A stretch of 64,000 nucleotides of DNA, taken from contig NZ_BMKA01000003.1 of NCBI RefSeq assembly GCF_014643735.1, positions 186,001 to 250,000 of the forward strand, written 5' to 3'. The DNA comes from Neptunicoccus cionae (GTDB taxonomy: Bacteria > Pseudomonadota > Alphaproteobacteria > Rhodobacterales > Rhodobacteraceae). The notes under the pieces were generated by a model. The model was given only the letters and a program-made list of their open reading frames with translations, was not told the origin of the DNA and ran no database searches. This document shows, piece after piece, positions 1 through 64,000 of this stretch. Position 1 is the stretch's first letter. Every line of letters starts with the position of its first letter. A program made the translations under genes and the position numbers.

Positions 1-1945
1 CGCGGTTGTCAGGCTCTCCCACTTTGCGCGAAGGTGAGCGGTCGTTGTCGAGAATACCTTGCGTCGCCGCATCCACAGCTTCGCCCAGAACACGCGCTTT
101 GGCATTGCCCCGTGCATCCGCAAGGAAGGTCAGGCTTTCGCCCAAGGCACAGAATTCGCCCAGAGAATCCCAGCGCAGGTGGTTTTCTTCCATCAACTGC
201 TGAACGTGTTTCGGGGCGGACCCGCCAGCACCTGTTTCAAACAGACCGCCGCCGTTCATCAACTTGACGATGGACAACATCTTGGCCGACGTCGCCAGTT
301 CTAAAATCGGGAACAGGTCTGTCAGGTAATCCCGCAGCACGTTACCGGTGATGGCAATGGTGTTTTCGCCTTTGGTGATGGTTTCAAGGCTGGCACGGGT
401 GGCTTCGCGCGGGGCCATGATCTCAAACTTGTCGGCAACGCCTTTGGTTTCAAGGATCGGCTTCACATAGGCGATCAGTTCGGCGTCATGGGCGCGGTCC
501 GCGTCAAGCCAGAAGATCGCGCGGCAACCTTCGGCCTTTTGACGGTCAATCGCGAGGTTCACCCAGTCTTCGATCGGGGCTTTGCGCGCAGAGGCAGAAC
601 GCCAGATGTCACCAGCTTCAACCTTGTGGCTGTGCAGAACGGTACCATCGTCGAGGATCATCTTCACTGTGCCTGCTTCGGACAGTTCGAATGTGGTCGG
701 GTGGGAGCCGTACTCTTCCGCCTTTTGCGCCATCAGGCCGATGTTCTGAACCGTACCAGCCGTGGCAGGGTTCAGTTTGCCGTTGGCTTTGAAGAACTTG
801 ATCGATTCATCGTAAACCGGCGCGTAAGAATTGTCAGGGATCACGCAGTTTGCATCGGATTCCTGCCCATCTGGCCCCCAACCTTTACCACCCGCACGGA
901 TCAGCGCAGGCATGGAGGCGTCGATGATCACATCGGACGGCACGTGCAGGTTGGTGATGCCTTTGTCGGAATCAACCATGTACATTGGTGGGCGGGAGTC
1001 CATGCAGGCTTTGATGTCGGCCATGATCTCGTCATTGCCAGCAACATTCGCCATCAATGCACCCAGACCGGAGTTCGGGTTCACACCCAGTTCTTTCAGG
1101 GCTTCGCCGTGCTTTTCAAACACCGGCGCAAGGTAGGCTTTTACAGCATGGCCAAAGATGATCGGGTCAGAGACCTTCATCATGGTGGCTTTCATGTGAA
1201 GCGAGAACAGCGTGCCTTCGGCTTTGGTCTTCTCGATCTCATCCGCCAGAAACGCATCCAGTGCAGCCGCGCTCATGTATGTGGCGTCAACCACGGTGCC
1301 AGCCGGATAGGACAGACCGTCCTTCAGAACAGTTTCGCCATTTGCGGTTTCCAGAACGATCTTCGCGCCTGTTTCCTTGTCAAGAGTAGCCGAAACTTCG
1401 TTAGAGAAGAAATCACCGCCCGACATGGACGCAACGCGGGTCTTGCTGTCTGCGGTCCATTCACCCATGCGGTGGGGGTTGTTCTGGGCAAAGCTTTTCA
1501 CCGCTTTGGCCGCACGACGGTCAGAGTTGCCTTCGCGCAGGACAGGGTTCACAGCCGAGCCTTTCAGCGTGTCATATTTTGCGCGAATTTCCTTTTCCGC
1601 GTCGCTGGAAGGCGTTTCTGGATAATCTGGCAGCGCGTACCCTTGTGTCTGAAGCTCTTTCACGGCGGCAACCAGTTGTGGTACCGAAGCCGAGATATTT
1701 GGCAGTTTGATGACATTGGCTTCTGCGGTCTTCACCAGACGGCCCAGCTCTGCGAGATCATCGGACTGGCGTTGGTCCTCTTTCAGATGCTCGGGGAAAG
1801 TTGCCAGAATGCGCCCGGCAAGGCTGATGTCCTTTGTGCCAACGGAAACACCTGCGGCCGCGGCGAATTTCTGGATGATCGGCAGGAAGGATGCGGAAGC
1901 CAGTTCCGGCGCTTCATCCACTTTGGTGTAGATAATATCTGACAT
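1..1945 (-). CDS. icd: NADP-dependent isocitrate dehydrogenase, monomeric type (3' end outside window)
   Basis: Oxidatively decarboxylates isocitrate to 2-oxoglutarate with NADP+ in the TCA cycle, in the cytoplasm. The reverse strand translates from [17 protein letters not shown] through about 648 residues to the left edge; the monomeric family is about 740 residues, so roughly the last 90 are missing. Recognisable segments of the monomeric (not the dimeric Icd) family include [14 protein letters not shown], the [11 protein letters not shown] region, [22 protein letters not shown] and [20 protein letters not shown]. The ATG at 1945 is preceded by an AGAGG ribosome binding site. A long open frame on the plus strand here (488-1942) is its antisense shadow. 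The assignment is firm. Confidence 0.95.
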
Positions 1946-2191
1946 GGGAAACCTCTCGAATGTTGCTCGCTGCCTCATAACGGATAGATCCGGTGAAGTC
2001 GATAGTATACCGTTGCATACAGAGCGAAAACTTGCGGAACAGGAAAATTGTCTCATTAAACGAGTGGTGAACCTGTCTTTTCCGATGTTAAAGCAACGAG
2101 ACGCAGATGTTTTTAATCCGCCCCCTTGCACCCCGCTGGCGGGGGCACTACCTCAAGCGGAAATGCCGGAATAACACGAGTGGGATAAGCC
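1946..2191. promoter_or_regulatory. Divergent intergenic region between icd and the antiporter
   Basis: About 246 bases separate two divergently read genes, so promoters for both should lie here. I see no convincing -35/-10 pair, no RNA gene and no strong inverted repeat. The stretch just before the antiporter is C-rich. An open frame that runs through part of this region is not supported by a ribosome binding site or a recognisable product. Confidence 0.4.
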
Positions 2192-3148
2192 TTGGGCCAA
2201 TCAATGATTTTTTTGCTGGCGGCTCTCCCTCTGTGCCTCGCCATTGTGGTGGTATCCGCCGGATTTTTCGTTAAAGGCGCAGTCTCTATTGCACACCGCC
2301 TGTCTGTGCCGGAGTTTCTGGTCGGCTCGGTGATCGTAGCCATCGGCACATCCGCCCCCGAAGTTGCAATTAACGTGTCTGCGGTGCTGGAAGGTGCCGG
2401 GGATATTGTGATTTCCAACATTGTTGGATCCAATATTGTGAACATCGGTCTGGGTGTCGGTCTTGCGGGCTTCATGCTGAGCTTTGATCGGGCGCGACCC
2501 GAATATATGAAGAGCATTCTGGTTGGCCTGCTTGGCACGGTTGCCTTGCTCGCCAACACGATCCTCACCAGCAACGGCATGGTGTCTTCCCACTTTGGCC
2601 TTTTGTACTCTGCGCTGATCCTGATCATTTTCGCCTATTACATGTACAGTTCCATCAAGAACGCAGATGGTTCGGACGATGAGGAAATCGACGCGGGCGC
2701 CCCGCTTTGGCTCGCCCTGATCTTTGTGGTTGGCGGCGCGATTGCTATGGCTTTCTTTTCGGATATGGCCGTCCATTTCGCGGTGTCCCTGTCCAAAAGT
2801 ATGGGCATTTCCGAAGCTGTTATCGGCGCGACAGTTATTGCCGCAGGTGGCAGCCTGCCGGAAGTCTCCTCGTGCATTGCAGCAGCGCGGATCAAGCGTC
2901 CAAATCTGATTCTGGGCAATGTTGCTGGCAGCCAGATTTTCAATATTCTCGGCATACTTGGCCTGTCCGGCCTGATCCGCCCGTTTGACTATTCAACGGT
3001 GCTTTGGGTGGACATCGCGATCCTTGCGGCAATGACCGTGTTCCTACTAGCCTGCATTCGCTACTTCGCATTGCGCCGCTTTATTGGCACGTTGCTGTTC
3101 GGGTCATACGCCTGCTACGCTGGTTACCTGATCTATATTTCCACCTGA
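2192..3148 (+). CDS. CaCA-family calcium/sodium antiporter (YrbG type)
   Basis: Inner-membrane cation/Ca2+ exchanger of 318 residues with ten or so hydrophobic segments. Two inverted alpha-repeat motifs are visible: GSVIVAIGTSAPEVAINVSA followed by NIVGSNIVNIGLGVG near residues 45-90, and GATVIAAGGSLPEVSS followed by GNVAGSQIFNILGILG near 210-255. They carry the acidic residue and the GS(N/Q) helices that form the ion site. The loop between the halves is acidic (SDDEEID). The frame opens with a TTG at 2192; an in-frame ATG at 2204 would drop four residues and cannot be excluded, as neither start has a strong ribosome binding site. Exact ion selectivity cannot be told from sequence. Confidence 0.88.
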   Translation: MGQSMIFLLAALPLCLAIVVVSAGFFVKGAVSIAHRLSVPEFLVGSVIVAIGTSAPEVAINVSAVLEGAGDIVISNIVGSNIVNIGLGVGLAGFMLSFDRARPEYMKSILVGLLGTVALLANTILTSNGMVSSHFGLLYSALILIIFAYYMYSSIKNADGSDDEEIDAGAPLWLALIFVVGGAIAMAFFSDMAVHFAVSLSKSMGISEAVIGATVIAAGGSLPEVSSCIAAARIKRPNLILGNVAGSQIFNILGILGLSGLIRPFDYSTVLWVDIAILAAMTVFLLACIRYFALRRFIGTLLFGSYACYAGYLIYIST

Positions 3149-3355
3149 CAATAAGGGGGCGCGGTTCAGCAGATCGGGGATCATCTGCGAGCCATAACTT
3201 TAGGCCGGATTTGCGTATTCTGTGCCAACATCTAATGGTGTGTTTCACCTGCAACTACCAAGACTGAAATAGCCGCATCACTAACTTCAGTTCGCCGCAG
3301 TTGCGCCACTATTGTTTATCATAGTGTGCAAAAATACCGCCAAGAAAGACATTAT

Positions 3356-4930
3356 ATGTTAACCGTCCTCCATTCAGTACATTCCGAACACGACATCGCG
3401 CTAGTGCTCCTTGCGGCTCTGTTATGCACCTTTGGCAGTTGGGTCGTGTCCAGCTTGTACCGACACGCCTTGCGTCGCCCGAACACGCAGGCTGTGATCT
3501 GGTATTTTGTGGCGGCTGTCACGTCGGGCATCGCGATTTGGTGCACACATTTCATCGCTATCCTCGCGTATCAACCCAATGCGCCCGTCAGTTTTAATTT
3601 AAATCTGACCTTCGCCTCTCTGATGATCGCAATTCTTGGCTGCACGATCGGCATCATGACCGCGGGCATGTTTAAAACCAAGCTTACCACAGTCATTGGC
3701 GGTACCATATTCGGGCTGTCCGTGTCTGCTATGCACTACACGGGAATGGTCGCCTATCGGGTCGACGGGATTGTCACTTGGGACAAGACCTATCTGGTCG
3801 CATCCGTAATCCTCGCGGTGTTGCTGTCTACTTTGGCCCTGTTCTTGGGCGGCAAACGGAGAAACCGCTCGACTGCGGGAATGACAATTGCGCTAAGTCT
3901 TGGAATCATTGCACTGCATTTCACTGGCGTGGCTGCGTTCAATGTGATCCCGTTCGAATTTTCAGCGGGCTTCTCTAATCCGGACGAGTTCAAACTGATC
4001 GCTTTTGTCATCGCCGGAACAGCAAGCATGATCGTTCTTGGGGGGCTCTTTACCTACTACGTTGAGAATCGCACCCGAATGGAGAGCATTGAAGAGCTGC
4101 GCAAAGCACGGGACGAAGCCGAAAGCGCAAGCCGTGCAAAATCCGAATTCATGAGCGTGCTCAGCCATGAGCTGCGCACCCCCCTGACAATCATCATCGG
4201 CTACGCCGGTTTCCTGTCGGTTCTTAAAGATAAAACCACAAGCAAACTGAAGCCTGGTGAACCGATAACTGAAACCCACTTCAATACTGTTGGTGATCAG
4301 GCGCAGCAGTACGGCGAACGGGTCAAGGTCGCAGGTAAACATCTTTTAACTATCATCAACGAAATCCTCGATTACACCAGCATTGAGCTGAACGACATTA
4401 CGTTAGCTAAAACCGCATTCGATCCACGCGAAGTGCTGGTCGAGGTTCAAGACCAGTTTAAAGGCCTTGCTGGCGAGAAGAACACCATGTTGGAAATTGA
4501 ATGCGATGAAATGACTGTGATGGCTGACCGCAGCCGGTGCCAGCAAATCCTGATCAACCTGATCGGCAACGCGCTGAAATTTTCCCAAGCCTCGAAAATC
4601 TCTGTCCGTGCGAAACTGCAAGGCAAGGGTTTCCGGTTTGAAGTGGAAGACAACGGGCGTGGTATTCCACAGAAGGATCTAGAACTGATCTTTCAGGCCT
4701 TCACGCAGCTTGAAGACTCGGACAATCGCAAAGAAGGCGGCACAGGACTCGGCCTTTCGATCAGCAAAAAACTATCCGTTGCCCACGGCGGCGAAATCAA
4801 CGTCGAGAGCAAAGTTGGCTCTGGAACGAAATTTTCCGTCGTCATTCCCGATAGCCTCGTGACGGAGAAAGTTGAAACGCGGAACGTCAGGGCGGACTAC
4901 AAAGAGAGAAACATCACCCTTGCAGCGTAG
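3356..4930 (+). CDS. MHYT-domain membrane sensor histidine kinase
   Basis: A 524-residue sensor kinase. The N-terminal half is an MHYT sensor: seven hydrophobic segments with signature histidines near residues 65 (CTHF), 127 (MHYTGM) and 188 (LHFTGV), a pattern proposed to bind copper and sense a diatomic gas or redox state. A short linker leads to the HisKA domain (SHELRTPL, phospho-acceptor His271), followed by the HATPase_c domain with the N box (NLIGNALKFS), G1 (DNGRGIP) and G2 (GGTGLGLSISKKL). I place the start at the ATG at 3356, which has an AGAAAG ribosome binding site; an upstream in-frame GTG at 3326 has none. No receiver domain and no adjacent response regulator is present, so the partner is elsewhere. 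Confidence 0.88.
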   Translation: MLTVLHSVHSEHDIALVLLAALLCTFGSWVVSSLYRHALRRPNTQAVIWYFVAAVTSGIAIWCTHFIAILAYQPNAPVSFNLNLTFASLMIAILGCTIGIMTAGMFKTKLTTVIGGTIFGLSVSAMHYTGMVAYRVDGIVTWDKTYLVASVILAVLLSTLALFLGGKRRNRSTAGMTIALSLGIIALHFTGVAAFNVIPFEFSAGFSNPDEFKLIAFVIAGTASMIVLGGLFTYYVENRTRMESIEELRKARDEAESASRAKSEFMSVLSHELRTPLTIIIGYAGFLSVLKDKTTSKLKPGEPITETHFNTVGDQAQQYGERVKVAGKHLLTIINEILDYTSIELNDITLAKTAFDPREVLVEVQDQFKGLAGEKNTMLEIECDEMTVMADRSRCQQILINLIGNALKFSQASKISVRAKLQGKGFRFEVEDNGRGIPQKDLELIFQAFTQLEDSDNRKEGGTGLGLSISKKLSVAHGGEINVESKVGSGTKFSVVIPDSLVTEKVETRNVRADYKERNITLAA

Positions 4931-4998
4931 CCAAGGCGCTGTCGAACTCCCCTACTCCTTTCCCGTCAAAAATGGCGGTAAGCCGCGTTACACAAAAG

Positions 4999-5022
4999 AA
5001 AAGCGCCCTAGGGCGCTTTTTT
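4999..5022. terminator. Bidirectional intrinsic terminator between the sensor kinase and DUF815 gene
   Basis: A perfect palindrome, AAAAGCGCCCTAGGGCGCTTTT, lies between two convergent genes. It has A-runs on one side and a T-run (six T) on the other, so it can end transcription in both directions. It sits about 70 bases past the kinase stop and about 70 past the DUF815 stop. Confidence 0.8.
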
Positions 5023-5093
5023 GTTTCCACCAGAAATCGAAGGTTTTGCCGTGCTGTATAAGGTCTTTCCTAGCAAGTGAAGCGTGACAAGCT

Positions 5094-5939
5094 TCAGCTT
5101 AGTTGCAAGCCGCGCCGTGCGGCCAGATCGACAACATATTGCCATGCCACCCGCCCCGAACGGTTTCCACGGGTTTGTTGCCATTCTATTGCCTCGGCGC
5201 GCAAATCCTCATCCGTAATCTTGATCCCGTATTCGTCACAATAGCCGCGGATCATCGCGAGGTACTGGTCCTGATCGCAAGGGTGAAAGCCCAGCCACAG
5301 GCCGAAACGGTCTGACAGAGACACTTTTTCCTCAACCGCCTCAGACGGATTGATCGCGGTGGAACGCTCGTTTTCGATCATGTCGCGGGGCATCAAGTGG
5401 CGCCGGTTAGATGTGGCATAAAACGCCACGTTCTCGGGCCGCCCCTCGATCCCGCCGTCCAAAACTGCTTTCAGCGATTTGTAGTGTGCGTCATCGTGGC
5501 CAAAGCTCAGATCATCACAGAACAGCAAGAACCGTTCGGACGCAGCGCGCAATACGTTCAGCAACCGGCCAATTGACGGCAGGTCCTCGCGTTGAACTTC
5601 GACCAGCTTCAGACCACCAACCTGACGGTTCGCTTCGGCATGAGCGGCTTTCACCAATGATGATTTACCCATGCCTCGCGCGCCCCACAAAAGGACGTTA
5701 TTGGCAGGCAGACCACGCGCGAATTGCACCGTGTTCTCCATCAGAATATCGCGGGACCGGTCGATCCCGACCAGCAGACCGATATCAACGCGGTTCACCT
5801 GCGCAACCGGTTCCAGCCGGTCTGGTCCAACGTGCCAGACAAAGGCATCGGTCTGTGTGAAATCCGGTGCCGGCATCGGGCGCGGGCTGATCCGCTCCAG
5901 TGCTTCGGCAATGCGGGTCAGCGCGTCTAGCTCACTCAT
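5094..5939 (-). CDS. DUF815 family ATP-binding protein
   Basis: A 281-residue predicted P-loop ATPase of the DUF815 family, cytoplasmic, function unknown. The Walker A motif is LLWGARGMGKSSL near residue 90 and a Walker B-like segment is FLLFCDDLSFG near 140. Later come ATSNRRHL (sensor-like) and SDRFGLWLGFHP, both typical of the family. It begins 3 bases after the tatC stop in the same direction, so it is almost certainly co-transcribed with tatABC, but there is no known link to Tat export. The ATG at 5939 follows directly on the tatC end. Confidence 0.85.
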   Translation of the reverse strand: MSELDALTRIAEALERISPRPMPAPDFTQTDAFVWHVGPDRLEPVAQVNRVDIGLLVGIDRSRDILMENTVQFARGLPANNVLLWGARGMGKSSLVKAAHAEANRQVGGLKLVEVQREDLPSIGRLLNVLRAASERFLLFCDDLSFGHDDAHYKSLKAVLDGGIEGRPENVAFYATSNRRHLMPRDMIENERSTAINPSEAVEEKVSLSDRFGLWLGFHPCDQDQYLAMIRGYCDEYGIKITDEDLRAEAIEWQQTRGNRSGRVAWQYVVDLAARRGLQLS

Positions 5940-5942
5940 CGT

Positions 5943-6824
5943 TTATTCCATGTCTTCGGGGTGTTTTTCCATTTCGCCATCACCAGCTAGTTCATCCTCG
6001 CGCAGGCGTTCTTCCTGTTTGCGTTCGACCATAATGACCAGCCAGATCGAAATCTCATAGAGCATATAGACCACGACAAAGAGGATCATCTGGGTGATCA
6101 CATCCGGCGGCGTCACAACCGCTGCCAGCACAAGAATGCCAACAACCGCGTATTTGCGCACGGAACGCAGACCTGCGGAACTGACCAGACCAGCCATCCC
6201 CATCAGGGTCAACAATACCGGAAGCTGGAAACAAATGCCAAAGGCAAAGATAAATTTCAGCGTAATATCAAGGCTTTCCTTGATCGACGGCAGGATGACA
6301 GTTTTGATTTGGGACGGATCTTGCGCCATGACATCCGCATCGTCCCCCGCCACTGCATCCGCAAGGGCGGGAATAATATCAGCGAAGCCGACGAAGAACC
6401 GCATGGCCAGCGGGGTTACAATGTAATGGGCAAAGGCCGCGCCCAGCAGAAACAACATTGGAGAGGCGACCATAAAGGGCAAAAACGCGCCCTTCTCGTT
6501 CTTGTAAAGTCCGGGCGCCACAAACCGCCAAAGCTGGTAGCCCACCACTGGAAAGGCCAACATAAAGCCGCCAAGAAAGGAGATGCGGAAGAAGGCAAAG
6601 AACTTTTCCTGCGGCGAGGTGAAAATCAGCGTCGGGTCCTGACCGTATTCAATCAGGATCTTCGCCAGAGGCCGCACCAGAAAATCCAGCAGCGGATCGG
6701 CAAAATAAAAGGTGATCATCACGCCAGCCAACAACGCATAAACGCAGTAGATCAGCCGGTTGCGCAACTCTGCCAGATGCTCGATCAGAGGGGCCGAGCT
6801 GTCTTCGATTTCATCCGTGCTCAT
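5943..6824 (-). CDS. tatC: Sec-independent protein translocase subunit TatC
   Basis: The polytopic inner-membrane core of the Tat system, which recognises twin-arginine signal peptides and moves folded proteins into the periplasm. It has 293 residues with six predicted membrane helices. The N-terminal signature (LIEHLAELRNRLIYC) and the periplasmic segment with FTSPQEKFFAFFRISFLGG are characteristic. The region around residues 155-180 is enlarged and acidic (AVAGDDADVMAQDPSQ), a small insertion relative to E. coli. The start overlaps the tatB stop by 4 bases (ATGA), implying translational coupling. The C-terminal tail is highly charged. Confidence 0.96.
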   Translation of the reverse strand: MSTDEIEDSSAPLIEHLAELRNRLIYCVYALLAGVMITFYFADPLLDFLVRPLAKILIEYGQDPTLIFTSPQEKFFAFFRISFLGGFMLAFPVVGYQLWRFVAPGLYKNEKGAFLPFMVASPMLFLLGAAFAHYIVTPLAMRFFVGFADIIPALADAVAGDDADVMAQDPSQIKTVILPSIKESLDITLKFIFAFGICFQLPVLLTLMGMAGLVSSAGLRSVRKYAVVGILVLAAVVTPPDVITQMILFVVVYMLYEISIWLVIMVERKQEERLREDELAGDGEMEKHPEDME

Positions 6825-7516
6825 GATTTGGTCTCAGCCGCCTTGCTGGGTTTCTTGGCCGCGGTCTTTTTCGCCGCAGCAGGTTTTTTCGCCGGTGTTT
6901 TTGATGCGCTGGTCTTGGCCGCCGCTTTCGCAGGTGCCTTGGCAGCCGCCGGTTTCTTGGCCGCCGGCTTCTTAGCAACAGCAGGCTTTTTTGCTGCAGG
7001 TTTCTTTGCCGCGGACTTCTTCGCTGCGGGTTTCTTCGCTTCAGCAGGTCTCTTGGCCGCCGCCTTTTTCGCAGGCGCTTTCACCTTAGCCGGTACAGCC
7101 GATTGAACCGTCTCCTCAACGACTTCGGAATTCTCCACCTCGGGCACCGCTTCTGGCAGCCATTTGGTTGCCGCCTTGTTCGCTTCAGCCACAGCCGCCT
7201 CACGGCGCGCTTTTTCGGCAGCAGCATCTACTTTTTCAGGCTCGAAATTCTTCTGATAGTCCTGAAAAGACTTAGTCGCATCATCCAGACCAAGGTTTTT
7301 CATAGAAGTGACGCTTTTAAGATCAGAGGCGATTTCATTCACCCCTGTGCCATCCGCCGCTTGTTCCATAGCGCGCTGGAAGTCACGGGCCATGCCCCGC
7401 GCCTTGCCCACAAACTGTCCCACTTTGCGGAACATTTGCGGCAGATCTTTTGGCCCGACCACAATCAGCGCAACCACGCCGATCACGATCATTTCAGCCA
7501 TGCCAATATCAAACAT
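6821..7516 (-). CDS. tatB: Tat translocase subunit TatB with a long lysine/alanine/proline tail
   Basis: Single-span Tat receptor component that works with TatC. The family core is seen in residues 1-60: a short N-tail, one membrane helix (MIVIGVVALIVVGPKDLP) and an amphipathic helix (RKVGQFVGKARGMARDFQRA). After a helical linker, the last 85 or so residues (about 144-231) are almost entirely K, A and P in AAKKP-like repeats that resemble histone H1 tails. The total of 231 residues is longer than the usual 100-200. The ATG overlaps nothing upstream; tatA ends 19 bases before it. Confidence 0.92.
   Translation of the reverse strand: MFDIGMAEMIVIGVVALIVVGPKDLPQMFRKVGQFVGKARGMARDFQRAMEQAADGTGVNEIASDLKSVTSMKNLGLDDATKSFQDYQKNFEPEKVDAAAEKARREAAVAEANKAATKWLPEAVPEVENSEVVEETVQSAVPAKVKAPAKKAAAKRPAEAKKPAAKKSAAKKPAAKKPAVAKKPAAKKPAAAKAPAKAAAKTSASKTPAKKPAAAKKTAAKKPSKAAETKS
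6824..7087 (-). repeat. AAKKP-type repeat encoding the TatB C-terminal tail
   Basis: Degenerate short repeats rich in GCC/GCA/AAG/AAA/CCG codons translate as alternating KKPAA / AKKPA units over about 85 codons. The DNA is correspondingly low in complexity and is a likely place for length variation between strains. Confidence 0.75.
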
Positions 7517-7534
7517 GCAGGCGCTCCGCGCTTC

Positions 7535-7768
7535 TTAGACTGAAGTTTTGTCTTTTTCCGGTGTCACGTCTTTGGCGTCTTCGGAAGAGGCTGATTCCAG
7601 CTCGTCTTTGCCTTCGGCCACGCCCTTTTTGAACGATGTGATGCCTTTGCCCACTTCGCCCATCAGGTTGGAAATCTTGCCGCGCCCGAACAGGACCAGC
7701 ACGACAACGGCGATCAGAAGGAGGCCGGGAAGGCCGATGTTTTGAATAAACATTGGTGTAGGTAGCAT
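7535..7768 (-). CDS. tatA: Twin-arginine translocase subunit TatA
   Basis: Pore-forming subunit of the Tat system; 77 residues from the ATG at 7768, within the family's usual length. It shows an N-terminal membrane helix ([21 protein letters not shown]), the conserved FGRGKI hinge and an amphipathic helix ([20 protein letters not shown]), then an acidic tail. I chose 7768 because GGAGA lies about seven bases upstream; the open frame runs further upstream but without family similarity, and the internal ATG at 7753 has no ribosome binding site. First gene of tatABC-DUF815. Confidence 0.93.
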
Positions 7769-7894
7769 TTTATGTCTCCGAGTGCGGCGCAATATCTGTG
7801 CGCCAGTGCAGTACGAAACACATCTATGGGGATTCACCAGCTGTTTCAAACCCCCAATCCCCCCCGATCACGCAGAATTTCCCCAAATCTTCTA

Positions 7895-8266
7895 TCAGAT
7901 CGCGCCACTTTCCGGCACAGCCACCGGAAAATTGCTTTCAGGGCTCGTCCGTTTCAGTCGCCTGCCCTGTGATCCCCCTCGCCGCGCAAGCCGTTTGCGG
8001 ATCGCGATACTACCAAGAAATATCCACACGATCTGGATCATAGCCGACGCAAGATTGAAGTTCTGGCTGAGGCTGATCAGCACAAGTGTCGCGGCCAGTG
8101 TGTTCAACGAAAAGAAAAGCACTCCCCGACTGTCGATCCTCTGGAAGGTCACAAGGGTGTAGTTGGTCATATACAGCATGAAGCCCGCAACCCCGATACC
8201 GTTACAAATCAGAGAGACAGCAGACATGCTGCGGAAAAATTCGGGCAGGATGAAATCTTCTGACAT
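7895..8266 (-). CDS. Small membrane protein, CBU_0592-like
   Basis: Predicted 123-residue inner-membrane protein with three hydrophobic segments. The pattern NGIGVAGFMLYMTNY, then FFSLNTLAATLVLISL, then FNLASAMIQIVWIFLGSIAI resembles the small CBU_0592-type membrane family, whose function is unknown. A basic tail (RKRLARRGG) follows the last helix. The start is uncertain: the ATG at 8266 has GGGGA at good spacing, but an in-frame ATG at 8284 also has a usable AAGGG. It lies upstream of tatA in the same direction, 126 bases away, so it may or may not share a transcript. Confidence 0.6.
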   Translation of the reverse strand: MSEDFILPEFFRSMSAVSLICNGIGVAGFMLYMTNYTLVTFQRIDSRGVLFFSLNTLAATLVLISLSQNFNLASAMIQIVWIFLGSIAIRKRLARRGGSQGRRLKRTSPESNFPVAVPESGAI

Positions 8267-8416
8267 GACGGTCCCCAAAGGCATGTGGATACCCTTGCGT
8301 AAACCTGTGCAATGCCGCCAAACAGTGAAAAAAATCACTATCCTGAACGCTTTCACGAAAACGCCCACGGCATGGCGCATTTTTCACGACAGACTCACAG
8401 CCGATTCACATCGGGC

Positions 8417-9502
8417 TTAGTTTTTCGGGAAAACGAAGCACCGGTCACGCCGCATCGACAGCCACAATGGCCTGCCCTTTTCCGGAAGAAACACACCGGG
8501 AACCGTTACCTGCAACTGCGATCCGTCATAATCCATCGTAAATTCCACCAACGAATAATGCCCCAGATACCGTGCACGGCTGACGATACCGCGCGCAGGC
8601 GTGCCTTCCTTGGTGGTCGGGTTGGGGCCACGCCCGTCCCGATCAAAATCAAGCCGCAGATGTTGAGGGCGGATAATAATTTCAACTTCGTCACCGTCCT
8701 GACTTCCAGGCACCAGAAACTGCCCAAAAGGCGTTTCCGTCAGGGCGTTTTTCACCACCCCCGGCACAACATTAACGTCAGAGAAGAAAGCAGCCGCCGC
8801 CTTATCCACGGGGGCGTTATAGATGTTATATGGCGCGCCCATCTGCACGACTTGCCCGCCCCGCATCAAAGCAATCTTATCGGCCATGCGCATCGCCTCA
8901 ACCGGTTCGTGGGTGACCAGCAAAACCGCCGAACCTTCGTCTTTGAGGAGTTCCAACGTAGCATCGCGCACATCATCGCGCAGCCGGTCATCAAGCCCCG
9001 AAAACGGCTCGTCCATAAGCAGAACACGAGGTTTAGGGGCAAGCGCACGGGCCAGTGCGACTCGCTGCTGTTCACCGCCCGACAGTTCATGCGGATATTT
9101 CCGGTTATAACCCGAAAGATCAACGCGCTCTAGCAAGTCATTGATGCGGCGCTCTTTTTCGGCCTTAGAGCCGCGCAGACCAAAGCCTACATTGCCAGCA
9201 ACATCCAGATGGGGAAACAGCGCAAAGTCCTGAAACATCAACCCGATAGAGCGATGCTCGGGTTCTTGATGATGCAGGTCGTCAGACACCACCGCCCCGT
9301 CAATCAATACCGTGCCACCACTTTGCCGGTCCACCCCTGCAGCAATGCGCAACGTGGTGGATTTTCCGCATCCAGACGGGCCAAGTAAGCAAATCACCTC
9401 CCCAGCATCAAGTGTCAGAGACACATCTGCGACGGCCTTCTGACCGCCGAACCGGCGCGTGATATTCTGTAATTCCAGACGAGGGGGATCTTGGACGGCC
9501 AA
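8417..9502 (-). CDS. ABC transporter ATP-binding protein (iron/polyamine import type)
   Basis: A 361-residue ATPase of the CUT1/FbpC/PotA-like group that powers a binding-protein-dependent importer at the inner membrane. It has Walker A (LLGPSGCGKSTT), Q-loop (GLMFQDFALFPH), signature (LSGGEQQRVALARALA), Walker B (VLLMDEPFSGLD) and H-loop (LLVTHEP), then a C-terminal TOBE-like regulatory region (IIRPQHLRL ... VSRARYLGHYSLVEF). The PEHRSIGLMFQD wording is closest to ferric-ion FbpC proteins as I know them, but the substrate is a guess. No permease or binding protein lies nearby, so it is an orphan here. The start is a TTG supported by a GGAG six bases upstream. Confidence 0.82.
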   Translation of the reverse strand: MAVQDPPRLELQNITRRFGGQKAVADVSLTLDAGEVICLLGPSGCGKSTTLRIAAGVDRQSGGTVLIDGAVVSDDLHHQEPEHRSIGLMFQDFALFPHLDVAGNVGFGLRGSKAEKERRINDLLERVDLSGYNRKYPHELSGGEQQRVALARALAPKPRVLLMDEPFSGLDDRLRDDVRDATLELLKDEGSAVLLVTHEPVEAMRMADKIALMRGGQVVQMGAPYNIYNAPVDKAAAAFFSDVNVVPGVVKNALTETPFGQFLVPGSQDGDEVEIIIRPQHLRLDFDRDGRGPNPTTKEGTPARGIVSRARYLGHYSLVEFTMDYDGSQLQVTVPGVFLPEKGRPLWLSMRRDRCFVFPKN

Positions 9503-9578
9503 AGGGCACTCCGCTGTGATTAACCACTGAATTTTGTCAGATAACAGCGCAAGGCGCTTACAGCAAGGCCACTTTGGG

Positions 9579-10706
9579 TCAAGCCTGCGTCAGCACGAAC
9601 TCCTCCGCCCCACGCAGGACGCCGTTTACTTGCAATTTTACCCGCTGGACACCCGCGACAAGCCGGTAAGTGGTCGCATCGCCGCGCAACCTGTGCCGTT
9701 TGCGCAAGCTAACAACCTGCCCCGCCTTCAACGTCACCTGTTTCAGCTTGAACACTTTGACGCGATGGCTGCCATCGGCCTTGAGAAACTCCAGCACATA
9801 ATCGACCATAAGGTTCGTATCCACCACGGCCCGCAGGGTCGCCTCAAACTCCAGCGCCTCACCAATACCGACATCAGGCGTCAGCACCCGCAGTTCCGGG
9901 TCAACTATCGGCGGGTCTACCTGATAGCCCAAATGCTCCATCGCCCCCCTGTGCCCCTGTTTGATCAACCCGCGCAGCGCATGACGCGTGATCCAGTCCA
10001 TTTCTTTCCCAGTTTGCCGACCTTCGACCTGCCAGCGTTCAAGACGGGACAGCACCAGATCCGGATCAATTTTTGCTATATCATTCAGATGGTTCGCCAC
10101 CGATCGGGTCACATAACGGGTCGGATCACAGTAAAGCCGGTCCAAAAGAGCCAGCGGTGTGTGATGATCCAGCACAATCTTACGCCCCCACGGCAAACGC
10201 GGGCGGGTTCCCTCGCTAACCAGACGGCGCAGATGGTAATTATCGGCCTGCGCCCACTCCTGCATGACCTTCATCACAAGGGTTTCATGCGCGTTTATAA
10301 AATCCCGTATCGCATATTCCATTGAAAAACGCTTGGTGATCGCTGCCAAGGTTTCCAACGCACGTTCCGGCTGATTGATCCCTTGCGTCGCCACAAATGC
10401 GCCGAGAGGGGCAAAGATGAAATCGCCAAAGTCATCATCGCTCTTGTGCGGGTCAAGCTCTGGCGGAAGCGCGCGTTCAATAGTGGCGGCGGCCCCGTCA
10501 AACTCTTCGGGCAAATAGGACGTCAGAACCTGCGCAATGTGATCAATCCGCTGCTTTAGCTCCAGTTCGGGCAGCAGGGCCATCACGTCCCGCTGAAATC
10601 CCGCCCGATCAAACCGACTGTCAGCCCGCGCAAGCAAGCCTCCAAGATACTCGACCTTTGCCTCGTTAAACAAAGCATCCTTCAGACTGAATTGCGCTTG
10701 TGTCAT
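9579..10706 (-). CDS. alkC: AlkC-type DNA alkylation repair glycosylase with C-terminal Ig-like domain
   Basis: Predicted DNA glycosylase of the HEAT-like AlkC/AlkD superfamily, removing cationic alkylpurines such as 3-methyladenine. About 375 residues: an N-terminal helical repeat region (KDALFNEAKVEYLGGLLARA ... LARADSRFDRAGFQRDVMALLPELELKQRI) with the AlkC-like DFGDFIFAPLGAFVA and RRLVSEGTRPRLPWG motifs, then from about residue 285 a beta-rich segment (IGEALEFEATLRAVVDTNL ...) that reads as the Ig-like domain known from the longer AlkC subgroup. The start is taken at the ATG at 10706 (GGGG upstream); a TTG nine codons upstream is less likely. It stands alone between an ABC ATPase and an SDR gene. 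Confidence 0.82.
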   Translation of the reverse strand: MTQAQFSLKDALFNEAKVEYLGGLLARADSRFDRAGFQRDVMALLPELELKQRIDHIAQVLTSYLPEEFDGAAATIERALPPELDPHKSDDDFGDFIFAPLGAFVATQGINQPERALETLAAITKRFSMEYAIRDFINAHETLVMKVMQEWAQADNYHLRRLVSEGTRPRLPWGRKIVLDHHTPLALLDRLYCDPTRYVTRSVANHLNDIAKIDPDLVLSRLERWQVEGRQTGKEMDWITRHALRGLIKQGHRGAMEHLGYQVDPPIVDPELRVLTPDVGIGEALEFEATLRAVVDTNLMVDYVLEFLKADGSHRVKVFKLKQVTLKAGQVVSLRKRHRLRGDATTYRLVAGVQRVKLQVNGVLRGAEEFVLTQA

Positions 10707-10738
10707 GGTTGCCCCTGCCTCAATGTTCCCCAAATACT

Positions 10739-10768
10739 TAAAATCCGGCCGCGCATCACGCGACCGGA
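10739..10768 (-). terminator. Probable intrinsic terminator after the SDR gene
   Basis: On the minus strand TCCGG-TC-GCG-TGATG-CGC-GG-CCGGA folds into an 8-pair stem with an internal mismatch pair and is followed by TTTTAAG. It lies past the stop of the SDR gene and before alkC. A second, weaker 7-bp hairpin (TGCTGCC / GGCAGCA, 10788-10808) precedes it. Confidence 0.5.
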
Positions 10769-10817
10769 CCCTAAGCTAAACACGTCCTGCTGCCAGATCA
10801 CGGCAGCAAAACCTGCC

Positions 10818-11594
10818 TTACATCGTTGAATTTACCGCCCCGCCATCCAGCAGGATGTTCTGGCCAACGATGAACCCCGCATGTTGAGAGCAGAGAAACG
10901 CACACGTTGCGCCGAACTCTGCGGCGGTGCCGTAACGACGGGCAGGAATGGTTTCACAACGCTGCGCTTTGGCTTCATCCGCGCTGATGCCCTGTTGTGC
11001 CGCCACACCATTATCAAGCGATTCCGCACGGTCCGTGGCATGAATACCGGGTTGCAGGTTATTGATTGTCACCCCCTTCGGTGCCACCTGACGGGAGGTT
11101 CCCGCCACATAACCGGTCAGTCCAGCGCGCGCAGAGTTGGACAGCCCCAGAACTGCGATCGGTGCTTTCACGGATTGAGAGGTGATGTTAACCACACGGC
11201 CCCAGCCTTTGTCCATCATCGCCGGCAGACACGCCTTCATCATCGCAATGGGTGCCAACATGTTGGAATCCAGCGCTTTAATGAAATCCTCACGTTCCCA
11301 ATCGCTCCACATACCGGGGGGGGGGCCACCGGCGTTATTCACCAGAATATCGACTTCACCCGCGGCCTTCAAAACGGCTGCGCGCCCGTGTTCGGTGCTG
11401 ATGTCAGCAGCAACGGTTGTCACCTCAACCCCGTGCGCCCGCAGTTTTTCAGCGGCCTCTTGCAGCGGCCCCTCGGAACGGGCGTTGATCACCAGATCGA
11501 CACCAGCTTCTGCCAATGCCTCGGCACAGCCGTACCCCAAACCTTTGGACGCCGCACAAACAATCGCGCGCTTACCCTTGATGCCCAAATCCAT
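10818..11594 (-). CDS. SDR-family protein lacking the catalytic Tyr/Lys (BKR-like)
   Basis: A 258-residue Rossmann-fold protein of the short-chain dehydrogenase superfamily. The cofactor loop reads CAASKGLGYG instead of TGxxxGIG, and NNAGG is present near residue 86. The catalytic Ser is kept (NITS, about residue 139), but where YxxxK is expected the sequence is LGLSNSARAGL, with neither Tyr nor Lys. The C-terminal G-x-N-I-L-L-D-G-G segment is normal. This matches a known divergent ketoacyl-reductase-like SDR subgroup whose activity is uncertain; substrate unknown. Single gene, with a possible terminator after it. Confidence 0.85.
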   Translation of the reverse strand: MDLGIKGKRAIVCAASKGLGYGCAEALAEAGVDLVINARSEGPLQEAAEKLRAHGVEVTTVAADISTEHGRAAVLKAAGEVDILVNNAGGPPPGMWSDWEREDFIKALDSNMLAPIAMMKACLPAMMDKGWGRVVNITSQSVKAPIAVLGLSNSARAGLTGYVAGTSRQVAPKGVTINNLQPGIHATDRAESLDNGVAAQQGISADEAKAQRCETIPARRYGTAAEFGATCAFLCSQHAGFIVGQNILLDGGAVNSTM

Positions 11595-11803
11595 ATCCGA
11601 ATCTCCTCTTTTCGTGTTGGGCTCAAACTACGAAGACTGGCACGCGAACACAATCGCGCGTGATTGGATGGTAATTGGGACAGCTGAACCAATCGGCGGT
11701 CCGTCGCTTGGAACTGCAGGGCCGAAAGGGGAAGCTTGCAGTGAACCGCTTTCTGCCAAATAAGACCGCCAGTCCCCCGGAAAACCTTAAAGTGGAAAAC
11801 CGA

Positions 11804-12580
11804 ATGCCCCGTTTGATTCAAACCCTGTTAACAGGCCTCCGCCTGAGCGGACTGGTGTTTCTTGCGGCCTGCACACAAAGCGACCGGCCCACGCCCCCCC
11901 AGTCGTCAACGCAAATCCCGTCAGGCGTAACTGCGCAAAGAAACGTACTCCTCAGCGAGGGGCTAATCCGTTTCGCCCGCGTCCACAAACGCCTGCTGCC
12001 CGTGGCAAAAGAGGCCTGCCAAAAGGCGCACCCCACACAAAAAGCCGTGCGCTGTGCCTTTCAGTTCGTCGTCGCGCTCGATCGGGGCAGTCCGCCGGAC
12101 GCAAAGTTCACCCGCGATGCTTCTGGGCGTCCTGTAATCATATTCAACCACGCAATGGTTAAGTTTTTGAAAACCGACGACGAGTTCGCAATGGTGATGG
12201 CCCATGAAATGGCCCATCAGATCGCCCGTCATATCACGCGCGGTCAGAAAGAGGTGCTGCGCGGTGCGATGAACAGCGCTAAAACCGCCAAGGCTGAAGG
12301 GCGCGATATCAATCAGGCCGCCCGCAGCGGGGCACAACAGGCGCTGGCGTCTTACACAAAGCAATTTGAACTGGAAGCGGATCGCAACGGCACGATTCTG
12401 ATGATGAAAGCTGGTTACGACCCCGATCAGGCAATTACCCTTCTTAACCGCCTGCCCAAATCATCAGAGCGGACCAACCGGCATCCCGCTGATCCCGACC
12501 GGATCGACAGAGTGCGCGCGCTGTCCAGTCAAATCCGCGCCAGCAGGTCCACGGGGCGTACGGTGCCGCTGCTTTTCTGA
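11804..12580 (+). CDS. M48 family zinc metalloprotease, lipoprotein
   Basis: A 258-residue predicted periplasmic lipoprotein protease (BepA/LoiP-like M48). A signal peptide with lipobox LAAC (Cys23) precedes the catalytic HEMAH motif (His134, Glu135, His138), and the third zinc ligand lies in ELEADRNG about 45 residues later. The C-terminus has HPADPDRIDR, typical of family members acting on outer-membrane protein folding or turnover. The open frame extends upstream to 11675 but the extension has no similarity, and the ATG at 11804 gives a clean lipoprotein signal. Transcribed divergently from the SDR gene. Confidence 0.88.
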   Translation: MPRLIQTLLTGLRLSGLVFLAACTQSDRPTPPQSSTQIPSGVTAQRNVLLSEGLIRFARVHKRLLPVAKEACQKAHPTQKAVRCAFQFVVALDRGSPPDAKFTRDASGRPVIIFNHAMVKFLKTDDEFAMVMAHEMAHQIARHITRGQKEVLRGAMNSAKTAKAEGRDINQAARSGAQQALASYTKQFELEADRNGTILMMKAGYDPDQAITLLNRLPKSSERTNRHPADPDRIDRVRALSSQIRASRSTGRTVPLLF

Positions 12581-12698
12581 ACGACTACTGGTCTAGCTGG
12601 GCCCAAATCGGCCGCGCAGCCCGTTAGAAGCACTGAATTTATTGACAGGACGCCCGACCCGCCGCAAAGTTTCCACTAAGATAAATCAGGAGTCTTAA

Positions 12699-14519
12699 AT
12701 GCCCGACGGTCAGCCACTCGTGTCTTTTGAAAATCTGCGGGTGGAGTTTGAGACCAACTCCGGCGTTGTGGTCGGGGTTGAGGATGTCAGCTTTCACATA
12801 AATCCGGGCGAAACCGTCTGTGTGGTCGGCGAAAGTGGCTCTGGCAAATCGGTGTCGTCCCTGTCCCTGATGCGGCTGATCGAATACGGCGGCGGCAAAA
12901 TTGCGTCAGGCAAGCTGAATTTCACGGCGGCAGACGGCACGGTGAACGATTTAACCGATGCTGATGCGGATTTGATGCGCACTATTCGGGGCAACCAGAT
13001 CGGAATGATTTTTCAAGAACCGATGACCTCTTTGAACCCTGTGTTCACTGTGGGGCGACAGCTGACCGAAGGCTTGCGGGTTCACAAAAAGATGTCACGC
13101 ACTGCGGCAGAGGCCCGCGCGCTGGAGCTTTTGCAGCGGGTGCGAATCCCCGAACCGGAACGGCGGCTGACGCAATATCCCCACGAGTTATCGGGCGGGA
13201 TGCGCCAGCGGGTGATGATCGCAATGGCGCTGGCTTGCGAACCGCGCCTGTTGATCGCGGATGAACCTACGACCGCGCTTGACGTGACAATTCAGGCCGA
13301 AATTCTGTCTCTTATCAATCGGTTAAAGGAAGAAACCGGAACGGCGGTTCTGTTTATCACCCATGATATGGCGGTGGTGGCGCAGATGGCGGATCGCGTG
13401 GTGGTCATGTTCCGTGGCAATCTGGTGGAAGAAGGTCCGGTTACCGAGATCTTTAACAATCCCAAAGAGGAATACACCCGCGCGTTGCTGGCTGCGGTGC
13501 CAAAGCTGGGCGAGATGACAGGCAAGGCCAATCCCGAACCGATGGCGATCATGGGGGAAACCCGAACAGAGCCACCAAAACCGATCATTGCGGGAATCGA
13601 AACGCTTTTGGAGGTTAAAAACCTGACTACCCGCTATCCCGTTAAGGGCGGGTTGCTGCGGCGCACCGTGGCCAATGTCCACGCGGTTGAAGACGTGTCA
13701 TTTACCTTGAAACGGGGCGAAACCCTGTCTTTGGTCGGAGAAAGCGGCTGCGGCAAATCCTCGGCCGGACGATCCGTTTTGCGCCTAGAAGAACCGCTCA
13801 GCGGCGAAGTTGTTATAAATGGCGTCAACATACTAGAGATGAGCGGTTCGGACCTGCACGAAGCGCGACGCAACATGCAGATGATCTTTCAGGACCCGTT
13901 TGCCTCGTTAAATCCGACCCGCAAAGTGGTGGATCAGGTGATTGAACCGATGATAAACTACGGCATCGGGAAACGCTCTGAAATGCGGGAACGCGCGCGA
14001 CAGTTGTTCGACCGCTGTGGTCTGAACGAAACCTTTCTTGACCGTTACCCCCACGAGTTTTCCGGCGGGCAACGCCAAAGGGTGGCGATTGCCCGCGCGT
14101 TGGCGCTGAACCCGAAGCTGATTGTCGCGGATGAAGCAGTCTCGGCGCTGGATGTTTCGGTGCAGGCGCAGGTGTTAAACCTGATGATGGAGCTACAGGC
14201 AGAGCTGGAGCTGTCCTATCTGTTTATCAGTCACGATATGGCGGTGGTAGAACGGGTGTCCCATCAGGTGGCGGTGATGTATCTCGGGCGCATTGTGGAA
14301 ATCGGCCCGCGCGCGGCGATCTTTGAGAACCCACAGCATGATTACACGCGCACCCTGTTGTCCGCCGTTCCCCGTCCGGACCCCCATGATCGCCAGATCG
14401 ACAAGGAACTGAATTTCAAACCAATCCCAAGCCCGATCTTTCCGGTGGGCTACACCCCGTCTCCCTCTCGCTACCGAGAGGTTTCTCCCGGACATCGGGT
14501 GCTTGAGGGCGTGCAATAA
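12699..14519 (+). CDS. Dipeptide/oligopeptide-type ABC transporter, fused double ATPase
   Basis: A 606-residue protein carrying both ATPase modules (DppD-like plus DppF-like) of a peptide/nickel-type importer, as in GsiA. The first module has GESGSGKS (about 46-53), the signature LSGGMRQRVMIAMALA and LIADEPTTALD. The second, from about residue 285, has GESGCGKSS, FSGGQRQRVAIARALA and IVADEAVSALD. A zinc-finger-free oligopeptide-type C-terminal tail follows (PSPIFPVGYTPSPSRYREV). The ATG has AGGAG at ideal spacing. No permease or binding-protein genes are adjacent, so its partner components must be encoded elsewhere and the substrate is unknown. Confidence 0.9.
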   Translation: MPDGQPLVSFENLRVEFETNSGVVVGVEDVSFHINPGETVCVVGESGSGKSVSSLSLMRLIEYGGGKIASGKLNFTAADGTVNDLTDADADLMRTIRGNQIGMIFQEPMTSLNPVFTVGRQLTEGLRVHKKMSRTAAEARALELLQRVRIPEPERRLTQYPHELSGGMRQRVMIAMALACEPRLLIADEPTTALDVTIQAEILSLINRLKEETGTAVLFITHDMAVVAQMADRVVVMFRGNLVEEGPVTEIFNNPKEEYTRALLAAVPKLGEMTGKANPEPMAIMGETRTEPPKPIIAGIETLLEVKNLTTRYPVKGGLLRRTVANVHAVEDVSFTLKRGETLSLVGESGCGKSSAGRSVLRLEEPLSGEVVINGVNILEMSGSDLHEARRNMQMIFQDPFASLNPTRKVVDQVIEPMINYGIGKRSEMRERARQLFDRCGLNETFLDRYPHEFSGGQRQRVAIARALALNPKLIVADEAVSALDVSVQAQVLNLMMELQAELELSYLFISHDMAVVERVSHQVAVMYLGRIVEIGPRAAIFENPQHDYTRTLLSAVPRPDPHDRQIDKELNFKPIPSPIFPVGYTPSPSRYREVSPGHRVLEGVQ

Positions 14520-14877
14520 AATCGGGTTGGGCTGTGTGCCACGCCGCTCATGGCGTTGGCCGTAGTACTCTTTACGCGACACTAGAAACTCCGGCCAACG
14601 CCCCCGAGCACGACACCGCTTCGGGTACCCTCTTCTCGACGGTACAAAGTGGGAAAACAACGCCGTTTACGTGAAATGCATGGGTTGTTTCGTGAATGGA
14701 ATGGCTTGGAGATTTTCGACAAAACTTTTCAACCGCTAGTAGAACCACTTGCCTTAGGGAGTATTCTCTACGATATTACAACATATTAGCACTAAATCGG
14801 GGCACTTTACGATGTGCGATTCCTGATTGATCCCCAAAGCACGGCCGACCCGTAATTGAGATAGAAATTACAAACGC
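14520..14877. other. Intergenic region with an 11-bp inverted repeat
   Basis: A 358-base gap with no plausible coding frame. GGCGTTGGCCG at 14552-14562 is exactly complementary to CGGCCAACGCC at 14592-14602, with 29 bases between, so the transcript leaving the ABC gene could form an extended hairpin. There is no T-run directly after it. The second half is more AT-rich and should carry the promoter of the LytTR gene. Confidence 0.5.
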
Positions 14878-15756
14878 ATGACCCTTTTTCGTAAAAATCC
14901 ATTCTCTTTACCCTTTCTTAAACGGGTTTTTTTCGCAGCTCAGCGCCGCGTTTCCCATCCGGCCACGCTGACAATCATGATCGGCGCCACAATTATCTGC
15001 ACCCTTGTCGGACCATTTGACACTTATTATCAGGACACTTTTCTGTTCCGGCTCTATTTCTGGGGAGCGATTGTTTTGACGTCCACCACCTATGGCTGTC
15101 TAGCCTCTGTATGGACAAATCTGACATTCCGGCACTTGTCCTTTTGGCAGCGCACGTTAATCAATCTGCCGATTTTCACCCTGCCGTTTTCACTGGTCAG
15201 CTGGGAGTTCTCCAGTATTTACTACACTCGGCAGGCCATGCCGCACCCAATGGTGGTCGTCATTCTTGTGGGTGCCGTCGACCTGTTTGTACACGCCTGC
15301 ATTTATGTCAGCCGTGCCAGTCGCCGTCCGGTAAGTCTGTCACAACAAACGCTGCCACAAATGCCAGCCAAAGCGCCCCCCATGCACGACCCAGCGGTTG
15401 AACCACAAGAGAACGCAAAGCCGGAACCGGACGATAAGCCCGACGAGTGTGCATTTCTGCGCAGGCTCGGTCCAAACAGCGGTAGTTATCTTATCCGTCT
15501 TGCGATGAACGACCACTATATTGAAGCCCATACAGACACAGGAATCCACATGCTGTACATGCGGTTCGGGGATGCTATCGCCGAGCTAAACGCCGAAGAT
15601 GGCGCAAAGGTTCACCGATCCCACTGGGTCCGTTTTGCCGAGATTATCGATGTGGAACGCAGCGGCCCGAAGGTGGCTCTTGTGATGTCTGATGGTGTCT
15701 CTGTGCCAGTATCACGCAGCCACAAAACCTTCCTTCAGGAGAAGGGCATTATCTAG
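14878..15756 (+). CDS. Membrane-anchored LytTR-type DNA-binding regulator
   Basis: A 292-residue protein with four predicted membrane helices in residues 30-150 and a cytoplasmic proline-rich linker (160-190), ending in a LytTR DNA-binding domain (about 195-292). The domain shows the family's LIRLAMNDHYIEAHTDTG, LYMRFGDAIAEL, KVHRSHWV and the VSRSHKTFLQEKG ending. LytTR regulators usually receive a phosphoryl signal through a receiver domain; here the N-terminus is a membrane sensor instead. The start has no obvious ribosome binding site. The last 8 bases overlap the end of the convergent BrnA-like gene. Confidence 0.85.
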   Translation: MTLFRKNPFSLPFLKRVFFAAQRRVSHPATLTIMIGATIICTLVGPFDTYYQDTFLFRLYFWGAIVLTSTTYGCLASVWTNLTFRHLSFWQRTLINLPIFTLPFSLVSWEFSSIYYTRQAMPHPMVVVILVGAVDLFVHACIYVSRASRRPVSLSQQTLPQMPAKAPPMHDPAVEPQENAKPEPDDKPDECAFLRRLGPNSGSYLIRLAMNDHYIEAHTDTGIHMLYMRFGDAIAELNAEDGAKVHRSHWVRFAEIIDVERSGPKVALVMSDGVSVPVSRSHKTFLQEKGII

Positions 15757-16213
15757 ACGTGCTACCGTGGGCTTTGCGGATCAGGGCAAGACTGGATTCA
15801 ATTTCGTCAACCAATACCGCAACATCCCCTGCGCCAGTTCCGTCATCGACACGCAATTCTTTCAACTTCTGCTTCAACATATCTTCAATCAGGGAATAAT
15901 CCTTCGGCCCCACCGCATCCGCGTCCCAATGGGATTTCACCGCCCCCGATTGCAGCGCGTGCCAATAGATGCGCAGAATAGAATTGATCCGCGCCTCAAA
16001 GCCTGTGCCAAATTTGCGGAACCACTTTAGCAGGTCATCATCAAGGTTAAGCGTGACTTCCGTTTTTTGCGGCTCAATCGGGTGCAATAGCGGGATGTCA
16101 TTCCAACCTTGCGGCAGGGATCCCTTGACCCAGTGGCGCTGAAAATCGCTTTGCAACCGCTTTAGTTCATAAACAAGATTTGCATTAGCGGTGTCTTGGG
16201 TTTTTGTGGTCAC
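15749..16213 (-). CDS. BrnA-like antitoxin without a neighbouring toxin
   Basis: A 154-residue protein whose middle section (KTEVTLNLDDDLLKWFRKFG, then GFEARINSILRIYWHA, about residues 50-87) is the ribbon-helix-helix signature of BrnA antitoxins, which bind DNA and neutralise BrnT ribonucleases. It is longer than classical BrnA at both ends, with an acidic, helical C-terminus. No brnT-like frame is present on either side: upstream is the short prfC spacer and downstream the LytTR gene. The GTG start at 16213 follows AGGAG. It may be a solitary transcription factor rather than an active antitoxin. Confidence 0.72.
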   Translation of the reverse strand: MTTKTQDTANANLVYELKRLQSDFQRHWVKGSLPQGWNDIPLLHPIEPQKTEVTLNLDDDLLKWFRKFGTGFEARINSILRIYWHALQSGAVKSHWDADAVGPKDYSLIEDMLKQKLKELRVDDGTGAGDVAVLVDEIESSLALIRKAHGSTSR

Positions 16214-16341
16214 GGGGCGGCTCCTACAGAATTCAAATACCGCAACTCTAATTAAATTCCGTTAACACAGCCTCGCCGCAGCGTTCTCTCCCCCGAATGC
16301 TGGCAATTCGCAACAATTCCCCCTGCCCCAACGCAGTTTTC

Positions 16342-16370
16342 TTGCCACGCTTGCAAAGCTTAACTATACG
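16342..16370 (+). promoter_or_regulatory. Candidate prfC promoter giving a leaderless transcript
   Basis: TTGCCA (16342-16347) and TATACG (16365-16370) match the -35 and -10 consensus at 5/6 and 4/6 with exactly 17 bases between. The prfC ATG begins 7 bases after the -10 box, which is where transcription would start. No ribosome binding site precedes the ATG. Confidence 0.5.
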
Positions 16371-16377
16371 CACACCC

Positions 16378-17988
16378 ATGTTAGATCGCACCTCAAACCA
16401 GCCCGTGCTGCCGCCGGAAATCGACCGCCGCCGCACTTTCGCAATCATCTCGCATCCCGATGCGGGGAAAACCACGCTGACAGAGAAGTTTTTGCTCTAT
16501 GGTGGTGCGATCCAGATGGCAGGTCAGGTACGCGCCAAAGGTGAAGCCCGCCGTACCCGTTCTGATTTTATGCAAATGGAAAAAGACCGTGGCATTTCGG
16601 TGTCCGCTTCTGCCATGTCTTTTGAATTCCGTGATTATTGGTTTAATCTGGTGGATACACCCGGCCACTCCGACTTTTCTGAAGACACCTACCGCACGCT
16701 GACAGCGGTGGATGCCGCGATCATGGTGATCGACGGGGCCAAAGGTGTTGAAAGCCAGACACAAAAACTGTTCGAAGTGTGCCGGATGCGGGATATGCCG
16801 ATCCTGACCTTCTGTAACAAGATGGACCGAGAGAGCCGCGAAACCTTTGACATCATTGATGAAATTCAGGAGAATCTGGCGATTGACGTGAGCCCTGCAA
16901 GCTGGCCTATCGGTGTCGGGCGGGAGTTCATGGGGTGTTACGATCTGCTGAACGACCGGCTGGAACTGATGGATCGGGCCGACCGGAACGTGGTTTCAGA
17001 GTCGGTTAAGATTAGCGGGCTGGACGATCCGAAACTGGCTGAACATGTCCCTCCACACCTGCTGGAAAAGCTGCTTGAAGAGGTGGAAATGGCACGGGAG
17101 TTGCTTCCGGCTCTGGACCATCAGGCGTTTCTGGACGGCACAATGACGCCAATCTGGTTTGGCTCCGCGATCAACTCCTTCGGGGTGCAGGAATTGATGG
17201 ACGGCATCGGCAACTTTGGCCCCAAGCCCCAAGTACGTCCTGCCGCTGAAAGACAGGTCTCGCCGGACGAAAAGAAGGTTTCCGGCTTTGTTTTCAAGGT
17301 ACAGGCCAACATGGACCCCAAACACCGCGACCGGATTGCCTTTGTGCGGCTGTGTTCGGGCCATTTCAAACGGGGGATGAAGCTGACCCATGTGCGGACC
17401 AAAAAACCGATGGCGATTGCCTCTCCCATGTTGTTTCTGGCATCGGACCGAGAATTAGCGGAAGAAGCCTGGGCAGGCGACATCATCGGCATTCCGAACC
17501 ATGGGCAGTTGCGGATCGGCGATGCACTGACCGAAGGGGAAGCCCTGCACTTTGCTGGTATCCCGTCCTTTGCGCCCGAACTGCTGCAATCTGTAAGGGC
17601 GACCGACCCGATGAAGGCGAAACATCTGGACAAGGCACTGAACCAGTTTGCCGAAGAAGGTGCTGCGAAACTGTTTAAACCAGCCATCGGCGCGGGTTGG
17701 ATCGTCGGCGTTGTGGGGGCCCTGCAATTTGAAGTGCTCGCCAGCCGGATCGAGCTGGAATACGGCATTCCGGTACGCTTTGAGCCATCGCAATTCACCT
17801 CAGCCCGCTGGCTGAACGGACCGCAGGACAAGCTCGACAGGTTTATCAACGTAAACAAAGGCCACATCGCCTATGATCACGACGGCGATCCGGTGTTCAT
17901 GACCCGCCTGCAATGGGATATCGACCGCGTGGAACGGGACTATCCGGACCTGAAACTGACCAGCACGAAAGAAATGCTGGTGGTGTGA
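16378..17988 (+). CDS. prfC: Peptide chain release factor 3
   Basis: GTPase that recycles RF1/RF2 from the ribosome after termination; cytoplasmic, 536 residues (E. coli 529). G1 is IISHPDAGKTTLTEK, the switch region follows (RARRTRSDFMQMEKDRGISVSASAMSF in outline), G3 is LVDTPGHSDFSEDTYRTL, and G4 is FCNKMDRE. The C-terminal RF3 domain is intact through LTSTKEMLVV. I place the start at the ATG at 16378 because homologues begin just before RRRTFAIISHPD; the frame extends upstream without similarity. A promoter sits so close that the mRNA may lack a leader. Confidence 0.95.
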   Translation: MLDRTSNQPVLPPEIDRRRTFAIISHPDAGKTTLTEKFLLYGGAIQMAGQVRAKGEARRTRSDFMQMEKDRGISVSASAMSFEFRDYWFNLVDTPGHSDFSEDTYRTLTAVDAAIMVIDGAKGVESQTQKLFEVCRMRDMPILTFCNKMDRESRETFDIIDEIQENLAIDVSPASWPIGVGREFMGCYDLLNDRLELMDRADRNVVSESVKISGLDDPKLAEHVPPHLLEKLLEEVEMARELLPALDHQAFLDGTMTPIWFGSAINSFGVQELMDGIGNFGPKPQVRPAAERQVSPDEKKVSGFVFKVQANMDPKHRDRIAFVRLCSGHFKRGMKLTHVRTKKPMAIASPMLFLASDRELAEEAWAGDIIGIPNHGQLRIGDALTEGEALHFAGIPSFAPELLQSVRATDPMKAKHLDKALNQFAEEGAAKLFKPAIGAGWIVGVVGALQFEVLASRIELEYGIPVRFEPSQFTSARWLNGPQDKLDRFINVNKGHIAYDHDGDPVFMTRLQWDIDRVERDYPDLKLTSTKEMLVV

Positions 17989-18021
17989 ACCTAACTGAAG
18001 GCGGGCTAAACCGGTCCGCTT

Positions 18022-18837
18022 TCACACAGATACCTTCGGCTTTTTGTCGTCCTTGATCTCCATCTTCCCCAATTCACGGGAGCAATCAATCACAGGATTG
18101 TGGTAAATATCCATTTTTTCTTGCAACGCTTCTTTATCGGCATCCTCCTTCACTTTATATTGGCCGAGTAAGGGCTTTAATGCCTTATAAGCCTTAAGAA
18201 ACTCTTTATTCTTCAATTTTTTATTGTTCTTCGCCCAAAGCGAGGCAGCGCCGTAGGCCTTATCCAAGGGCTTAATCATCTTGGGAAACTCGGCGTTCCA
18301 TTTCTTAATATCGGCTTTCTTTTCAAGCTGTTCCTTCCATTTGAAGAAGGCTTTATAGTGTTTCTCCTCCTTCCCCTGTAAATCGATGATGGCCTTGGCA
18401 GATTTTTCCGCTTTTGCCTCGTCGCCTTTAATTTCCTGCTTCATTCCTTTGATCTGGCTCTCCGCTTGATCCACCAGCGTTTGTAAATCCTTAACCAATA
18501 CGGTGTAGGATGTATCAAAGGTCTTCTGCATCACCTTCGCCTTGGGCCTGTATTTGTTGTAATTCGTCTTCAACTTCCCTGCGAAAGCTTTATGGCTTGT
18601 TTTACAAACTGTTACCGCACCGGTGTAGGGTTCCAGAAACGGTTCCCTGTTGCCATCCCGCGCCATTGCGAAACCGTTGATCAACTTGTCGGCTTTTTTA
18701 AGGTTTTCGACCACTCGTTTGTGATCTTTCAAACTGTCGGTAAATTTCTTGTCGATATTCATCGAGGCATAGGTTTTGGGAAAATCGCTGATCAAAGAGG
18801 CATAAGTCTTGCCCCAACTGCCGGACATCAGTCGCAT
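18022..18837 (-). CDS. Lysine-rich helical protein of unknown function
   Basis: I do not recognise this 271-residue protein. It is very rich in lysine and predicted largely alpha-helical, with a coiled-coil-like centre (LVDQAESQIKGMKQEIKGDEAKAEKSAKAI), no signal peptide and no membrane segment. Two cysteines (in AVTVCKTSHKAF and IDCSREL) are far apart. Codon use is more AT-rich than the neighbours (many TTA, AAA and AAT), hinting at horizontal acquisition or relaxed selection. The ATG has a good AGAGGAAG ribosome binding site, and the frame is clean throughout, so it is very likely expressed. It is convergent with prfC. Confidence 0.75.
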   Translation of the reverse strand: MRLMSGSWGKTYASLISDFPKTYASMNIDKKFTDSLKDHKRVVENLKKADKLINGFAMARDGNREPFLEPYTGAVTVCKTSHKAFAGKLKTNYNKYRPKAKVMQKTFDTSYTVLVKDLQTLVDQAESQIKGMKQEIKGDEAKAEKSAKAIIDLQGKEEKHYKAFFKWKEQLEKKADIKKWNAEFPKMIKPLDKAYGAASLWAKNNKKLKNKEFLKAYKALKPLLGQYKVKEDADKEALQEKMDIYHNPVIDCSRELGKMEIKDDKKPKVSV

Positions 18838-19137
18838 GGTACTTCCTCTGGATAAATAAAAATTTTATTGAATTGTCTTCACTATACTACGAACCCGCTT
18901 TCACGGAAATACCCTGCCTTGACCGGTTTGGTGCCGAAAGTCACGGTTTTGCAGAAAACACTGTCCAATATGCAGCAACAGACCGCGCATTTTGGGCTTA
19001 TTGTTTCGAAACCAACCCGCCGCGTTGACTCCTCTGTAAAAACATTTATGTCAGTGCGCAGAGGAACGGGCCCAATACGGGGCCCCAGCCGCAGCCAACT
19101 TTGCGGTATGAATCAACGCCGTAACGATAAGGCTCGA
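18838..19137. other. Intergenic region upstream of the helicase gene
   Basis: About 300 bases between divergent genes. The first 60 are strongly AT-rich (TATAGT and TAAAAT on the minus strand could serve the lysine-rich gene). An open frame in phase with the helicase runs back to 18868, but it lacks similarity and a ribosome binding site. I see no RNA gene. Confidence 0.4.
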
Positions 19138-20973
19138 ATGATAAAATTTTCCGATCTGGACCTGGACCCAAAGGTCCTAAAGGCCATTGATGAGGCCGGG
19201 TATGTTTCCCCGACCCCAATCCAAGCTTCTGCTATTCCCCTTGCTTTGCAAGGCCGTGACGTGCTGGGTATTGCCCAGACCGGTACCGGCAAAACGGCCA
19301 GTTTCACCCTGCCGATGATTACAAAGCTTGCCAAAGGGCGCGCGCGGGCACGGATGCCCCGTTCTTTGGTGCTTTGCCCCACGCGGGAACTGGCAGCGCA
19401 GGTTGCTGAGAACTTTGAAGTCTATGCAAAACACCTGAAACTGACGATGGCGCTTCTGATTGGGGGTGTCAGCTTTAAGGAACAGGACCAGAAAATCGAC
19501 CGTGGTGTTGATGTGCTGATCGCAACGCCGGGCCGCCTGCTCGACCATTTCGAACGTGGTAAGCTGATGCTGAACGGCGTTCAGATCATGGTTGTAGATG
19601 AAGCAGACCGGATGCTCGATATGGGGTTCATCCCAGATATCGAACGCATCTTCAAACTGACGCCGTTCACCCGCCAGACACTGTTTTTCTCTGCCACTAT
19701 GGCGCCCGAAATCACGCGGATCACGCAGGAATTTCTGCAAAACCCCGAGCGTGTCGAAGTCGCCCGTCAGGCGACAACGGGAGAGAACATCACGCAGAAG
19801 ATCTGCATGTTCACACCGTCCCATCGCAGTAACGAAGCCAAGGAAAAACGCGAGATCCTGCGCGAGATCCTGAAAGGTGAAGGCGATGCGGTCGACAATG
19901 GTATCATCTTCTGCAATCGCAAATCGAATGTAGATATTGTGATGAAGTCTTTGAAAAAGCACGGTTTTGATGCTGGCGCCATTCACGGTGATCTTGATCA
20001 AAGCGTACGTACAAAGACATTGGAAGCATTCCGCAGCGGCGATTTGAAACTGCTTGTGGCGTCTGATGTGGCCGCCCGCGGTCTTGATGTCCCCGCCGTG
20101 AGCCATGTGATCAATTTTGATGTGCCGATCCATTCCGAAGACTATGTTCACCGGATCGGACGCACAGGTCGCGCTGGCCGTGACGGCAAAGCGATCACCA
20201 TCTGCGCCCCTTTTGAGGAAAAATACCTCGAGAAGATCGAAGAGCTGGTGGAGAAAAAAATCGACCGGATGGAGCCGCCTGCCCTGTCTGGTGGTAAAAA
20301 ATCCCGCAGCAATTCTCGCAAATCCGAGCCGCAGAAATCTGACGCGTCTGACAAAAAGACCAACGACAAACCGGAGCAGTCCGACAGCCAGCCAGCGAAG
20401 CCGGTTGCCAAGGACGAGGGCACTGCGAAATCAGACAATAGCCGGAATTCCCGCAACCGGAATGACAAAAACTCCGGTAATGGCAATCAGAAGTCGGATC
20501 AGCAGAAACGCGGTCGTTCCGAGCCTAAAAACCCGGTTGTCGGTATGGGCGACCACGTCCCTGCCTTCCTGATGCGCTCTTTTGAGATCAAGCGGACGAA
20601 GACCAAAAAATCCGACCAGCCTGCAGAGACCGAGGTTGATGTGGTCGAGAATCAGGTGACTGAAACTCAGCCAGCCGAGGAAAAGCCGGTTGCAGAGAAA
20701 AAGAAACGTGCGCCGCGTAAGAAAGCTGTCAAAAAGACTGCGCCTAAGGGAGAAACTGTAGAAACTACAGAGACTTCCACGGAAGCACCGGCTGAAACGC
20801 CAGAAGCACAGACGCAAGAAGCTCCGGTAGAGGATAAGGCGAATGCTCCTGCATTGGATGCGGAAGCGGACGCACCTGTTGCTGACGAGGCTGCCAAAGG
20901 CGACGCAGACAAAGACGAAGCGGGCAAAGGCGACGCTGCGGCTGCGGAAGATGCGAGCGAAAGCAAAACCTGA
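19138..20973 (+). CDS. rhlE: DEAD-box ATP-dependent RNA helicase, RhlE type, with long charged tail
   Basis: Unwinds RNA duplexes in ribosome assembly or mRNA decay. 611 residues. The core has the Q motif (GYVSPTPIQ), motif I (AQTGTGKTASF), Ia (PTRELAAQ), II (VVDEADRMLDMGF), III (FFSATM), V (ASDVAARGLDVP) and VI (YVHRIGRTGRAGRDG). After about residue 384 a low-complexity tail begins: first Ser/Lys/Asn/Arg-rich, then Glu/Ala/Thr/Lys-rich with basic patches (KKKRAPRKKAVKKTAPKG), the sort of disordered tail that binds RNA or a degradosome. The ATG at 19138 has AAGG upstream; an in-frame ATG at 19108 lacks one. rnj lies head-to-head across the shared terminator. Confidence 0.93.
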   Translation: MIKFSDLDLDPKVLKAIDEAGYVSPTPIQASAIPLALQGRDVLGIAQTGTGKTASFTLPMITKLAKGRARARMPRSLVLCPTRELAAQVAENFEVYAKHLKLTMALLIGGVSFKEQDQKIDRGVDVLIATPGRLLDHFERGKLMLNGVQIMVVDEADRMLDMGFIPDIERIFKLTPFTRQTLFFSATMAPEITRITQEFLQNPERVEVARQATTGENITQKICMFTPSHRSNEAKEKREILREILKGEGDAVDNGIIFCNRKSNVDIVMKSLKKHGFDAGAIHGDLDQSVRTKTLEAFRSGDLKLLVASDVAARGLDVPAVSHVINFDVPIHSEDYVHRIGRTGRAGRDGKAITICAPFEEKYLEKIEELVEKKIDRMEPPALSGGKKSRSNSRKSEPQKSDASDKKTNDKPEQSDSQPAKPVAKDEGTAKSDNSRNSRNRNDKNSGNGNQKSDQQKRGRSEPKNPVVGMGDHVPAFLMRSFEIKRTKTKKSDQPAETEVDVVENQVTETQPAEEKPVAEKKKRAPRKKAVKKTAPKGETVETTETSTEAPAETPEAQTQEAPVEDKANAPALDAEADAPVADEAAKGDADKDEAGKGDAAAAEDASESKT

Positions 20974-21008
20974 TACGCAGCGACGAACACGCGCTGACAC
21001 TTACAGAT

Positions 21009-21046
21009 AAAAAAGGGCGTTCCGAGATACTCGGAACGCCCTTTTT
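21009..21046. terminator. Strong bidirectional terminator between rhlE and rnj
   Basis: A 12-bp perfect stem, GGGCGTTCCGAG / CTCGGAACGCCC, with a 3-base ATA loop is flanked by AAAAAA on the left and TTTTT on the right. It stops both the rhlE transcript and the long minus-strand run coming from nuo-birA-coaX-rnj. Confidence 0.9.
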
Positions 21047-21065
21047 AGTGCCTTAACATCAGGCC

Positions 21066-22736
21066 TTAGTCGACCAGGCGGTTGATCAGAACCTTAGCAA
21101 CTGGCTTTTTACCGGTCAGATCCTTACAGACCCGCGAAACCGTGCGCAGGACCAGTTTTTCAAGTTGTTCGTCGCTTGCCAGCAAATTCCGTTTTGCGCC
21201 GGAAAGTTCACCGTCGATTTCACGCTCAAGCGTTTCTTGCAACGACGGACTGTTTGAATCCGTTTCCGGAAGCCCCAGAACCTCGGCCCAGCTTTCGCCG
21301 ATTTGCTGGTTGTCTTCCAACAACAGGCTGACGACAACCGTGCCGCGCAGTGCCATCCGCATCCGTTCCAGCACAACGCCGTCGTAAGCTCCGATCAACT
21401 GCTTCCCGTCAAGGTACAGCCGTCCGGTTTCAATGCTTTCAACCACCTTAGGGGCGTCGCCGCCAAGATCGACCATTGCGCCGTTGCCAGCGATAACCGC
21501 TTGAATACCTTTGGATTCCGCCAGTTCGGCATGGGCACGCAGGTGGCGGTGTTCGCCGTGCATCGGCACCAGCATTTTGGGTTTAAAGATGCCGTGGATT
21601 TCCTCCAGATCAGGACGGTTCGCGTGTCCCGATACGTGGTACATCCCTCCGTTATCATCGATAACTTTGACGCCCATCTCACTGAAACTGTTCATGATTC
21701 TTCCAACACCGATCTCGTTTCCGGGGATGGTTTTGGAAGAAAACAGGAAGGTGTCCCCCTCGCGCAGTTCCATACCCAGATACTTGCCGTTGGCGAGCTG
21801 GGCAGAAGCGGCGCGGCGTTCGCCCTGACTGCCTGTTACCAGCAACATCAGGTTTTCGCGCGGCACATCACGGGCGTCTTCGATATCAAGCGTTGGTGGG
21901 AAATTGTCGATCAATCCGGCAAAATTCGCATAGCCGAGCATCTTTTTCATCGCCCGTCCCAGCACCACAACAGAGCGGCCGGAGTCCACGCCAGCCTGCG
22001 CCAGTGTCTTCAACCGCGCCACGTTAGACGCAAAAGTCGTGGCAACGACCATACCCGTCGCCTCTTTCATCATCTGGGTGATATTGCCGCCAAGCCCCGC
22101 TTCGGAGCGGCCCGCCAGTGGGGAGAAGACATTCGTGCTGTCACAGACCAGCGCCTGCACGCCGTCTTTGGCAATCTCGCGGTACAAAGCGGGATTATAC
22201 GCCTCACCCACGATCGGATCAGGGTCGAGCTTGAAGTCGCCGGTATGCACGATCCGCCCTTTCGGCGTGTCGATCACCAGACCTGAAGCTTCGGGAATGG
22301 AGTGGGACACGGGCATGAAACCCACTTTGAAGGGGCCAAGTTCGACCATTTCAGGATAGCTGCCGATAACTTCGATCCGGTCAATATCTTGACCATGCTC
22401 TTCCATTTTCGCCCGCGCCACGGCGCCGGTGAATTTACGGGTATAAACCGGCACGCCCAAACGACCGTACAGCAGGCCCAAAGCCCCGATGTGATCTTCG
22501 TGGGCGTGGGTGATAAAGATCGCTTCCAGCCGGTCAGCGCGGGCCTCAATATAGGCGGTGTCCGCCATGATCAGGTCCACACCCGGTGTGCCGTCCATCG
22601 TCGGGAAGGTTACGCCCACATCCACAAGGATATACCGTTCCTTGCCTTTGGGGCCATAGCCGTAAAGATACATATTCATACCGATCTCTCCTGCGCCACC
22701 CAGCGGCAGGAAGATCAAACGTTCGGATTTACTCAT
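21066..22736 (-). CDS. rnj: Ribonuclease J
   Basis: Metallo-beta-lactamase/beta-CASP ribonuclease with 5'-3' exo- and endonuclease activity in mRNA decay and rRNA maturation. 556 residues. The zinc motif HAHEDHIGAL lies at about residue 76, the second ligand group at PVSHSIPEA and HTGDFK, and the beta-CASP motifs at CDSTNVFSPLAG, TGSQGE and VPMHGEHRH. Domain C follows (ISRV CKDLTGKKPVAKVLI). Alphaproteobacteria use RNase J with RNase E. The start immediately follows the coaX stop (no gap). Last gene of the minus-strand run. Confidence 0.95.
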   Translation of the reverse strand: MSKSERLIFLPLGGAGEIGMNMYLYGYGPKGKERYILVDVGVTFPTMDGTPGVDLIMADTAYIEARADRLEAIFITHAHEDHIGALGLLYGRLGVPVYTRKFTGAVARAKMEEHGQDIDRIEVIGSYPEMVELGPFKVGFMPVSHSIPEASGLVIDTPKGRIVHTGDFKLDPDPIVGEAYNPALYREIAKDGVQALVCDSTNVFSPLAGRSEAGLGGNITQMMKEATGMVVATTFASNVARLKTLAQAGVDSGRSVVVLGRAMKKMLGYANFAGLIDNFPPTLDIEDARDVPRENLMLLVTGSQGERRAASAQLANGKYLGMELREGDTFLFSSKTIPGNEIGVGRIMNSFSEMGVKVIDDNGGMYHVSGHANRPDLEEIHGIFKPKMLVPMHGEHRHLRAHAELAESKGIQAVIAGNGAMVDLGGDAPKVVESIETGRLYLDGKQLIGAYDGVVLERMRMALRGTVVVSLLLEDNQQIGESWAEVLGLPETDSNSPSLQETLEREIDGELSGAKRNLLASDEQLEKLVLRTVSRVCKDLTGKKPVAKVLINRLVD

Positions 22737-23507
22737 TTATTCGCCTCGGTTTTTATCTGCAATCAGGACAAGCCCGTGCATGGTTAGGTCACCGTCAATA
22801 CTGTCAAAAAGGTCGGTGCCCCGTTCAAACAGGCCCGCCAGCCCCCCCGTCCCGACGATTTTCATCGGACGCGGATGCTCTTCGCGGATTTTCTTACATA
22901 CGCCTTCAATCAGGCCGATATAGCCCCAGAAGACACCCGCCTGCATACAGACGAGCGTGTTGGTGCCGATTACATTGTCCGGCATGGTCACATCAATATG
23001 GGGCAGCGCGGCAGCGGCTTCGTGCAGCGCCTTGATGGACAGGTTCACACCGGGGGAAATCACCCCGCCGATGTAAGCACCATCCTGATCCACCACATCG
23101 AATGTGGTCGCGGTGCCGAAATCTACAACGATCAGATCGCCGCCGTAGCGGTCAAAGGCACCAACAGTGTTGACCAAACGATCCGCCCCGACCAGTGTCC
23201 CTGCGTCCACACGGACCGGAACCCCCAGATCGACCTCTGGTTTGCCGACCACTATGGGGCGGCATTCGAAATATTTGTCGCTCAGAACCCGCAGGTTGAA
23301 TACCACTTGGGGCACCACCGAAGAAATTACCACACGGTCAATTTCCGGTTCGATCCCGTTTAGCAGCATCAGATTGCGAAGCCAGACATAGTATTGGTCT
23401 GCGGTGCGGGCTTGCTCTGTTGCGCAGCGCCATTCCGATAGAAACGTGGTCCCGTCATGGATTGCAAAGACGGTGTTTGTATTGCCTACGTCGATGGCTA
23501 ACAGCAT
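22737..23507 (-). CDS. coaX: Type III pantothenate kinase
   Basis: Phosphorylates pantothenate, the first step of coenzyme A synthesis; the type III enzyme is insensitive to CoA feedback. 256 residues. The ASKHA-fold phosphate-1 motif is LLAIDVGNTNTVFAI at the very N-terminus; GADRLVNTVGAF and VDFGTATTFDVVD near residues 105-135 are family signatures, followed by GGVISPGVNLS. It lies between birA and rnj in the order commonly seen in alphaproteobacteria, with its stop directly abutting rnj. Confidence 0.95.
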   Translation of the reverse strand: MLLAIDVGNTNTVFAIHDGTTFLSEWRCATEQARTADQYYVWLRNLMLLNGIEPEIDRVVISSVVPQVVFNLRVLSDKYFECRPIVVGKPEVDLGVPVRVDAGTLVGADRLVNTVGAFDRYGGDLIVVDFGTATTFDVVDQDGAYIGGVISPGVNLSIKALHEAAAALPHIDVTMPDNVIGTNTLVCMQAGVFWGYIGLIEGVCKKIREEHPRPMKIVGTGGLAGLFERGTDLFDSIDGDLTMHGLVLIADKNRGE

Positions 23508-23516
23508 GAGAGATCC

Positions 23517-24266
23517 TTACAATGAGATATCGGCAGCTGTGATCACGTGCTGCCTGTCGGGTGCTTGTAGTATGAGCGCGCCTGTTTCGTCCACCGTCTT
23601 GAAAACACCCTCAATCACCTGATCCGAAAATCGGGCAGTGACCGGTTTGCCGATATTGGCCGCCCGCGCCAGCCAGGCTTCGCGGATCGGGGCAAAACCG
23701 TAGGTTTGCAACCTAGTTTCCCAATCCGCATAGGCAATGGCCAAAGCGTCAAGAAATGTTGCGGGCGCGATGGCGACACCCATATCCTGCTTCAGGGATT
23801 TGGGTGCCAGCGAACGGGATTCGAGCTTTTCGACCTCGGGGCGGCTGGCCAGATTAACGCCAATGCCGATCACCAAGGCCCAGCGGTTCGGCCCCTCTGC
23901 GATGGTTTCCAGCAAAATACCGGCGAGTTTTCCACCGTTTAACAAAACATCATTTGGCCATTTCAGTTGAAACGGCTCTGTGCGTCCCGTGCATTCAACC
24001 AGCGCATCATAAAGCGCAAGGGCGGCAACGAAACTGCGCAGGGCCAGTTTATCCGGTGTGTCATCGGGACGGATCAACAGAGAGGCTGCAAAGTTGCCTT
24101 TTTGACTGGACCAAGGGCGGCCGCGCCTGCCCGATCCGGCAGTTTGTTCATGGGACAAAAACCAAGCCGCCCCCGCGATTGCGGGGGCTTGCCGGCGTGC
24201 TTCGGCCATCGTGCTGTCGATGGTGTCAAAGACGAATTTGCCTGTGCCCTCCGGCCAGCCTTGCAT
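23517..24266 (-). CDS. birA: Biotin--[acetyl-CoA-carboxylase] ligase, class I
   Basis: Attaches biotin to carboxylase carrier domains; its clients here include the methylcrotonyl-CoA carboxylase alpha subunit at 43742-45691. 249 residues. The biotinyl-AMP loop SGRRGRPWSSQKGN and the catalytic-lysine segment WPNDVLLNGGKLAGILLE are clear. The N-terminal helix-turn-helix of class II enzymes is absent, so it cannot act as the biotin repressor. Its ATG shares its A with the nuoN stop (TGATG), so it is translationally coupled to the last complex I gene. Confidence 0.95.
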   Translation of the reverse strand: MQGWPEGTGKFVFDTIDSTMAEARRQAPAIAGAAWFLSHEQTAGSGRRGRPWSSQKGNFAASLLIRPDDTPDKLALRSFVAALALYDALVECTGRTEPFQLKWPNDVLLNGGKLAGILLETIAEGPNRWALVIGIGVNLASRPEVEKLESRSLAPKSLKQDMGVAIAPATFLDALAIAYADWETRLQTYGFAPIREAWLARAANIGKPVTARFSDQVIEGVFKTVDETGALILQAPDRQHVITAADISL

Positions 24267-25708
24267 CAGTTCAGCAAGGACTGCGCAGCCAGAGCGGCAT
24301 AGTTTTCCAGACCGAAAGGATTGATGATCCCGATCAGCATCAGGGCAGCAGCCCCCATCAGCGCAACGTAATGCAGGCCGGGCATTTTGCCGTCCAGACC
24401 GTCAACCTCGTCGCCGAAGTACATGTAGTAGATGATCCGCAGATAGTAGAACACGCCGATCACGGATGCAATCGCACCGCCAACTGCCAGCCAGACCATA
24501 TCGGCCCCGACCGCAGCGCGGAACACATACAGCTTACCGATGAAGCCCACCATTGGCGGAATACCAGCCAGCGAGAACAGCAGCACAGTCAGCGCGGCGG
24601 CACGGCCCGGCGCCTGTTTGGAGAACTGGCCGAGGCTGCGAATGTCTGTGACAGGGCGGCCATCTTTTTCCATGTTCAGGATAAAGGCAAACGTCCCGAT
24701 GTTCATCACCACATAGATCGCAAGGTAGATAAGCAGCGCCTTAATACCTTCTTCGGTTCCAGCGGCCAACCCCATCAGCGCAAAGCCCATGTGAGAGATC
24801 GAGGAATAAGCCATCAGACGTTTGATGTTGGTCTGCCCGATCGCGGCAACCGCCCCAAGGAACATAGACACCAGCGACAGGAAGGCGACGATCTGTGTCC
24901 AGTCCGCCTGCGCGCCGTTGAAAGCGTCAAACATAACACGGGCAAACAGACCACCAGCAGCAACTTTTGGTGCTGTGGCGAAGAAGGCGGTGACCGGTGT
25001 TGGCGAACCTTCATAAACGTCCGGTGTCCACATGTGGAATGGTGCAGCGGAAATTTTAAACGCCAGACCAACGCAAAGGAACACAAGACCAAAGACAAGA
25101 CCCAGCTCCAGATGCTCACCCGCCGTAATGGTGGAGGCGATACCGGCAAAGTTCGTGGTGCCTGTGTAGCCGTAAACAAAGGATGCCCCGTACAGCAACA
25201 TACCAGAGGACAGCGCCCCGAGAACAAAATACTTCAAACCGGCCTCGGTGGATTTCAGGCTGTCACGGCGGAAAGCCGCGATCACGTAAAGCGCAAGAGA
25301 TTGCAGCTCCAGCCCCATGTAAAGGGACATCAGATCACCGGCAGACACCATCATCATCATACCCAAAGTCGCAAGCGCGATCAGGATCGGGTATTCAAAC
25401 TTGAACATATCGTTACGGCGCAGGTAGTCTTGGCTCAGCAGCAACATGATCGCGCTGGCCCAAAGCATCAGCACCTTGGCGAAACGGGCAAACGTGTCGT
25501 CAATGAAAGCACCGTTGAAGGCATCGCGGTTTGCCATCGGAGAGAAGGCAATCCACAGGCCGAGCACAATCATCACCCCTGCCGTGGCCCAGGTGATCAC
25601 AGGCGCGGTCTCGTCCTTTTTCGTGTAAACCCCGAACATCAGCGCCAACATGGCGAAGGCTGCAAGGATCAGTTCTGGCAGAACAATATTCAGATCGCTG
25701 GAAATCAT
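24266..25708 (-). CDS. nuoN: NADH-quinone oxidoreductase subunit N
   Basis: Antiporter-like proton-pumping subunit of complex I in the inner membrane. 480 residues with about 14 membrane helices. The discontinuous-helix Lys/Glu pattern and the conserved [13 protein letters not shown] segment near residue 295 identify it, with [21 protein letters not shown] slightly earlier. It is the last nuo gene and overlaps birA by one base. It begins 15 bases after the nuoM stop. Confidence 0.95.
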
Positions 25709-25723
25709 CTAATTGCGCTTTCG

Positions 25724-27268
25724 TTAATGGCTGGGCGCACTGGCAACCGCGGTAACGGTTTCAGGCAGTGCAGATTGGACGTTATCGACAAGATTGGCGA
25801 CCGATGGCCCGATCAGATCGAGCACAAGCGCGGGGTAAACCCCAAGCAACAGGGTCATCACCACCAGCGGCACCATCATTAGACGCTCGCGGGTGTTCAT
25901 GTCGGTTATTGTTTTCAGGCTTTCCTTGATAAGGTCCCCAAATACCACGCGGCGGTACAGCCACAGGGCATAACAGGCCGAGAAAATCACGCCGGTGGTG
26001 GCAAGGAAGGCAATCCATGTGTTCACCTGAAAGGCAGCTGACAGGGTCAGGAATTCCCCGACAAAGCCGGATGTGCCCGGAAGGCCGACGTTGGCCATTG
26101 TGAAGAACATAAAGACCATCGCATAGGCCGGCATCCGCACCACAAGACCGCCGTAAGCGTCGATCTCGCGGGTGTGCATCCGGTCGTAGATCACGCCGAC
26201 TGACAGGAACAACGCACCAGAGATAAAGCCGTGGCTGATCATCTGGAAGATCGCACCGTCAAGACCCTGCTGGTTCATCGCAAAGATACCCATTGTCACA
26301 AAACCCATGTGCGCAACCGAGGAATAAGCGATCAGCTTTTTCATATCTTGCTGCATCATCGCCACCAAGGACGTGTAGATAATCGCAATCACCGACAGGG
26401 ACATCACGAAGGTCGCCAGCAGATCACTTGCCACTGGGAACATCGGCAGGCTGAACCGCAGGAAGCCATAGCCTCCCATTTTCAGCAGGATCGCCGCCAG
26501 CACCACAGAACCCGCAGTCGGGGCCTGAACGTGTGCGTCAGGCAACCATGTGTGAACCGGCCACATCGGCATCTTCACTGCAAAGCTGGCAAAGAAGGCG
26601 AGGAACATCAGGGTTTGCATCCCGCCGACAATCTGGAAGCCCATCAGGGAGAATGCCTCGGAAGAGAACTCATGGTTCAGCAGCGTCGGAATATCCGTCG
26701 TGCCCGCGTCCCACCACATGGCGAGCATGGCAACCAGCATCAGTACCGAGCCGAACAGCGTATAAAGGAAGAACTTGAACGCCGCGTAGACTTTGTTCTG
26801 ACCGCCCCAGATGCCGATAATCAGGAACATCGGGATCAGACCGGCTTCGAACACCACATAGAACAGCACCAGATCGAGCGCACAGAATACGGCGATCATC
26901 AGTGTTTCAAGGATCAGGAACAGGATCATGTATTCCTTGACCCGCTCGTTCACGCTCCAACAGGCACCGATTACGACCGGCATCAGGAAGGTGGTCAGCA
27001 GGACAAACAGAACCGAAATCCCGTCAACGCCCAGTTTGTAGGTCAGACCGCCAAACCATTCGTATTCCTCAACCAGCTGGAAGCCGGTGTTGGAGGGATC
27101 GAATTCTGTGTAGATCGCGATAGAGATCACAAAGGTCGCGATTGTTGCCACCAATGCCAGTATCTTGGCATTGCGCTGTGCAGCTTCATCCGTTCCCCGC
27201 AGGAAAACCGCGAGGATGAGGGCTGCCAGCATGGGCAGGAAGGTAACAATAGATAGAAGATTGTCCAT
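25724..27268 (-). CDS. nuoM: NADH-quinone oxidoreductase subunit M
   Basis: Second antiporter-like proton-pumping subunit of complex I. 514 residues and about 14 helices. The signatures include [24 protein letters not shown] in outline, [41 protein letters not shown] and [14 protein letters not shown]. The open frame extends 40 codons upstream, but the ATG at 27268 overlaps the nuoL stop (TGATG) and matches the family N-terminus ([12 protein letters not shown]), so I start there. Confidence 0.95.
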
Positions 27269-29250
27269 CAGTGTGCGCCTCCGCCGATCGCAAACCATGT
27301 AATAAGTGCAGCCAGTCCGACAAACATCGCGAAGGCATAGTGGAACAGGTAGCCGGATTGTGCCCGACCCGCCAGTTTGGTGAACCAAGGCACGATGCCC
27401 ATGGCCAGACCATTCAATCCGCCGTCAATCACAGCCCCGTCGCCTTTCTTCCACAAGAAGGTGCCAAGCCATTTTGCCGGACGCACGAAGATCACGTCGT
27501 AAATCTCGTCGAAATACCATTTGTTCAGCAGGAAGCGGTACAGGATATGCTGTTGCGCCGCCAGTTTCTTGGGCAGTGAAGTGTTCTTGATGTAGAACAT
27601 CCAAGACACGATAAAGCCGAGCAGCATGGCAACGAACGGGCTGACTTTGACCCACTTCGGCACGTCATGGGCATCATGGATGACCGAATTCGTGTCGTGG
27701 TTCATGTAAACCGCGTATTCAAACCATTCTTCAACGTGGTGACCGAAGAAATCGTCATACCAGAACATACCCGCAAAGATCGCGCCAAGGGCCAGTACCG
27801 CCAGAGGGATAACCATGACCATTGGGCTTTCGTGGGCGTGTTCGTGGGTGTGATGATCGCCCCGCTCTTCCCCAAAGAAGGTCAGGAAGATCAGACGCCA
27901 GGAATAGAACGATGTGAAACAGGCCGCGATCACCAGCATGATGAAGGCGTATGTTGCAACGCCGGTACCACCTGCAAAGGCGCTCTCGATGATGGCATCT
28001 TTTGACAGGAAGCCGGCAAAACCGATGTGTGTCAGCGGAATACCAACGCCGGTGATGGCCAGCGTACCGATCATCATCGCCCAGAAGGTGTAAGGGATTT
28101 TCTTACGCAGGTTGCCATAGTTCCGCATGTCCTGTTCGTGGTGCATCGCGTGGATCACGGAACCGGCCCCAAGGAACAACATCGCCTTAAAGAACGCGTG
28201 TGTGAACAGGTGGAACATGGCAACCGGATAGGCGCCAACCCCTGCGGCCACAAACATATAACCAAGCTGCGAACAGGTGGAATAGGCGATAACCCGTTTG
28301 ATGTCGTTCTGAACCAGGCCAACAGTCGCCGCAAAGAAGGCTGTCGTGGCGCCGATGAACACGATGAAGTTCGGTGTAAACGTCGCGTATTCCATCAGAG
28401 GAGACATGCGGCAGACCATGAACACACCCGCAGTAACCATAGTCGCGGCGTGGATCAGCGCGGACACAGGTGTCGGGCCTTCCATCGCGTCTGGCAACCA
28501 TGTGTGTAGCAGCAGTTGCGCCGATTTACCCATCGCACCGACGAACAGCAGGAAGGTAATAACCTCCAGCGCGTTCACGTCCCAGCTGAGGAAGCGGATC
28601 GACTGCTCAGCGATATTATGCGCGTTTTCGGGATCAAGGATTTCAGAAAAGTTGATGCTGTCGGACAGGTAATACAGGCCGAAAATCCCCAGCAGAAAGC
28701 CAAAGTCCCCGACACGGTTCACAACAAAAGCTTTGATGTTCGCCGCATTCGCGCTTGGCTTGCGGAAGTAGAACCCGATCAACAGGTAAGAGGCAACGCC
28801 CACACCTTCCCAGCCAAAGAACATCTGCAACAGGTTGTCCGCTGTCACCAGCATCAACATCGCGAATGTAAAGAAGGACAGGTAAGCAAAGAAACGGGGG
28901 CGATAGCTCTCGCCTTCTTTGAAGTTCTCGTCATGGGCCATATAGCCAAGCGAGTACATGTGAACCAGTGCGGACACCGTGTTGATCACAACCAACATGA
29001 TCGCTGTCAAACGGTCGATCCGGATGGACCAGTCGGTGGACATCGAACCGCTTTCGATGAAGCGGAAGATCGGTGTCACTTGAACGCCGTCATGGGCATC
29101 ATAACTAAAGAAGATGATCCAGGACAGGACAGCCGCCAGCATCAGCAAACCGGTAGAGACATACGTCGCCGCCGTTTCGCCCAATACCCGCCAGCCAAAG
29201 CCGCAGATCAGCGCGCCCACCAGAGGGGCAAAGAGGAGAATGGTTTCCAT
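27268..29250 (-). CDS. nuoL: NADH-quinone oxidoreductase subunit L
   Basis: Distal proton-pumping subunit of complex I, with the long lateral helix. 660 residues. Recognised by [19 protein letters not shown], the [36 protein letters not shown] region in outline, [14 protein letters not shown] and [19 protein letters not shown] His-rich loop ([11 protein letters not shown]) lies near residue 460. The start is 9 bases downstream of the nuoK stop. Confidence 0.95.
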
Positions 29251-29259
29251 TGGTACGTT

Positions 29260-29565
29260 CTACCCCTTCATCACATTCACATCTTCCACCGCGATCGTGC
29301 CACGGTTCCGGAAGAAACAGACTAGAATTGCAAGGCCGATGGCGGCCTCTGCTGCGGCCACAGTAAGCACGAACAGCGTAAATATCTGGCCGACCAGATC
29401 CCCCAGATGGGTGGAAAAGGCGACGAGGTTGATGTTGACCGACAAAAGGATCAACTCGATGGACATCAGAATGACGATCACGTTCTTCCGGTTAAGGAAG
29501 ATGCCGAAGATGCCGATTACGAACATCATCGCGGCAACTGTGAGGTAGTGTTCAAGCGTAATCAT
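29260..29565 (-). CDS. nuoK: NADH-quinone oxidoreductase subunit K
   Basis: Small three-helix membrane subunit of complex I with the conserved glutamates of the proton channel. 101 residues, the family's standard length, starting [15 protein letters not shown] at the ATG at 29565. The [24 protein letters not shown] segment with the membrane Glu is clear, and the protein ends in [14 protein letters not shown] plus a short tail. The open frame reaches further upstream, but the extension is not part of the family. Confidence 0.95.
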
Positions 29566-29599
29566 CACAATGCTCCGGTTCTGGTACAGGCAACAGTCA

Positions 29600-30214
29600 T
29601 CACAACCCCTGCCCTGATTTGACGTCTTTAAGTTCCATCGCTTTGGCCGGATCGCGGTGCATTTGCTGCACAACGTTCTGGCGTTTGACGTCTACGCGGT
29701 GGCGCAGTGTCAGCACGATAGCCCCGATCATCGCCACCAGCAGGATCAAACCAGAGGCTTGAAACAGGTAGATATAATCGGTGTAGATCAACTGGCCGAG
29801 CGCCAGCGTGTTATGGGCTTCGGACAGTTCGGGAGTTGGTGATTGCAGCAGTGCATCCGCGTTGTCGGCCATGTTCCAGTGGCCGTATACAAGACCGAGT
29901 TCGATCAACAGGATCAGACCGATCAGCAGCCCCAGCGGCATAAAGCGCTGAATGCCGCCGCGCAGTTCTGCGAAGTCTACGTCCAGCATCATCACAACGA
30001 AAAGGAACAGAACTGCAACCGCGCCCACATAGACAATCGCCAGCAACATGGCGACAAATTCCGCGCCCATCAGCACGAACAAGCCCGCCGCACTAAAGAA
30101 GGACAGGATCAGCCAGAGCACCGAGTGCACCGGATTGCGCGAAAGCACCACCATCAGGGAACCCCCGACGCCGGTTATCGCAAAGAGATAGAATGCCATT
30201 GCACTGACGCTCAT
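29600..30214 (-). CDS. nuoJ: NADH-quinone oxidoreductase subunit J
   Basis: Five-helix membrane subunit of complex I that forms part of the link to the quinone site. 204 residues. Typical segments are [31 protein letters not shown] and [23 protein letters not shown]. The start overlaps the upstream CMD-like gene by 4 bases (ATGA) and has GGAG upstream. The C-terminal 30 residues are charged and variable. Confidence 0.94.
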
Positions 30215-30609
30215 GTTTTCGCTCCATCCATGGCAAAGGCGGACATAGCCACCATGATTGCTTTTTGTGCGCCTGTCACAGCGCCAACGCTGGTCATTTG
30301 CAGGATTGTTTCGGTTATTTCACGTTTCGACGCACCGGCAGACAGGGCCAGATTGATCGCAGTAGTCAAAACCACAGTGTCTTCAGCGCCCTTGGCCGTC
30401 AGACCGGCAATTGTTGCAAGCGCGCGGGTTTTGGCGTCAATGCCTTCCCCCACCAGTTCCTGCATCATAGCGGCGACACCTTCGGGCATCATGTCCTTTG
30501 TGGCGTCAAACCACTGGGTCTGGGTTTTCGCAAACTCCTTACCCATCTGGTCCGCCATTTGCTGGCTTTGCTTGAGAAACCCCTCAAACATTTTGTTTAA
30601 GTCGTTCAT
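30211..30609 (-). CDS. Carboxymuconolactone-decarboxylase-like protein inside the nuo operon
   Basis: A 132-residue soluble helical protein. The second half ([53 protein letters not shown]) reads as the CMD/AhpD-like fold, but I do not see the CxxC pair of peroxidase-type members. The first half is rich in Met, Gln and Lys. It lies between nuoI and nuoJ and overlaps nuoJ by 4 bases, so it is translated with complex I subunits; whether it works in assembly or redox protection is open. The start at 30609 (MNDLNKMF) has a G-rich ribosome binding site. Confidence 0.72.
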
Positions 30610-30676
30610 ACCGCCCCCCCGCAAATGGACAGAAAGACTGTCCCTTTGGGATAGCTATCAATGCCTGGCTTGTCGG

Positions 30677-31168
30677 TCATCGGTACGGTGCATCCATTTC
30701 GATATTACGTGCGATCTCGGCTTCCCAGCGGTCCCCGTTCGACAGCAGTTTGGCCTTGTCGTAGAACAGTTCCTCGCGGGTTTCTGTGGCGAATTCGAAG
30801 TTCGGACCTTCGACAATCGCATCCACCGGACAGGCTTCCTGACAGAAACCGCAGTAAATGCACTTGGTCATGTCGATGTCATAACGGGTGGTCCGGCGGG
30901 AGCCGTCCTCGCGCGGTTCGGCATCAATGGTGATAGCCTGTGCAGGGCAGATCGCCTCGCACAGCTTACAGGCGATGCAACGCTCTTCCCCGTTCGGGTA
31001 GCGGCGCAGGGCGTGTTCACCACGGAACCGCGGGCTGAGTGGCCCTTTTTCATGGGGGTAGTTCAGGGTCGCCTTGGGGCCGAAGAAATACTTCAGACCC
31101 AGTTTCATGCCGACAAAGAAATCCTGAAGCAGGAAATATTTGGTTGCGCGTGCGTAGTCAAAAGCCAT
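30677..31168 (-). CDS. nuoI: NADH-quinone oxidoreductase subunit I
   Basis: Peripheral-arm iron-sulfur subunit (TYKY type) that carries electrons toward quinone via clusters N6a and N6b. 163 residues. Two full 4Fe-4S motifs are visible: [16 protein letters not shown] and [32 protein letters not shown] precedes the first. The ATG at 31168 overlaps the nuoH stop by one base (TAATG). The upstream extension of the frame is not used. Confidence 0.96.
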
Positions 31169-32223
31169 TAGTTTGACGCCTCCACTTGCCAGCGTGCCCA
31201 CAGGCCGCCGAGATTACGATCATCGCCATCGGAGAATGCCAGAATAGACACAACCACAACCCAGATCAGGGACATTGGCAGGAAGACTTTCCAACCGATG
31301 CGCATCAACTGGTCATAGCGGTAGCGCGGAACCACAGCCTTCACCATCGCGAAGAGGAAGAAGAAGAAGGACATCTTCAGAACGAGCCACAGCGCACCGT
31401 CCGGCAGACCCGGGATCGGGGAGAGCCAGCCACCGAAGAAGAAGATAGAGGTCAGCGCACACATCAGCCAGATCGCGATGTATTCACCCGCCATGAACAG
31501 CAGGAACGGGGTGGAGGAATATTCAACCTGATAGCCTGCAACCAGTTCGGATTCTGCCTCGGGCAGGTCGAACGGCGGGCGGTTTGTTTCTGCCAGCGCG
31601 CTGATAAAGAACAGGAAAACCATCGGGAAGTGTGGCAGCCAGTACCAATTGAACAGGCCCCAGTTGCCCTCTTGTGCTTTTACGATGTCAACAAGGCTGA
31701 GAGAGCCGGTAGAGATGATGATCCCCACGATGATGAAACCGATGGAAACCTCGTAAGAGATCATCTGTGCGGCAGAGCGCAAAGAGCCAAGGAAGGGGTA
31801 TTTGGAGTTCGATGCCCAACCGCCCATGATCACGCCGTAGACTTCAAGAGAGCCAATCGCGAAGATATAAAGAACCGCTACGTTGAGGTTGGCCAGAACC
31901 ATATCCTCGGAAAACGGAATAACCGCCCAAGCAATCAGGGCGAGGATGAAAGAGGCCAGTGGCGCCAGCAGGAAGACCGTTTTATCGGCTCCGTCGGGGA
32001 TCAGTACCTCTTTGAAGATGTATTTCGCAGCATCGGCTACGGTTTGCATCAGGCCCCAAGGACCAACTACGTTGGGCCCGCGCCGCATCTGCACCGCGCC
32101 CCAGACTTTACGATCGCCGTAAACCAGAAACAGCAGGCTGATCATCACGAAAGCCGTGACCAACAGACACTGGCCGATCACAATCACCAGTGTGCCAAGG
32201 TTGGTTGCAAAAAATCCGTCCAT
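31168..32223 (-). CDS. nuoH: NADH-quinone oxidoreductase subunit H
   Basis: Eight-helix membrane subunit of complex I that forms the quinone chamber with NuoB and NuoD. 351 residues beginning [12 protein letters not shown] at 32223. Signatures: [24 protein letters not shown] in outline, the charged loop with [27 protein letters not shown], and the C-terminal [17 protein letters not shown]. The upstream frame extension is not family sequence. Confidence 0.96.
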
Positions 32224-32233
32224 AATCCGCCTC

Positions 32234-32626
32234 TTAAACCATCGGAATGTTGTTAGCTCGGCAGTCGGCTGCCGTAACTTCTGCATCTATAACGTAACGA
32301 CCGCCCGGGTGGGCGGATGACAGGGTATAAACCCCCTGCCCGATCCAGTTGCCGCGCTGATGGTCCACATCATTGCGCACCCTGCGGGCGAACCCGCTGC
32401 CGCGGATCAACGCATATTGTGCCGCAACGCAATCGGTGAACGCCAGAACATCTTTGTCCGACGCCGCACCACGCATGTTTACATCAAAGCTGACCAGATC
32501 GCCTTCCAGCAGTTTGGTCTGAACTGTCCCGTATTCCGGCACGATATCACTCTCCACAGCCGGAGTCTCTCCGGTTGTGCAGGCAGCCAGAGCCGCGCAA
32601 GTGGATATGAGCAGTGCCGCTTTCAC
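32234..32626 (-). CDS. Small lipoprotein of unknown function in the nuo operon
   Basis: A predicted 130-residue lipoprotein: [19 protein letters not shown] has a lipobox LAAC with Cys16. The mature part contains a Cys pair (DCVAAQYA and ADCRANN) that could form a disulfide in the periplasm. The start is a GTG (32626) with GGAG upstream, 3 bases after nuoG. It lies between nuoG and nuoH in the same direction. I do not recognise a family. Its placement implies co-expression with complex I. Confidence 0.7.
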
Positions 32627-32629
32627 CCG

Positions 32630-34648
32630 TTACTCCGCCGCCAGCTTGCCAGCACGCCGTGCTGCTGCATTGGCGGTAAGTTCGGCCATCACCTGACTGG
32701 CGCGGGCGATCGGGTTGGTTTGATAATGCTCTGAAATCGCATTAACCAGCGCACCTTTGCCAAGCGCCTTGCCTGAAACAGCCTGCCAGTCGTTTTCAGG
32801 CACCTGATCAATTGCGCCAAGATGGGGAACTTCGCCCATCATCGCGGTGCGAAGCGCTGCAAGGCTGTCAAATGGCAGCGTGTGACCCAACTCTGCGGAC
32901 AATGCCCGCAGGATCGCCCAGTTTTCCCGCGCATCGCCCGGTGCAAAACCGGCGCGCAGAGTCATTTGGGGGCGACCTTCGGTATTCACAAAGATGCCGC
33001 TTTCTTCGGTGTAGGCCGCACCCGGCAGGATCACATCAGCGCGGTGCGCCCCACGATCCCCATGACTGCCCTGATAGACCACGAACGGACCGGCTGCGAT
33101 CTCGGTTTCATCAACGCCAAGGTTGAACACCACATCTGCACGCGAGACGAGAGCCTCTGGCCCCTCTTCGCTAGTGCAGCCCAGATCCATCGCACCCACG
33201 CGACCAGCGGCCGTGTGCAATACCATGAATTTGGAGTTGGTTTTCTCGGCCAGCGCCATAGCTGCTGCCAGAACATCCGCGCCATTGTCACCCTGCAAGG
33301 CACCCTGCCCGATGATGATAAGCGACGGCTTGTCCTGCACTTCTCCGTGGTCGCCATCCAGCAGACCCGCCAGATCCGACACATCCGTACCAGCGTGTGC
33401 ATAGTCATAGGTCAGATCAACCGCTTCGCCCACCAGACCGATATCCGCACCGCGCATCCATGCCTTGCGCAGACGCGCGTTCAGCACAGGAGCTTCGGCC
33501 CGTGGATTGGTGCCGATCAGCTGGATCATCTCCGCGCTGTCGATATCTTCGATTGTACCGGTTCCAACATAGCCCGAACGGTTGCCCGCTGGCAGCTTGG
33601 CCCCATCAACACGGCAATCCACTTCACCGCCCATAGCAGTGATCAGGGATTTCAGCGCAAACGCAGCTTCCGTGCTAACCAGATCGCCGATCAGACCGGC
33701 AACGGATTTACCTTCAACAGCGGTCTTGATCGCGGCGAACGCCTCATCCCAAGTTGCAGGCTTCAGCTTACCATCAATCCGCACATACGGCCGGTCGAGA
33801 CGCTGGCGGCGCAGACCATCCCACACAAAGCGGGATTTGTCAGACAGCCATTCTTCGTTCACACCATCATGGTTGCGCGGCAAAATACGCATCACTTCGC
33901 GACCTTTGGTGTCCACACGAATGTTAGAGCCAAGCGCATCCATCACATCGATGGTTTCGGTTTTCTTCAGCTCCCAAGGACGGGCGGTGAAGGCATACGG
34001 CTTGGACGTCAGCGCCCCAACGGGACACAGATCAATGATATTGCCCTGCAATTCCGAATCGAGCGTCTGGTTCAGGTAGCTTGTAATTTCGGCATCTTCG
34101 CCGCGACCGGTTTGGCCCATCTGGGTGATACCGGCAACTTCGCTAGTGAAACGCACGCAGCGGGTGCAGGAAATACAACGGGTCATCTGGGTATCGACAA
34201 GCGGGCCCAGATCCAAATCATCCACAGCACGCTTGGCTTCGCGGAAACGGGAGAAATCCACCCCGTAGGCCATTGCCTGATCCTGCAAGTCACACTCACC
34301 GCCCTGATCGCAAATCGGGCAATCGAGCGGGTGGTTGATCAACAGAAATTCCATGACCCCTTCGCGGGCCTTTTTAACCATGGGCGATTTGGTCTTCACC
34401 ACAGGCGCCTGACCTTCCGGTCCGGGGCGCAAATCGCGCACCTGCATAGCACAGGAGGCCGCAGGTTTGGGCGGGCCGCCGACAACTTCGACAAGACACA
34501 TACGGCAGTTGCCAGCGATGGTCAGTCTTTCGTGATAACAAAACCGGGGAATTTCGACGCCAGCTACTTCGCAGGCTTGGATCAGCGTCATCGCGCCATC
34601 CACTTCTACTTCGGTATCGTCGATGATGATTTTGCGCAAATCGGTCAT
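32630..34648 (-). CDS. nuoG: NADH-quinone oxidoreductase subunit G
   Basis: Largest peripheral subunit of complex I, carrying one 2Fe-2S and two 4Fe-4S clusters on the electron path. 672 residues from the ATG at 34648, which has GGAGG upstream. N-terminal plant-type ferredoxin Cys are in [21 protein letters not shown]; then the HxxxC motif [19 protein letters not shown]; then [15 protein letters not shown] and [11 protein letters not shown]. The molybdopterin-oxidoreductase-like C-terminal domain is present but lacks cofactor-binding features, as is usual. The open frame extends upstream to 34711 without similarity. Confidence 0.96.
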
Positions 34649-34866
34649 GCCGCCTCCCAAATCGAGCGCGACGCGCTCTGGGCTTACTTTTGAGTAACAG
34701 CGGTCTAACACCGCCGTACTGCCAGATACCGCAGCTTGGCGCGGGCCTCAACCAAAGAAAAGCAATTTAGGGGGTAAAAAAGTCACAAAGTTCCATTTCA
34801 AAGCCATAGCAGCCCTGAAACGGAAACCCTTGCGAAAGCGGTCAAATATCCGAGTATTTAACTTGG

Positions 34867-35265
34867 TTAATTTTCGTAAAGCAGCGTGCCGATCGGACTG
34901 CCCTTGGCAATCTCCTTGCGCCCAAGCGCACACATGGACGCCTTGTCCTCAAGGCGCGCACCATTCGCTTTCAAATAGGCTTTGCCCCGCGCCTTCAGCC
35001 GGTTCTTTTCAGCGCGGCTGTCGACAAATGTCTCGATCTCATCTTTGGTGTAACCCATGTCCTGTGCCGATTTATGGATCGCACGAAGGCGCCCTATCCC
35101 CTTGAAGATACGACCGGAAATACTGTCACAGTTTTTGCGGATTTCATCAGCCAGCCCTACATAGAGCAATCCATCGTTGATCTGCTTTACCTCCCGCAAG
35201 GGAGGATTCGCCATAGCGGTTGTCGCCATCATGCCGGTCAGCACGGCGGTGAGTAGAATACGCAT
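34867..35265 (-). CDS. DUF5333-type secreted protein in the nuo operon
   Basis: A 132-residue exported protein with a signal peptide (MRILLTAVLTGMMATTAMA, cleavage before NPP). The mature domain PPLREVKQINDGLLYVGLADEIRKNC ... GRKEIAKGSPIGTLLYEN matches the DUF5333 family I know from Rhodobacteraceae, where it sits in the nuo cluster. Function is unknown. The ATG has CAGGAG upstream. It lies between nuoF and nuoG, preceded by a heavily structured 174-base leader that may set its expression separately. Confidence 0.78.
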   Translation of the reverse strand: MRILLTAVLTGMMATTAMANPPLREVKQINDGLLYVGLADEIRKNCDSISGRIFKGIGRLRAIHKSAQDMGYTKDEIETFVDSRAEKNRLKARGKAYLKANGARLEDKASMCALGRKEIAKGSPIGTLLYEN

Positions 35266-35439
35266 AATAGTCTCCTGTCTTGCCCGATGGATCGGGCCAA
35301 TGCTCAGGCGAATAGATGGTGCGATGGGGGGTGTTATGCAATAACACGCCGTTCACAGCGTGTTACAGGGGCGAAATATTGCTTTCGCCAAGCGAAAAAC
35401 GCGCCCCGATGTCCGGAGCGCGTGTCAAAAGCGTTTGTC
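35266..35439 (-). promoter_or_regulatory. Structured spacer between nuoF and the DUF5333 gene
   Basis: In minus-strand order this 174-base spacer holds a terminator-like hairpin (35423-35399, followed by TTTTT), then GGCGAAA/TTTCGCC (35370-35389), then TAACACGC/GCGTGTTA (35342-35365), then GTGTTAT/ATAACAC (35331-35347), then GCCCGAT/ATCGGGC (35282-35297), just ahead of the ribosome binding site. The third and fourth share one arm (35342-35347) and cannot form together. This looks like an internal terminator, attenuator or mRNA-processing site that splits the nuo operon. Confidence 0.6.
35395..35423 (-). terminator. Terminator-like hairpin after nuoF
   Basis: On the minus strand ACGCGCTCCG and CGGGGCGCGT pair over 10 positions with one C-A mismatch around a 5-base loop, and five T follow at once. 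It begins 17 bases after the nuoF stop. Confidence 0.65.
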
Positions 35440-36735
35440 TTATTCCGCAGCAACCGCGCTGACGCGGCCTGTGCGTTTGTGTTTGATGCGGTCCTCGATT
35501 TCATCGCGGAAGTGACGGATCAGGCCCTGAATTGGCCACGCCGCAGCATCGCCGAGCGCGCAGATTGTGTGTCCCTCGACCTGCTTGGTCACGTCCAGCA
35601 GCATGTCGATTTCCTCGACCTCTGCTTCTCCTTTGACCAGCCGATCCATGACCCGCATCATCCAGCCGGTGCCTTCACGGCACGGTGTGCACTGCCCGCA
35701 GGATTCGTGTTTGTAGAAGGCAGACAACCGCCAGATCGCTTTGATCACATCGGTGTTCTGATCCATCACGATCACCGCAGCCGTCCCAAGACCGGAACGT
35801 TGCTCCCGCAGCCAGTCAAAATCCATGATCGCTTCGTCGCACATGTCTTTTGGCAGCAGCGGCACAGACGCGCCCCCCGGAATAACTGCTTTCAGGTTGT
35901 CCCAACCGCCCCGAACGCCGCCGCAGTGACGGTCGATCAGCTCGCGCAGCGGTGTGGACATGGCGTCCTCCACCACACAAGGGTTGTTCACATGCCCGGA
36001 AAACGCAAACAGCTTGGTGCCCGCGTTGTTCGGACGGCCAAAGCCGGTGAACCATTCCGCACCACGGCGCAAGATGGTTGGCACTACAGCAATGGATTCC
36101 ACGTTGTTCACAGTGGTCGGACAGCCATAAAGACCCGCGCCCGCAGGGAACGGTGGCTTCATGCGCGGCATGCCTTTTTTGCCTTCAAGGCTTTCAAGCA
36201 GCGCGGTTTCTTCGCCACAGATATAGGCACCCGCCCCGTGGGAAAGAAACAAATCGAAGTCCCAACCGGATTTTGCAGCGTTTTTGCCAAGCAAACCCGC
36301 ATCATATGCTTCGTCGATGGCCGCTTGCAGGGCTTCGCGTTCGCGGATGAATTCACCACGGATATAGATGTAGCAAGTGTTCGCATTCATCGCGAAACTG
36401 GCGATCAGCGCACCTTCGATCAATGTGTGGGGATCATGGCGCATGATCTCGCGGTCTTTACAGGTGCCCGGCTCTGATTCATCGGCGTTGATCACCAGAT
36501 AGGACGGACGACCATCGCTTTCTTTGGGCATGAAGGACCACTTCAGACCCGTCGGAAAGCCCGCCCCGCCCCGTCCGCGCAGGCCGGATTTCTTCATCTC
36601 GTCGATGATCCAGTCGCGGCCTTTCTTGATGATACTGGCCGTGCCATCCCAATGGCCACGCTGCTGCGCGCCTTTGAGCGTGCGCTCGTGCATACCGTAA
36701 ATATTTGTAAAGATGCGGTCCTGATCAGCGAGCAT
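35440..36735 (-). CDS. nuoF: NADH-quinone oxidoreductase subunit F
   Basis: NADH-binding flavoprotein of complex I: oxidises NADH with FMN and passes electrons to a 4Fe-4S cluster (N3). 431 residues. FMN/NADH-site motifs are [41 protein letters not shown] and [19 protein letters not shown]. The cluster motif is [13 protein letters not shown] with the later [16 protein letters not shown]. The start is 3 bases after the DUF5337 gene. Confidence 0.96.
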
Positions 36736-36738
36736 CGT

Positions 36739-36963
36739 CTAATCCTTCATGTTCTGGCGTTTGCGCCAGGCTTGATACAAAACAACCAGCGCCCAGAAGA
36801 ACGCGGCCAAAGCGGCGAAATCGAACAGAAACGCAAAGCGCGTCGGCAGTCCGATCATCCCGCCTATCCAACTGGCCCCCATCCATATCACCATCGTCAC
36901 GATTATGACGATAGATGCGATCCGTATTTGCGCGGACGCCGGATCAGGTTGGTTTTTGGCCAA
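36739..36963 (-). CDS. DUF5337-type small membrane protein in the nuo operon
   Basis: A 74-residue protein with two membrane helices (IASIVIIVTMVIWMGASWIGG and FLFDFAALAAFFWALVVLYQAW), matching the DUF5337 family seen next to nuo genes in Rhodobacteraceae. Function is unknown. The start is a TTG at 36963 with AAGGAAG seven bases upstream; an overlapping ATG a little upstream is in another frame. It lies between nuoE and nuoF. Confidence 0.75.
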   Translation of the reverse strand: MAKNQPDPASAQIRIASIVIIVTMVIWMGASWIGGMIGLPTRFAFLFDFAALAAFFWALVVLYQAWRKRQNMKD

Positions 36964-37047
36964 TCGGTCTTCCTTTCATACTAGCAAAGCCGAACGACTT
37001 TACCACACCCGCCCTGACGGTCAGGTTTAAGCTGTTGTCTCCGACGG

Positions 37048-38232
37048 TTAGCTGTCGGAGCTTTTACCTTTGGTCCCTGCAAGCTCGCTCGCGTGGGCAA
37101 TCCAGCCGTCCCGTTCGATCCGGCCTTTGAACTTCAAACGCGCATCGACCCAAGACACCTCTTCAGGGCCCCATTTGGCAATCTGGTCGAAGTGATAGAA
37201 CCCCAAGTCGTTCAGAGTTGCCTCCAGCTTTGGCCCGACACCTTTGATCAGTTTCAGATCATCGGCCCCTGCCTTGCGCGGCGCTTTCAAAGTGCGTGGT
37301 TTCTTTTCCGCAACCTTGGCAACACCGGAGGAACTGGCCACAGCCGGTGCCTCTTCTTCAGCGGCTTTTGCAGCGGTTGTGACCTTGGGCTTGCCTTTGC
37401 TCCGCTCTGCTTCCGTCTCGGATTTGGTAGCGCCTTTGGGTGCGCTACTGGTGTGCTTGGGCGTTGCCGAAACACCGTCTTTTGCCGCAGGTTTGGCCTT
37501 TTTAGCTGTGGCTTTCTTTTTGCCACTGTCCAGCCAAGGCGTCAGGATCGGAACCTCGTCCCCCTGAATACGCTTCACCGTGTCACCAATATTTGTCGCG
37601 AGCCCGACAGAGGCGTTATGTTCCGCGCGACCCGCTTCATAGTCTTTCAGAACCGTCGCACCACCCAGAGGCTCCGCCGCGTAGCGACCGTTTTGGGGGC
37701 CAGGTGTCGGGACCTTACCGGCGGAAAACTCTTCGATGATCTCGGCAAACCGTTCGGTTGTCAGATCCTCGTAAAAGTCCTTACCGATTTGAACCATCGG
37801 CGCGTTGGCGCAGGCGCCCAGACATTCAACTTCTTCCCAGCTGAATTTGCCGTCCGCAGAAATCGCATGAGGTTGCGCTGCGATCTTTTCCTTACAGACG
37901 CCAATCAAATCTTCCGCGCCGCAGATCATGCAGGATGTGGTCCCGCAAACCTGAAAATGCGCAACGGAGCCAACAGGTTGCAGCTGAAACATAAAGTAAA
38001 AAGTCGCAACTTCCAGCACGCGGATATAGGCCATGCCCAGCATGTCAGCCACGGCTTCAAGCGCAGGTTGGGAAATCCAGCCCTCTTGCTCTTGAACCCG
38101 CCACAACAGTGGGATCACGGCGCTGGCCTGACGGCCTTCGGGGAATTTGGTCATCTGCGCTTCGGCCCATTTCTGGTTCAGGGGCGTGAAGGCAAAACTG
38201 TCGGGTTGTTCGTGGTGCAGACGGCGTAGCAT
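37048..38232 (-). CDS. nuoE: NADH-quinone oxidoreductase subunit E fused to a helix-hairpin-helix tail
   Basis: The 2Fe-2S subunit of complex I, next to NuoF. 394 residues, against about 160-240 in most bacteria. The ferredoxin-like core (about 25-175) has all four cluster ligands: Cys96, Cys101, Cys137 and Cys141. After residue 237 a Lys/Ala/Ser-rich linker leads to a C-terminal domain (about 322-385) containing [29 protein letters not shown], a helix-hairpin-helix motif of the sort found in DNA-binding proteins and in this clade's NuoE and ribosomal-protein tails. The ATG overlaps the nuoD stop by one base. Confidence 0.93.
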
Positions 38233-39446
38233 TAGCGGTCAATCTCTCCGAAAACGATATCAAGTGTTCCGATAATGGCCGCAACATCAGCAAGTTGGTG
38301 GCCTTTGGATATGTGGTCCATAGCGGCAAGATGCAAATATCCTGGCGCTCGGATCTTGGCTTTGTAAGGTTTGTTGCTGCCATCTGAAACAAGGTAGACG
38401 CCGAACTCGCCCTTGGGCGCTTCAACACAGGCGTAAACCTCACCCTCGGGAACGTGGAACCCTTCGGTATACAGCTTGAAGTGGTGGATCAGCGCTTCCA
38501 TCGAGGTTTTCATCTCCGCCCGTTTGGGTGGCGTGATCTTACCCCGTGCCAGAACATCGCCCGGCCCTTCGGCATTCAGCTTGTCGATACACTGGTGGAT
38601 GATTTTGATGCTTTCCAGCATTTCCTGCATCCGGCAGAGGTAACGGTCATAACAGTCCCCGTTGGTCCCGACCGGAATCTGGAAATCCATCTCGTCGTAG
38701 CATTCGTAAGGCTGCGAACGGCGCAAATCCCACGCCATGCCAGAGCCACGCACCATCACACCAGAGAAACCCCAGTCGAGCGCCTCTTGCTGGCTGACAA
38801 CGGCAATATCGACGTTCCGCTGTTTGAAAATACGGTTTTCGGTCAGCAGATTTTCGATGTCTTTCAAGATCGCCGGAAAGGCCGTGGCCCAAGTTCCGAT
38901 GTCATCAATCAGATCTTGCGGCAGGTCCTGATGCACCCCACCAGGGCGGAAATAGGCGGCGTGCAAGCGCGCACCACAAGCCCGCTCGTAGAAGATCATC
39001 AGCTTTTCACGCTCTTCAAAACCCCAGAGCGGTGGCGTCAGTGCGCCAACATCCATCGCCTGAGTAGTCACGTTCATCAAGTGATTGAGAATACGACCAA
39101 TTTCAGAGAATAGTACGCGGATCAGGCTGGCACGGCGGGGCACTTCAACCCCTGTCAGCTTTTCGATCGCCAGACACCAGGTGTGTTCCTGATTCATCGG
39201 CGCCACATAATCCAGCCGATCAAAATACGGCAGGTTTTGCAGGTAGGTCCGGCTTTCCATCAGCTTTTCGGTGCCACGGTGCAGCAGACCAACGTGAGGG
39301 TCGCAACGCTCTACAATCTCGCCGTCCAGCTCCAGCACCAGACGCAAAACGCCGTGGGCCGCAGGGTGCTGCGGTCCGAAGTTGATATTGAAATTCCGGA
39401 TGCGCTGCTCGCCGGTTTGGGCGTCGTTAAAGGTGCCGTCCATCAT
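38232..39446 (-). CDS. nuoD: NADH-quinone oxidoreductase subunit D
   Basis: 49-kDa subunit of complex I that builds the quinone-binding site with NuoB. 404 residues. Family motifs: [59 protein letters not shown] in outline, and the C-terminal DIVFGEIDR. It starts at an ATGATG whose first ATG overlaps the nuoC stop by 4 bases; no nuoCD fusion exists here. Confidence 0.96.
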
Positions 39447-40057
39447 TTCGCAGCCTCTTCTTTCTTCTCGTCACCGGGCAGGATGTATTCCGCACCCTCC
39501 CACGGGGACATGAAATCGAACTGGCGGTATTCCTGAACAAGGCTTACCGGTTCGTAAACAACCCGCTTCTCCACCTCGTCGTAACGCAGTTCGGTGTAGC
39601 CGGTTGTCGGGAAATCCTTGCGGAGCGGATAACCGCGGAAACCATAATCTGTCAGCAGGCGGCGCAGGTCCGGATGCCCCGAGAACATGATCCCGTACAT
39701 ATCAAACACTTCCCGTTCAAACCAGTCCGCCGAGGGGTGAACGGAGGTGATGGAAGGCACCACTTCGTCCACATGTACGGCCGCTTTCACGCGAATGCGC
39801 TGGTTCGTGTACATGGACAGAAAGTGGTAAACCACCTCAAACCGTTTGTCGCGACCGGGATAGTCCACTGCGGTGATATCCACCAACGTAGAGAACCGCG
39901 CGTTGCTTTCGGTTTTGATGAATTCCACAAAGTCCGGCAGGGAAGCGGCAGATACATGCACCACCAGCTCGCCGGTTTTGGTCACTTCGGTGGCCAGCAC
40001 AGCATCGCTGCGGCCAGCGGCCAGTGCGGTGCCCAGTTCTGTAAGAGCCTCTGTCAT
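39443..40057 (-). CDS. nuoC: NADH-quinone oxidoreductase subunit C
   Basis: 30-kDa peripheral-arm subunit of complex I, 204 residues. Recognised by [31 protein letters not shown] and the [46 protein letters not shown] block in outline. It starts at the ATG at 40057 (MTEALTELG) with AAGGAAG upstream; the longer open frame runs back into the nuoB gene and is not used. Confidence 0.95.
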
Positions 40058-40079
40058 AAGAGCGTCTTCCTTTCGCAGC

Positions 40080-40613
40080 TTAGCGAACGATTGTGCCGGT
40101 GCGGCGGATTTTGCGTTGCAGTTGCAGGATGCCATAAAGCAGTGCTTCTGCGGATGGCGGGCAACCTGGAACGTAAACATCAACCGGAACGATCCGGTCA
40201 CAGCCCCGCACCACGGAATAACTATAGTGGTAATACCCGCCACCATTCGCACAGGACCCCATAGAGATCACATAGCGGGGTTCGGGCATCTGGTCGTAAA
40301 CCTTGCGCAGCGCAGGTGCCATTTTGTTGGTCAGCGTACCTGCAACGATCATCAGATCAGACTGGCGGGGGGATGCGCGGGGCGCAGTGCCGAAGCGTTC
40401 CATATCATATCGCGGCATGGCGGTGTGCATCATTTCGACCGCGCAACAGGCCAGACCGAAAGTCATCCAGTGCAGCGACCCTGTGCGCGCCCAGTTGATG
40501 ATGTCATCGGTCGAGGTTAGCAAGAACCCCTTGTCCTGCAATTCTTCATTCAGGGCGCGGGTAACGACCTCTTTATCCACACCAGCGGTGTTGGCAGTTG
40601 TGCTCACTCCCAT
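40080..40613 (-). CDS. nuoB: NADH-quinone oxidoreductase subunit B
   Basis: 20-kDa subunit carrying cluster N2, the last electron carrier before quinone. 177 residues. Cluster ligands sit in the [14 protein letters not shown] pair, [22 protein letters not shown] and [15 protein letters not shown] start at the ATG at 40613, giving a 10-base overlap with nuoA; an earlier in-frame start adds only unrelated residues. Confidence 0.95.
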
Positions 40614-40969
40614 TCCAGTGCTCCTTTTTTCCACTCATACGCAAAGCCGATTGTCAGGACGCCCAGGAACACCATCATCGACCAGAACCCCAGAACGCCA
40701 ACATCCTTGAAAGAGGCGGCCCATGGGAAAAGGAAGGCAACTTCCAGATCAAAAATGATAAACAGGATGGACACCAGATAGAACCGGATATCGAATTTCA
40801 TACGCGCATCGTCAAATGCGTTGAACCCGCATTCATAGGCCGAAGTCTTTTCGGCATCGGGGTTTCGGATGGCAATGATAAACGCCGCAAGGATCAGCAC
40901 GAGTCCAAGGCCCGCAGCTATCCCCAGAAACACCAAAATCGGCAGGTATTCTCTGAGCAGGTCTTCCAT
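40604..40969 (-). CDS. nuoA: NADH-quinone oxidoreductase subunit A
   Basis: Three-helix membrane subunit at the junction of the complex I arms, 121 residues. Motifs: [42 protein letters not shown] in outline, with the conserved Cys in YECGF. First gene of the nuo operon. A good AAGGAG lies 7 bases before the ATG. Confidence 0.96.
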
Positions 40970-41118
40970 AGGCGACTCCTTCGCGCAAATCTGGTTGTCG
41001 GCATCGATTAACTATCCCTGCCCTGAACCAAGGTCAACCAAGGGTCCGCCGGAATTGCGGCCTGAACCCAAAGAAAGTGCCGATTGTTCCGTCGCTTGTG
41101 CGGCCATACGGGGGCGGG
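40970..41118 (-). promoter_or_regulatory. nuo operon promoter region
   Basis: The leader in front of nuoA. On the minus strand TTGACC (41037-41032) could be a -35 box, with GTTAAT (41012-41007) as -10; the 19-base spacing is longer than ideal, so this is only a candidate. A TTGGTT repeat straddles the -35. The divergent sulfotransferase gene starts close by, so its promoter must overlap this region. Confidence 0.35.
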
Positions 41119-42075
41119 ATGAATTTGCCTTGTCCCCATCTTGGCGATTGCGTAGCCTTTTTGGCAAGTCTCCAGCAGGAAAAGAGCCCTAATTTGGCCG
41201 AAAAACTCGCAATTCTGAAAGGCCGCACCTTTTTTCTCGGTGTTGGCGCACAAAAAGCTGGCACGACGTGGCTGTCATTTTATCTGCGGGATCATCCGGA
41301 AGTGTATTTTTCTCCGATAAAGGAAATGCACTTCTGGGGGACGCGCACGCGCGACGACAAGTGGCCGATTTCCATGTTTCGTAAAAAGTTGAAGGCGCGA
41401 GAGGCTGAACTGCAGGCCAATCCCGACCTTCCCGCAAAAGGCGCTGTGGCGTTGCGGGACCGGATCAGGATGGGGCGCGATATTGGCGCATACCGCCGTT
41501 TTTTCCGCCGCCGTGTGAAAAACGAACAGGTTTTCGGAGAGATCACACCGGCCTATTGCGCTTTGGATCGGGACGAACTGGAACTGATCCGGCGGGAGTA
41601 TCCGTCCACCAAGATTATATTCCTGCTGCGCAATCCCGCCGACAGGTTGTGGTCGCAAATGCGGTTTTCAGAGAAGTTTGAAACGCTGGAGCAGCTCGAA
41701 GCCAAAATCGACGGCGTGTTTGAGAGGCCACTTTACCGCGAGCGCTATGATTATGTGACGGCAATGCGCAATCTTCGGGCGGTATTTCCGGCAGAAAACC
41801 TGCATTTCGATTTCTACGAAAACTTGTTCACACAAGATGCAATTGACCGGCTCTGCCATTTCTTGGGGATTACGCCGCTCCCTGGGGAATTTGAACGGTC
41901 CCGCAATGTATCGGTCAAGATGCCTCTCGGCCCTGAACAGCGCCGCAAGATGATTCACGAGCTGTCCCATCAATACACCTATATGCGCGACCTTTACGCA
42001 GGCGCCCTTCCCACCAGTTGGCTGGCCGATCTGGAAATTCTGGAAACTGCGCCAGACATCGCCTCCGAACGGTGA
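41119..42075 (+). CDS. Sulfotransferase family protein
   Basis: A 318-residue PAPS-dependent sulfotransferase-fold protein. The 5'-phosphosulfate loop is GVGAQKAGTTWLSFYLRDHP (about 41-60) and the 3'-phosphate-binding segment is KIIFLLRNPADRLWSQ. No signal peptide or membrane helix is evident; a soluble enzyme is likely. The acceptor (carbohydrate, lipid or other) cannot be told. The start is uncertain: the ATG at 41119 has only a G-rich stretch before it, and a TTG about 26 codons later, closer to the family N-terminus, has AGGAAAAG upstream. It is divergent from nuo and stands alone. Confidence 0.82.
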   Translation: MNLPCPHLGDCVAFLASLQQEKSPNLAEKLAILKGRTFFLGVGAQKAGTTWLSFYLRDHPEVYFSPIKEMHFWGTRTRDDKWPISMFRKKLKAREAELQANPDLPAKGAVALRDRIRMGRDIGAYRRFFRRRVKNEQVFGEITPAYCALDRDELELIRREYPSTKIIFLLRNPADRLWSQMRFSEKFETLEQLEAKIDGVFERPLYRERYDYVTAMRNLRAVFPAENLHFDFYENLFTQDAIDRLCHFLGITPLPGEFERSRNVSVKMPLGPEQRRKMIHELSHQYTYMRDLYAGALPTSWLADLEILETAPDIASER

Positions 42076-42109
42076 GGCCGAGGTCAGGTTTCAACGCAGC
42101 GCAACCGGA

Positions 42110-42892
42110 TCAGCTGGCCCAAGGTGCTTTCTCTTTGGCGAAGAAGGCGTTGATCCCGTCTGTGGCCTCGGAATCCTCCCAAGCTTCTACCAGCGCCTTG
42201 ATGCTGTCTTCTACCTGCGCCTGACTTATCTCACCGCCCTGCCCGCGGATCAATCGTTTGGTTTTCTCAACCGCGCGGGGTGCAACGGAGAAGTAGGGTT
42301 TCACTTCAGCCTCAATCGCGGTGTCCAGTGCGTCTGCGTCAACCACACGGGCCAGCAGGCCGAGTTCTTGTGCCTCGGCACTTTCAAACAGTCGCGCTGA
42401 CATCATCACGCGCCGCGCCATAGGTTCGCCCATGCGTTTGATCACATAAGGCGAGATTGTCGCCGGAATCAGACCCAGACGTGTTTCCGTCAGCCCGAAC
42501 TTCACATCAGGCACACCGATTGCGATGTCACAGACCGACATCATCCCGATGCCCCCGCCAAAGGCCTGCCCTTGCACCCGACCGATCAACGGTTTGGGCA
42601 GCGTATTCAGCGCGCCGAGCATACCTGCCAGTTCCCGCGCACCCGCCGCCCGCTGCTCTGCGGTTGCGGCCATTTGTTCCTTCATCCAGCCAAGATCGCC
42701 ACCGGCACAAAAACTGCGCCCTTCTGCGGCCAGAACCACCACGCGGGTGTTGGTGTCCTGCCCGATCCGTTCCGCCGCCTGCGTCAACTCGCGGATCATC
42801 TGCGCGTTCATCGCGTTATGTTTGTCCGCCCGTGCCAGCGTCAGTGTCGTCACACCACGGGAATCAGTATTCAGGGAAATAGTTTCAAACAC
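42110..42892 (-). CDS. liuC: Enoyl-CoA hydratase, probable methylglutaconyl-CoA hydratase
   Basis: A 260-residue crotonase-fold enzyme. Oxyanion-hole segments are FCAGGDLGWMKEQM and RVQGQAFGGGIGMMSVCDIAIG, with ETRLGLIPATISPYVIKRMG after. Its place at the end of a leucine-degradation operon makes methylglutaconyl-CoA hydratase (to HMG-CoA) the best guess; other crotonase activities are possible from sequence alone. The HMG-CoA lyase gene lies 1 base upstream of its start, so the two are transcribed together. Confidence 0.85.
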   Translation of the reverse strand: MFETISLNTDSRGVTTLTLARADKHNAMNAQMIRELTQAAERIGQDTNTRVVVLAAEGRSFCAGGDLGWMKEQMAATAEQRAAGARELAGMLGALNTLPKPLIGRVQGQAFGGGIGMMSVCDIAIGVPDVKFGLTETRLGLIPATISPYVIKRMGEPMARRVMMSARLFESAEAQELGLLARVVDADALDTAIEAEVKPYFSVAPRAVEKTKRLIRGQGGEISQAQVEDSIKALVEAWEDSEATDGINAFFAKEKAPWAS

Positions 42893-42893
42893 G

Positions 42894-43745
42894 TTAAGTC
42901 CTCAAAGTTCGAGCAAATTCCGCCGCCTTGGCCAGTGCATCAAGATCTAGGCCTGTATCATATCCGGCATCGTTCAACACTGCTGCAACCGCCTCTGTGG
43001 CGACATTACCGGATGCGCCGGGTGCATAAGGGCACCCCCCCAAACCACCAGCCGAAGCGTCGAACACCATGACCCCCAGCTCCAGCGAGGCGCGGATGTT
43101 GTCCAGCGCCCTGCCTGCCGTATCATGGTAATGTCCGGCGAGCTGTCCGGTTGAAACCTCTGCCAAAACCGCCTTTAACATCGTTGTAATGGTCTCGGGC
43201 GTGGCCTGACCGATGGTATCGCCAAGGCTGATTTCATAGCAGCCCAGATCCCCCAGCAATCGCGCGACTTCGGCGACTTTCTCCGGCGGGGTGGCGCCGT
43301 CAAAAGGACAATCGGTCACGCAGGAAATATACCCCCGCACCGGAAGCCCTGCCGCCTGCGCCGCCTCTGCCACCGGAACAAAGCGCTCAATGCTTTCAGC
43401 TACGGAACAATTGATATTGGCCTGACTGAACCCTTCTGACGCAGATGCGAAAATCGCGATTTCGTCTGCTTTGGCTGCGACCGCTCCGTCAAAGCCGCGC
43501 ATATTCGGCGTCAGTGCGGCGTAGCGGCAGCCTGCCGCGCGGGTGATGCCAGCCAGCACATCTGCGCTGTCGGCCATTTGTGGCACCCATTTCGGGGAAA
43601 CGAAGCTTGCGACTTCGATCCTTGAAAACCCGCAGACTGACAGCATATCCACCAGCTTCACCTTATCGGCGGTGGCGATCATGGTCTTTTCGTTTTGCAA
43701 CCCATCGCGGGGGCCGACCTCGAATATTTCGGCGCGATTGCTCAT
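42894..43745 (-). CDS. liuE: Hydroxymethylglutaryl-CoA lyase
   Basis: Cleaves HMG-CoA to acetoacetate and acetyl-CoA, the last step of leucine breakdown. 283 residues forming a TIM barrel of the HMGL-like family: VGPRDGLQNEK with the metal/acid residues, then SVCGFSRIEVASFVSPKWVPQM, EISLGDTIGQATP, GHYHDTAG, and the signature GLGGCPYAPGASGN with its catalytic Cys. Overlaps the liuD stop by 4 bases (ATGA). Confidence 0.95.
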   Translation of the reverse strand: MSNRAEIFEVGPRDGLQNEKTMIATADKVKLVDMLSVCGFSRIEVASFVSPKWVPQMADSADVLAGITRAAGCRYAALTPNMRGFDGAVAAKADEIAIFASASEGFSQANINCSVAESIERFVPVAEAAQAAGLPVRGYISCVTDCPFDGATPPEKVAEVARLLGDLGCYEISLGDTIGQATPETITTMLKAVLAEVSTGQLAGHYHDTAGRALDNIRASLELGVMVFDASAGGLGGCPYAPGASGNVATEAVAAVLNDAGYDTGLDLDALAKAAEFARTLRT

Positions 43746-45691
43746 GCGGCACCTTCTTCGGGGTCTTCCATACGGATCAGCAAGGCGCCGTCTGTCACCT
43801 GCCCGCCCGCGGACACGGGTACTTCGGCCACGATACCGTCAAACGGTGCGGTCATGCGGTGTTCCATCTTCATCGCCTCAAGGATCGCCAGCGTATCCCC
43901 TTTGGTCACACTATCACCCGCTGCGACCATTACCGCTTTCACAGTGCCGGGCATAGGAGCCAGAATTGTGCCTGCCCCCTGTTCATCGCTCGCACCCCGT
44001 TCCAACAGATTGCGCAGGGTGAAATGGTGGGTTTGCGCGCCAAACAGGCTGATCCCGCCAGCGTGGGCCACAACGCGGGTGTCCTGTTTCACGCCGTCCA
44101 CACGCCAAACATCCCGTGTTTCAACCTCGAACACTTGACCATCCACAGTACAGTTTACTTTACCGTTGTCGGAGGCCCGTAGAACAACGTCCATCGACCC
44201 CGATTTATGGTCGAGCGGAACAGTCCGCGCCAGCGATTCCCAAAGGGTGAAGCCGCTTTGCGGCGCGATCCCATCCAGACCAGCCGCCTTAGCCGCAGCC
44301 ACCGCCCACATTTGCGGCGTTGGGTCTTCCTCTGCCACCAATGCCTCCTGATCCCGCGCGATCAGGCCGGTATCCACACGTCCTGCTGCGAAATCTTCGT
44401 GCCGCGTCAACGCACCGAGAAAGGCAAGGTTCGTCACACAGCCCGCAACTTCGGTACGGGCCAGCGCCTGTTCCAACTTCCCGAGCGCCTGCGCACGGGT
44501 TGCGCCGTGAACCACCAGCTTGGCAATCATCGGATCGTAATGGGGCGTAATCGCATCCCCTGCCCGCACGCCGGTATCTGCCCGCGCCGTGGCTGGGAAC
44601 GCCAGATGGGTCAGCGTTCCGATGGACGGCAGGAACCCCCGCGCGGCATCCTCGGCGTAAATCCGTGCCTCAAACGCCCAGCCGTTGATCGTCAGGTCGT
44701 CTTGTGTCTTTGGCAGCGGTTCGTTGCTTGCCACCCGCAGTTGCCATTCTACCAGATCCTGGCCGGTGATCGCCTCGGTCACGGGGTGTTCCACCTGCAA
44801 GCGGGTGTTCATCTCCATGAACCAGAAGCCGTCCTCGCGCAGCGGGCCGGAGCCGTCCACGATAAATTCGATGGTCCCCGCACCGGAATACCCAATCGCC
44901 TTGGCCGCACGTACCGCCGCCGCGCCCATTGCGTTGCGCACAGCTTCGGGCATATCGGGCGCTGGGGCTTCTTCGATCACCTTCTGGTGACGGCGCTGGA
45001 GCGAGCAATCCCGCTCATACAGATGCACCGCATTGCCGTGATTGTCGCCAAAGACCTGAATTTCAATGTGACGGGGGTTCTGGACAAATTTTTCCACCAA
45101 TACATCCGAATTGCCAAAGGCGGTGGCCGCTTCGGAGCGGGCGGAGGACAGTTCATCAGCGAAATGCTTGGCCTCTTCGACCAGACGCATACCTTTGCCG
45201 CCGCCCCCTGCTACCGCTTTGATCAGAACCGGATAGCCGATGGACTCGGCCTGTTCTGCCAGAAACCCGTCATCCTGATTGTCACCATGATAGCCCGGAA
45301 CCACCGGAACGCCTGCTTCTTCCATCAGCGCCTTGGCCGCATCTTTCAGCCCCATCGCCTTTATCGCCTCCGCGCTTGGGCCGATAAAGACCAGTCCCGC
45401 GTCCGCCAGTTTTTGCGCAAAATCGGGGTTTTCCGACAAGAATCCATACCCCGGATGCACCGCCTGTGCGCCGGTATCAAGGGCTGCCTGAATGATCGCA
45501 TCGCCCCGCAGATAGCTTTGCGCCACAGGGGCTGGCCCCAGCCGCACGGCTTCGTCCGCCATTGCCACATGGCGCGCGGTGGCATCCGCATCGGAATAGA
45601 CCGCCACAGTGGCGACGCCCATTTTGCGGCAGGTTTCCATCACACGGCAGGCAATCTCGCCCCGATTGGCTATGAGTATTTTGTTAAACAT
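43742..45691 (-). CDS. liuD: Methylcrotonyl-CoA carboxylase, biotin-containing alpha subunit
   Basis: Carboxylates the biotin arm with bicarbonate and ATP; with LiuB it converts 3-methylcrotonyl-CoA to 3-methylglutaconyl-CoA. 649 residues: biotin carboxylase domain first (RGEIACRVMETCRKMG, HPGYGFLSENPDFA, ATP-grasp KAVAGGGGKGMRLV, FMEMNTRLQVEHPVTE), then the linker, and the C-terminal biotinyl domain with the biotin site ILEAMKMEHRM. BirA (23517-24266) would supply the biotin. The substrate is inferred from the operon. Confidence 0.92.
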   Translation of the reverse strand: MFNKILIANRGEIACRVMETCRKMGVATVAVYSDADATARHVAMADEAVRLGPAPVAQSYLRGDAIIQAALDTGAQAVHPGYGFLSENPDFAQKLADAGLVFIGPSAEAIKAMGLKDAAKALMEEAGVPVVPGYHGDNQDDGFLAEQAESIGYPVLIKAVAGGGGKGMRLVEEAKHFADELSSARSEAATAFGNSDVLVEKFVQNPRHIEIQVFGDNHGNAVHLYERDCSLQRRHQKVIEEAPAPDMPEAVRNAMGAAAVRAAKAIGYSGAGTIEFIVDGSGPLREDGFWFMEMNTRLQVEHPVTEAITGQDLVEWQLRVASNEPLPKTQDDLTINGWAFEARIYAEDAARGFLPSIGTLTHLAFPATARADTGVRAGDAITPHYDPMIAKLVVHGATRAQALGKLEQALARTEVAGCVTNLAFLGALTRHEDFAAGRVDTGLIARDQEALVAEEDPTPQMWAVAAAKAAGLDGIAPQSGFTLWESLARTVPLDHKSGSMDVVLRASDNGKVNCTVDGQVFEVETRDVWRVDGVKQDTRVVAHAGGISLFGAQTHHFTLRNLLERGASDEQGAGTILAPMPGTVKAVMVAAGDSVTKGDTLAILEAMKMEHRMTAPFDGIVAEVPVSAGGQVTDGALLIRMEDPEEGAA

Positions 45692-45788
45692 CCCGACAGG
45701 TCTCCGGTGTTTGCCCGCTACATCCGGCGCAGGCGATTTTTCTGGTCAGAGCGCAGGCAGACCCCGCGCCAAAATTCATTGCATCCAA

Positions 45789-47350
<1,562 letters not shown>

Positions 47351-47351
<1 letters not shown>

Positions 47352-48160
47352 TATACGGTGTCCTTACTGTTGTCTTGCGGCGCTGGCAGGAGTTTACGCT
47401 CCATCATCCAGCGCAGCGAATAGGCATAACGGGCCGCGCGGGCCACGTCGGTTTGAAAACTTGCGTTCACGGTTGCGCCGACCAGACCGCCGACCACAGG
47501 CACTACCTGCCCTGCCTTGCGTCCGGCAAGGGAAACGCCAAGCTGTCGGGCGATCCTGTCGACAACTTTCGCGCCAACCCAATCAAGCGAGCTGTCCATC
47601 GCCTTGCGCACAGCGGGATCAGACAGGACCTTCGCCGCCTTGTTGATCCGCTTTAAGGTTTCGTCGCGGTTGTCCGATGCGCCACTGCTGGCCACTTCCA
47701 TAACCATCAGGCGAAAGGCGCGTTCTTCTTCGCTGTCATCGCTAAATCCATAGGCCGCACCCGTGGCGCGAACCGTGCGTGCCGCCAGTACCAGCGTGGC
47801 AGGCACATCCACGGCCAGTCCCGCCGCGCCCCAGACACCTGCTGCAAAACCCGACGAGGCATTCAACCCTTGCGCCCAACCCTGCACACGAATTGCGGCG
47901 GCAGAGCAGGCGGCAGGATCGCTGGTATCGTGATCCATCGCTGGCAATGTGAAACCGGCGGAAGCATCCGAGGCATCCACCGCCATGCGCACCCATTCCG
48001 GCTTGACGAACCGCCCGATCACCGGCCCCACCAGCGAGGTCGCCCATTCGGTGCCTTTGCCCAAACGGGTCGGGCGCTTTTCTTCATACGCCCGCTGCTG
48101 GGCAATAACCGTAGCAATCGCGTCCTTCAAAGGTTTAACGGTCGGGGGTTTGCCAGACAT
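47351..48160 (-). CDS. EcsC family protein inserted in the liu operon
   Basis: A 269-residue EcsC-family protein, a group of unknown biochemical role. Features: a glycine/alanine-rich hydrophobic stretch ([33 protein letters not shown]), [20 protein letters not shown], and near the C-terminus [20 protein letters not shown]. It lies between the LprI-like gene and liuB with 1-base spacings, so it is part of the same transcript though no leucine-degradation role is known. Confidence 0.8.
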
Positions 48161-48161
48161 G

Positions 48162-48653
48162 CTATTTCTCCTGCACTATACAATAGGGGGAGGTAGAGTT
48201 TCCCTGCAAGCAACTGTCAAATTCGGTGGACAATCCGGCAAACTCGCTGATCTCACAGCCAAGCCGCGCCGCATCCGCGCTGATGTCGGCTTTTTCGGCA
48301 GCGACAGCGTTGCACTTATTGCCCACATAGCCAAACCACTGTCCCAAAAGATCGGTTAGCTGGCCAGACCCTTCGGCCGTTAGACGCTCGTTCAGGGTCA
48401 GGGTGGTTGCATCCAGATGCGCACGCCAGTCTGCTTTCTGTTCTGCCAGACAAGTCAGGTGATCCTCACCCCCGACGGGAAATGTCTCGCACGGGTAGAA
48501 CAGCAGACGGCGACACTCAGGCCAGCTTGTCTGCCCCTGCTCCATCCCTGACAAGCAAGCCAAGACGCGGGTCTGCACCGAAGACTCCTGCGCTGCGGCA
48601 GGCAGGGCCGCCACAGACAAAAGGCAAACAGCTATGACCCGCGCGGATAGCAT
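48162..48653 (-). CDS. Secreted cysteine-rich protein (LprI/DUF1311-like)
   Basis: A 163-residue exported protein; the signal peptide [22 protein letters not shown] precedes a mature part with eight cysteines. The C-x-x-G-M-E-Q-G / WPECRR / LTCLAEQKADWRAHLD arrangement loosely resembles the lysozyme-inhibitor LprI (DUF1311) group, but the match is weak. The start ATG at 48653 shares its A with the liuA stop (TGATG), so it is translationally coupled to it; an upstream extension of the frame is not used. Confidence 0.6.
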   Translation of the reverse strand: MLSARVIAVCLLSVAALPAAAQESSVQTRVLACLSGMEQGQTSWPECRRLLFYPCETFPVGGEDHLTCLAEQKADWRAHLDATTLTLNERLTAEGSGQLTDLLGQWFGYVGNKCNAVAAEKADISADAARLGCEISEFAGLSTEFDSCLQGNSTSPYCIVQEK

Positions 48654-49819
48654 CAGGCTTCCTGCAGCTTCATCAGTTCGCGGCCGCACAGCATCCGGCG
48701 GATTTCCGACGTGCCTGCGCCGATTTCCATCAGTTTGGCATCGCGCATGATCCGGCTGAGCGGGCTGTCGTTCAGGAACCCCGCTCCGCCCATGGCCTGC
48801 ACCCCTTGAGTCGCAACTTCCATCGCCTTTTCAGAGGCATATAGCACACAAGCCGCAGCATCCTGGCGGGTCACTTCACCACGATCACAAGCAGAGGCAA
48901 CCGCATAGACATAGGCCCGCGCAGAGTTCATCGCCGTGTAAATATCCGCAATCTTACCCTGCATCAGTTGGAAGTTGCCGATGCTTTGGCCGAACTGCTT
49001 ACGCTCCACCATATAGGGCATGATGTGGTCCAATACAGCGTGCATCGTCCCCACACCGATACCAGACAGAACCACCCGTTCGTAATCCAGACCGGACATC
49101 AATACGTTAACGCCCTTGCCCTCTTCGCCAAGAATATTCTCAAACGGCACTTCCACATCATCAAACACCAGTTCGGCTGTGTTGGACCCGCGCATCCCCA
49201 GTTTATCAAAATGGGCGCTGGTGGAAAATCCGGTCATTTCCTTTTCGATCAGGAAAGCAGTCATGCCTTTGGGGCCAGCGTCAGGATCGGTTTTGGCATA
49301 AACCACCAGCGTATCCGCATCCGGTCCGTTGGTGATCCAGTATTTCGTCCCGTTCAGCGTGTAATATCCGTTCTTCTTTTCCGCCTTCAGCTTCATGGAC
49401 ACAACGTCAGAGCCTGCCCCCGCTTCGGACATGGCCAGCGCACCCACATGTTCGCCAGAGATCAGGCCGGGGAGGTACTTTTTCTTTTGCTCCTCGGTTC
49501 CGTTCAGATGGATCTGGTTCACACACAGGTTGGAATGGGCGCCATAAGACAACGACACGCTGGCCGAAGCCCGCGCGATTTCTTCCACCGCGATGGTATG
49601 GGCGAGATACCCCATATCAACGCCGCCATATTCTTCCTTAACCGTGATGCCGAGCAGTCCGAGATCGCCCATCTCTTTCCACAGCTCCGCAGGAAACACA
49701 TTCTTTTGGTCGATTTCCGCAGCCATCGGGGCAACCCGTTCCTGCGCCCAGCGGTGCACCATATCGCGCAGGGCTTCGATTTCCTCGCCACAGGCGAAAT
49801 TCATTGAAGAGGTGAACAT
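48653..49819 (-). CDS. liuA: Isovaleryl-CoA dehydrogenase
   Basis: FAD acyl-CoA dehydrogenase for the first committed step after leucine transamination: isovaleryl-CoA to 3-methylcrotonyl-CoA. 388 residues from the ATG at 49819 (GGGAG upstream); an in-frame ATG at 49846 has no ribosome binding site. FAD/substrate motifs: [34 protein letters not shown] and [32 protein letters not shown] in outline. [11 protein letters not shown] holds the Glu in the position used as catalytic base by IVD. First gene of the liu operon; no LiuR regulator lies beside it. Confidence 0.94.
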
Positions 49820-50013
49820 ACGAACTCCCAGATCGTTGGCCGCCATCAGGTCGGCTTATTAATTGAACACTTGTTCACACAATAGGAGCGGTATCCCGTT
49901 TTGTCCAGTCAGAATAGAATGACCTGAGAGCCCCCTGCCCGTGGCGGGGGCGGAATTGGATATTTGACCCAAGAAGAGGCGGGTGTCGGGAAGGAGTTGT
50001 CGGGGAGCTCGGG

Positions 50014-51213
50014 CTAGCCAGCCTGATGCAGGATCCCGACTTCTTCGCGGATGATCTGTGCAATCAAATCACAATCTTCCAGAGAGAAGGTCAGCGGCAA
50101 TCGCATGTCCATCAGCCCCGCAAGTATCCGGTCCGTCTGCGGCAGAGTCTGCGCCGCCACATATTGCCAACTGTCATGGCGCGAGGTGAACCCAACAGGC
50201 GTATCAGCCCCGAACCATTTCAGCTCCACCCCGCGCGCCGCCGTGCGCTTTTGCAGATCAATCATCTGCGTGGAGGTGAAGTCGGGGCAGAGGAACTGAA
50301 AGGACGACATCACATAGGATTCAGCCTCGGGCCGTTCGATCACTTTTACACCGGGGGTGTTGGCCAATCCTGCCTCAACCCGTTGATACCGCGCATTCCA
50401 CGCCGCGCATTGGTCCGGCAGCTTGCGCAATTGGGGCCGCAGGATCGCGGCGCGCAGGTTGTCCATCCGCCCCGAACAGTTTGGCGTTTCCAGCTTGATC
50501 TGGGCGAATACCTCCGGCGGAGGTCCTGCCGTGTGCCGTTCAAACAGCATATAGGAGCCCGACAGCATGATTGCGCGGGCGGCAAGCTCGGCATCATCTG
50601 TCACCAGAAAGCCGCCCTCGCCCGAGTTCAGATGTTTAAAGGTTTGGGTGGAATAGCACCCTGCCACCCCGTGTCGGCCACTTGGAACCCCGTTCCACGC
50701 CGCCCCCATCGTATGGGCGCAATCCTCGACCACTTTAACGCCCGCACGGTCGCAAATCTGCATCAACGCGTCCATATCCACAATATGCCCGCGCATATGG
50801 CTCAGCATCAGGTAACGCGCGTTGGTCTGTGCAATCTTTGCTTTCAGATCGTCCAGGTCCATCACCAGATCATCCGTCACCTCGACAAAAACCGGCGTGC
50901 CGCCCGCATTTGCAATCGCGCCCGGCACAGGGGCGAGCGTGAAGGCGTTGGTCAACACCACATCCCCCGCCTGAACCCCTGCCGCGCGCAAGGCAGCGGC
51001 CAGCGCATAGCCCCCCGAGGCCACCGCCAGACAGTACTTCGCGCCAGTGAAAGCGGCAAATTCCTCCTCCAGAAGCGCGGTTTCGCCTTTTTCCCCGTCC
51101 GAGAGGTTATAGCGGTGCAACCGCCCGTGCCGCATCACTGCAACTGCGGCCTCTATGCTCTCTTCGGGGAGCGGTTCCTGCTGGGTGAAATTGCCGGTGA
51201 AAATCTGGGACAT
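50014..51213 (-). CDS. DegT/DnrJ/EryC1-type PLP aminotransferase
   Basis: A 399-residue fold-type I PLP enzyme of the sugar/amine aminotransferase family. The catalytic Lys lies in STQTFKHLNSGEGGF, the PLP aspartate in VVEDCAHTMGAAW, and TNAFTLAPVPGAIANAGG and LSHMRGHIVDMDAL are typical. The keto-sugar substrate cannot be told. It stands alone, not with other sugar-nucleotide genes, though glmU/glmS follow some 0.9 kb away on the other strand. The start is the ATG at 51213; the frame is open to 51240. Confidence 0.87.
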   Translation of the reverse strand: MSQIFTGNFTQQEPLPEESIEAAVAVMRHGRLHRYNLSDGEKGETALLEEEFAAFTGAKYCLAVASGGYALAAALRAAGVQAGDVVLTNAFTLAPVPGAIANAGGTPVFVEVTDDLVMDLDDLKAKIAQTNARYLMLSHMRGHIVDMDALMQICDRAGVKVVEDCAHTMGAAWNGVPSGRHGVAGCYSTQTFKHLNSGEGGFLVTDDAELAARAIMLSGSYMLFERHTAGPPPEVFAQIKLETPNCSGRMDNLRAAILRPQLRKLPDQCAAWNARYQRVEAGLANTPGVKVIERPEAESYVMSSFQFLCPDFTSTQMIDLQKRTAARGVELKWFGADTPVGFTSRHDSWQYVAAQTLPQTDRILAGLMDMRLPLTFSLEDCDLIAQIIREEVGILHQAG

Positions 51214-51328
51214 GTCAGCGCCTATCGTTGTTGGGTGCAACCAACAGGATCAGGCTGTAAAGATCAATGGCTTACGGCTTGCTGTTGGGCATTGCAAACC
51301 GCCCTTCGGGAATTGTGAAACACAGCTT

Positions 51329-51994
51329 TTATCGCACAAGTTGATCGGCGAGATCAGGCAGATCATCGTAATGGTGCAGCAAGGCTTCTGGCTCCATTTC
51401 GGAGACACCCTGCCCAGATGGGCCGAATGTGACCAAAACGCTTGGCACATTGGCGTTGCGCGCGGCAGAGCGGTCGTTGTCCGTATCCCCGATCAAAACC
51501 GAGCGTTCCAGATCGCCTCCGACGCGGCGGATGGTTTCCCAGAGATGTTCGGGATCAGGCTTGCGCACCGGCAGCGTATCCGCCCCCAACAATGCGCCAA
51601 ACATAGGGCGCACGCCCAACTGGCCCATCAGAGTCTCAGCCAGCGCCGCCGGCTTGTTGGTGCAAACCCCCAGCAGATAACCACGGGATTTCAGTTCCTC
51701 CAAGGATTGCTCGACATTGGGATACAGCTTTGTATGTACGGCGATATTCTCACCGTAATGGCGCAGCAGCACATCATATTGCGCATCGACCATTGCTTCG
51801 TCCCAAGGCTCCCCGATCCGCGAAAAGCCAAGCCGCAGCATCGCACGCCCACCGTGAAACGCTGTCAGCATATCCGCTTCAGCGTCCAGCAACAGCCCGT
51901 GCCCCAGACCGTCAAAACAGGCATTCGCCGCCGCAATCAGATCGCCGCTGGTATCCGCAAGCGTGCCGTCGAGATCAAAAATAACAGACTTCAT
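51329..51994 (-). CDS. gph: Phosphoglycolate phosphatase-type HAD hydrolase
   Basis: A 221-residue HAD-superfamily phosphatase; the group hydrolyses 2-phosphoglycolate formed by DNA repair or by RuBisCO. Motif I is IFDLDGTLADTSGD at the N-terminus with both Asp, motif II/III is LLGVCTNKPAALAETL and KPDPEHLWETI, and motif IV is VLIGDTDNDRSAARNA. The start at 51994 has AAGGGA upstream; the open frame before it is unrelated. Divergent from glmU. Exact substrate inferred. Confidence 0.88.
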   Translation of the reverse strand: MKSVIFDLDGTLADTSGDLIAAANACFDGLGHGLLLDAEADMLTAFHGGRAMLRLGFSRIGEPWDEAMVDAQYDVLLRHYGENIAVHTKLYPNVEQSLEELKSRGYLLGVCTNKPAALAETLMGQLGVRPMFGALLGADTLPVRKPDPEHLWETIRRVGGDLERSVLIGDTDNDRSAARNANVPSVLVTFGPSGQGVSEMEPEALLHHYDDLPDLADQLVR

Positions 51995-52122
51995 TTCATT
52001 CCCTTTTCCGCCCACATGCCACAGCTTGTAACGCAATGAAAGTTTTCTTGAGAAACGCCCCCTTTTTGTAGAGATGCTTTTAGGCTAGGTGACATGGAAC
52101 AGAAAAATTCCGAGGGGGCAAG

Positions 52123-53481
52123 ATGCCTGTAGCAGTGGTAATTCTGGCAGCCGGACAAGGCAGCCGCATGAAATCGGATCTTCCCAAAGTCCTGCACAAA
52201 GTGGCCCATGCGCCGCTACTGGTCCATGCCATGCGTGCGGCCCAGTCGATTGAGGCAGACCGAATCGTCGTTGTCACCGGACACGGCGGCGCAGCGGTGG
52301 CCGCAGCGGCGACCGATTACGCAGAAGATACGGTCATTGTCACGCAGGACGAACAGCTTGGCACCGCCCATGCAGTTCAGCAGGCCCGCGACGCGCTGGC
52401 GGATTTTGACGGCGATGTGGTGGTTCTTTATGGCGACACGCCTTTTATCCGCGAAGAAACCCTGCAGGACATGCTATCGGCGCGCCAATCCGGTGCGGGT
52501 ATTGTTGTGCTTGGCTTTGAAGCTGCCGCACCAGGACGCTATGGCCGTTTGGTTCTTGATCAGAGCGGCGGACTGGCGCGGATCGTTGAAGCCAAGGACG
52601 CCAGTGCTGAAGAGCTTGCCATCACCCTATGTAACTCAGGCGTGATCTGCGCAGATCGTTCCACCATGTTCGATCTAATCGAAGCCGTTGGAAACGATAA
52701 CGAAAGCGAAGAATACTACCTGACGGATCTGGTGGGTTTGGCGCGGGATCGGGATCTTTCCTGCGCGGCAATCACCTGCCCCGAGGCCGAGACCATGGGC
52801 GTCAATTCCCGCGTCGATCTGGCCGCTGCAGAGGCAACCTTTCAGGCAGCTGTCCGACTGGAAGCGCTTGAAAACGGCGCGACCCTCTCCGCCCCTGAAA
52901 CCGTTCATTTCGCCTATGACACCTATATCGGACGCGATGTGGTGATCGAACAAAACGTGGTGTTTGGCCCCGAAGTCACCGTAGAAAGCGGCGCCCATAT
53001 CCGTGCATTTTCCCATCTGGAAGGCTGCCACGTCAGCGAGGCCGCAGTGATCGGCCCCTACGCGCGCCTGCGCCCCGGTGCGGAAATCGGCGGCGGTGCG
53101 AAGGTCGGCAACTTTGTTGAGGTGAAGTCGGCACTGGTGGGAACTGGCGCGAAGATTAACCATCTTTCCTATGTGGGTGATGCGGAAATCGGCGCGGATG
53201 CCAACATCGGCGCGGGTACGATCACCTGCAATTACGACGGTGTTTTCAAGCATAAAACAGTCATCGGCGCACGGGCCTTTATCGGGTCCAACACAGCACT
53301 GGTTGCACCTGTTACAATCGGGGAAGACGCGATGACAGGCTCCGGATCAGTGGTAACGCAAGATGCCGGTGACGGCGATCTCGCCATTGCGCGGGCCAAA
53401 CAGGTGAATAAAACCGGTTTGGCGCTGCGGGTAATGAACAAGCTTCGCGCAGCCAAAGCTGCCCAGTTAAAGGACAAATAA
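52123..53481 (+). CDS. glmU: Bifunctional GlcNAc-1-P uridyltransferase / GlcN-1-P acetyltransferase
   Basis: Makes UDP-GlcNAc, the precursor of peptidoglycan and lipid A, in two steps. 452 residues. N-terminal nucleotidyltransferase: VVILAAGQGSRMKSDLPKVLH, TDYAEDT... GTAHAVQQ and VVVLYGDTPFI. C-terminal left-handed beta-helix acetyltransferase with hexapeptide repeats (GRDVVIEQNVVFGPEVTVESGAHIRAF in outline) and the LSYVGDAEIGADANIGAGTITCNYDG block. The ATG has GAGGGGG upstream. glmS starts 1 base after its stop, so the two sequential pathway enzymes share a transcript. Confidence 0.96.
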   Translation: MPVAVVILAAGQGSRMKSDLPKVLHKVAHAPLLVHAMRAAQSIEADRIVVVTGHGGAAVAAAATDYAEDTVIVTQDEQLGTAHAVQQARDALADFDGDVVVLYGDTPFIREETLQDMLSARQSGAGIVVLGFEAAAPGRYGRLVLDQSGGLARIVEAKDASAEELAITLCNSGVICADRSTMFDLIEAVGNDNESEEYYLTDLVGLARDRDLSCAAITCPEAETMGVNSRVDLAAAEATFQAAVRLEALENGATLSAPETVHFAYDTYIGRDVVIEQNVVFGPEVTVESGAHIRAFSHLEGCHVSEAAVIGPYARLRPGAEIGGGAKVGNFVEVKSALVGTGAKINHLSYVGDAEIGADANIGAGTITCNYDGVFKHKTVIGARAFIGSNTALVAPVTIGEDAMTGSGSVVTQDAGDGDLAIARAKQVNKTGLALRVMNKLRAAKAAQLKDK

Positions 53482-53482
53482 G

Positions 53483-55302
<1,820 letters not shown>

Positions 55303-55306
<4 letters not shown>

Positions 55307-55977
55307 CCCCGCAGGATGCTCTGGCGCAGTTGACCGCTTTGGGTGAGCCTGAAAAGGCGGCTGAGATGGCCGCCTATCACAAGGTCGAACGCCCTTACCT
55401 CGGCGTTGCCAATCCGCAAATCGACGCACTTTACAAAGACTGGCGCAAGGCGACGGACGTCCCTCAACGTATTGAAATTGCATCCTTCCTATGGGATAGC
55501 AATATCCATGAGGCCCGCATTGCGGCGGCGAAACTGCTGACACAGGCGCGGATCAAACCGGACCAGGCGGTCTGGGACGAAATCTGTCGCTGGGTTCCGA
55601 TGTTTGACGCTTGGGCCATTGCCGATCATGCTTGCGGTGCGGGTGCGCGGCGGTTGTTTCTGGACGATGCGCGGCTTGATACAGTCGAAAGCTGGACCCG
55701 TGATGAAAACCTCTGGGTGCGCCGCGCTGCGATGGTGATCACTCTGCCCTGGACCAAATCAACCCACCCGAAACCGGCGGAACTGGCCCAACGGGAGCGT
55801 ATCCTCGGCTGGGCTGGAGGCTACGTGAATGATCCCGAATGGTTCATCCAGAAATCAGTCAGCTGGTGGCTGCGCAGCCTGTCCAAGCACGATCCTGATC
55901 GGGTCCGCCAGTTTCTGGATGATCACGGTGCAGCGATGAAAAGCTTTGCCCGCAAGGACGCTGCGCGCCTGCTGTAA
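55303..55977 (+). CDS. alkD: AlkD-type DNA alkylation repair glycosylase
   Basis: A 224-residue HEAT-repeat DNA glycosylase that removes 3-methyl- and 7-alkylpurines without flipping the base. The active-site triad of the AlkD family is kept: the W-x-x-x-D pair in DAWAIADHAC, the Arg in LWVRRAAMVI, and the Trp in KSVSWWLRSLSKHD. It overlaps glmS by 4 bases (ATGA), an unexpected partner for a cell-wall operon. With alkC at 9579-10706, this window carries two non-flipping alkylpurine glycosylases. Confidence 0.85.
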
Positions 55978-55999
55978 CCGGAATACTTCTTACACCACG

Positions 56000-56038
56000 A
56001 AAAAAGCCGGCGCATCAGCACCGGCTTCATTATTTTTT
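56000..56038. terminator. Bidirectional terminator between alkD and dksA
   Basis: AAGCCGG (56004-56010) and CCGGCTT (56021-56027) form a 7-bp stem with a 10-base loop. Six A precede it and TATTTTTT follows, so it can serve both the glmU-glmS-alkD transcript and the convergent dksA transcript. Confidence 0.75.
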
Positions 56039-56053
56039 AGGATTTACCGACGA

Positions 56054-56476
56054 TTAATCGTCCCGGTGAACCTTTTCTTTGCGCTCGTGCCGTTCCTGTG
56101 CAGCGAGGGAAAGTGTCGCGATCGGACGGGCATCCAGACGTTTCAGGGAAATCGGCTCCCCTGTGTCGTCACAATAGCCGTAAGACCCGTCCTCGATCCG
56201 GCGCAGCGCGCTGTCAATCTTGGTAACCAGCTTGCGCTGGCGGTCCCGTGTGCGCAGTTCAAGCGCGCGGTCTGTTTCTTCGGAGGCACGGTCTGCAACG
56301 TCCGGAATGTTCCGTGCGCCTTCCTGCATGCCTTCGATGGTGTCTTTGCTGTCTGACAGAAGGTCCGCCTTCCAGGCCAGCAGTTTGCGTCGGAAATATT
56401 CAGTTTGACGCTCGTTCATAAATGGTTCGCTGTCGACTGGACGGTAGTCGGCATCAAGAATGACTTCAGCTTTCAT
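56054..56476 (-). CDS. dksA: DksA-type RNA polymerase-binding protein with a degenerate zinc finger
   Basis: Binds the secondary channel of RNA polymerase and works with ppGpp in the stringent response. 140 residues. The N-terminal and coiled-coil regions (PFMNERQTEYFRRKLLAWK..., with the tip aspartates in NIPDVADRASEETDRALELRTRDR) are intact. The four-Cys finger is not: only one cysteine remains (YGYCDDTGEPISLKRLDARPIATLSLAAQE), as in other Rhodobacterales DksA proteins known to work without zinc. The ATG at 56476 has AGGGAGAAG upstream; an upstream frame extension is not used. Confidence 0.92.
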   Translation of the reverse strand: MKAEVILDADYRPVDSEPFMNERQTEYFRRKLLAWKADLLSDSKDTIEGMQEGARNIPDVADRASEETDRALELRTRDRQRKLVTKIDSALRRIEDGSYGYCDDTGEPISLKRLDARPIATLSLAAQERHERKEKVHRDD

Positions 56477-56643
56477 TCTCTTCTCCCTAATAAATTCACT
56501 GTGTAGTGCCATGACGTTCTCACCCAACGTTTGCGCATCCAATATCCGAGTCGTAACGTATTGTCACCCCACTTCCTTCTTAGGTTGCAGCATTGTGACG
56601 GGAATACTAGATTGCCCCCAAGCTATCAGGGAAATGCATAAAA

Positions 56644-57483
56644 ATGAAGTTTGAAGGCACGCAACAGTATGTTTCCACCGACGATCTGACCGTAGCAGTG
56701 AACGCTGCCATCGCGTTGGAGCGCCCCTTGCTGGTTAAAGGCGAACCGGGAACCGGCAAGACAGAACTGGCGATTCAGGTGGCCAAATCACTGGGGCTGC
56801 CCCTGTTGGAATGGAACATCAAATCCACCACCAAAGCCCAGCAAGGCCTTTACGAATATGACGCAGTCAGCCGCCTGCGTGACAGCCAACTTGGTGAAGA
56901 GCGGGTCCACGATGTGAAAAACTACATCAAAAGGGGCAAACTTTGGGAGGCGTTTGAAGCTGGCGACCGTCTGGTGTTGCTGATCGATGAGATCGATAAA
57001 GCCGACATCGAATTTCCAAATGACCTGCTGCAAGAACTCGACAAGATGGAGTTCTACGTTTACGAAACCGGCGAAACGATCAAGGCCAAGAAACGCCCGA
57101 TTGTGATCATCACCTCAAATAACGAAAAAGAACTGCCCGACGCCTTCCTGCGCCGCTGTTTCTTCCACTACATCCGTTTTCCAGAAGCCGAAACTTTGAA
57201 ACAAATCGTAGAAGTTCACTTCCCGGGCATCAAACCGGAACTCGTTGCCGAAGCTTTGACTCAATTCTACGACATCCGCGAAACACCGGGCCTGAAGAAA
57301 AAACCGAGCACATCGGAAGTTTTGGACTGGTTGAAACTGCTGCTGGTTGAAGATCTGGACCCTGCGGATATGAAACGGGACGGCAAGGACGCCCTGCCCC
57401 GTCTGCACGGCGCGCTGTTGAAAAACGAACAGGATGTGCATCTTTTTGAACGGCTCGCCTTCATGGCGCGGGGCAATCGATGA
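56644..57483 (+). CDS. MoxR-family AAA+ ATPase
   Basis: A 279-residue AAA+ chaperone-like ATPase, usually paired with a VWA protein to activate a metalloenzyme or complex. Walker A is VKGEPGTGKTELA (about 35), Walker B is LVLLIDEIDKADIEFPNDLLQELD, sensor 1 is IITSNNEKELPDAFLRRCFFHYIRFP with the Arg finger. First gene of an operon with a GNAT enzyme, a DUF2927 lipoprotein, a small membrane protein and a VWA protein; its target is not encoded here. Confidence 0.92.
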   Translation: MKFEGTQQYVSTDDLTVAVNAAIALERPLLVKGEPGTGKTELAIQVAKSLGLPLLEWNIKSTTKAQQGLYEYDAVSRLRDSQLGEERVHDVKNYIKRGKLWEAFEAGDRLVLLIDEIDKADIEFPNDLLQELDKMEFYVYETGETIKAKKRPIVIITSNNEKELPDAFLRRCFFHYIRFPEAETLKQIVEVHFPGIKPELVAEALTQFYDIRETPGLKKKPSTSEVLDWLKLLLVEDLDPADMKRDGKDALPRLHGALLKNEQDVHLFERLAFMARGNR

Positions 57484-57920
57484 CCACAACCGTTCGCTAT
57501 GTGACACCTGCGGATGAATCCGACTGGCGCGAACTGTGGAAGGATTACCTCGCTTTTTACGAAACCAGTCGCGATGAAGACGTCTATGCCGGAACATGGA
57601 AGCGTATTCTTGATCCCGATGAAGGCATGTTTTCGATGGTTGCCGAGACGCCGGAGCACGGGGCCGTTGGAATCGTTAACTTTCTTTACCACAGCCATTT
57701 CTGGGGGCCGGAAAGCCGCATTTATCTGAACGACCTATACGTGCGTCCTGAAATTCGCGGCACAGGTGCGGGCAAAGCGATGATTGATGCCGTTGTTGCC
57801 CACGCCAAGGAGCATAACTGCCCGCAAGTCTGGTGGTTAACGGCAGAAGACAACGCGGTCGCGCGCAAGCTCTATGACGGTGTGGCAACGCTCGCTCCTT
57901 TTGTGAAGTACCAGATATGA
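57480..57920 (+). CDS. GNAT family N-acetyltransferase
   Basis: A 146-residue GNAT-fold acyltransferase. The acetyl-CoA-binding motif A is IYLNDLYVRPEIRGTGAGKAMIDAVVAHAKE (R/Q-x-x-G-x-G/A as RGTGAG), and motif B includes WWLTAEDNAVARKLYDGVA. The substrate is unknown. It overlaps the MoxR gene and the DUF2927 gene by 4 bases at either end, so it is translated as part of the operon. Confidence 0.88.
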   Translation: MTTTVRYVTPADESDWRELWKDYLAFYETSRDEDVYAGTWKRILDPDEGMFSMVAETPEHGAVGIVNFLYHSHFWGPESRIYLNDLYVRPEIRGTGAGKAMIDAVVAHAKEHNCPQVWWLTAEDNAVARKLYDGVATLAPFVKYQI

Positions 57921-59302
57921 CGGTCTGGCGTCGGGCAGCATTCGGACTGGCAGCGATGACCCTTGCCTCTTGTGCGGGACCGATGGCCGATGTGGTCAAC
58001 AAGCGGTCCGATCCGGCGGTCCAGCTGAGCGCGATGAAAACTTTTCAGTCGCCCCCACCCACAAAGGGTGTAGCGCGTTCAAATGTGGATGTATTTGAAG
58101 AATTTCTCGATCTGACGTTCGCCCTTGAAAGCGGTCAGGATCTGTCCCGGTTGTCCCGCTTTGAGGGACCGATCACGGTTGCGCTGGTGAATGTTTCCAG
58201 TCCTGTGGTCGGTCAGGATCTTGACCGGCTGATCCAGCGGTTGCGCTCCGAGGCCAATATCCCGATTTCTCGCGTCCAAACAGCGGCTGCGGCGAATATC
58301 GTAATTGAAATGGTTTCCAAACGCCAGCTGCGCCGCGCCGCGCCAACGGCGGCCTGCATCGTCGTCCCTCGCATGAGTAGTTGGGCAGATTTTCGGAAAA
58401 ACCGCTTTAATCGACGTGCTGACTGGACCTCTCTGGAGGTGCGTAGTCGGGCCGCGGTGTTCATGCCGCGCGATATTTCTCTGCAGGATGCGCGTGATTG
58501 TCTGCACGAAGAACTCGCCCAAGCGATCGGGCCGCTGAACGATCTCTACCGCCTGCCGGACTCTGTGTTTAACGACGACAATTTCCACATTGTTCTGACG
58601 CCTTACGATATGATGATCCTTCGGGCCATGTACGCGCCGGAACTGCAATCAGGCATGGCCAAACACGAAGTGGCTGCCGTGCTTCCGCGGATTCTTGGGC
58701 GCGTTAATCCAGAAGGCGTCGGGCTCGCACCGCGCCAGATTCAGGAGACACCCGGTTCTTGGATGCGCAAGATCGAACTCGCGCTGGGTCCTGATGCATC
58801 CGAAAGGACACGAATTGAAGCCGCATCGGACGCCGTGCGCATCGCGCAGCAATTGGGGATGACAGATCACCGGCTTGGCTTTAGTTATTACGCCCGCGCC
58901 CGTGTAAATGCCTCTGCCAACGGCGCAGAGGCCGCCGCCGACTATGCCCGCGCCTATGCAAGTTTCTCTACGATTTTCGGACCTTACGACATCCACACCG
59001 CACAGGCCGGATTGCAGATGGCGTCGCTTGCCATGTCGAGCGGCGAATTCCGTCAGGCGCTACAGTTTATTGAAAGCGGATTGATTGCAGCAAAAACCGC
59101 ACAGAATGGCCGACTGATGTTCAGCCTTCTGGCAATGAAGTCCGAAATATACAAACTGGCAGGCCGCACGAATGAAGCCACGGCCCTGCGCGAAGAGGCC
59201 ATCGCTTGGGGACAATACGGCATTCACCCGCCGGGCGAGATTAACAAAAGGCTTGGCATTATCGCAAACCTGCCGCCCCGCCTGCCCCAGAAAGAAAGTT
59301 AA
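57917..59302 (+). CDS. DUF2927 family lipoprotein
   Basis: A 461-residue predicted lipoprotein (MTVWRRAAFGLAAMTLASCAG, lipobox Cys19). Residues about 60-260 form the DUF2927 domain, with ISLQDARDCLHEELAQAIGPLNDLYRLPDSVFNDDNFH in outline and FDMMILRAMYAPEL-type wording. The rest is helical and TPR-like (NGAEAAADYARAYASFSTIFGPYDIHTAQAGLQMASLAMSSGEFRQALQFIESGLIAAK in outline). Function unknown. It overlaps the GNAT gene by 4 bases and is part of the MoxR-VWA operon. Confidence 0.82.
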   Translation: MTVWRRAAFGLAAMTLASCAGPMADVVNKRSDPAVQLSAMKTFQSPPPTKGVARSNVDVFEEFLDLTFALESGQDLSRLSRFEGPITVALVNVSSPVVGQDLDRLIQRLRSEANIPISRVQTAAAANIVIEMVSKRQLRRAAPTAACIVVPRMSSWADFRKNRFNRRADWTSLEVRSRAAVFMPRDISLQDARDCLHEELAQAIGPLNDLYRLPDSVFNDDNFHIVLTPYDMMILRAMYAPELQSGMAKHEVAAVLPRILGRVNPEGVGLAPRQIQETPGSWMRKIELALGPDASERTRIEAASDAVRIAQQLGMTDHRLGFSYYARARVNASANGAEAAADYARAYASFSTIFGPYDIHTAQAGLQMASLAMSSGEFRQALQFIESGLIAAKTAQNGRLMFSLLAMKSEIYKLAGRTNEATALREEAIAWGQYGIHPPGEINKRLGIIANLPPRLPQKES

Positions 59303-59305
59303 GCA

Positions 59306-59476
59306 ATGTTTACAATCCCAGCCTTCCTGATCGGCGCCATCATCGGATGGTATCGCGCCAGCAAGTTCGGTGGAAAAACTGCCGACAAAGTCCAGTATAG
59401 TGTCATCCACGGTATCATCTTCTTCCTCCTTGCCCTGTTTGCAACGGTCATGGTCGACTGGATGGGATTAGTCTAA
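59306..59476 (+). CDS. 56-residue small membrane protein in the MoxR-VWA operon
   Basis: A short gene: MFTIPAFLIGAIIGWYRASK, a charged middle (FGGKTADKVQ), then a second helix (YSVIHGIIFFLLALFATVMV) and DWMGLV. Two membrane helices, N- and C-termini on the same side. It begins 3 bases after the DUF2927 gene and its stop abuts the VWA start directly (TAA then ATG), leaving no untranslated gap. Good candidate for a conserved but overlooked component of this operon. Confidence 0.7.
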   Translation: MFTIPAFLIGAIIGWYRASKFGGKTADKVQYSVIHGIIFFLLALFATVMVDWMGLV

Positions 59477-60661
59477 ATGTTTCTGCGTTTCTTCGAAGCC
59501 CTTCGCGCCGCAAAAATTCCCGTGTCCCTGCGGGAATTTCTGGCGTTTCTTGAAGCGATGAAAACCGGCCTCGTGCTTTATGATGTTGAAGGTTTCTATT
59601 TCCTTGCTCGGGCCACGATGGTGAAGGACGAACGCAATCTCGACAAATTCGATCTGGTCTTTGCAGATGTTTTTAAGGGGATGGAAAACCTGTCCGTGGA
59701 CGACGTCCTGAACGCAGTTGACGTCCCTGATGACTGGCTCACCAAGCTGGCTGAAAAACACCTCAGCCCTGAAGAAATGGCCGAAATTGAAAGCCTCGGT
59801 GGCTTTGATAAGTTAATGGAAACCCTGAAAGAGCGCCTGAAAGAACAGGAAAAGCGCCATCAGGGCGGAAACAAGTGGATTGGCACAGCGGGAACCTCTC
59901 CTTTTGGGGCCTATGGGTACAATCCCGAAGGTGTACGGATCGGCCAGAATGAAAGTCGCCACCAGAAGGCGACGAAGGTTTGGGACAAGCGGGATTTCAA
60001 GAACCTCGACGATTCCGTAGAGCTTGGCACACGCAATATTAAAGTTGCGTTAAAAAGGCTGCGAAAATGGGCCCGCGCAGGGGCTGAAGACGAATTGGAC
60101 CTGAATGGAACGATACGTGCAACAGCTGAAAACGGCTATCTCGATGTCATCACACGCCCCGAACGTCGCAATGCAGTTAAGGTATTGTTATTCCTCGATG
60201 TTGGCGGTTCGATGGACAGCTATATCAAGCTGATCGAAGAGCTTTTTTCCGCGGCAAAAACCGAATTCAAACACATGGAATATTTCTACTTTCACAACTG
60301 TTTGTATGAAGGTGTCTGGAAAGATAATGCGCGGCGCTGGACCGAGCAGACCTCTACATGGGACGTTTTGCGAACCTATGGATCTGATTACAAATGCATT
60401 TTCGTCGGTGACGCCGCGATGAGCCCTTATGAGATCATGTATAAAGGCGGCGCGAACGAACATTGGAACGAAGAACCGGGCAAGGTTTGGCTTGAACGCG
60501 CGCAGGAACAATGGCCCGGTTCTGTCTGGATCAATCCCGTGAAAGAGCAATACTGGCAGTACACCCATTCTACTATGCTCCTTAAGGAAATCTTCAATGA
60601 TCGGATGTATCCAATGACATTGAAGGGAATCGAAGGAGCTATGAAGGAGCTCGGGCGTTAG
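59477..60661 (+). CDS. VWA domain protein (CoxE-like), MoxR partner
   Basis: A 394-residue protein; the N-terminal third is helical (FFEALRAAKIPVSLREFLAFLEAMKTGL, family-typical for CoxE-like), the middle charged (LKERLKEQEKRHQGGNKWIGTAGTSPFG), and the C-terminal half a VWA domain. The MIDAS reads LFLDVGGSMDSY, that is D-x-G-x-S with Gly at the usual first Ser, followed by FVGDAAMSPYE as the third metal ligand. MoxR/VWA pairs remodel or insert metals into partner proteins; the client here is unknown. Last gene of the operon. Confidence 0.88.
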   Translation: MFLRFFEALRAAKIPVSLREFLAFLEAMKTGLVLYDVEGFYFLARATMVKDERNLDKFDLVFADVFKGMENLSVDDVLNAVDVPDDWLTKLAEKHLSPEEMAEIESLGGFDKLMETLKERLKEQEKRHQGGNKWIGTAGTSPFGAYGYNPEGVRIGQNESRHQKATKVWDKRDFKNLDDSVELGTRNIKVALKRLRKWARAGAEDELDLNGTIRATAENGYLDVITRPERRNAVKVLLFLDVGGSMDSYIKLIEELFSAAKTEFKHMEYFYFHNCLYEGVWKDNARRWTEQTSTWDVLRTYGSDYKCIFVGDAAMSPYEIMYKGGANEHWNEEPGKVWLERAQEQWPGSVWINPVKEQYWQYTHSTMLLKEIFNDRMYPMTLKGIEGAMKELGR

Positions 60662-60855
60662 ATCCTGGTCAGGCTAACTCGCAAATGACCCTCCACACGA
60701 TAGCTCAGGCGTAGGGAGGTCACATTACCACATCGAACGAACGGCAAGGAACGCTTTGCGCGGACAATCCCGCCACAATCGGATCGGGGCTGGATCGGCG
60801 AAGCCGTGTAACGCACGTCTTGACAGGAAACTCTGATGCGGCCAGCGTGTTGGCT

Positions 60856-61413
60856 ATGTTCTATCGCGCTTTGATCACGACAGTTTTGATGGCCGGTCAG
60901 GGATGGGCGGATTGCCCGCCCCTGCCGGACCGCGGGGAGGAACGGGCGATCTTGCTGGAAACGCTGGCGCAAGCCGATAATTTTGGACAGGCACGAACAG
61001 CTGCAAACGCGCTTTGGCAGTTCTGGCATGTGGCACCGGATGAGGTTGCCCAAGAAATGCTCGACGTTGGTAACAACGCCATTCGCTATGGCGACTACCT
61101 GCGGGCAGAAGCGACCCTTGGTCGCTTGGTTCAATATTGCCCGGCGTTTGGCGAAGGATACAATCAATTGGCTTTCGCCCACTTCCTGCGGAACCAAGAC
61201 ACACAGGCACTAGACCTGTTGTCCCGCTGCCTGAAGCTGGAGCCCGCCCATTTTGGCGCCCTGTCAGGTATTGCGTTGATCCACATCCGCAACGGCCGCC
61301 CCGCACTTGGACAGATCTACCTGCGCCGCGCTGTCGCCATTCATCCCTGGCTCAACGAGCGCTCTCTTCTAGAGCAAACGGTGCCGAACGGGAATGGTAA
61401 CCAAGAGCTGTAA
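60856..61413 (+). CDS. Exported TPR-repeat protein
   Basis: A 185-residue protein with a signal peptide (MFYRALITTVLMAGQGWA, cut before DCPP) and two to three tetratricopeptide-like units (DYLRAEATLGRLVQYCPAFGEGYNQLAFAHFLRN..., DTQALDLLSRCLKLEPAHFGALSGIALIHIRNG, then ALGQIYLRRAVAIHP). Periplasmic, function unknown. I set the start at 60856 to fit the signal peptide; the frame is open further upstream. The 194 bases between the VWA gene and this one show no recognised signal. Confidence 0.75.
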   Translation: MFYRALITTVLMAGQGWADCPPLPDRGEERAILLETLAQADNFGQARTAANALWQFWHVAPDEVAQEMLDVGNNAIRYGDYLRAEATLGRLVQYCPAFGEGYNQLAFAHFLRNQDTQALDLLSRCLKLEPAHFGALSGIALIHIRNGRPALGQIYLRRAVAIHPWLNERSLLEQTVPNGNGNQEL

Positions 61414-61763
61414 TCTGCGAATCCTAATTTGGCGATATTCGACGCGCGCGGACCCCAAACCTGTCCTTCAGAAGCGACCAATGCTCCACCCTAAATAGTA
61501 GCCATCTGTGAAGAGATCGTTAAAGTCGTGATCTTTTGCGACCCGTTTGTGAATTCGACCGAAAACTAGTGAGCCTTGTCACTCTTTCGTAGTTAAATTC
61601 TTGTACCAGAAACTGCTGAAGCCTACCCTAAGGTCAAGGTCACAGATTGGAAATTTCAACCAGAGATTATGACCTGACGGGGCTGGAACCCCGATATTTT
61701 AATCGTTTTCCGCCGGCTGAACCGGTTAGAAGACAAAAAATGGTCTAGAGGGAGAATAGTAAA
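61414..61763 (+). promoter_or_regulatory. Leader region of the RTX/integrin-like gene
   Basis: A 350-base gap with no plausible gene. Toward its 3' end CGGGG (61678-61682) and CCCCG (61689-61693) form a small hairpin followed by an AT-rich stretch, and a strong ribosome binding site (GAGGGAG) lies ahead of the ATG. The length of the leader suggests it contains the promoter and possibly regulation, but I cannot place -35/-10 boxes with confidence. Confidence 0.4.
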
Positions 61764-63311
61764 ATGGCAGATTTTATTGGTACAGAGGAAGACGACGGCT
61801 TGGTCGGCGGGTTGTTTTCCGACATTATCCATGGTTTAGAAGGCAATGACCTGCTTGCCGGTCTGAATGGCGACGATACGCTGGATGCTGGTTCCGGCGA
61901 TGACGTTCTGATCGGGGGGATCGGGGACGACATCATGTTCGGCGGTGACGGAAATGATAGAATTGTTATGACAGCTGGTGACGATCAGGTTTTTGGCGGC
62001 AGCGGTGATGACAAATACTTCGTTAACGGATTTGCCGGTGATTGGTCGATTATCACGGACACTTCTGGCATCGACACGCTGAATTTTGCGGGCGGTATTA
62101 CAGGTGCGGACATCGACCTGTCGCCCGGTGCGCTATCTTATGTGGATGATCGCGTGATCGAAATTTCTGGCCTGAAAGACTCAGATCGGCCACTGGAACT
62201 GGTGCTTTTACAAGACCTCTCCGGGTCCTTCTCTAATGACCTATTAACAGTGAACGGGCTGGTAGACGATCTGATCACTTCGGTCAGCGGCCTGGCGGAT
62301 GACGTGCGCTTGGGATTGACGTCCTTTATCGACAAACCGATTTCACCTTTTGGATCGTCGACCGACCATGAATATAAGACGGAACTCGGCCTGACTGCCG
62401 ACACCAATGCGTGGAAAACTGCGGTGACCGGTCTGTCCACAGGGGACGGTAGTGACCTCCCTGAGTCCCAAATGACGGGCTTGCTTCAGGTTGCTCTGCG
62501 CACCTCGGAAGTCGGTTGGAGCTCCTCTGCACTCAAAGTTGTGGTGCTGACCACTGATGCTGTACCCCATTTTGCGGGCGACAATCCCAATACGCCTAAT
62601 AACGGCGATGCCGTGCTTGACGGTCCGAGCGGCGATGGCACAAGCGAGGACTACCCGACAATCGAGATGGTGAAAGCTGCTCTCTTGGACGCTGGTATTA
62701 TTCCGGTTTTTGCTGTCACAACCGATGTCACCTCTGATTATCAGGCTTTGGTCGATGCCTTCGGGTTTGGCACAGTTGTGCCGCTGAGTTCGGACAGTTC
62801 GGACATCATCGCAGCATTTGAGGACGGAATCAGTGGTGCCGCTGATTCTTTGATCGAAAACGCGGTTGGGACTGCCTATAATGACGACATAATCGGCAAT
62901 AGCGCGGACAACATGATCAAAGGCAAAGCCGGTAATGACGACATTCGCGGCGTTGGCGGTGATGACTATCTGAAAGGGAACAGAGGTAAGGACAAACTGG
63001 ATGGCGGCAAAGGTGACGACATGCTTGAAGGTGGCGCTGACAAGGACAAGCTGAACGGCGGTGATGGTGCCGATACCTTTGTCTTTGACATCTCACATCC
63101 GGACCATTCCCGCGACGTGGTCAAAGACTATGAAGACGGTGTCGACAAGATCATGGTGTTGGACGACACTCTTCTGTCTTTCGCAGACATCGACGTCACG
63201 CAAGCTGGCGGCAAAACAATCCTGTCCCACGACGGTGATGCCTTCGCCCTGCTGAAATCCACAAATTCTGCAAATATCGATGCCACTGACTTCATCTTTG
63301 ACATCGCCTGA
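61764..63311 (+). CDS. Secreted RTX protein with an integrin beta-I-like (VWA/MIDAS) domain
   Basis: A 515-residue acidic protein with no N-terminal signal peptide. Residues about 24-85 and 369-442 are calcium-binding nonapeptide (RTX) repeats such as GGSGDDKYF and GGDGADTFVF; the C-terminal 70 residues end in a DFIFDIA-type hydrophobic tail, as in type I secretion substrates. Between them, about 145-365 is a VWA-like domain whose wording matches animal integrin beta subunits: DLSGSFSNDL (MIDAS Asp151, Ser153, Ser155; ADMIDAS Asp159), SFIDKPISPF (Asp190), SDLPES (Asp231, Glu234), GWSS, TTDAVPHFAGD (Asp265), DYPTIEMV and IPVFAVTTDV. Likely a calcium-loaded, secreted adhesin; type I exporter genes are not in the window. 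Confidence 0.88.
   Translation: MADFIGTEEDDGLVGGLFSDIIHGLEGNDLLAGLNGDDTLDAGSGDDVLIGGIGDDIMFGGDGNDRIVMTAGDDQVFGGSGDDKYFVNGFAGDWSIITDTSGIDTLNFAGGITGADIDLSPGALSYVDDRVIEISGLKDSDRPLELVLLQDLSGSFSNDLLTVNGLVDDLITSVSGLADDVRLGLTSFIDKPISPFGSSTDHEYKTELGLTADTNAWKTAVTGLSTGDGSDLPESQMTGLLQVALRTSEVGWSSSALKVVVLTTDAVPHFAGDNPNTPNNGDAVLDGPSGDGTSEDYPTIEMVKAALLDAGIIPVFAVTTDVTSDYQALVDAFGFGTVVPLSSDSSDIIAAFEDGISGAADSLIENAVGTAYNDDIIGNSADNMIKGKAGNDDIRGVGGDDYLKGNRGKDKLDGGKGDDMLEGGADKDKLNGGDGADTFVFDISHPDHSRDVVKDYEDGVDKIMVLDDTLLSFADIDVTQAGGKTILSHDGDAFALLKSTNSANIDATDFIFDIA
61833..62018 (+). repeat. N-terminal RTX nonapeptide repeat block
   Basis: Six or so GGxGxDxxx-like units (GLEGNDLLA, GLNGDDTLD, AGSGDDVLI, GGIGDDIMF, GGDGNDRIV, then GGSGDDKYF after a gap) encode residues about 24-85 of the RTX protein. 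Such repeats bind Ca2+ outside the cell and fold a parallel beta-roll. Confidence 0.85.
62868..63089 (+). repeat. C-terminal RTX nonapeptide repeat block
   Basis: Residues about 369-442 of the RTX protein hold a second set of degenerate Ca2+-binding repeats (NDDIIGNSA, NMIKGKAGNDDIRG, GGDDYLKGN, GGKGDDMLEGG, GGDGADTFVF), followed by the putative type I secretion tail. Several units carry Lys instead of the usual aliphatic residues. Confidence 0.8.
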
Positions 63312-63483
63312 TCGCTAACACAATCGGGTGCGTATTTACGGCCCATTACACTGTCCCTGCCTGCAGTTGCGGGTGGGGGCAGCGTCCATTTTATGTCTAG
63401 CTATAGAGCGCCTGAATTTTACCAATTGAAATCCTTTCTCCTTGGGGCTGGTCTTCGTCAACTTAACTGCCATATCTTAACAT

Positions 63484-64000
63484 ATGCTAAAACTGACCCC
63501 GATCCTTCTCGCCCTACTCTACGGCTTTGTTTATTATAGGTTTTCAATCTGGCGCACCCAATCGGAGCTGGATGCAAAATCCACGGAGCTGGCCGATCCG
63601 GTGCTGCGCAAACTGTGCGCACGCATGGCGGATTCTCTGGATCTGGCCCAAGTGAAAGTACATATTTACGAGATCGATCCAGTAAATGGACTCGCCGCGC
63701 CGGATGGGCGTATTTTCATCACCCGCGGCTTTTATCAAAAATATCAGAACGGTGATGTCAGCGCCGAAGAGATTGCCAGCGTGATTGCCCATGAACTTGG
63801 GCATGTCGCGCTTGGCCATTCGCGGCGTCGGATGATTGATTTTTCGGGACAAAATGCGATCCGTGTGGCGCTGGGGATGGTTCTGGGGCGGCTAATTCCC
63901 GGAGTTGGAGTGTGGCTTGCGGGGATGCTATCTGGGCTGCTGGCGGCCCGTTTGTCGCGGCAGGATGAATACGAAGCGGACGCTTATGCGGCGGCACTGT
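63484..64000 (+). CDS. M48 family zinc metalloprotease (3' end outside window)
   Basis: The first 172 residues of a membrane-anchored M48 peptidase. MLKLTPILLALLYGFVYYRF is an N-terminal membrane anchor; the catalytic motif is VIAHELGHVALGH (HELGH) and the third ligand region DEYEADAYAA follows about 60 residues later, just before the edge. A hydrophobic stretch with VWLAGMLSGLLAARL lies between. A second M48 protein besides the lipoprotein at 11804-12580. The start ATG at 63484 follows an AT-rich stretch with no strong ribosome binding site. The rest of the gene is outside the window. Confidence 0.85.
   Translation, partial: MLKLTPILLALLYGFVYYRFSIWRTQSELDAKSTELADPVLRKLCARMADSLDLAQVKVHIYEIDPVNGLAAPDGRIFITRGFYQKYQNGDVSAEEIASVIAHELGHVALGHSRRRMIDFSGQNAIRVALGMVLGRLIPGVGVWLAGMLSGLLAARLSRQDEYEADAYAAAL

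Follow-up and report, generated by a model that had tools for sequence, protein, structure and literature searches.

The locus described here raises the question of why a small bacterial RTX protein should carry, between its repeats, a domain that reads like the β-I domain of animal integrin β chains, and whether this likeness reflects homology or the presence of an ordinary VWA domain. The protein of interest, 515 amino acids in length, is encoded by an open reading frame at 61764-63311 (+ strand) of the window, by which we mean the whole stretch of 64,000 nucleotides of Neptunicoccus cionae DNA that was analyzed, and its layout is RTX, integrin-β-I-like domain and RTX again. The FIDKPISPF-type motifs which the original prediction had quoted for 62196-62858 (residues 145-365) are present in this frame, and Pfam places RTX blocks on both sides of the β-I domain, as had been proposed.

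A Shine-Dalgarno-like GAGGGAGA (61748..61755), read directly, lies 8 nt upstream of the ATG, and a consensus scan points to a terminator-like stem of 14 pairs 3' of the gene (63351..63382); these features and those of the product all lie on the + strand. The N-terminal block of RTX nonapeptides (61815..62015, approximately residues 18-84), in which the best PF00353 stretch covers residues 33-67, is followed by a linker of 59 amino acids (62013..62189, residues 84-142) and by the integrin β-I-like domain itself (62196..62858, residues 145-365), which is recognized by PF00362 and by the integrin β chains of the PDB. After an IENAVG linker comes the C-terminal RTX block (62859..63083), where PF08548 (Peptidase_M10_C) covers residues 350-490 and where the models for serralysin and SMc04171 cover residues 351-410 and 368-458, respectively, both under their own cut-offs. 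Outside the β-I domain the chain consists of RTX repeats, matched by PF00353 in five stretches (74.9 bits, cut-off 23), and a polar C-terminus (63141..63308) that ends in DFIFDIA, an ending of the type that we take to be a type I secretion signal. A DFxF motif was found within the last 12 residues of 9 of 21 relatives, and NFIF in one further relative. At E ≤ 10, the Pfam scan of the whole protein returned only PF00362, PF00353, PF24909, PF08548 and a weak VWA_4 match, with no PSI, hybrid, EGF or β-tail domain, no retention module and no FG-GAP match.

The identity of the central domain was assessed by profile and sequence comparison. PF00362 (Integrin_beta) aligned with residues 141-350 over positions 3-235 of its 248, with 117.7 bits and an E-value of 9.4e-34 (cut-off 24.8), and the runners-up for the whole protein were PF24909 (29.8 bits, cut-off 27) and VWA_4 (13.0 bits). 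The canonical VWA model, PF00092, was absent at E ≤ 10 for the whole protein and at E ≤ 1 for the domain alone, for which VWA_2 reached 14.3 bits against a cut-off of 27; generic VWA models thus scored no better than PF00362. When residues 145-365 were compared with PDB sequences by phmmer, human integrin β7 was matched at E 1.7e-20, and at least 60 matches were obtained, those listed being integrin β chains (β7, β2, β6, β3, β1 and β8) together with 2iue, an integrin-β-2-like protein. A profile built from our alignment of 22 β-I domains likewise gave at least 60 PDB matches, and those listed were again integrin β chains and 2iue. Identity of the domain to human β7 and β1 is 32-33%. As a control we used 30 canonical VWA domains, namely the best PF00092 scorers with loci given, from the same bacterial family, in which 57 of 61 genomes had PF00092 matches; all 30 have the DxSxS motif, and the best of them reached 8.2 bits against the β-I profile. 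Judged by its sequence, then, the central domain is of the integrin β-I type and homologous to the VWA domain of integrin β chains rather than an ordinary VWA domain, as the original prediction had held.

Besides the protein of the window, the 22 rows of the alignment take in four orthologues and 17 other relatives; the four orthologues and two plasmid rows came from searches with the window protein confirmed by tblastn, and the other 15 were gathered with PF00362. L055 duplicates the chain of L027 and was left out, as were L059 and the incomplete PF00362 matches in G126, G107, G087 and G170; L110 and L112 came to light afterwards and stand outside the alignment. PF00362 matches all 22 rows, a count that is partly circular given how 15 of them were gathered.

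Within this alignment the metal sites can be followed residue by residue, using β3 numbering, which for several positions is that of the original prediction. The MIDAS residues of β3, D119, S121, S123, E220 and D251, correspond to D151, S153, S155, E234 and D265, the very residues named beforehand. In the D151-x-S153-x-S155 motif (62214..62228), the Asp is present in 22 of 22 rows, the first Ser in 21 (Thr once) and the second in all 22; D265 (62556..62558) and the E220 position are likewise invariant. The MIDAS therefore reads as complete, with Glu rather than Thr as its fourth residue. The regulatory sites are less fully kept. Of the SyMBS side-chain ligands D158, N215, D217 and E220, three are retained in our protein: D190 (62331..62333) stands at D158 and is Asp in every row, and the loop G229-S-D231-L-P233-E234 (62448..62465), which corresponds to β3 N215..E220, retains D217 in 21 of 22 rows (Asn once), P219 in 17 and E220 in 22. 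The SyMBS is thus kept in part, D190 and D231 being present as the original prediction had stated, whereas the N215 position is Gly in 22 of 22 rows. At the ADMIDAS (62235..62240), D159 is retained as predicted (D127; Asp in 21 rows, Glu once), but its partner D126, which the original prediction had omitted, is N158 here, as it is Asn in four of 22 rows including this one and Asp in the other 18. With N215 replaced by Gly in every row and D126 by Asn, both the SyMBS and the ADMIDAS may be weak.

Two loops which presumably dock the α propeller in animal β-I domains are altered as well. The place of the specificity-determining loop (62352..62375) holds 8 amino acids and no cysteines, with a gap of 17 residues relative to human β7, and is 8-10 amino acids long in all 22 rows. 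The H269..D282 loop (62568..62609), which we equate with the loop around β3 R261 and for which we assume a role in α docking, has 14 amino acids in our protein and 18 in human β7 and β1. Docking of an α propeller in the animal manner is therefore unlikely on present reading of the sequence. Because the α-docking parts are missing or short and Pfam finds no hybrid, PSI or EGF domain, the 515-amino-acid protein is best regarded as a carrier of a β-I domain and not as an integrin β chain.

Orthologues with 79-90% identity over the domain occur in Neptunicoccus sediminis, Amylibacter cionae and two Rhodobacteraceae MAGs, in agreement with membership of the Rhodobacterales, and the full-length protein is present in 4 of 33 genomes in the genus group of the centre genome, G003. 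For the β-I domain, dN/dS between our protein and L002, L003 and L004 was 0.043-0.057, values which are rough since dS is large throughout, and dS was saturated against L001. The G+C content of the gene resembles that of its surroundings. The order AAA, GNAT, DUF2927, VWA_CoxE, TPR, β-I gene and M48 peptidase is kept in three of the four orthologue genomes, the exception being G004. In the window the AAA ATPase (AAA_5, MoxR-like by eye) lies at 56644-57483, the DUF2927 protein (161.9 bits) at 57917-59299 and the VWA_CoxE protein at 59477-60661, and the AAA ATPase and the VWA_CoxE protein are probably a chaperone pair. In the neighbourhood in G004 (L062:4628-7924 and 13051-16086), a pair of RTX proteins, each weakly matched by M10/M12-like peptidase models, lies upstream of the β-I gene, and a protein that combines a permease domain (ArsP_1) with FG-GAP_3 repeats and a UnbV domain is encoded near it. 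The named neighbours across 56.0-64.0 kb of the window include no type I transporter gene; a PrtD ABC transporter above the curated cut-off was found in nine of nine related genomes. That the domain persists among orthologues of 79-90% identity, with low dN/dS, and that VWA controls reach at most 8.2 bits indicate that the observation is more than chance.

Beyond the close group, PF00362 exceeds its cut-off in 17 of 345 sampled genomes of the family, 3 of 289 of the class and 1 of 398 of the phylum, each count including the centre genome. The proposal of a combination of RTX repeats with an integrin β domain was borne out to the extent that 16 of the 17 relatives scanned with Pfam (the four close orthologues left out) have RTX repeats, but with 17 genomes in the family alone the form is not unique to the genome of the window. 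The sole RTX exception is a frame on a Vibrio gigantis plasmid (L028:2-2026, +), which combines a Subtilase domain (PF00082) with a β-I/VWA domain; this frame begins at the first bases of the record and is missing from the gene table of the plasmid. Some relatives additionally carry cadherin-like or Ig domains, and a divergent RTX group (L027:4804-8820, L054:6921-10214 and L056:5355-8690) has a loop of 23 amino acids in place of the R261 loop and more insertions in the β-I domain. No carrier of the domain was found in 50,697 phage records or in the viral contigs scanned. The linker of residues 84-142 has matches of at least 47% identity only in proteins that also have a β-I domain. Insertion of the domain into a pre-existing RTX roll was considered and finds no support in the sequences: the flanks, searched apart, gave no convincing adjacent pair in a protein without β-I, and outside the close group the search returned weak upstream matches (E 0.005 to 0.88) in L051, L057, L043 and L062.

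The most surprising by-product of this survey is a set of four relatives in which an FG-GAP propeller of the integrin α type, a β-I domain and RTX repeats share one chain. The two full-length examples have 2099 amino acids (L043:4698-10994, + strand, genome G251; FG-GAP in seven Pfam stretches, 135 bits; PF00362 125 bits; RTX) and 1769 amino acids (L047:7454-12760, - strand, G125; six FG-GAP stretches, 158 bits; PF00362 115 bits; RTX), whereas the others are cut by contig ends, one C-terminally (L110:2-4261, - strand, G1026; seven FG-GAP stretches, 148 bits; PF00362 131 bits) and one N-terminally (L112:3463-8166, - strand, G1029; four FG-GAP stretches, 104 bits; PF00362 113 bits). Seven DxNxDG blades, 60-73 amino acids apart, are seen in both L043 and L047, seven also in L110, and five DxNx[DN]G sites are visible in L112. 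These carriers account for the β-I matches of two of 15 genomes in one genus and two of four in the other. As in human β7 and β1, their H..D loop is 18 amino acids long; that of L043 aligns without gaps with these two human chains, Ala standing where they have Lys. A further relative, L046, falls beside L043 and L047 in the tree (94/94, short of the starred level) and has the 18-amino-acid loop with no FG-GAP match. For this reason, and because the carriers of the propeller seem to form a single branch, the co-occurrence of loop and propeller does not count as independent evidence. It is conceivable, though we would put it forward only as a tentative idea and think it less likely to be right than wrong by a good measure, that the Rhodobacterales clade of G251, G1026, G125 and G1029 possesses an equivalent of the integrin head made of one chain, in which propeller and β-I domain fold together with the ligand at their interface. 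The protein of the window would then be a stripped-down member that lost its propeller or never had one, and the animal α/β pairing would have a bacterial parallel or forerunner.

What the 515-amino-acid protein does can be proposed from these features. We consider it reasonably probable that it is a small, type-I-secreted, Ca2+-folded, adhesin-like protein of the cell surface or matrix that grips an acidic ligand through its MIDAS. In such a mechanism the central domain, as a homologue of the integrin β VWA (β-I) domain, would hold Mg2+ or Mn2+ at the MIDAS, with regulatory Ca2+ alongside, and would bind a ligand carboxylate (Asp or Glu), as the conservation of these residues suggests. The chain would leave the cell unfolded through a type I system of the PrtD kind and would fold outside as Ca2+ fills the RTX β-rolls, which could serve as a split scaffold presenting the β-I domain outward. 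The protein might then mediate attachment, whether to other cells, to particles, to the surface of a host or to the cell's own matrix. Counted in favor of this reading are the gene order kept in three of four genomes, the low dN/dS, PrtD in nine of nine genomes and RTX repeats in 16 of 17 relatives, while the DFxF C-terminus, present in only 9 of 21 relatives, lowers confidence in a secreted adhesin. Since Pfam finds no retention module, the protein may be released rather than held by the cell, and with its α-docking loops absent or shortened it is more likely to act by itself than as part of an integrin heterodimer.

Several other explanations need to be set against this one, and two of them concern what the domain is and where it came from. 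If the domain were simply a VWA domain of the common bacterial kind set in an RTX protein, its resemblance to integrin β-I would reflect convergence on the shared Rossmann/MIDAS fold. The weak VWA_4 and VWA_2 matches agree with that, as does the fact that vWFA domains are known in RTX adhesins (PMC12077191), and β-I grades into VWA among the outermost members of the family: PF00092 at E ≤ 1 is reached by 17 of the 22 rows, the window row not among them, and intermediates exist in L059, a less typical VWA domain that reaches 26.1 bits when searched with the domain of the window protein, and in the outer rows L028 (PF00362 50.1 bits, PF00092 35.7) and L027 (PF00362 40.0 bits, VWA_4 26.7). Against it, PF00362 leads VWA_4 by approximately 100 bits in our protein, the 30 canonical loci stay at or below 8.2 bits on the β-I profile, the MIDAS Glu and the SyMBS Asps are fixed across the alignment (D217 in 21 of 22 rows), and the PDB matches listed are only integrin β chains and 2iue; the HMM scores and the VWA control led us to reject this identity, which we hold to be scarcely credible. 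Had the gene been taken up recently from the integrin genes of an animal host, the strong likeness to animal sequences would be accounted for, and one orthologue is in Amylibacter cionae, a species presumably named for the sea squirt. That explanation is very improbable nonetheless: identity to human β7 and β1 is just 32-33%, the animal flanking domains are absent according to Pfam, the G+C content matches the surroundings, and the most distant bacterial rows, at 33% identity, are as remote from the window domain as the human ones. The backbone of the tree, in which the human rows, the only two animal sequences, sit on a long branch, is not resolved, and this leaves room for an old transfer in either direction.

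The remaining two explanations accept the β-I domain and differ in its use. The protein could pair with an FG-GAP propeller protein from a gene elsewhere to form a bacterial heterodimer of the integrin kind, and FG-GAP matches above the cut-off are indeed present in five of the seven genomes that have the close form and, over all genomes carrying β-I, in 14 of 22 (two of them fusions). The same is true of 45 of 100 sampled genomes of the family, so that the enrichment is slight, with kinship uncorrected; the specificity loop is gone and the R261-type loop is four amino acids shorter, and we regard a heterodimer as highly unlikely. More plausible, if still a minority view, is a structural or self-assembling protein with no outside ligand, in which the MIDAS would bind the Asp-rich RTX repeats of adjacent chains, or polysaccharide, and so build a Ca2+-dependent extracellular matrix. 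The RTX repeats are rich in carboxylate, Pfam shows no anchor in our protein, and in each of G001-G004 there are 60-69 stretches that match it, which among those listed are mostly RTX parts; on the other side, the comparable domain of Aeromonas AhLap is read as a putative ligand-binding domain (PMC12077191). We accordingly continue to favor the secreted, adhesin-like protein with a MIDAS-bound acidic ligand.

How integrins arose has long been debated, and a compact bacterial β-I domain, seemingly free of an α chain, would let MIDAS, ADMIDAS and SyMBS be measured alone. Structures of the relatives that have propeller and β-I together could directly test whether an integrin head existed before animals. 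Should a single-chain head prove true, the pairing of α and β chains in animal integrins would have a single-chain parallel or forerunner in bacteria.

Compared with the integrin β chains of humans (β7, β2, β1 and β3), our protein shares profile positions 3-235 of 248, the full MIDAS, and the residues D158, D217, E220 and D127, but it has no specificity loop, a shorter R261-type loop, Gly for N215 and Asn for D126, and its β-I domain lies outside any hybrid domain, with no PSI, EGF or β-tail match. Bacterial proteins of this class were not wholly new, as the original prediction had acknowledged: cyanobacterial integrin-β-like proteins, as in Trichodesmium erythraeum, had already been published (PMC3192720; PMC2651865). 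By its published description, the Trichodesmium protein is likewise bacterial with an integrin β-A domain, its match is said to exceed 450 residues, and an RTX frame goes unmentioned in the portions of those sources consulted (PMC3192720; PMC2651865). Among the matches listed from the open-access literature, no bacterial protein combining RTX repeats with integrin β-I was found, nor one with propeller and β-I within a single bacterial chain.

Among RTX adhesins, the closest parallel is Aeromonas AhLap, whose vWFA domain, in the same arrangement, is described as protruding from the C-terminal RTX roll (PMC12077191). In both proteins the RTX repeats are split around an A-domain and followed by a C-terminal secretion signal, presumed in ours, but AhLap has 5047 residues, retention and extender domains and a vWFA domain, whereas our protein has 515 amino acids and a domain of the β-I type. 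A MIDAS adhesin has also been described as important in prey invasion by Bdellovibrio (PMC11003981). The SibA protein of Dictyostelium joins an integrin-β-like VWA domain to bacterial repeats of the RTX-family or adhesin-like kind (PMC2651865; PMC9453864), and SibA-E (PF24909, the family that scores 29.8 bits in our protein) share this union with our protein; they differ in having a transmembrane segment and talin-binding NPXY motifs, and our protein scores far higher on PF00362. Finally, seven-bladed FG-GAP propellers of the integrin type have already been published from bacteria (PMC3192720), and the seven DxNxDG blades of L043, L047 and L110 resemble them, but in these relatives, as far as the published descriptions go, the propeller differs in sharing its chain with an integrin β-I domain.
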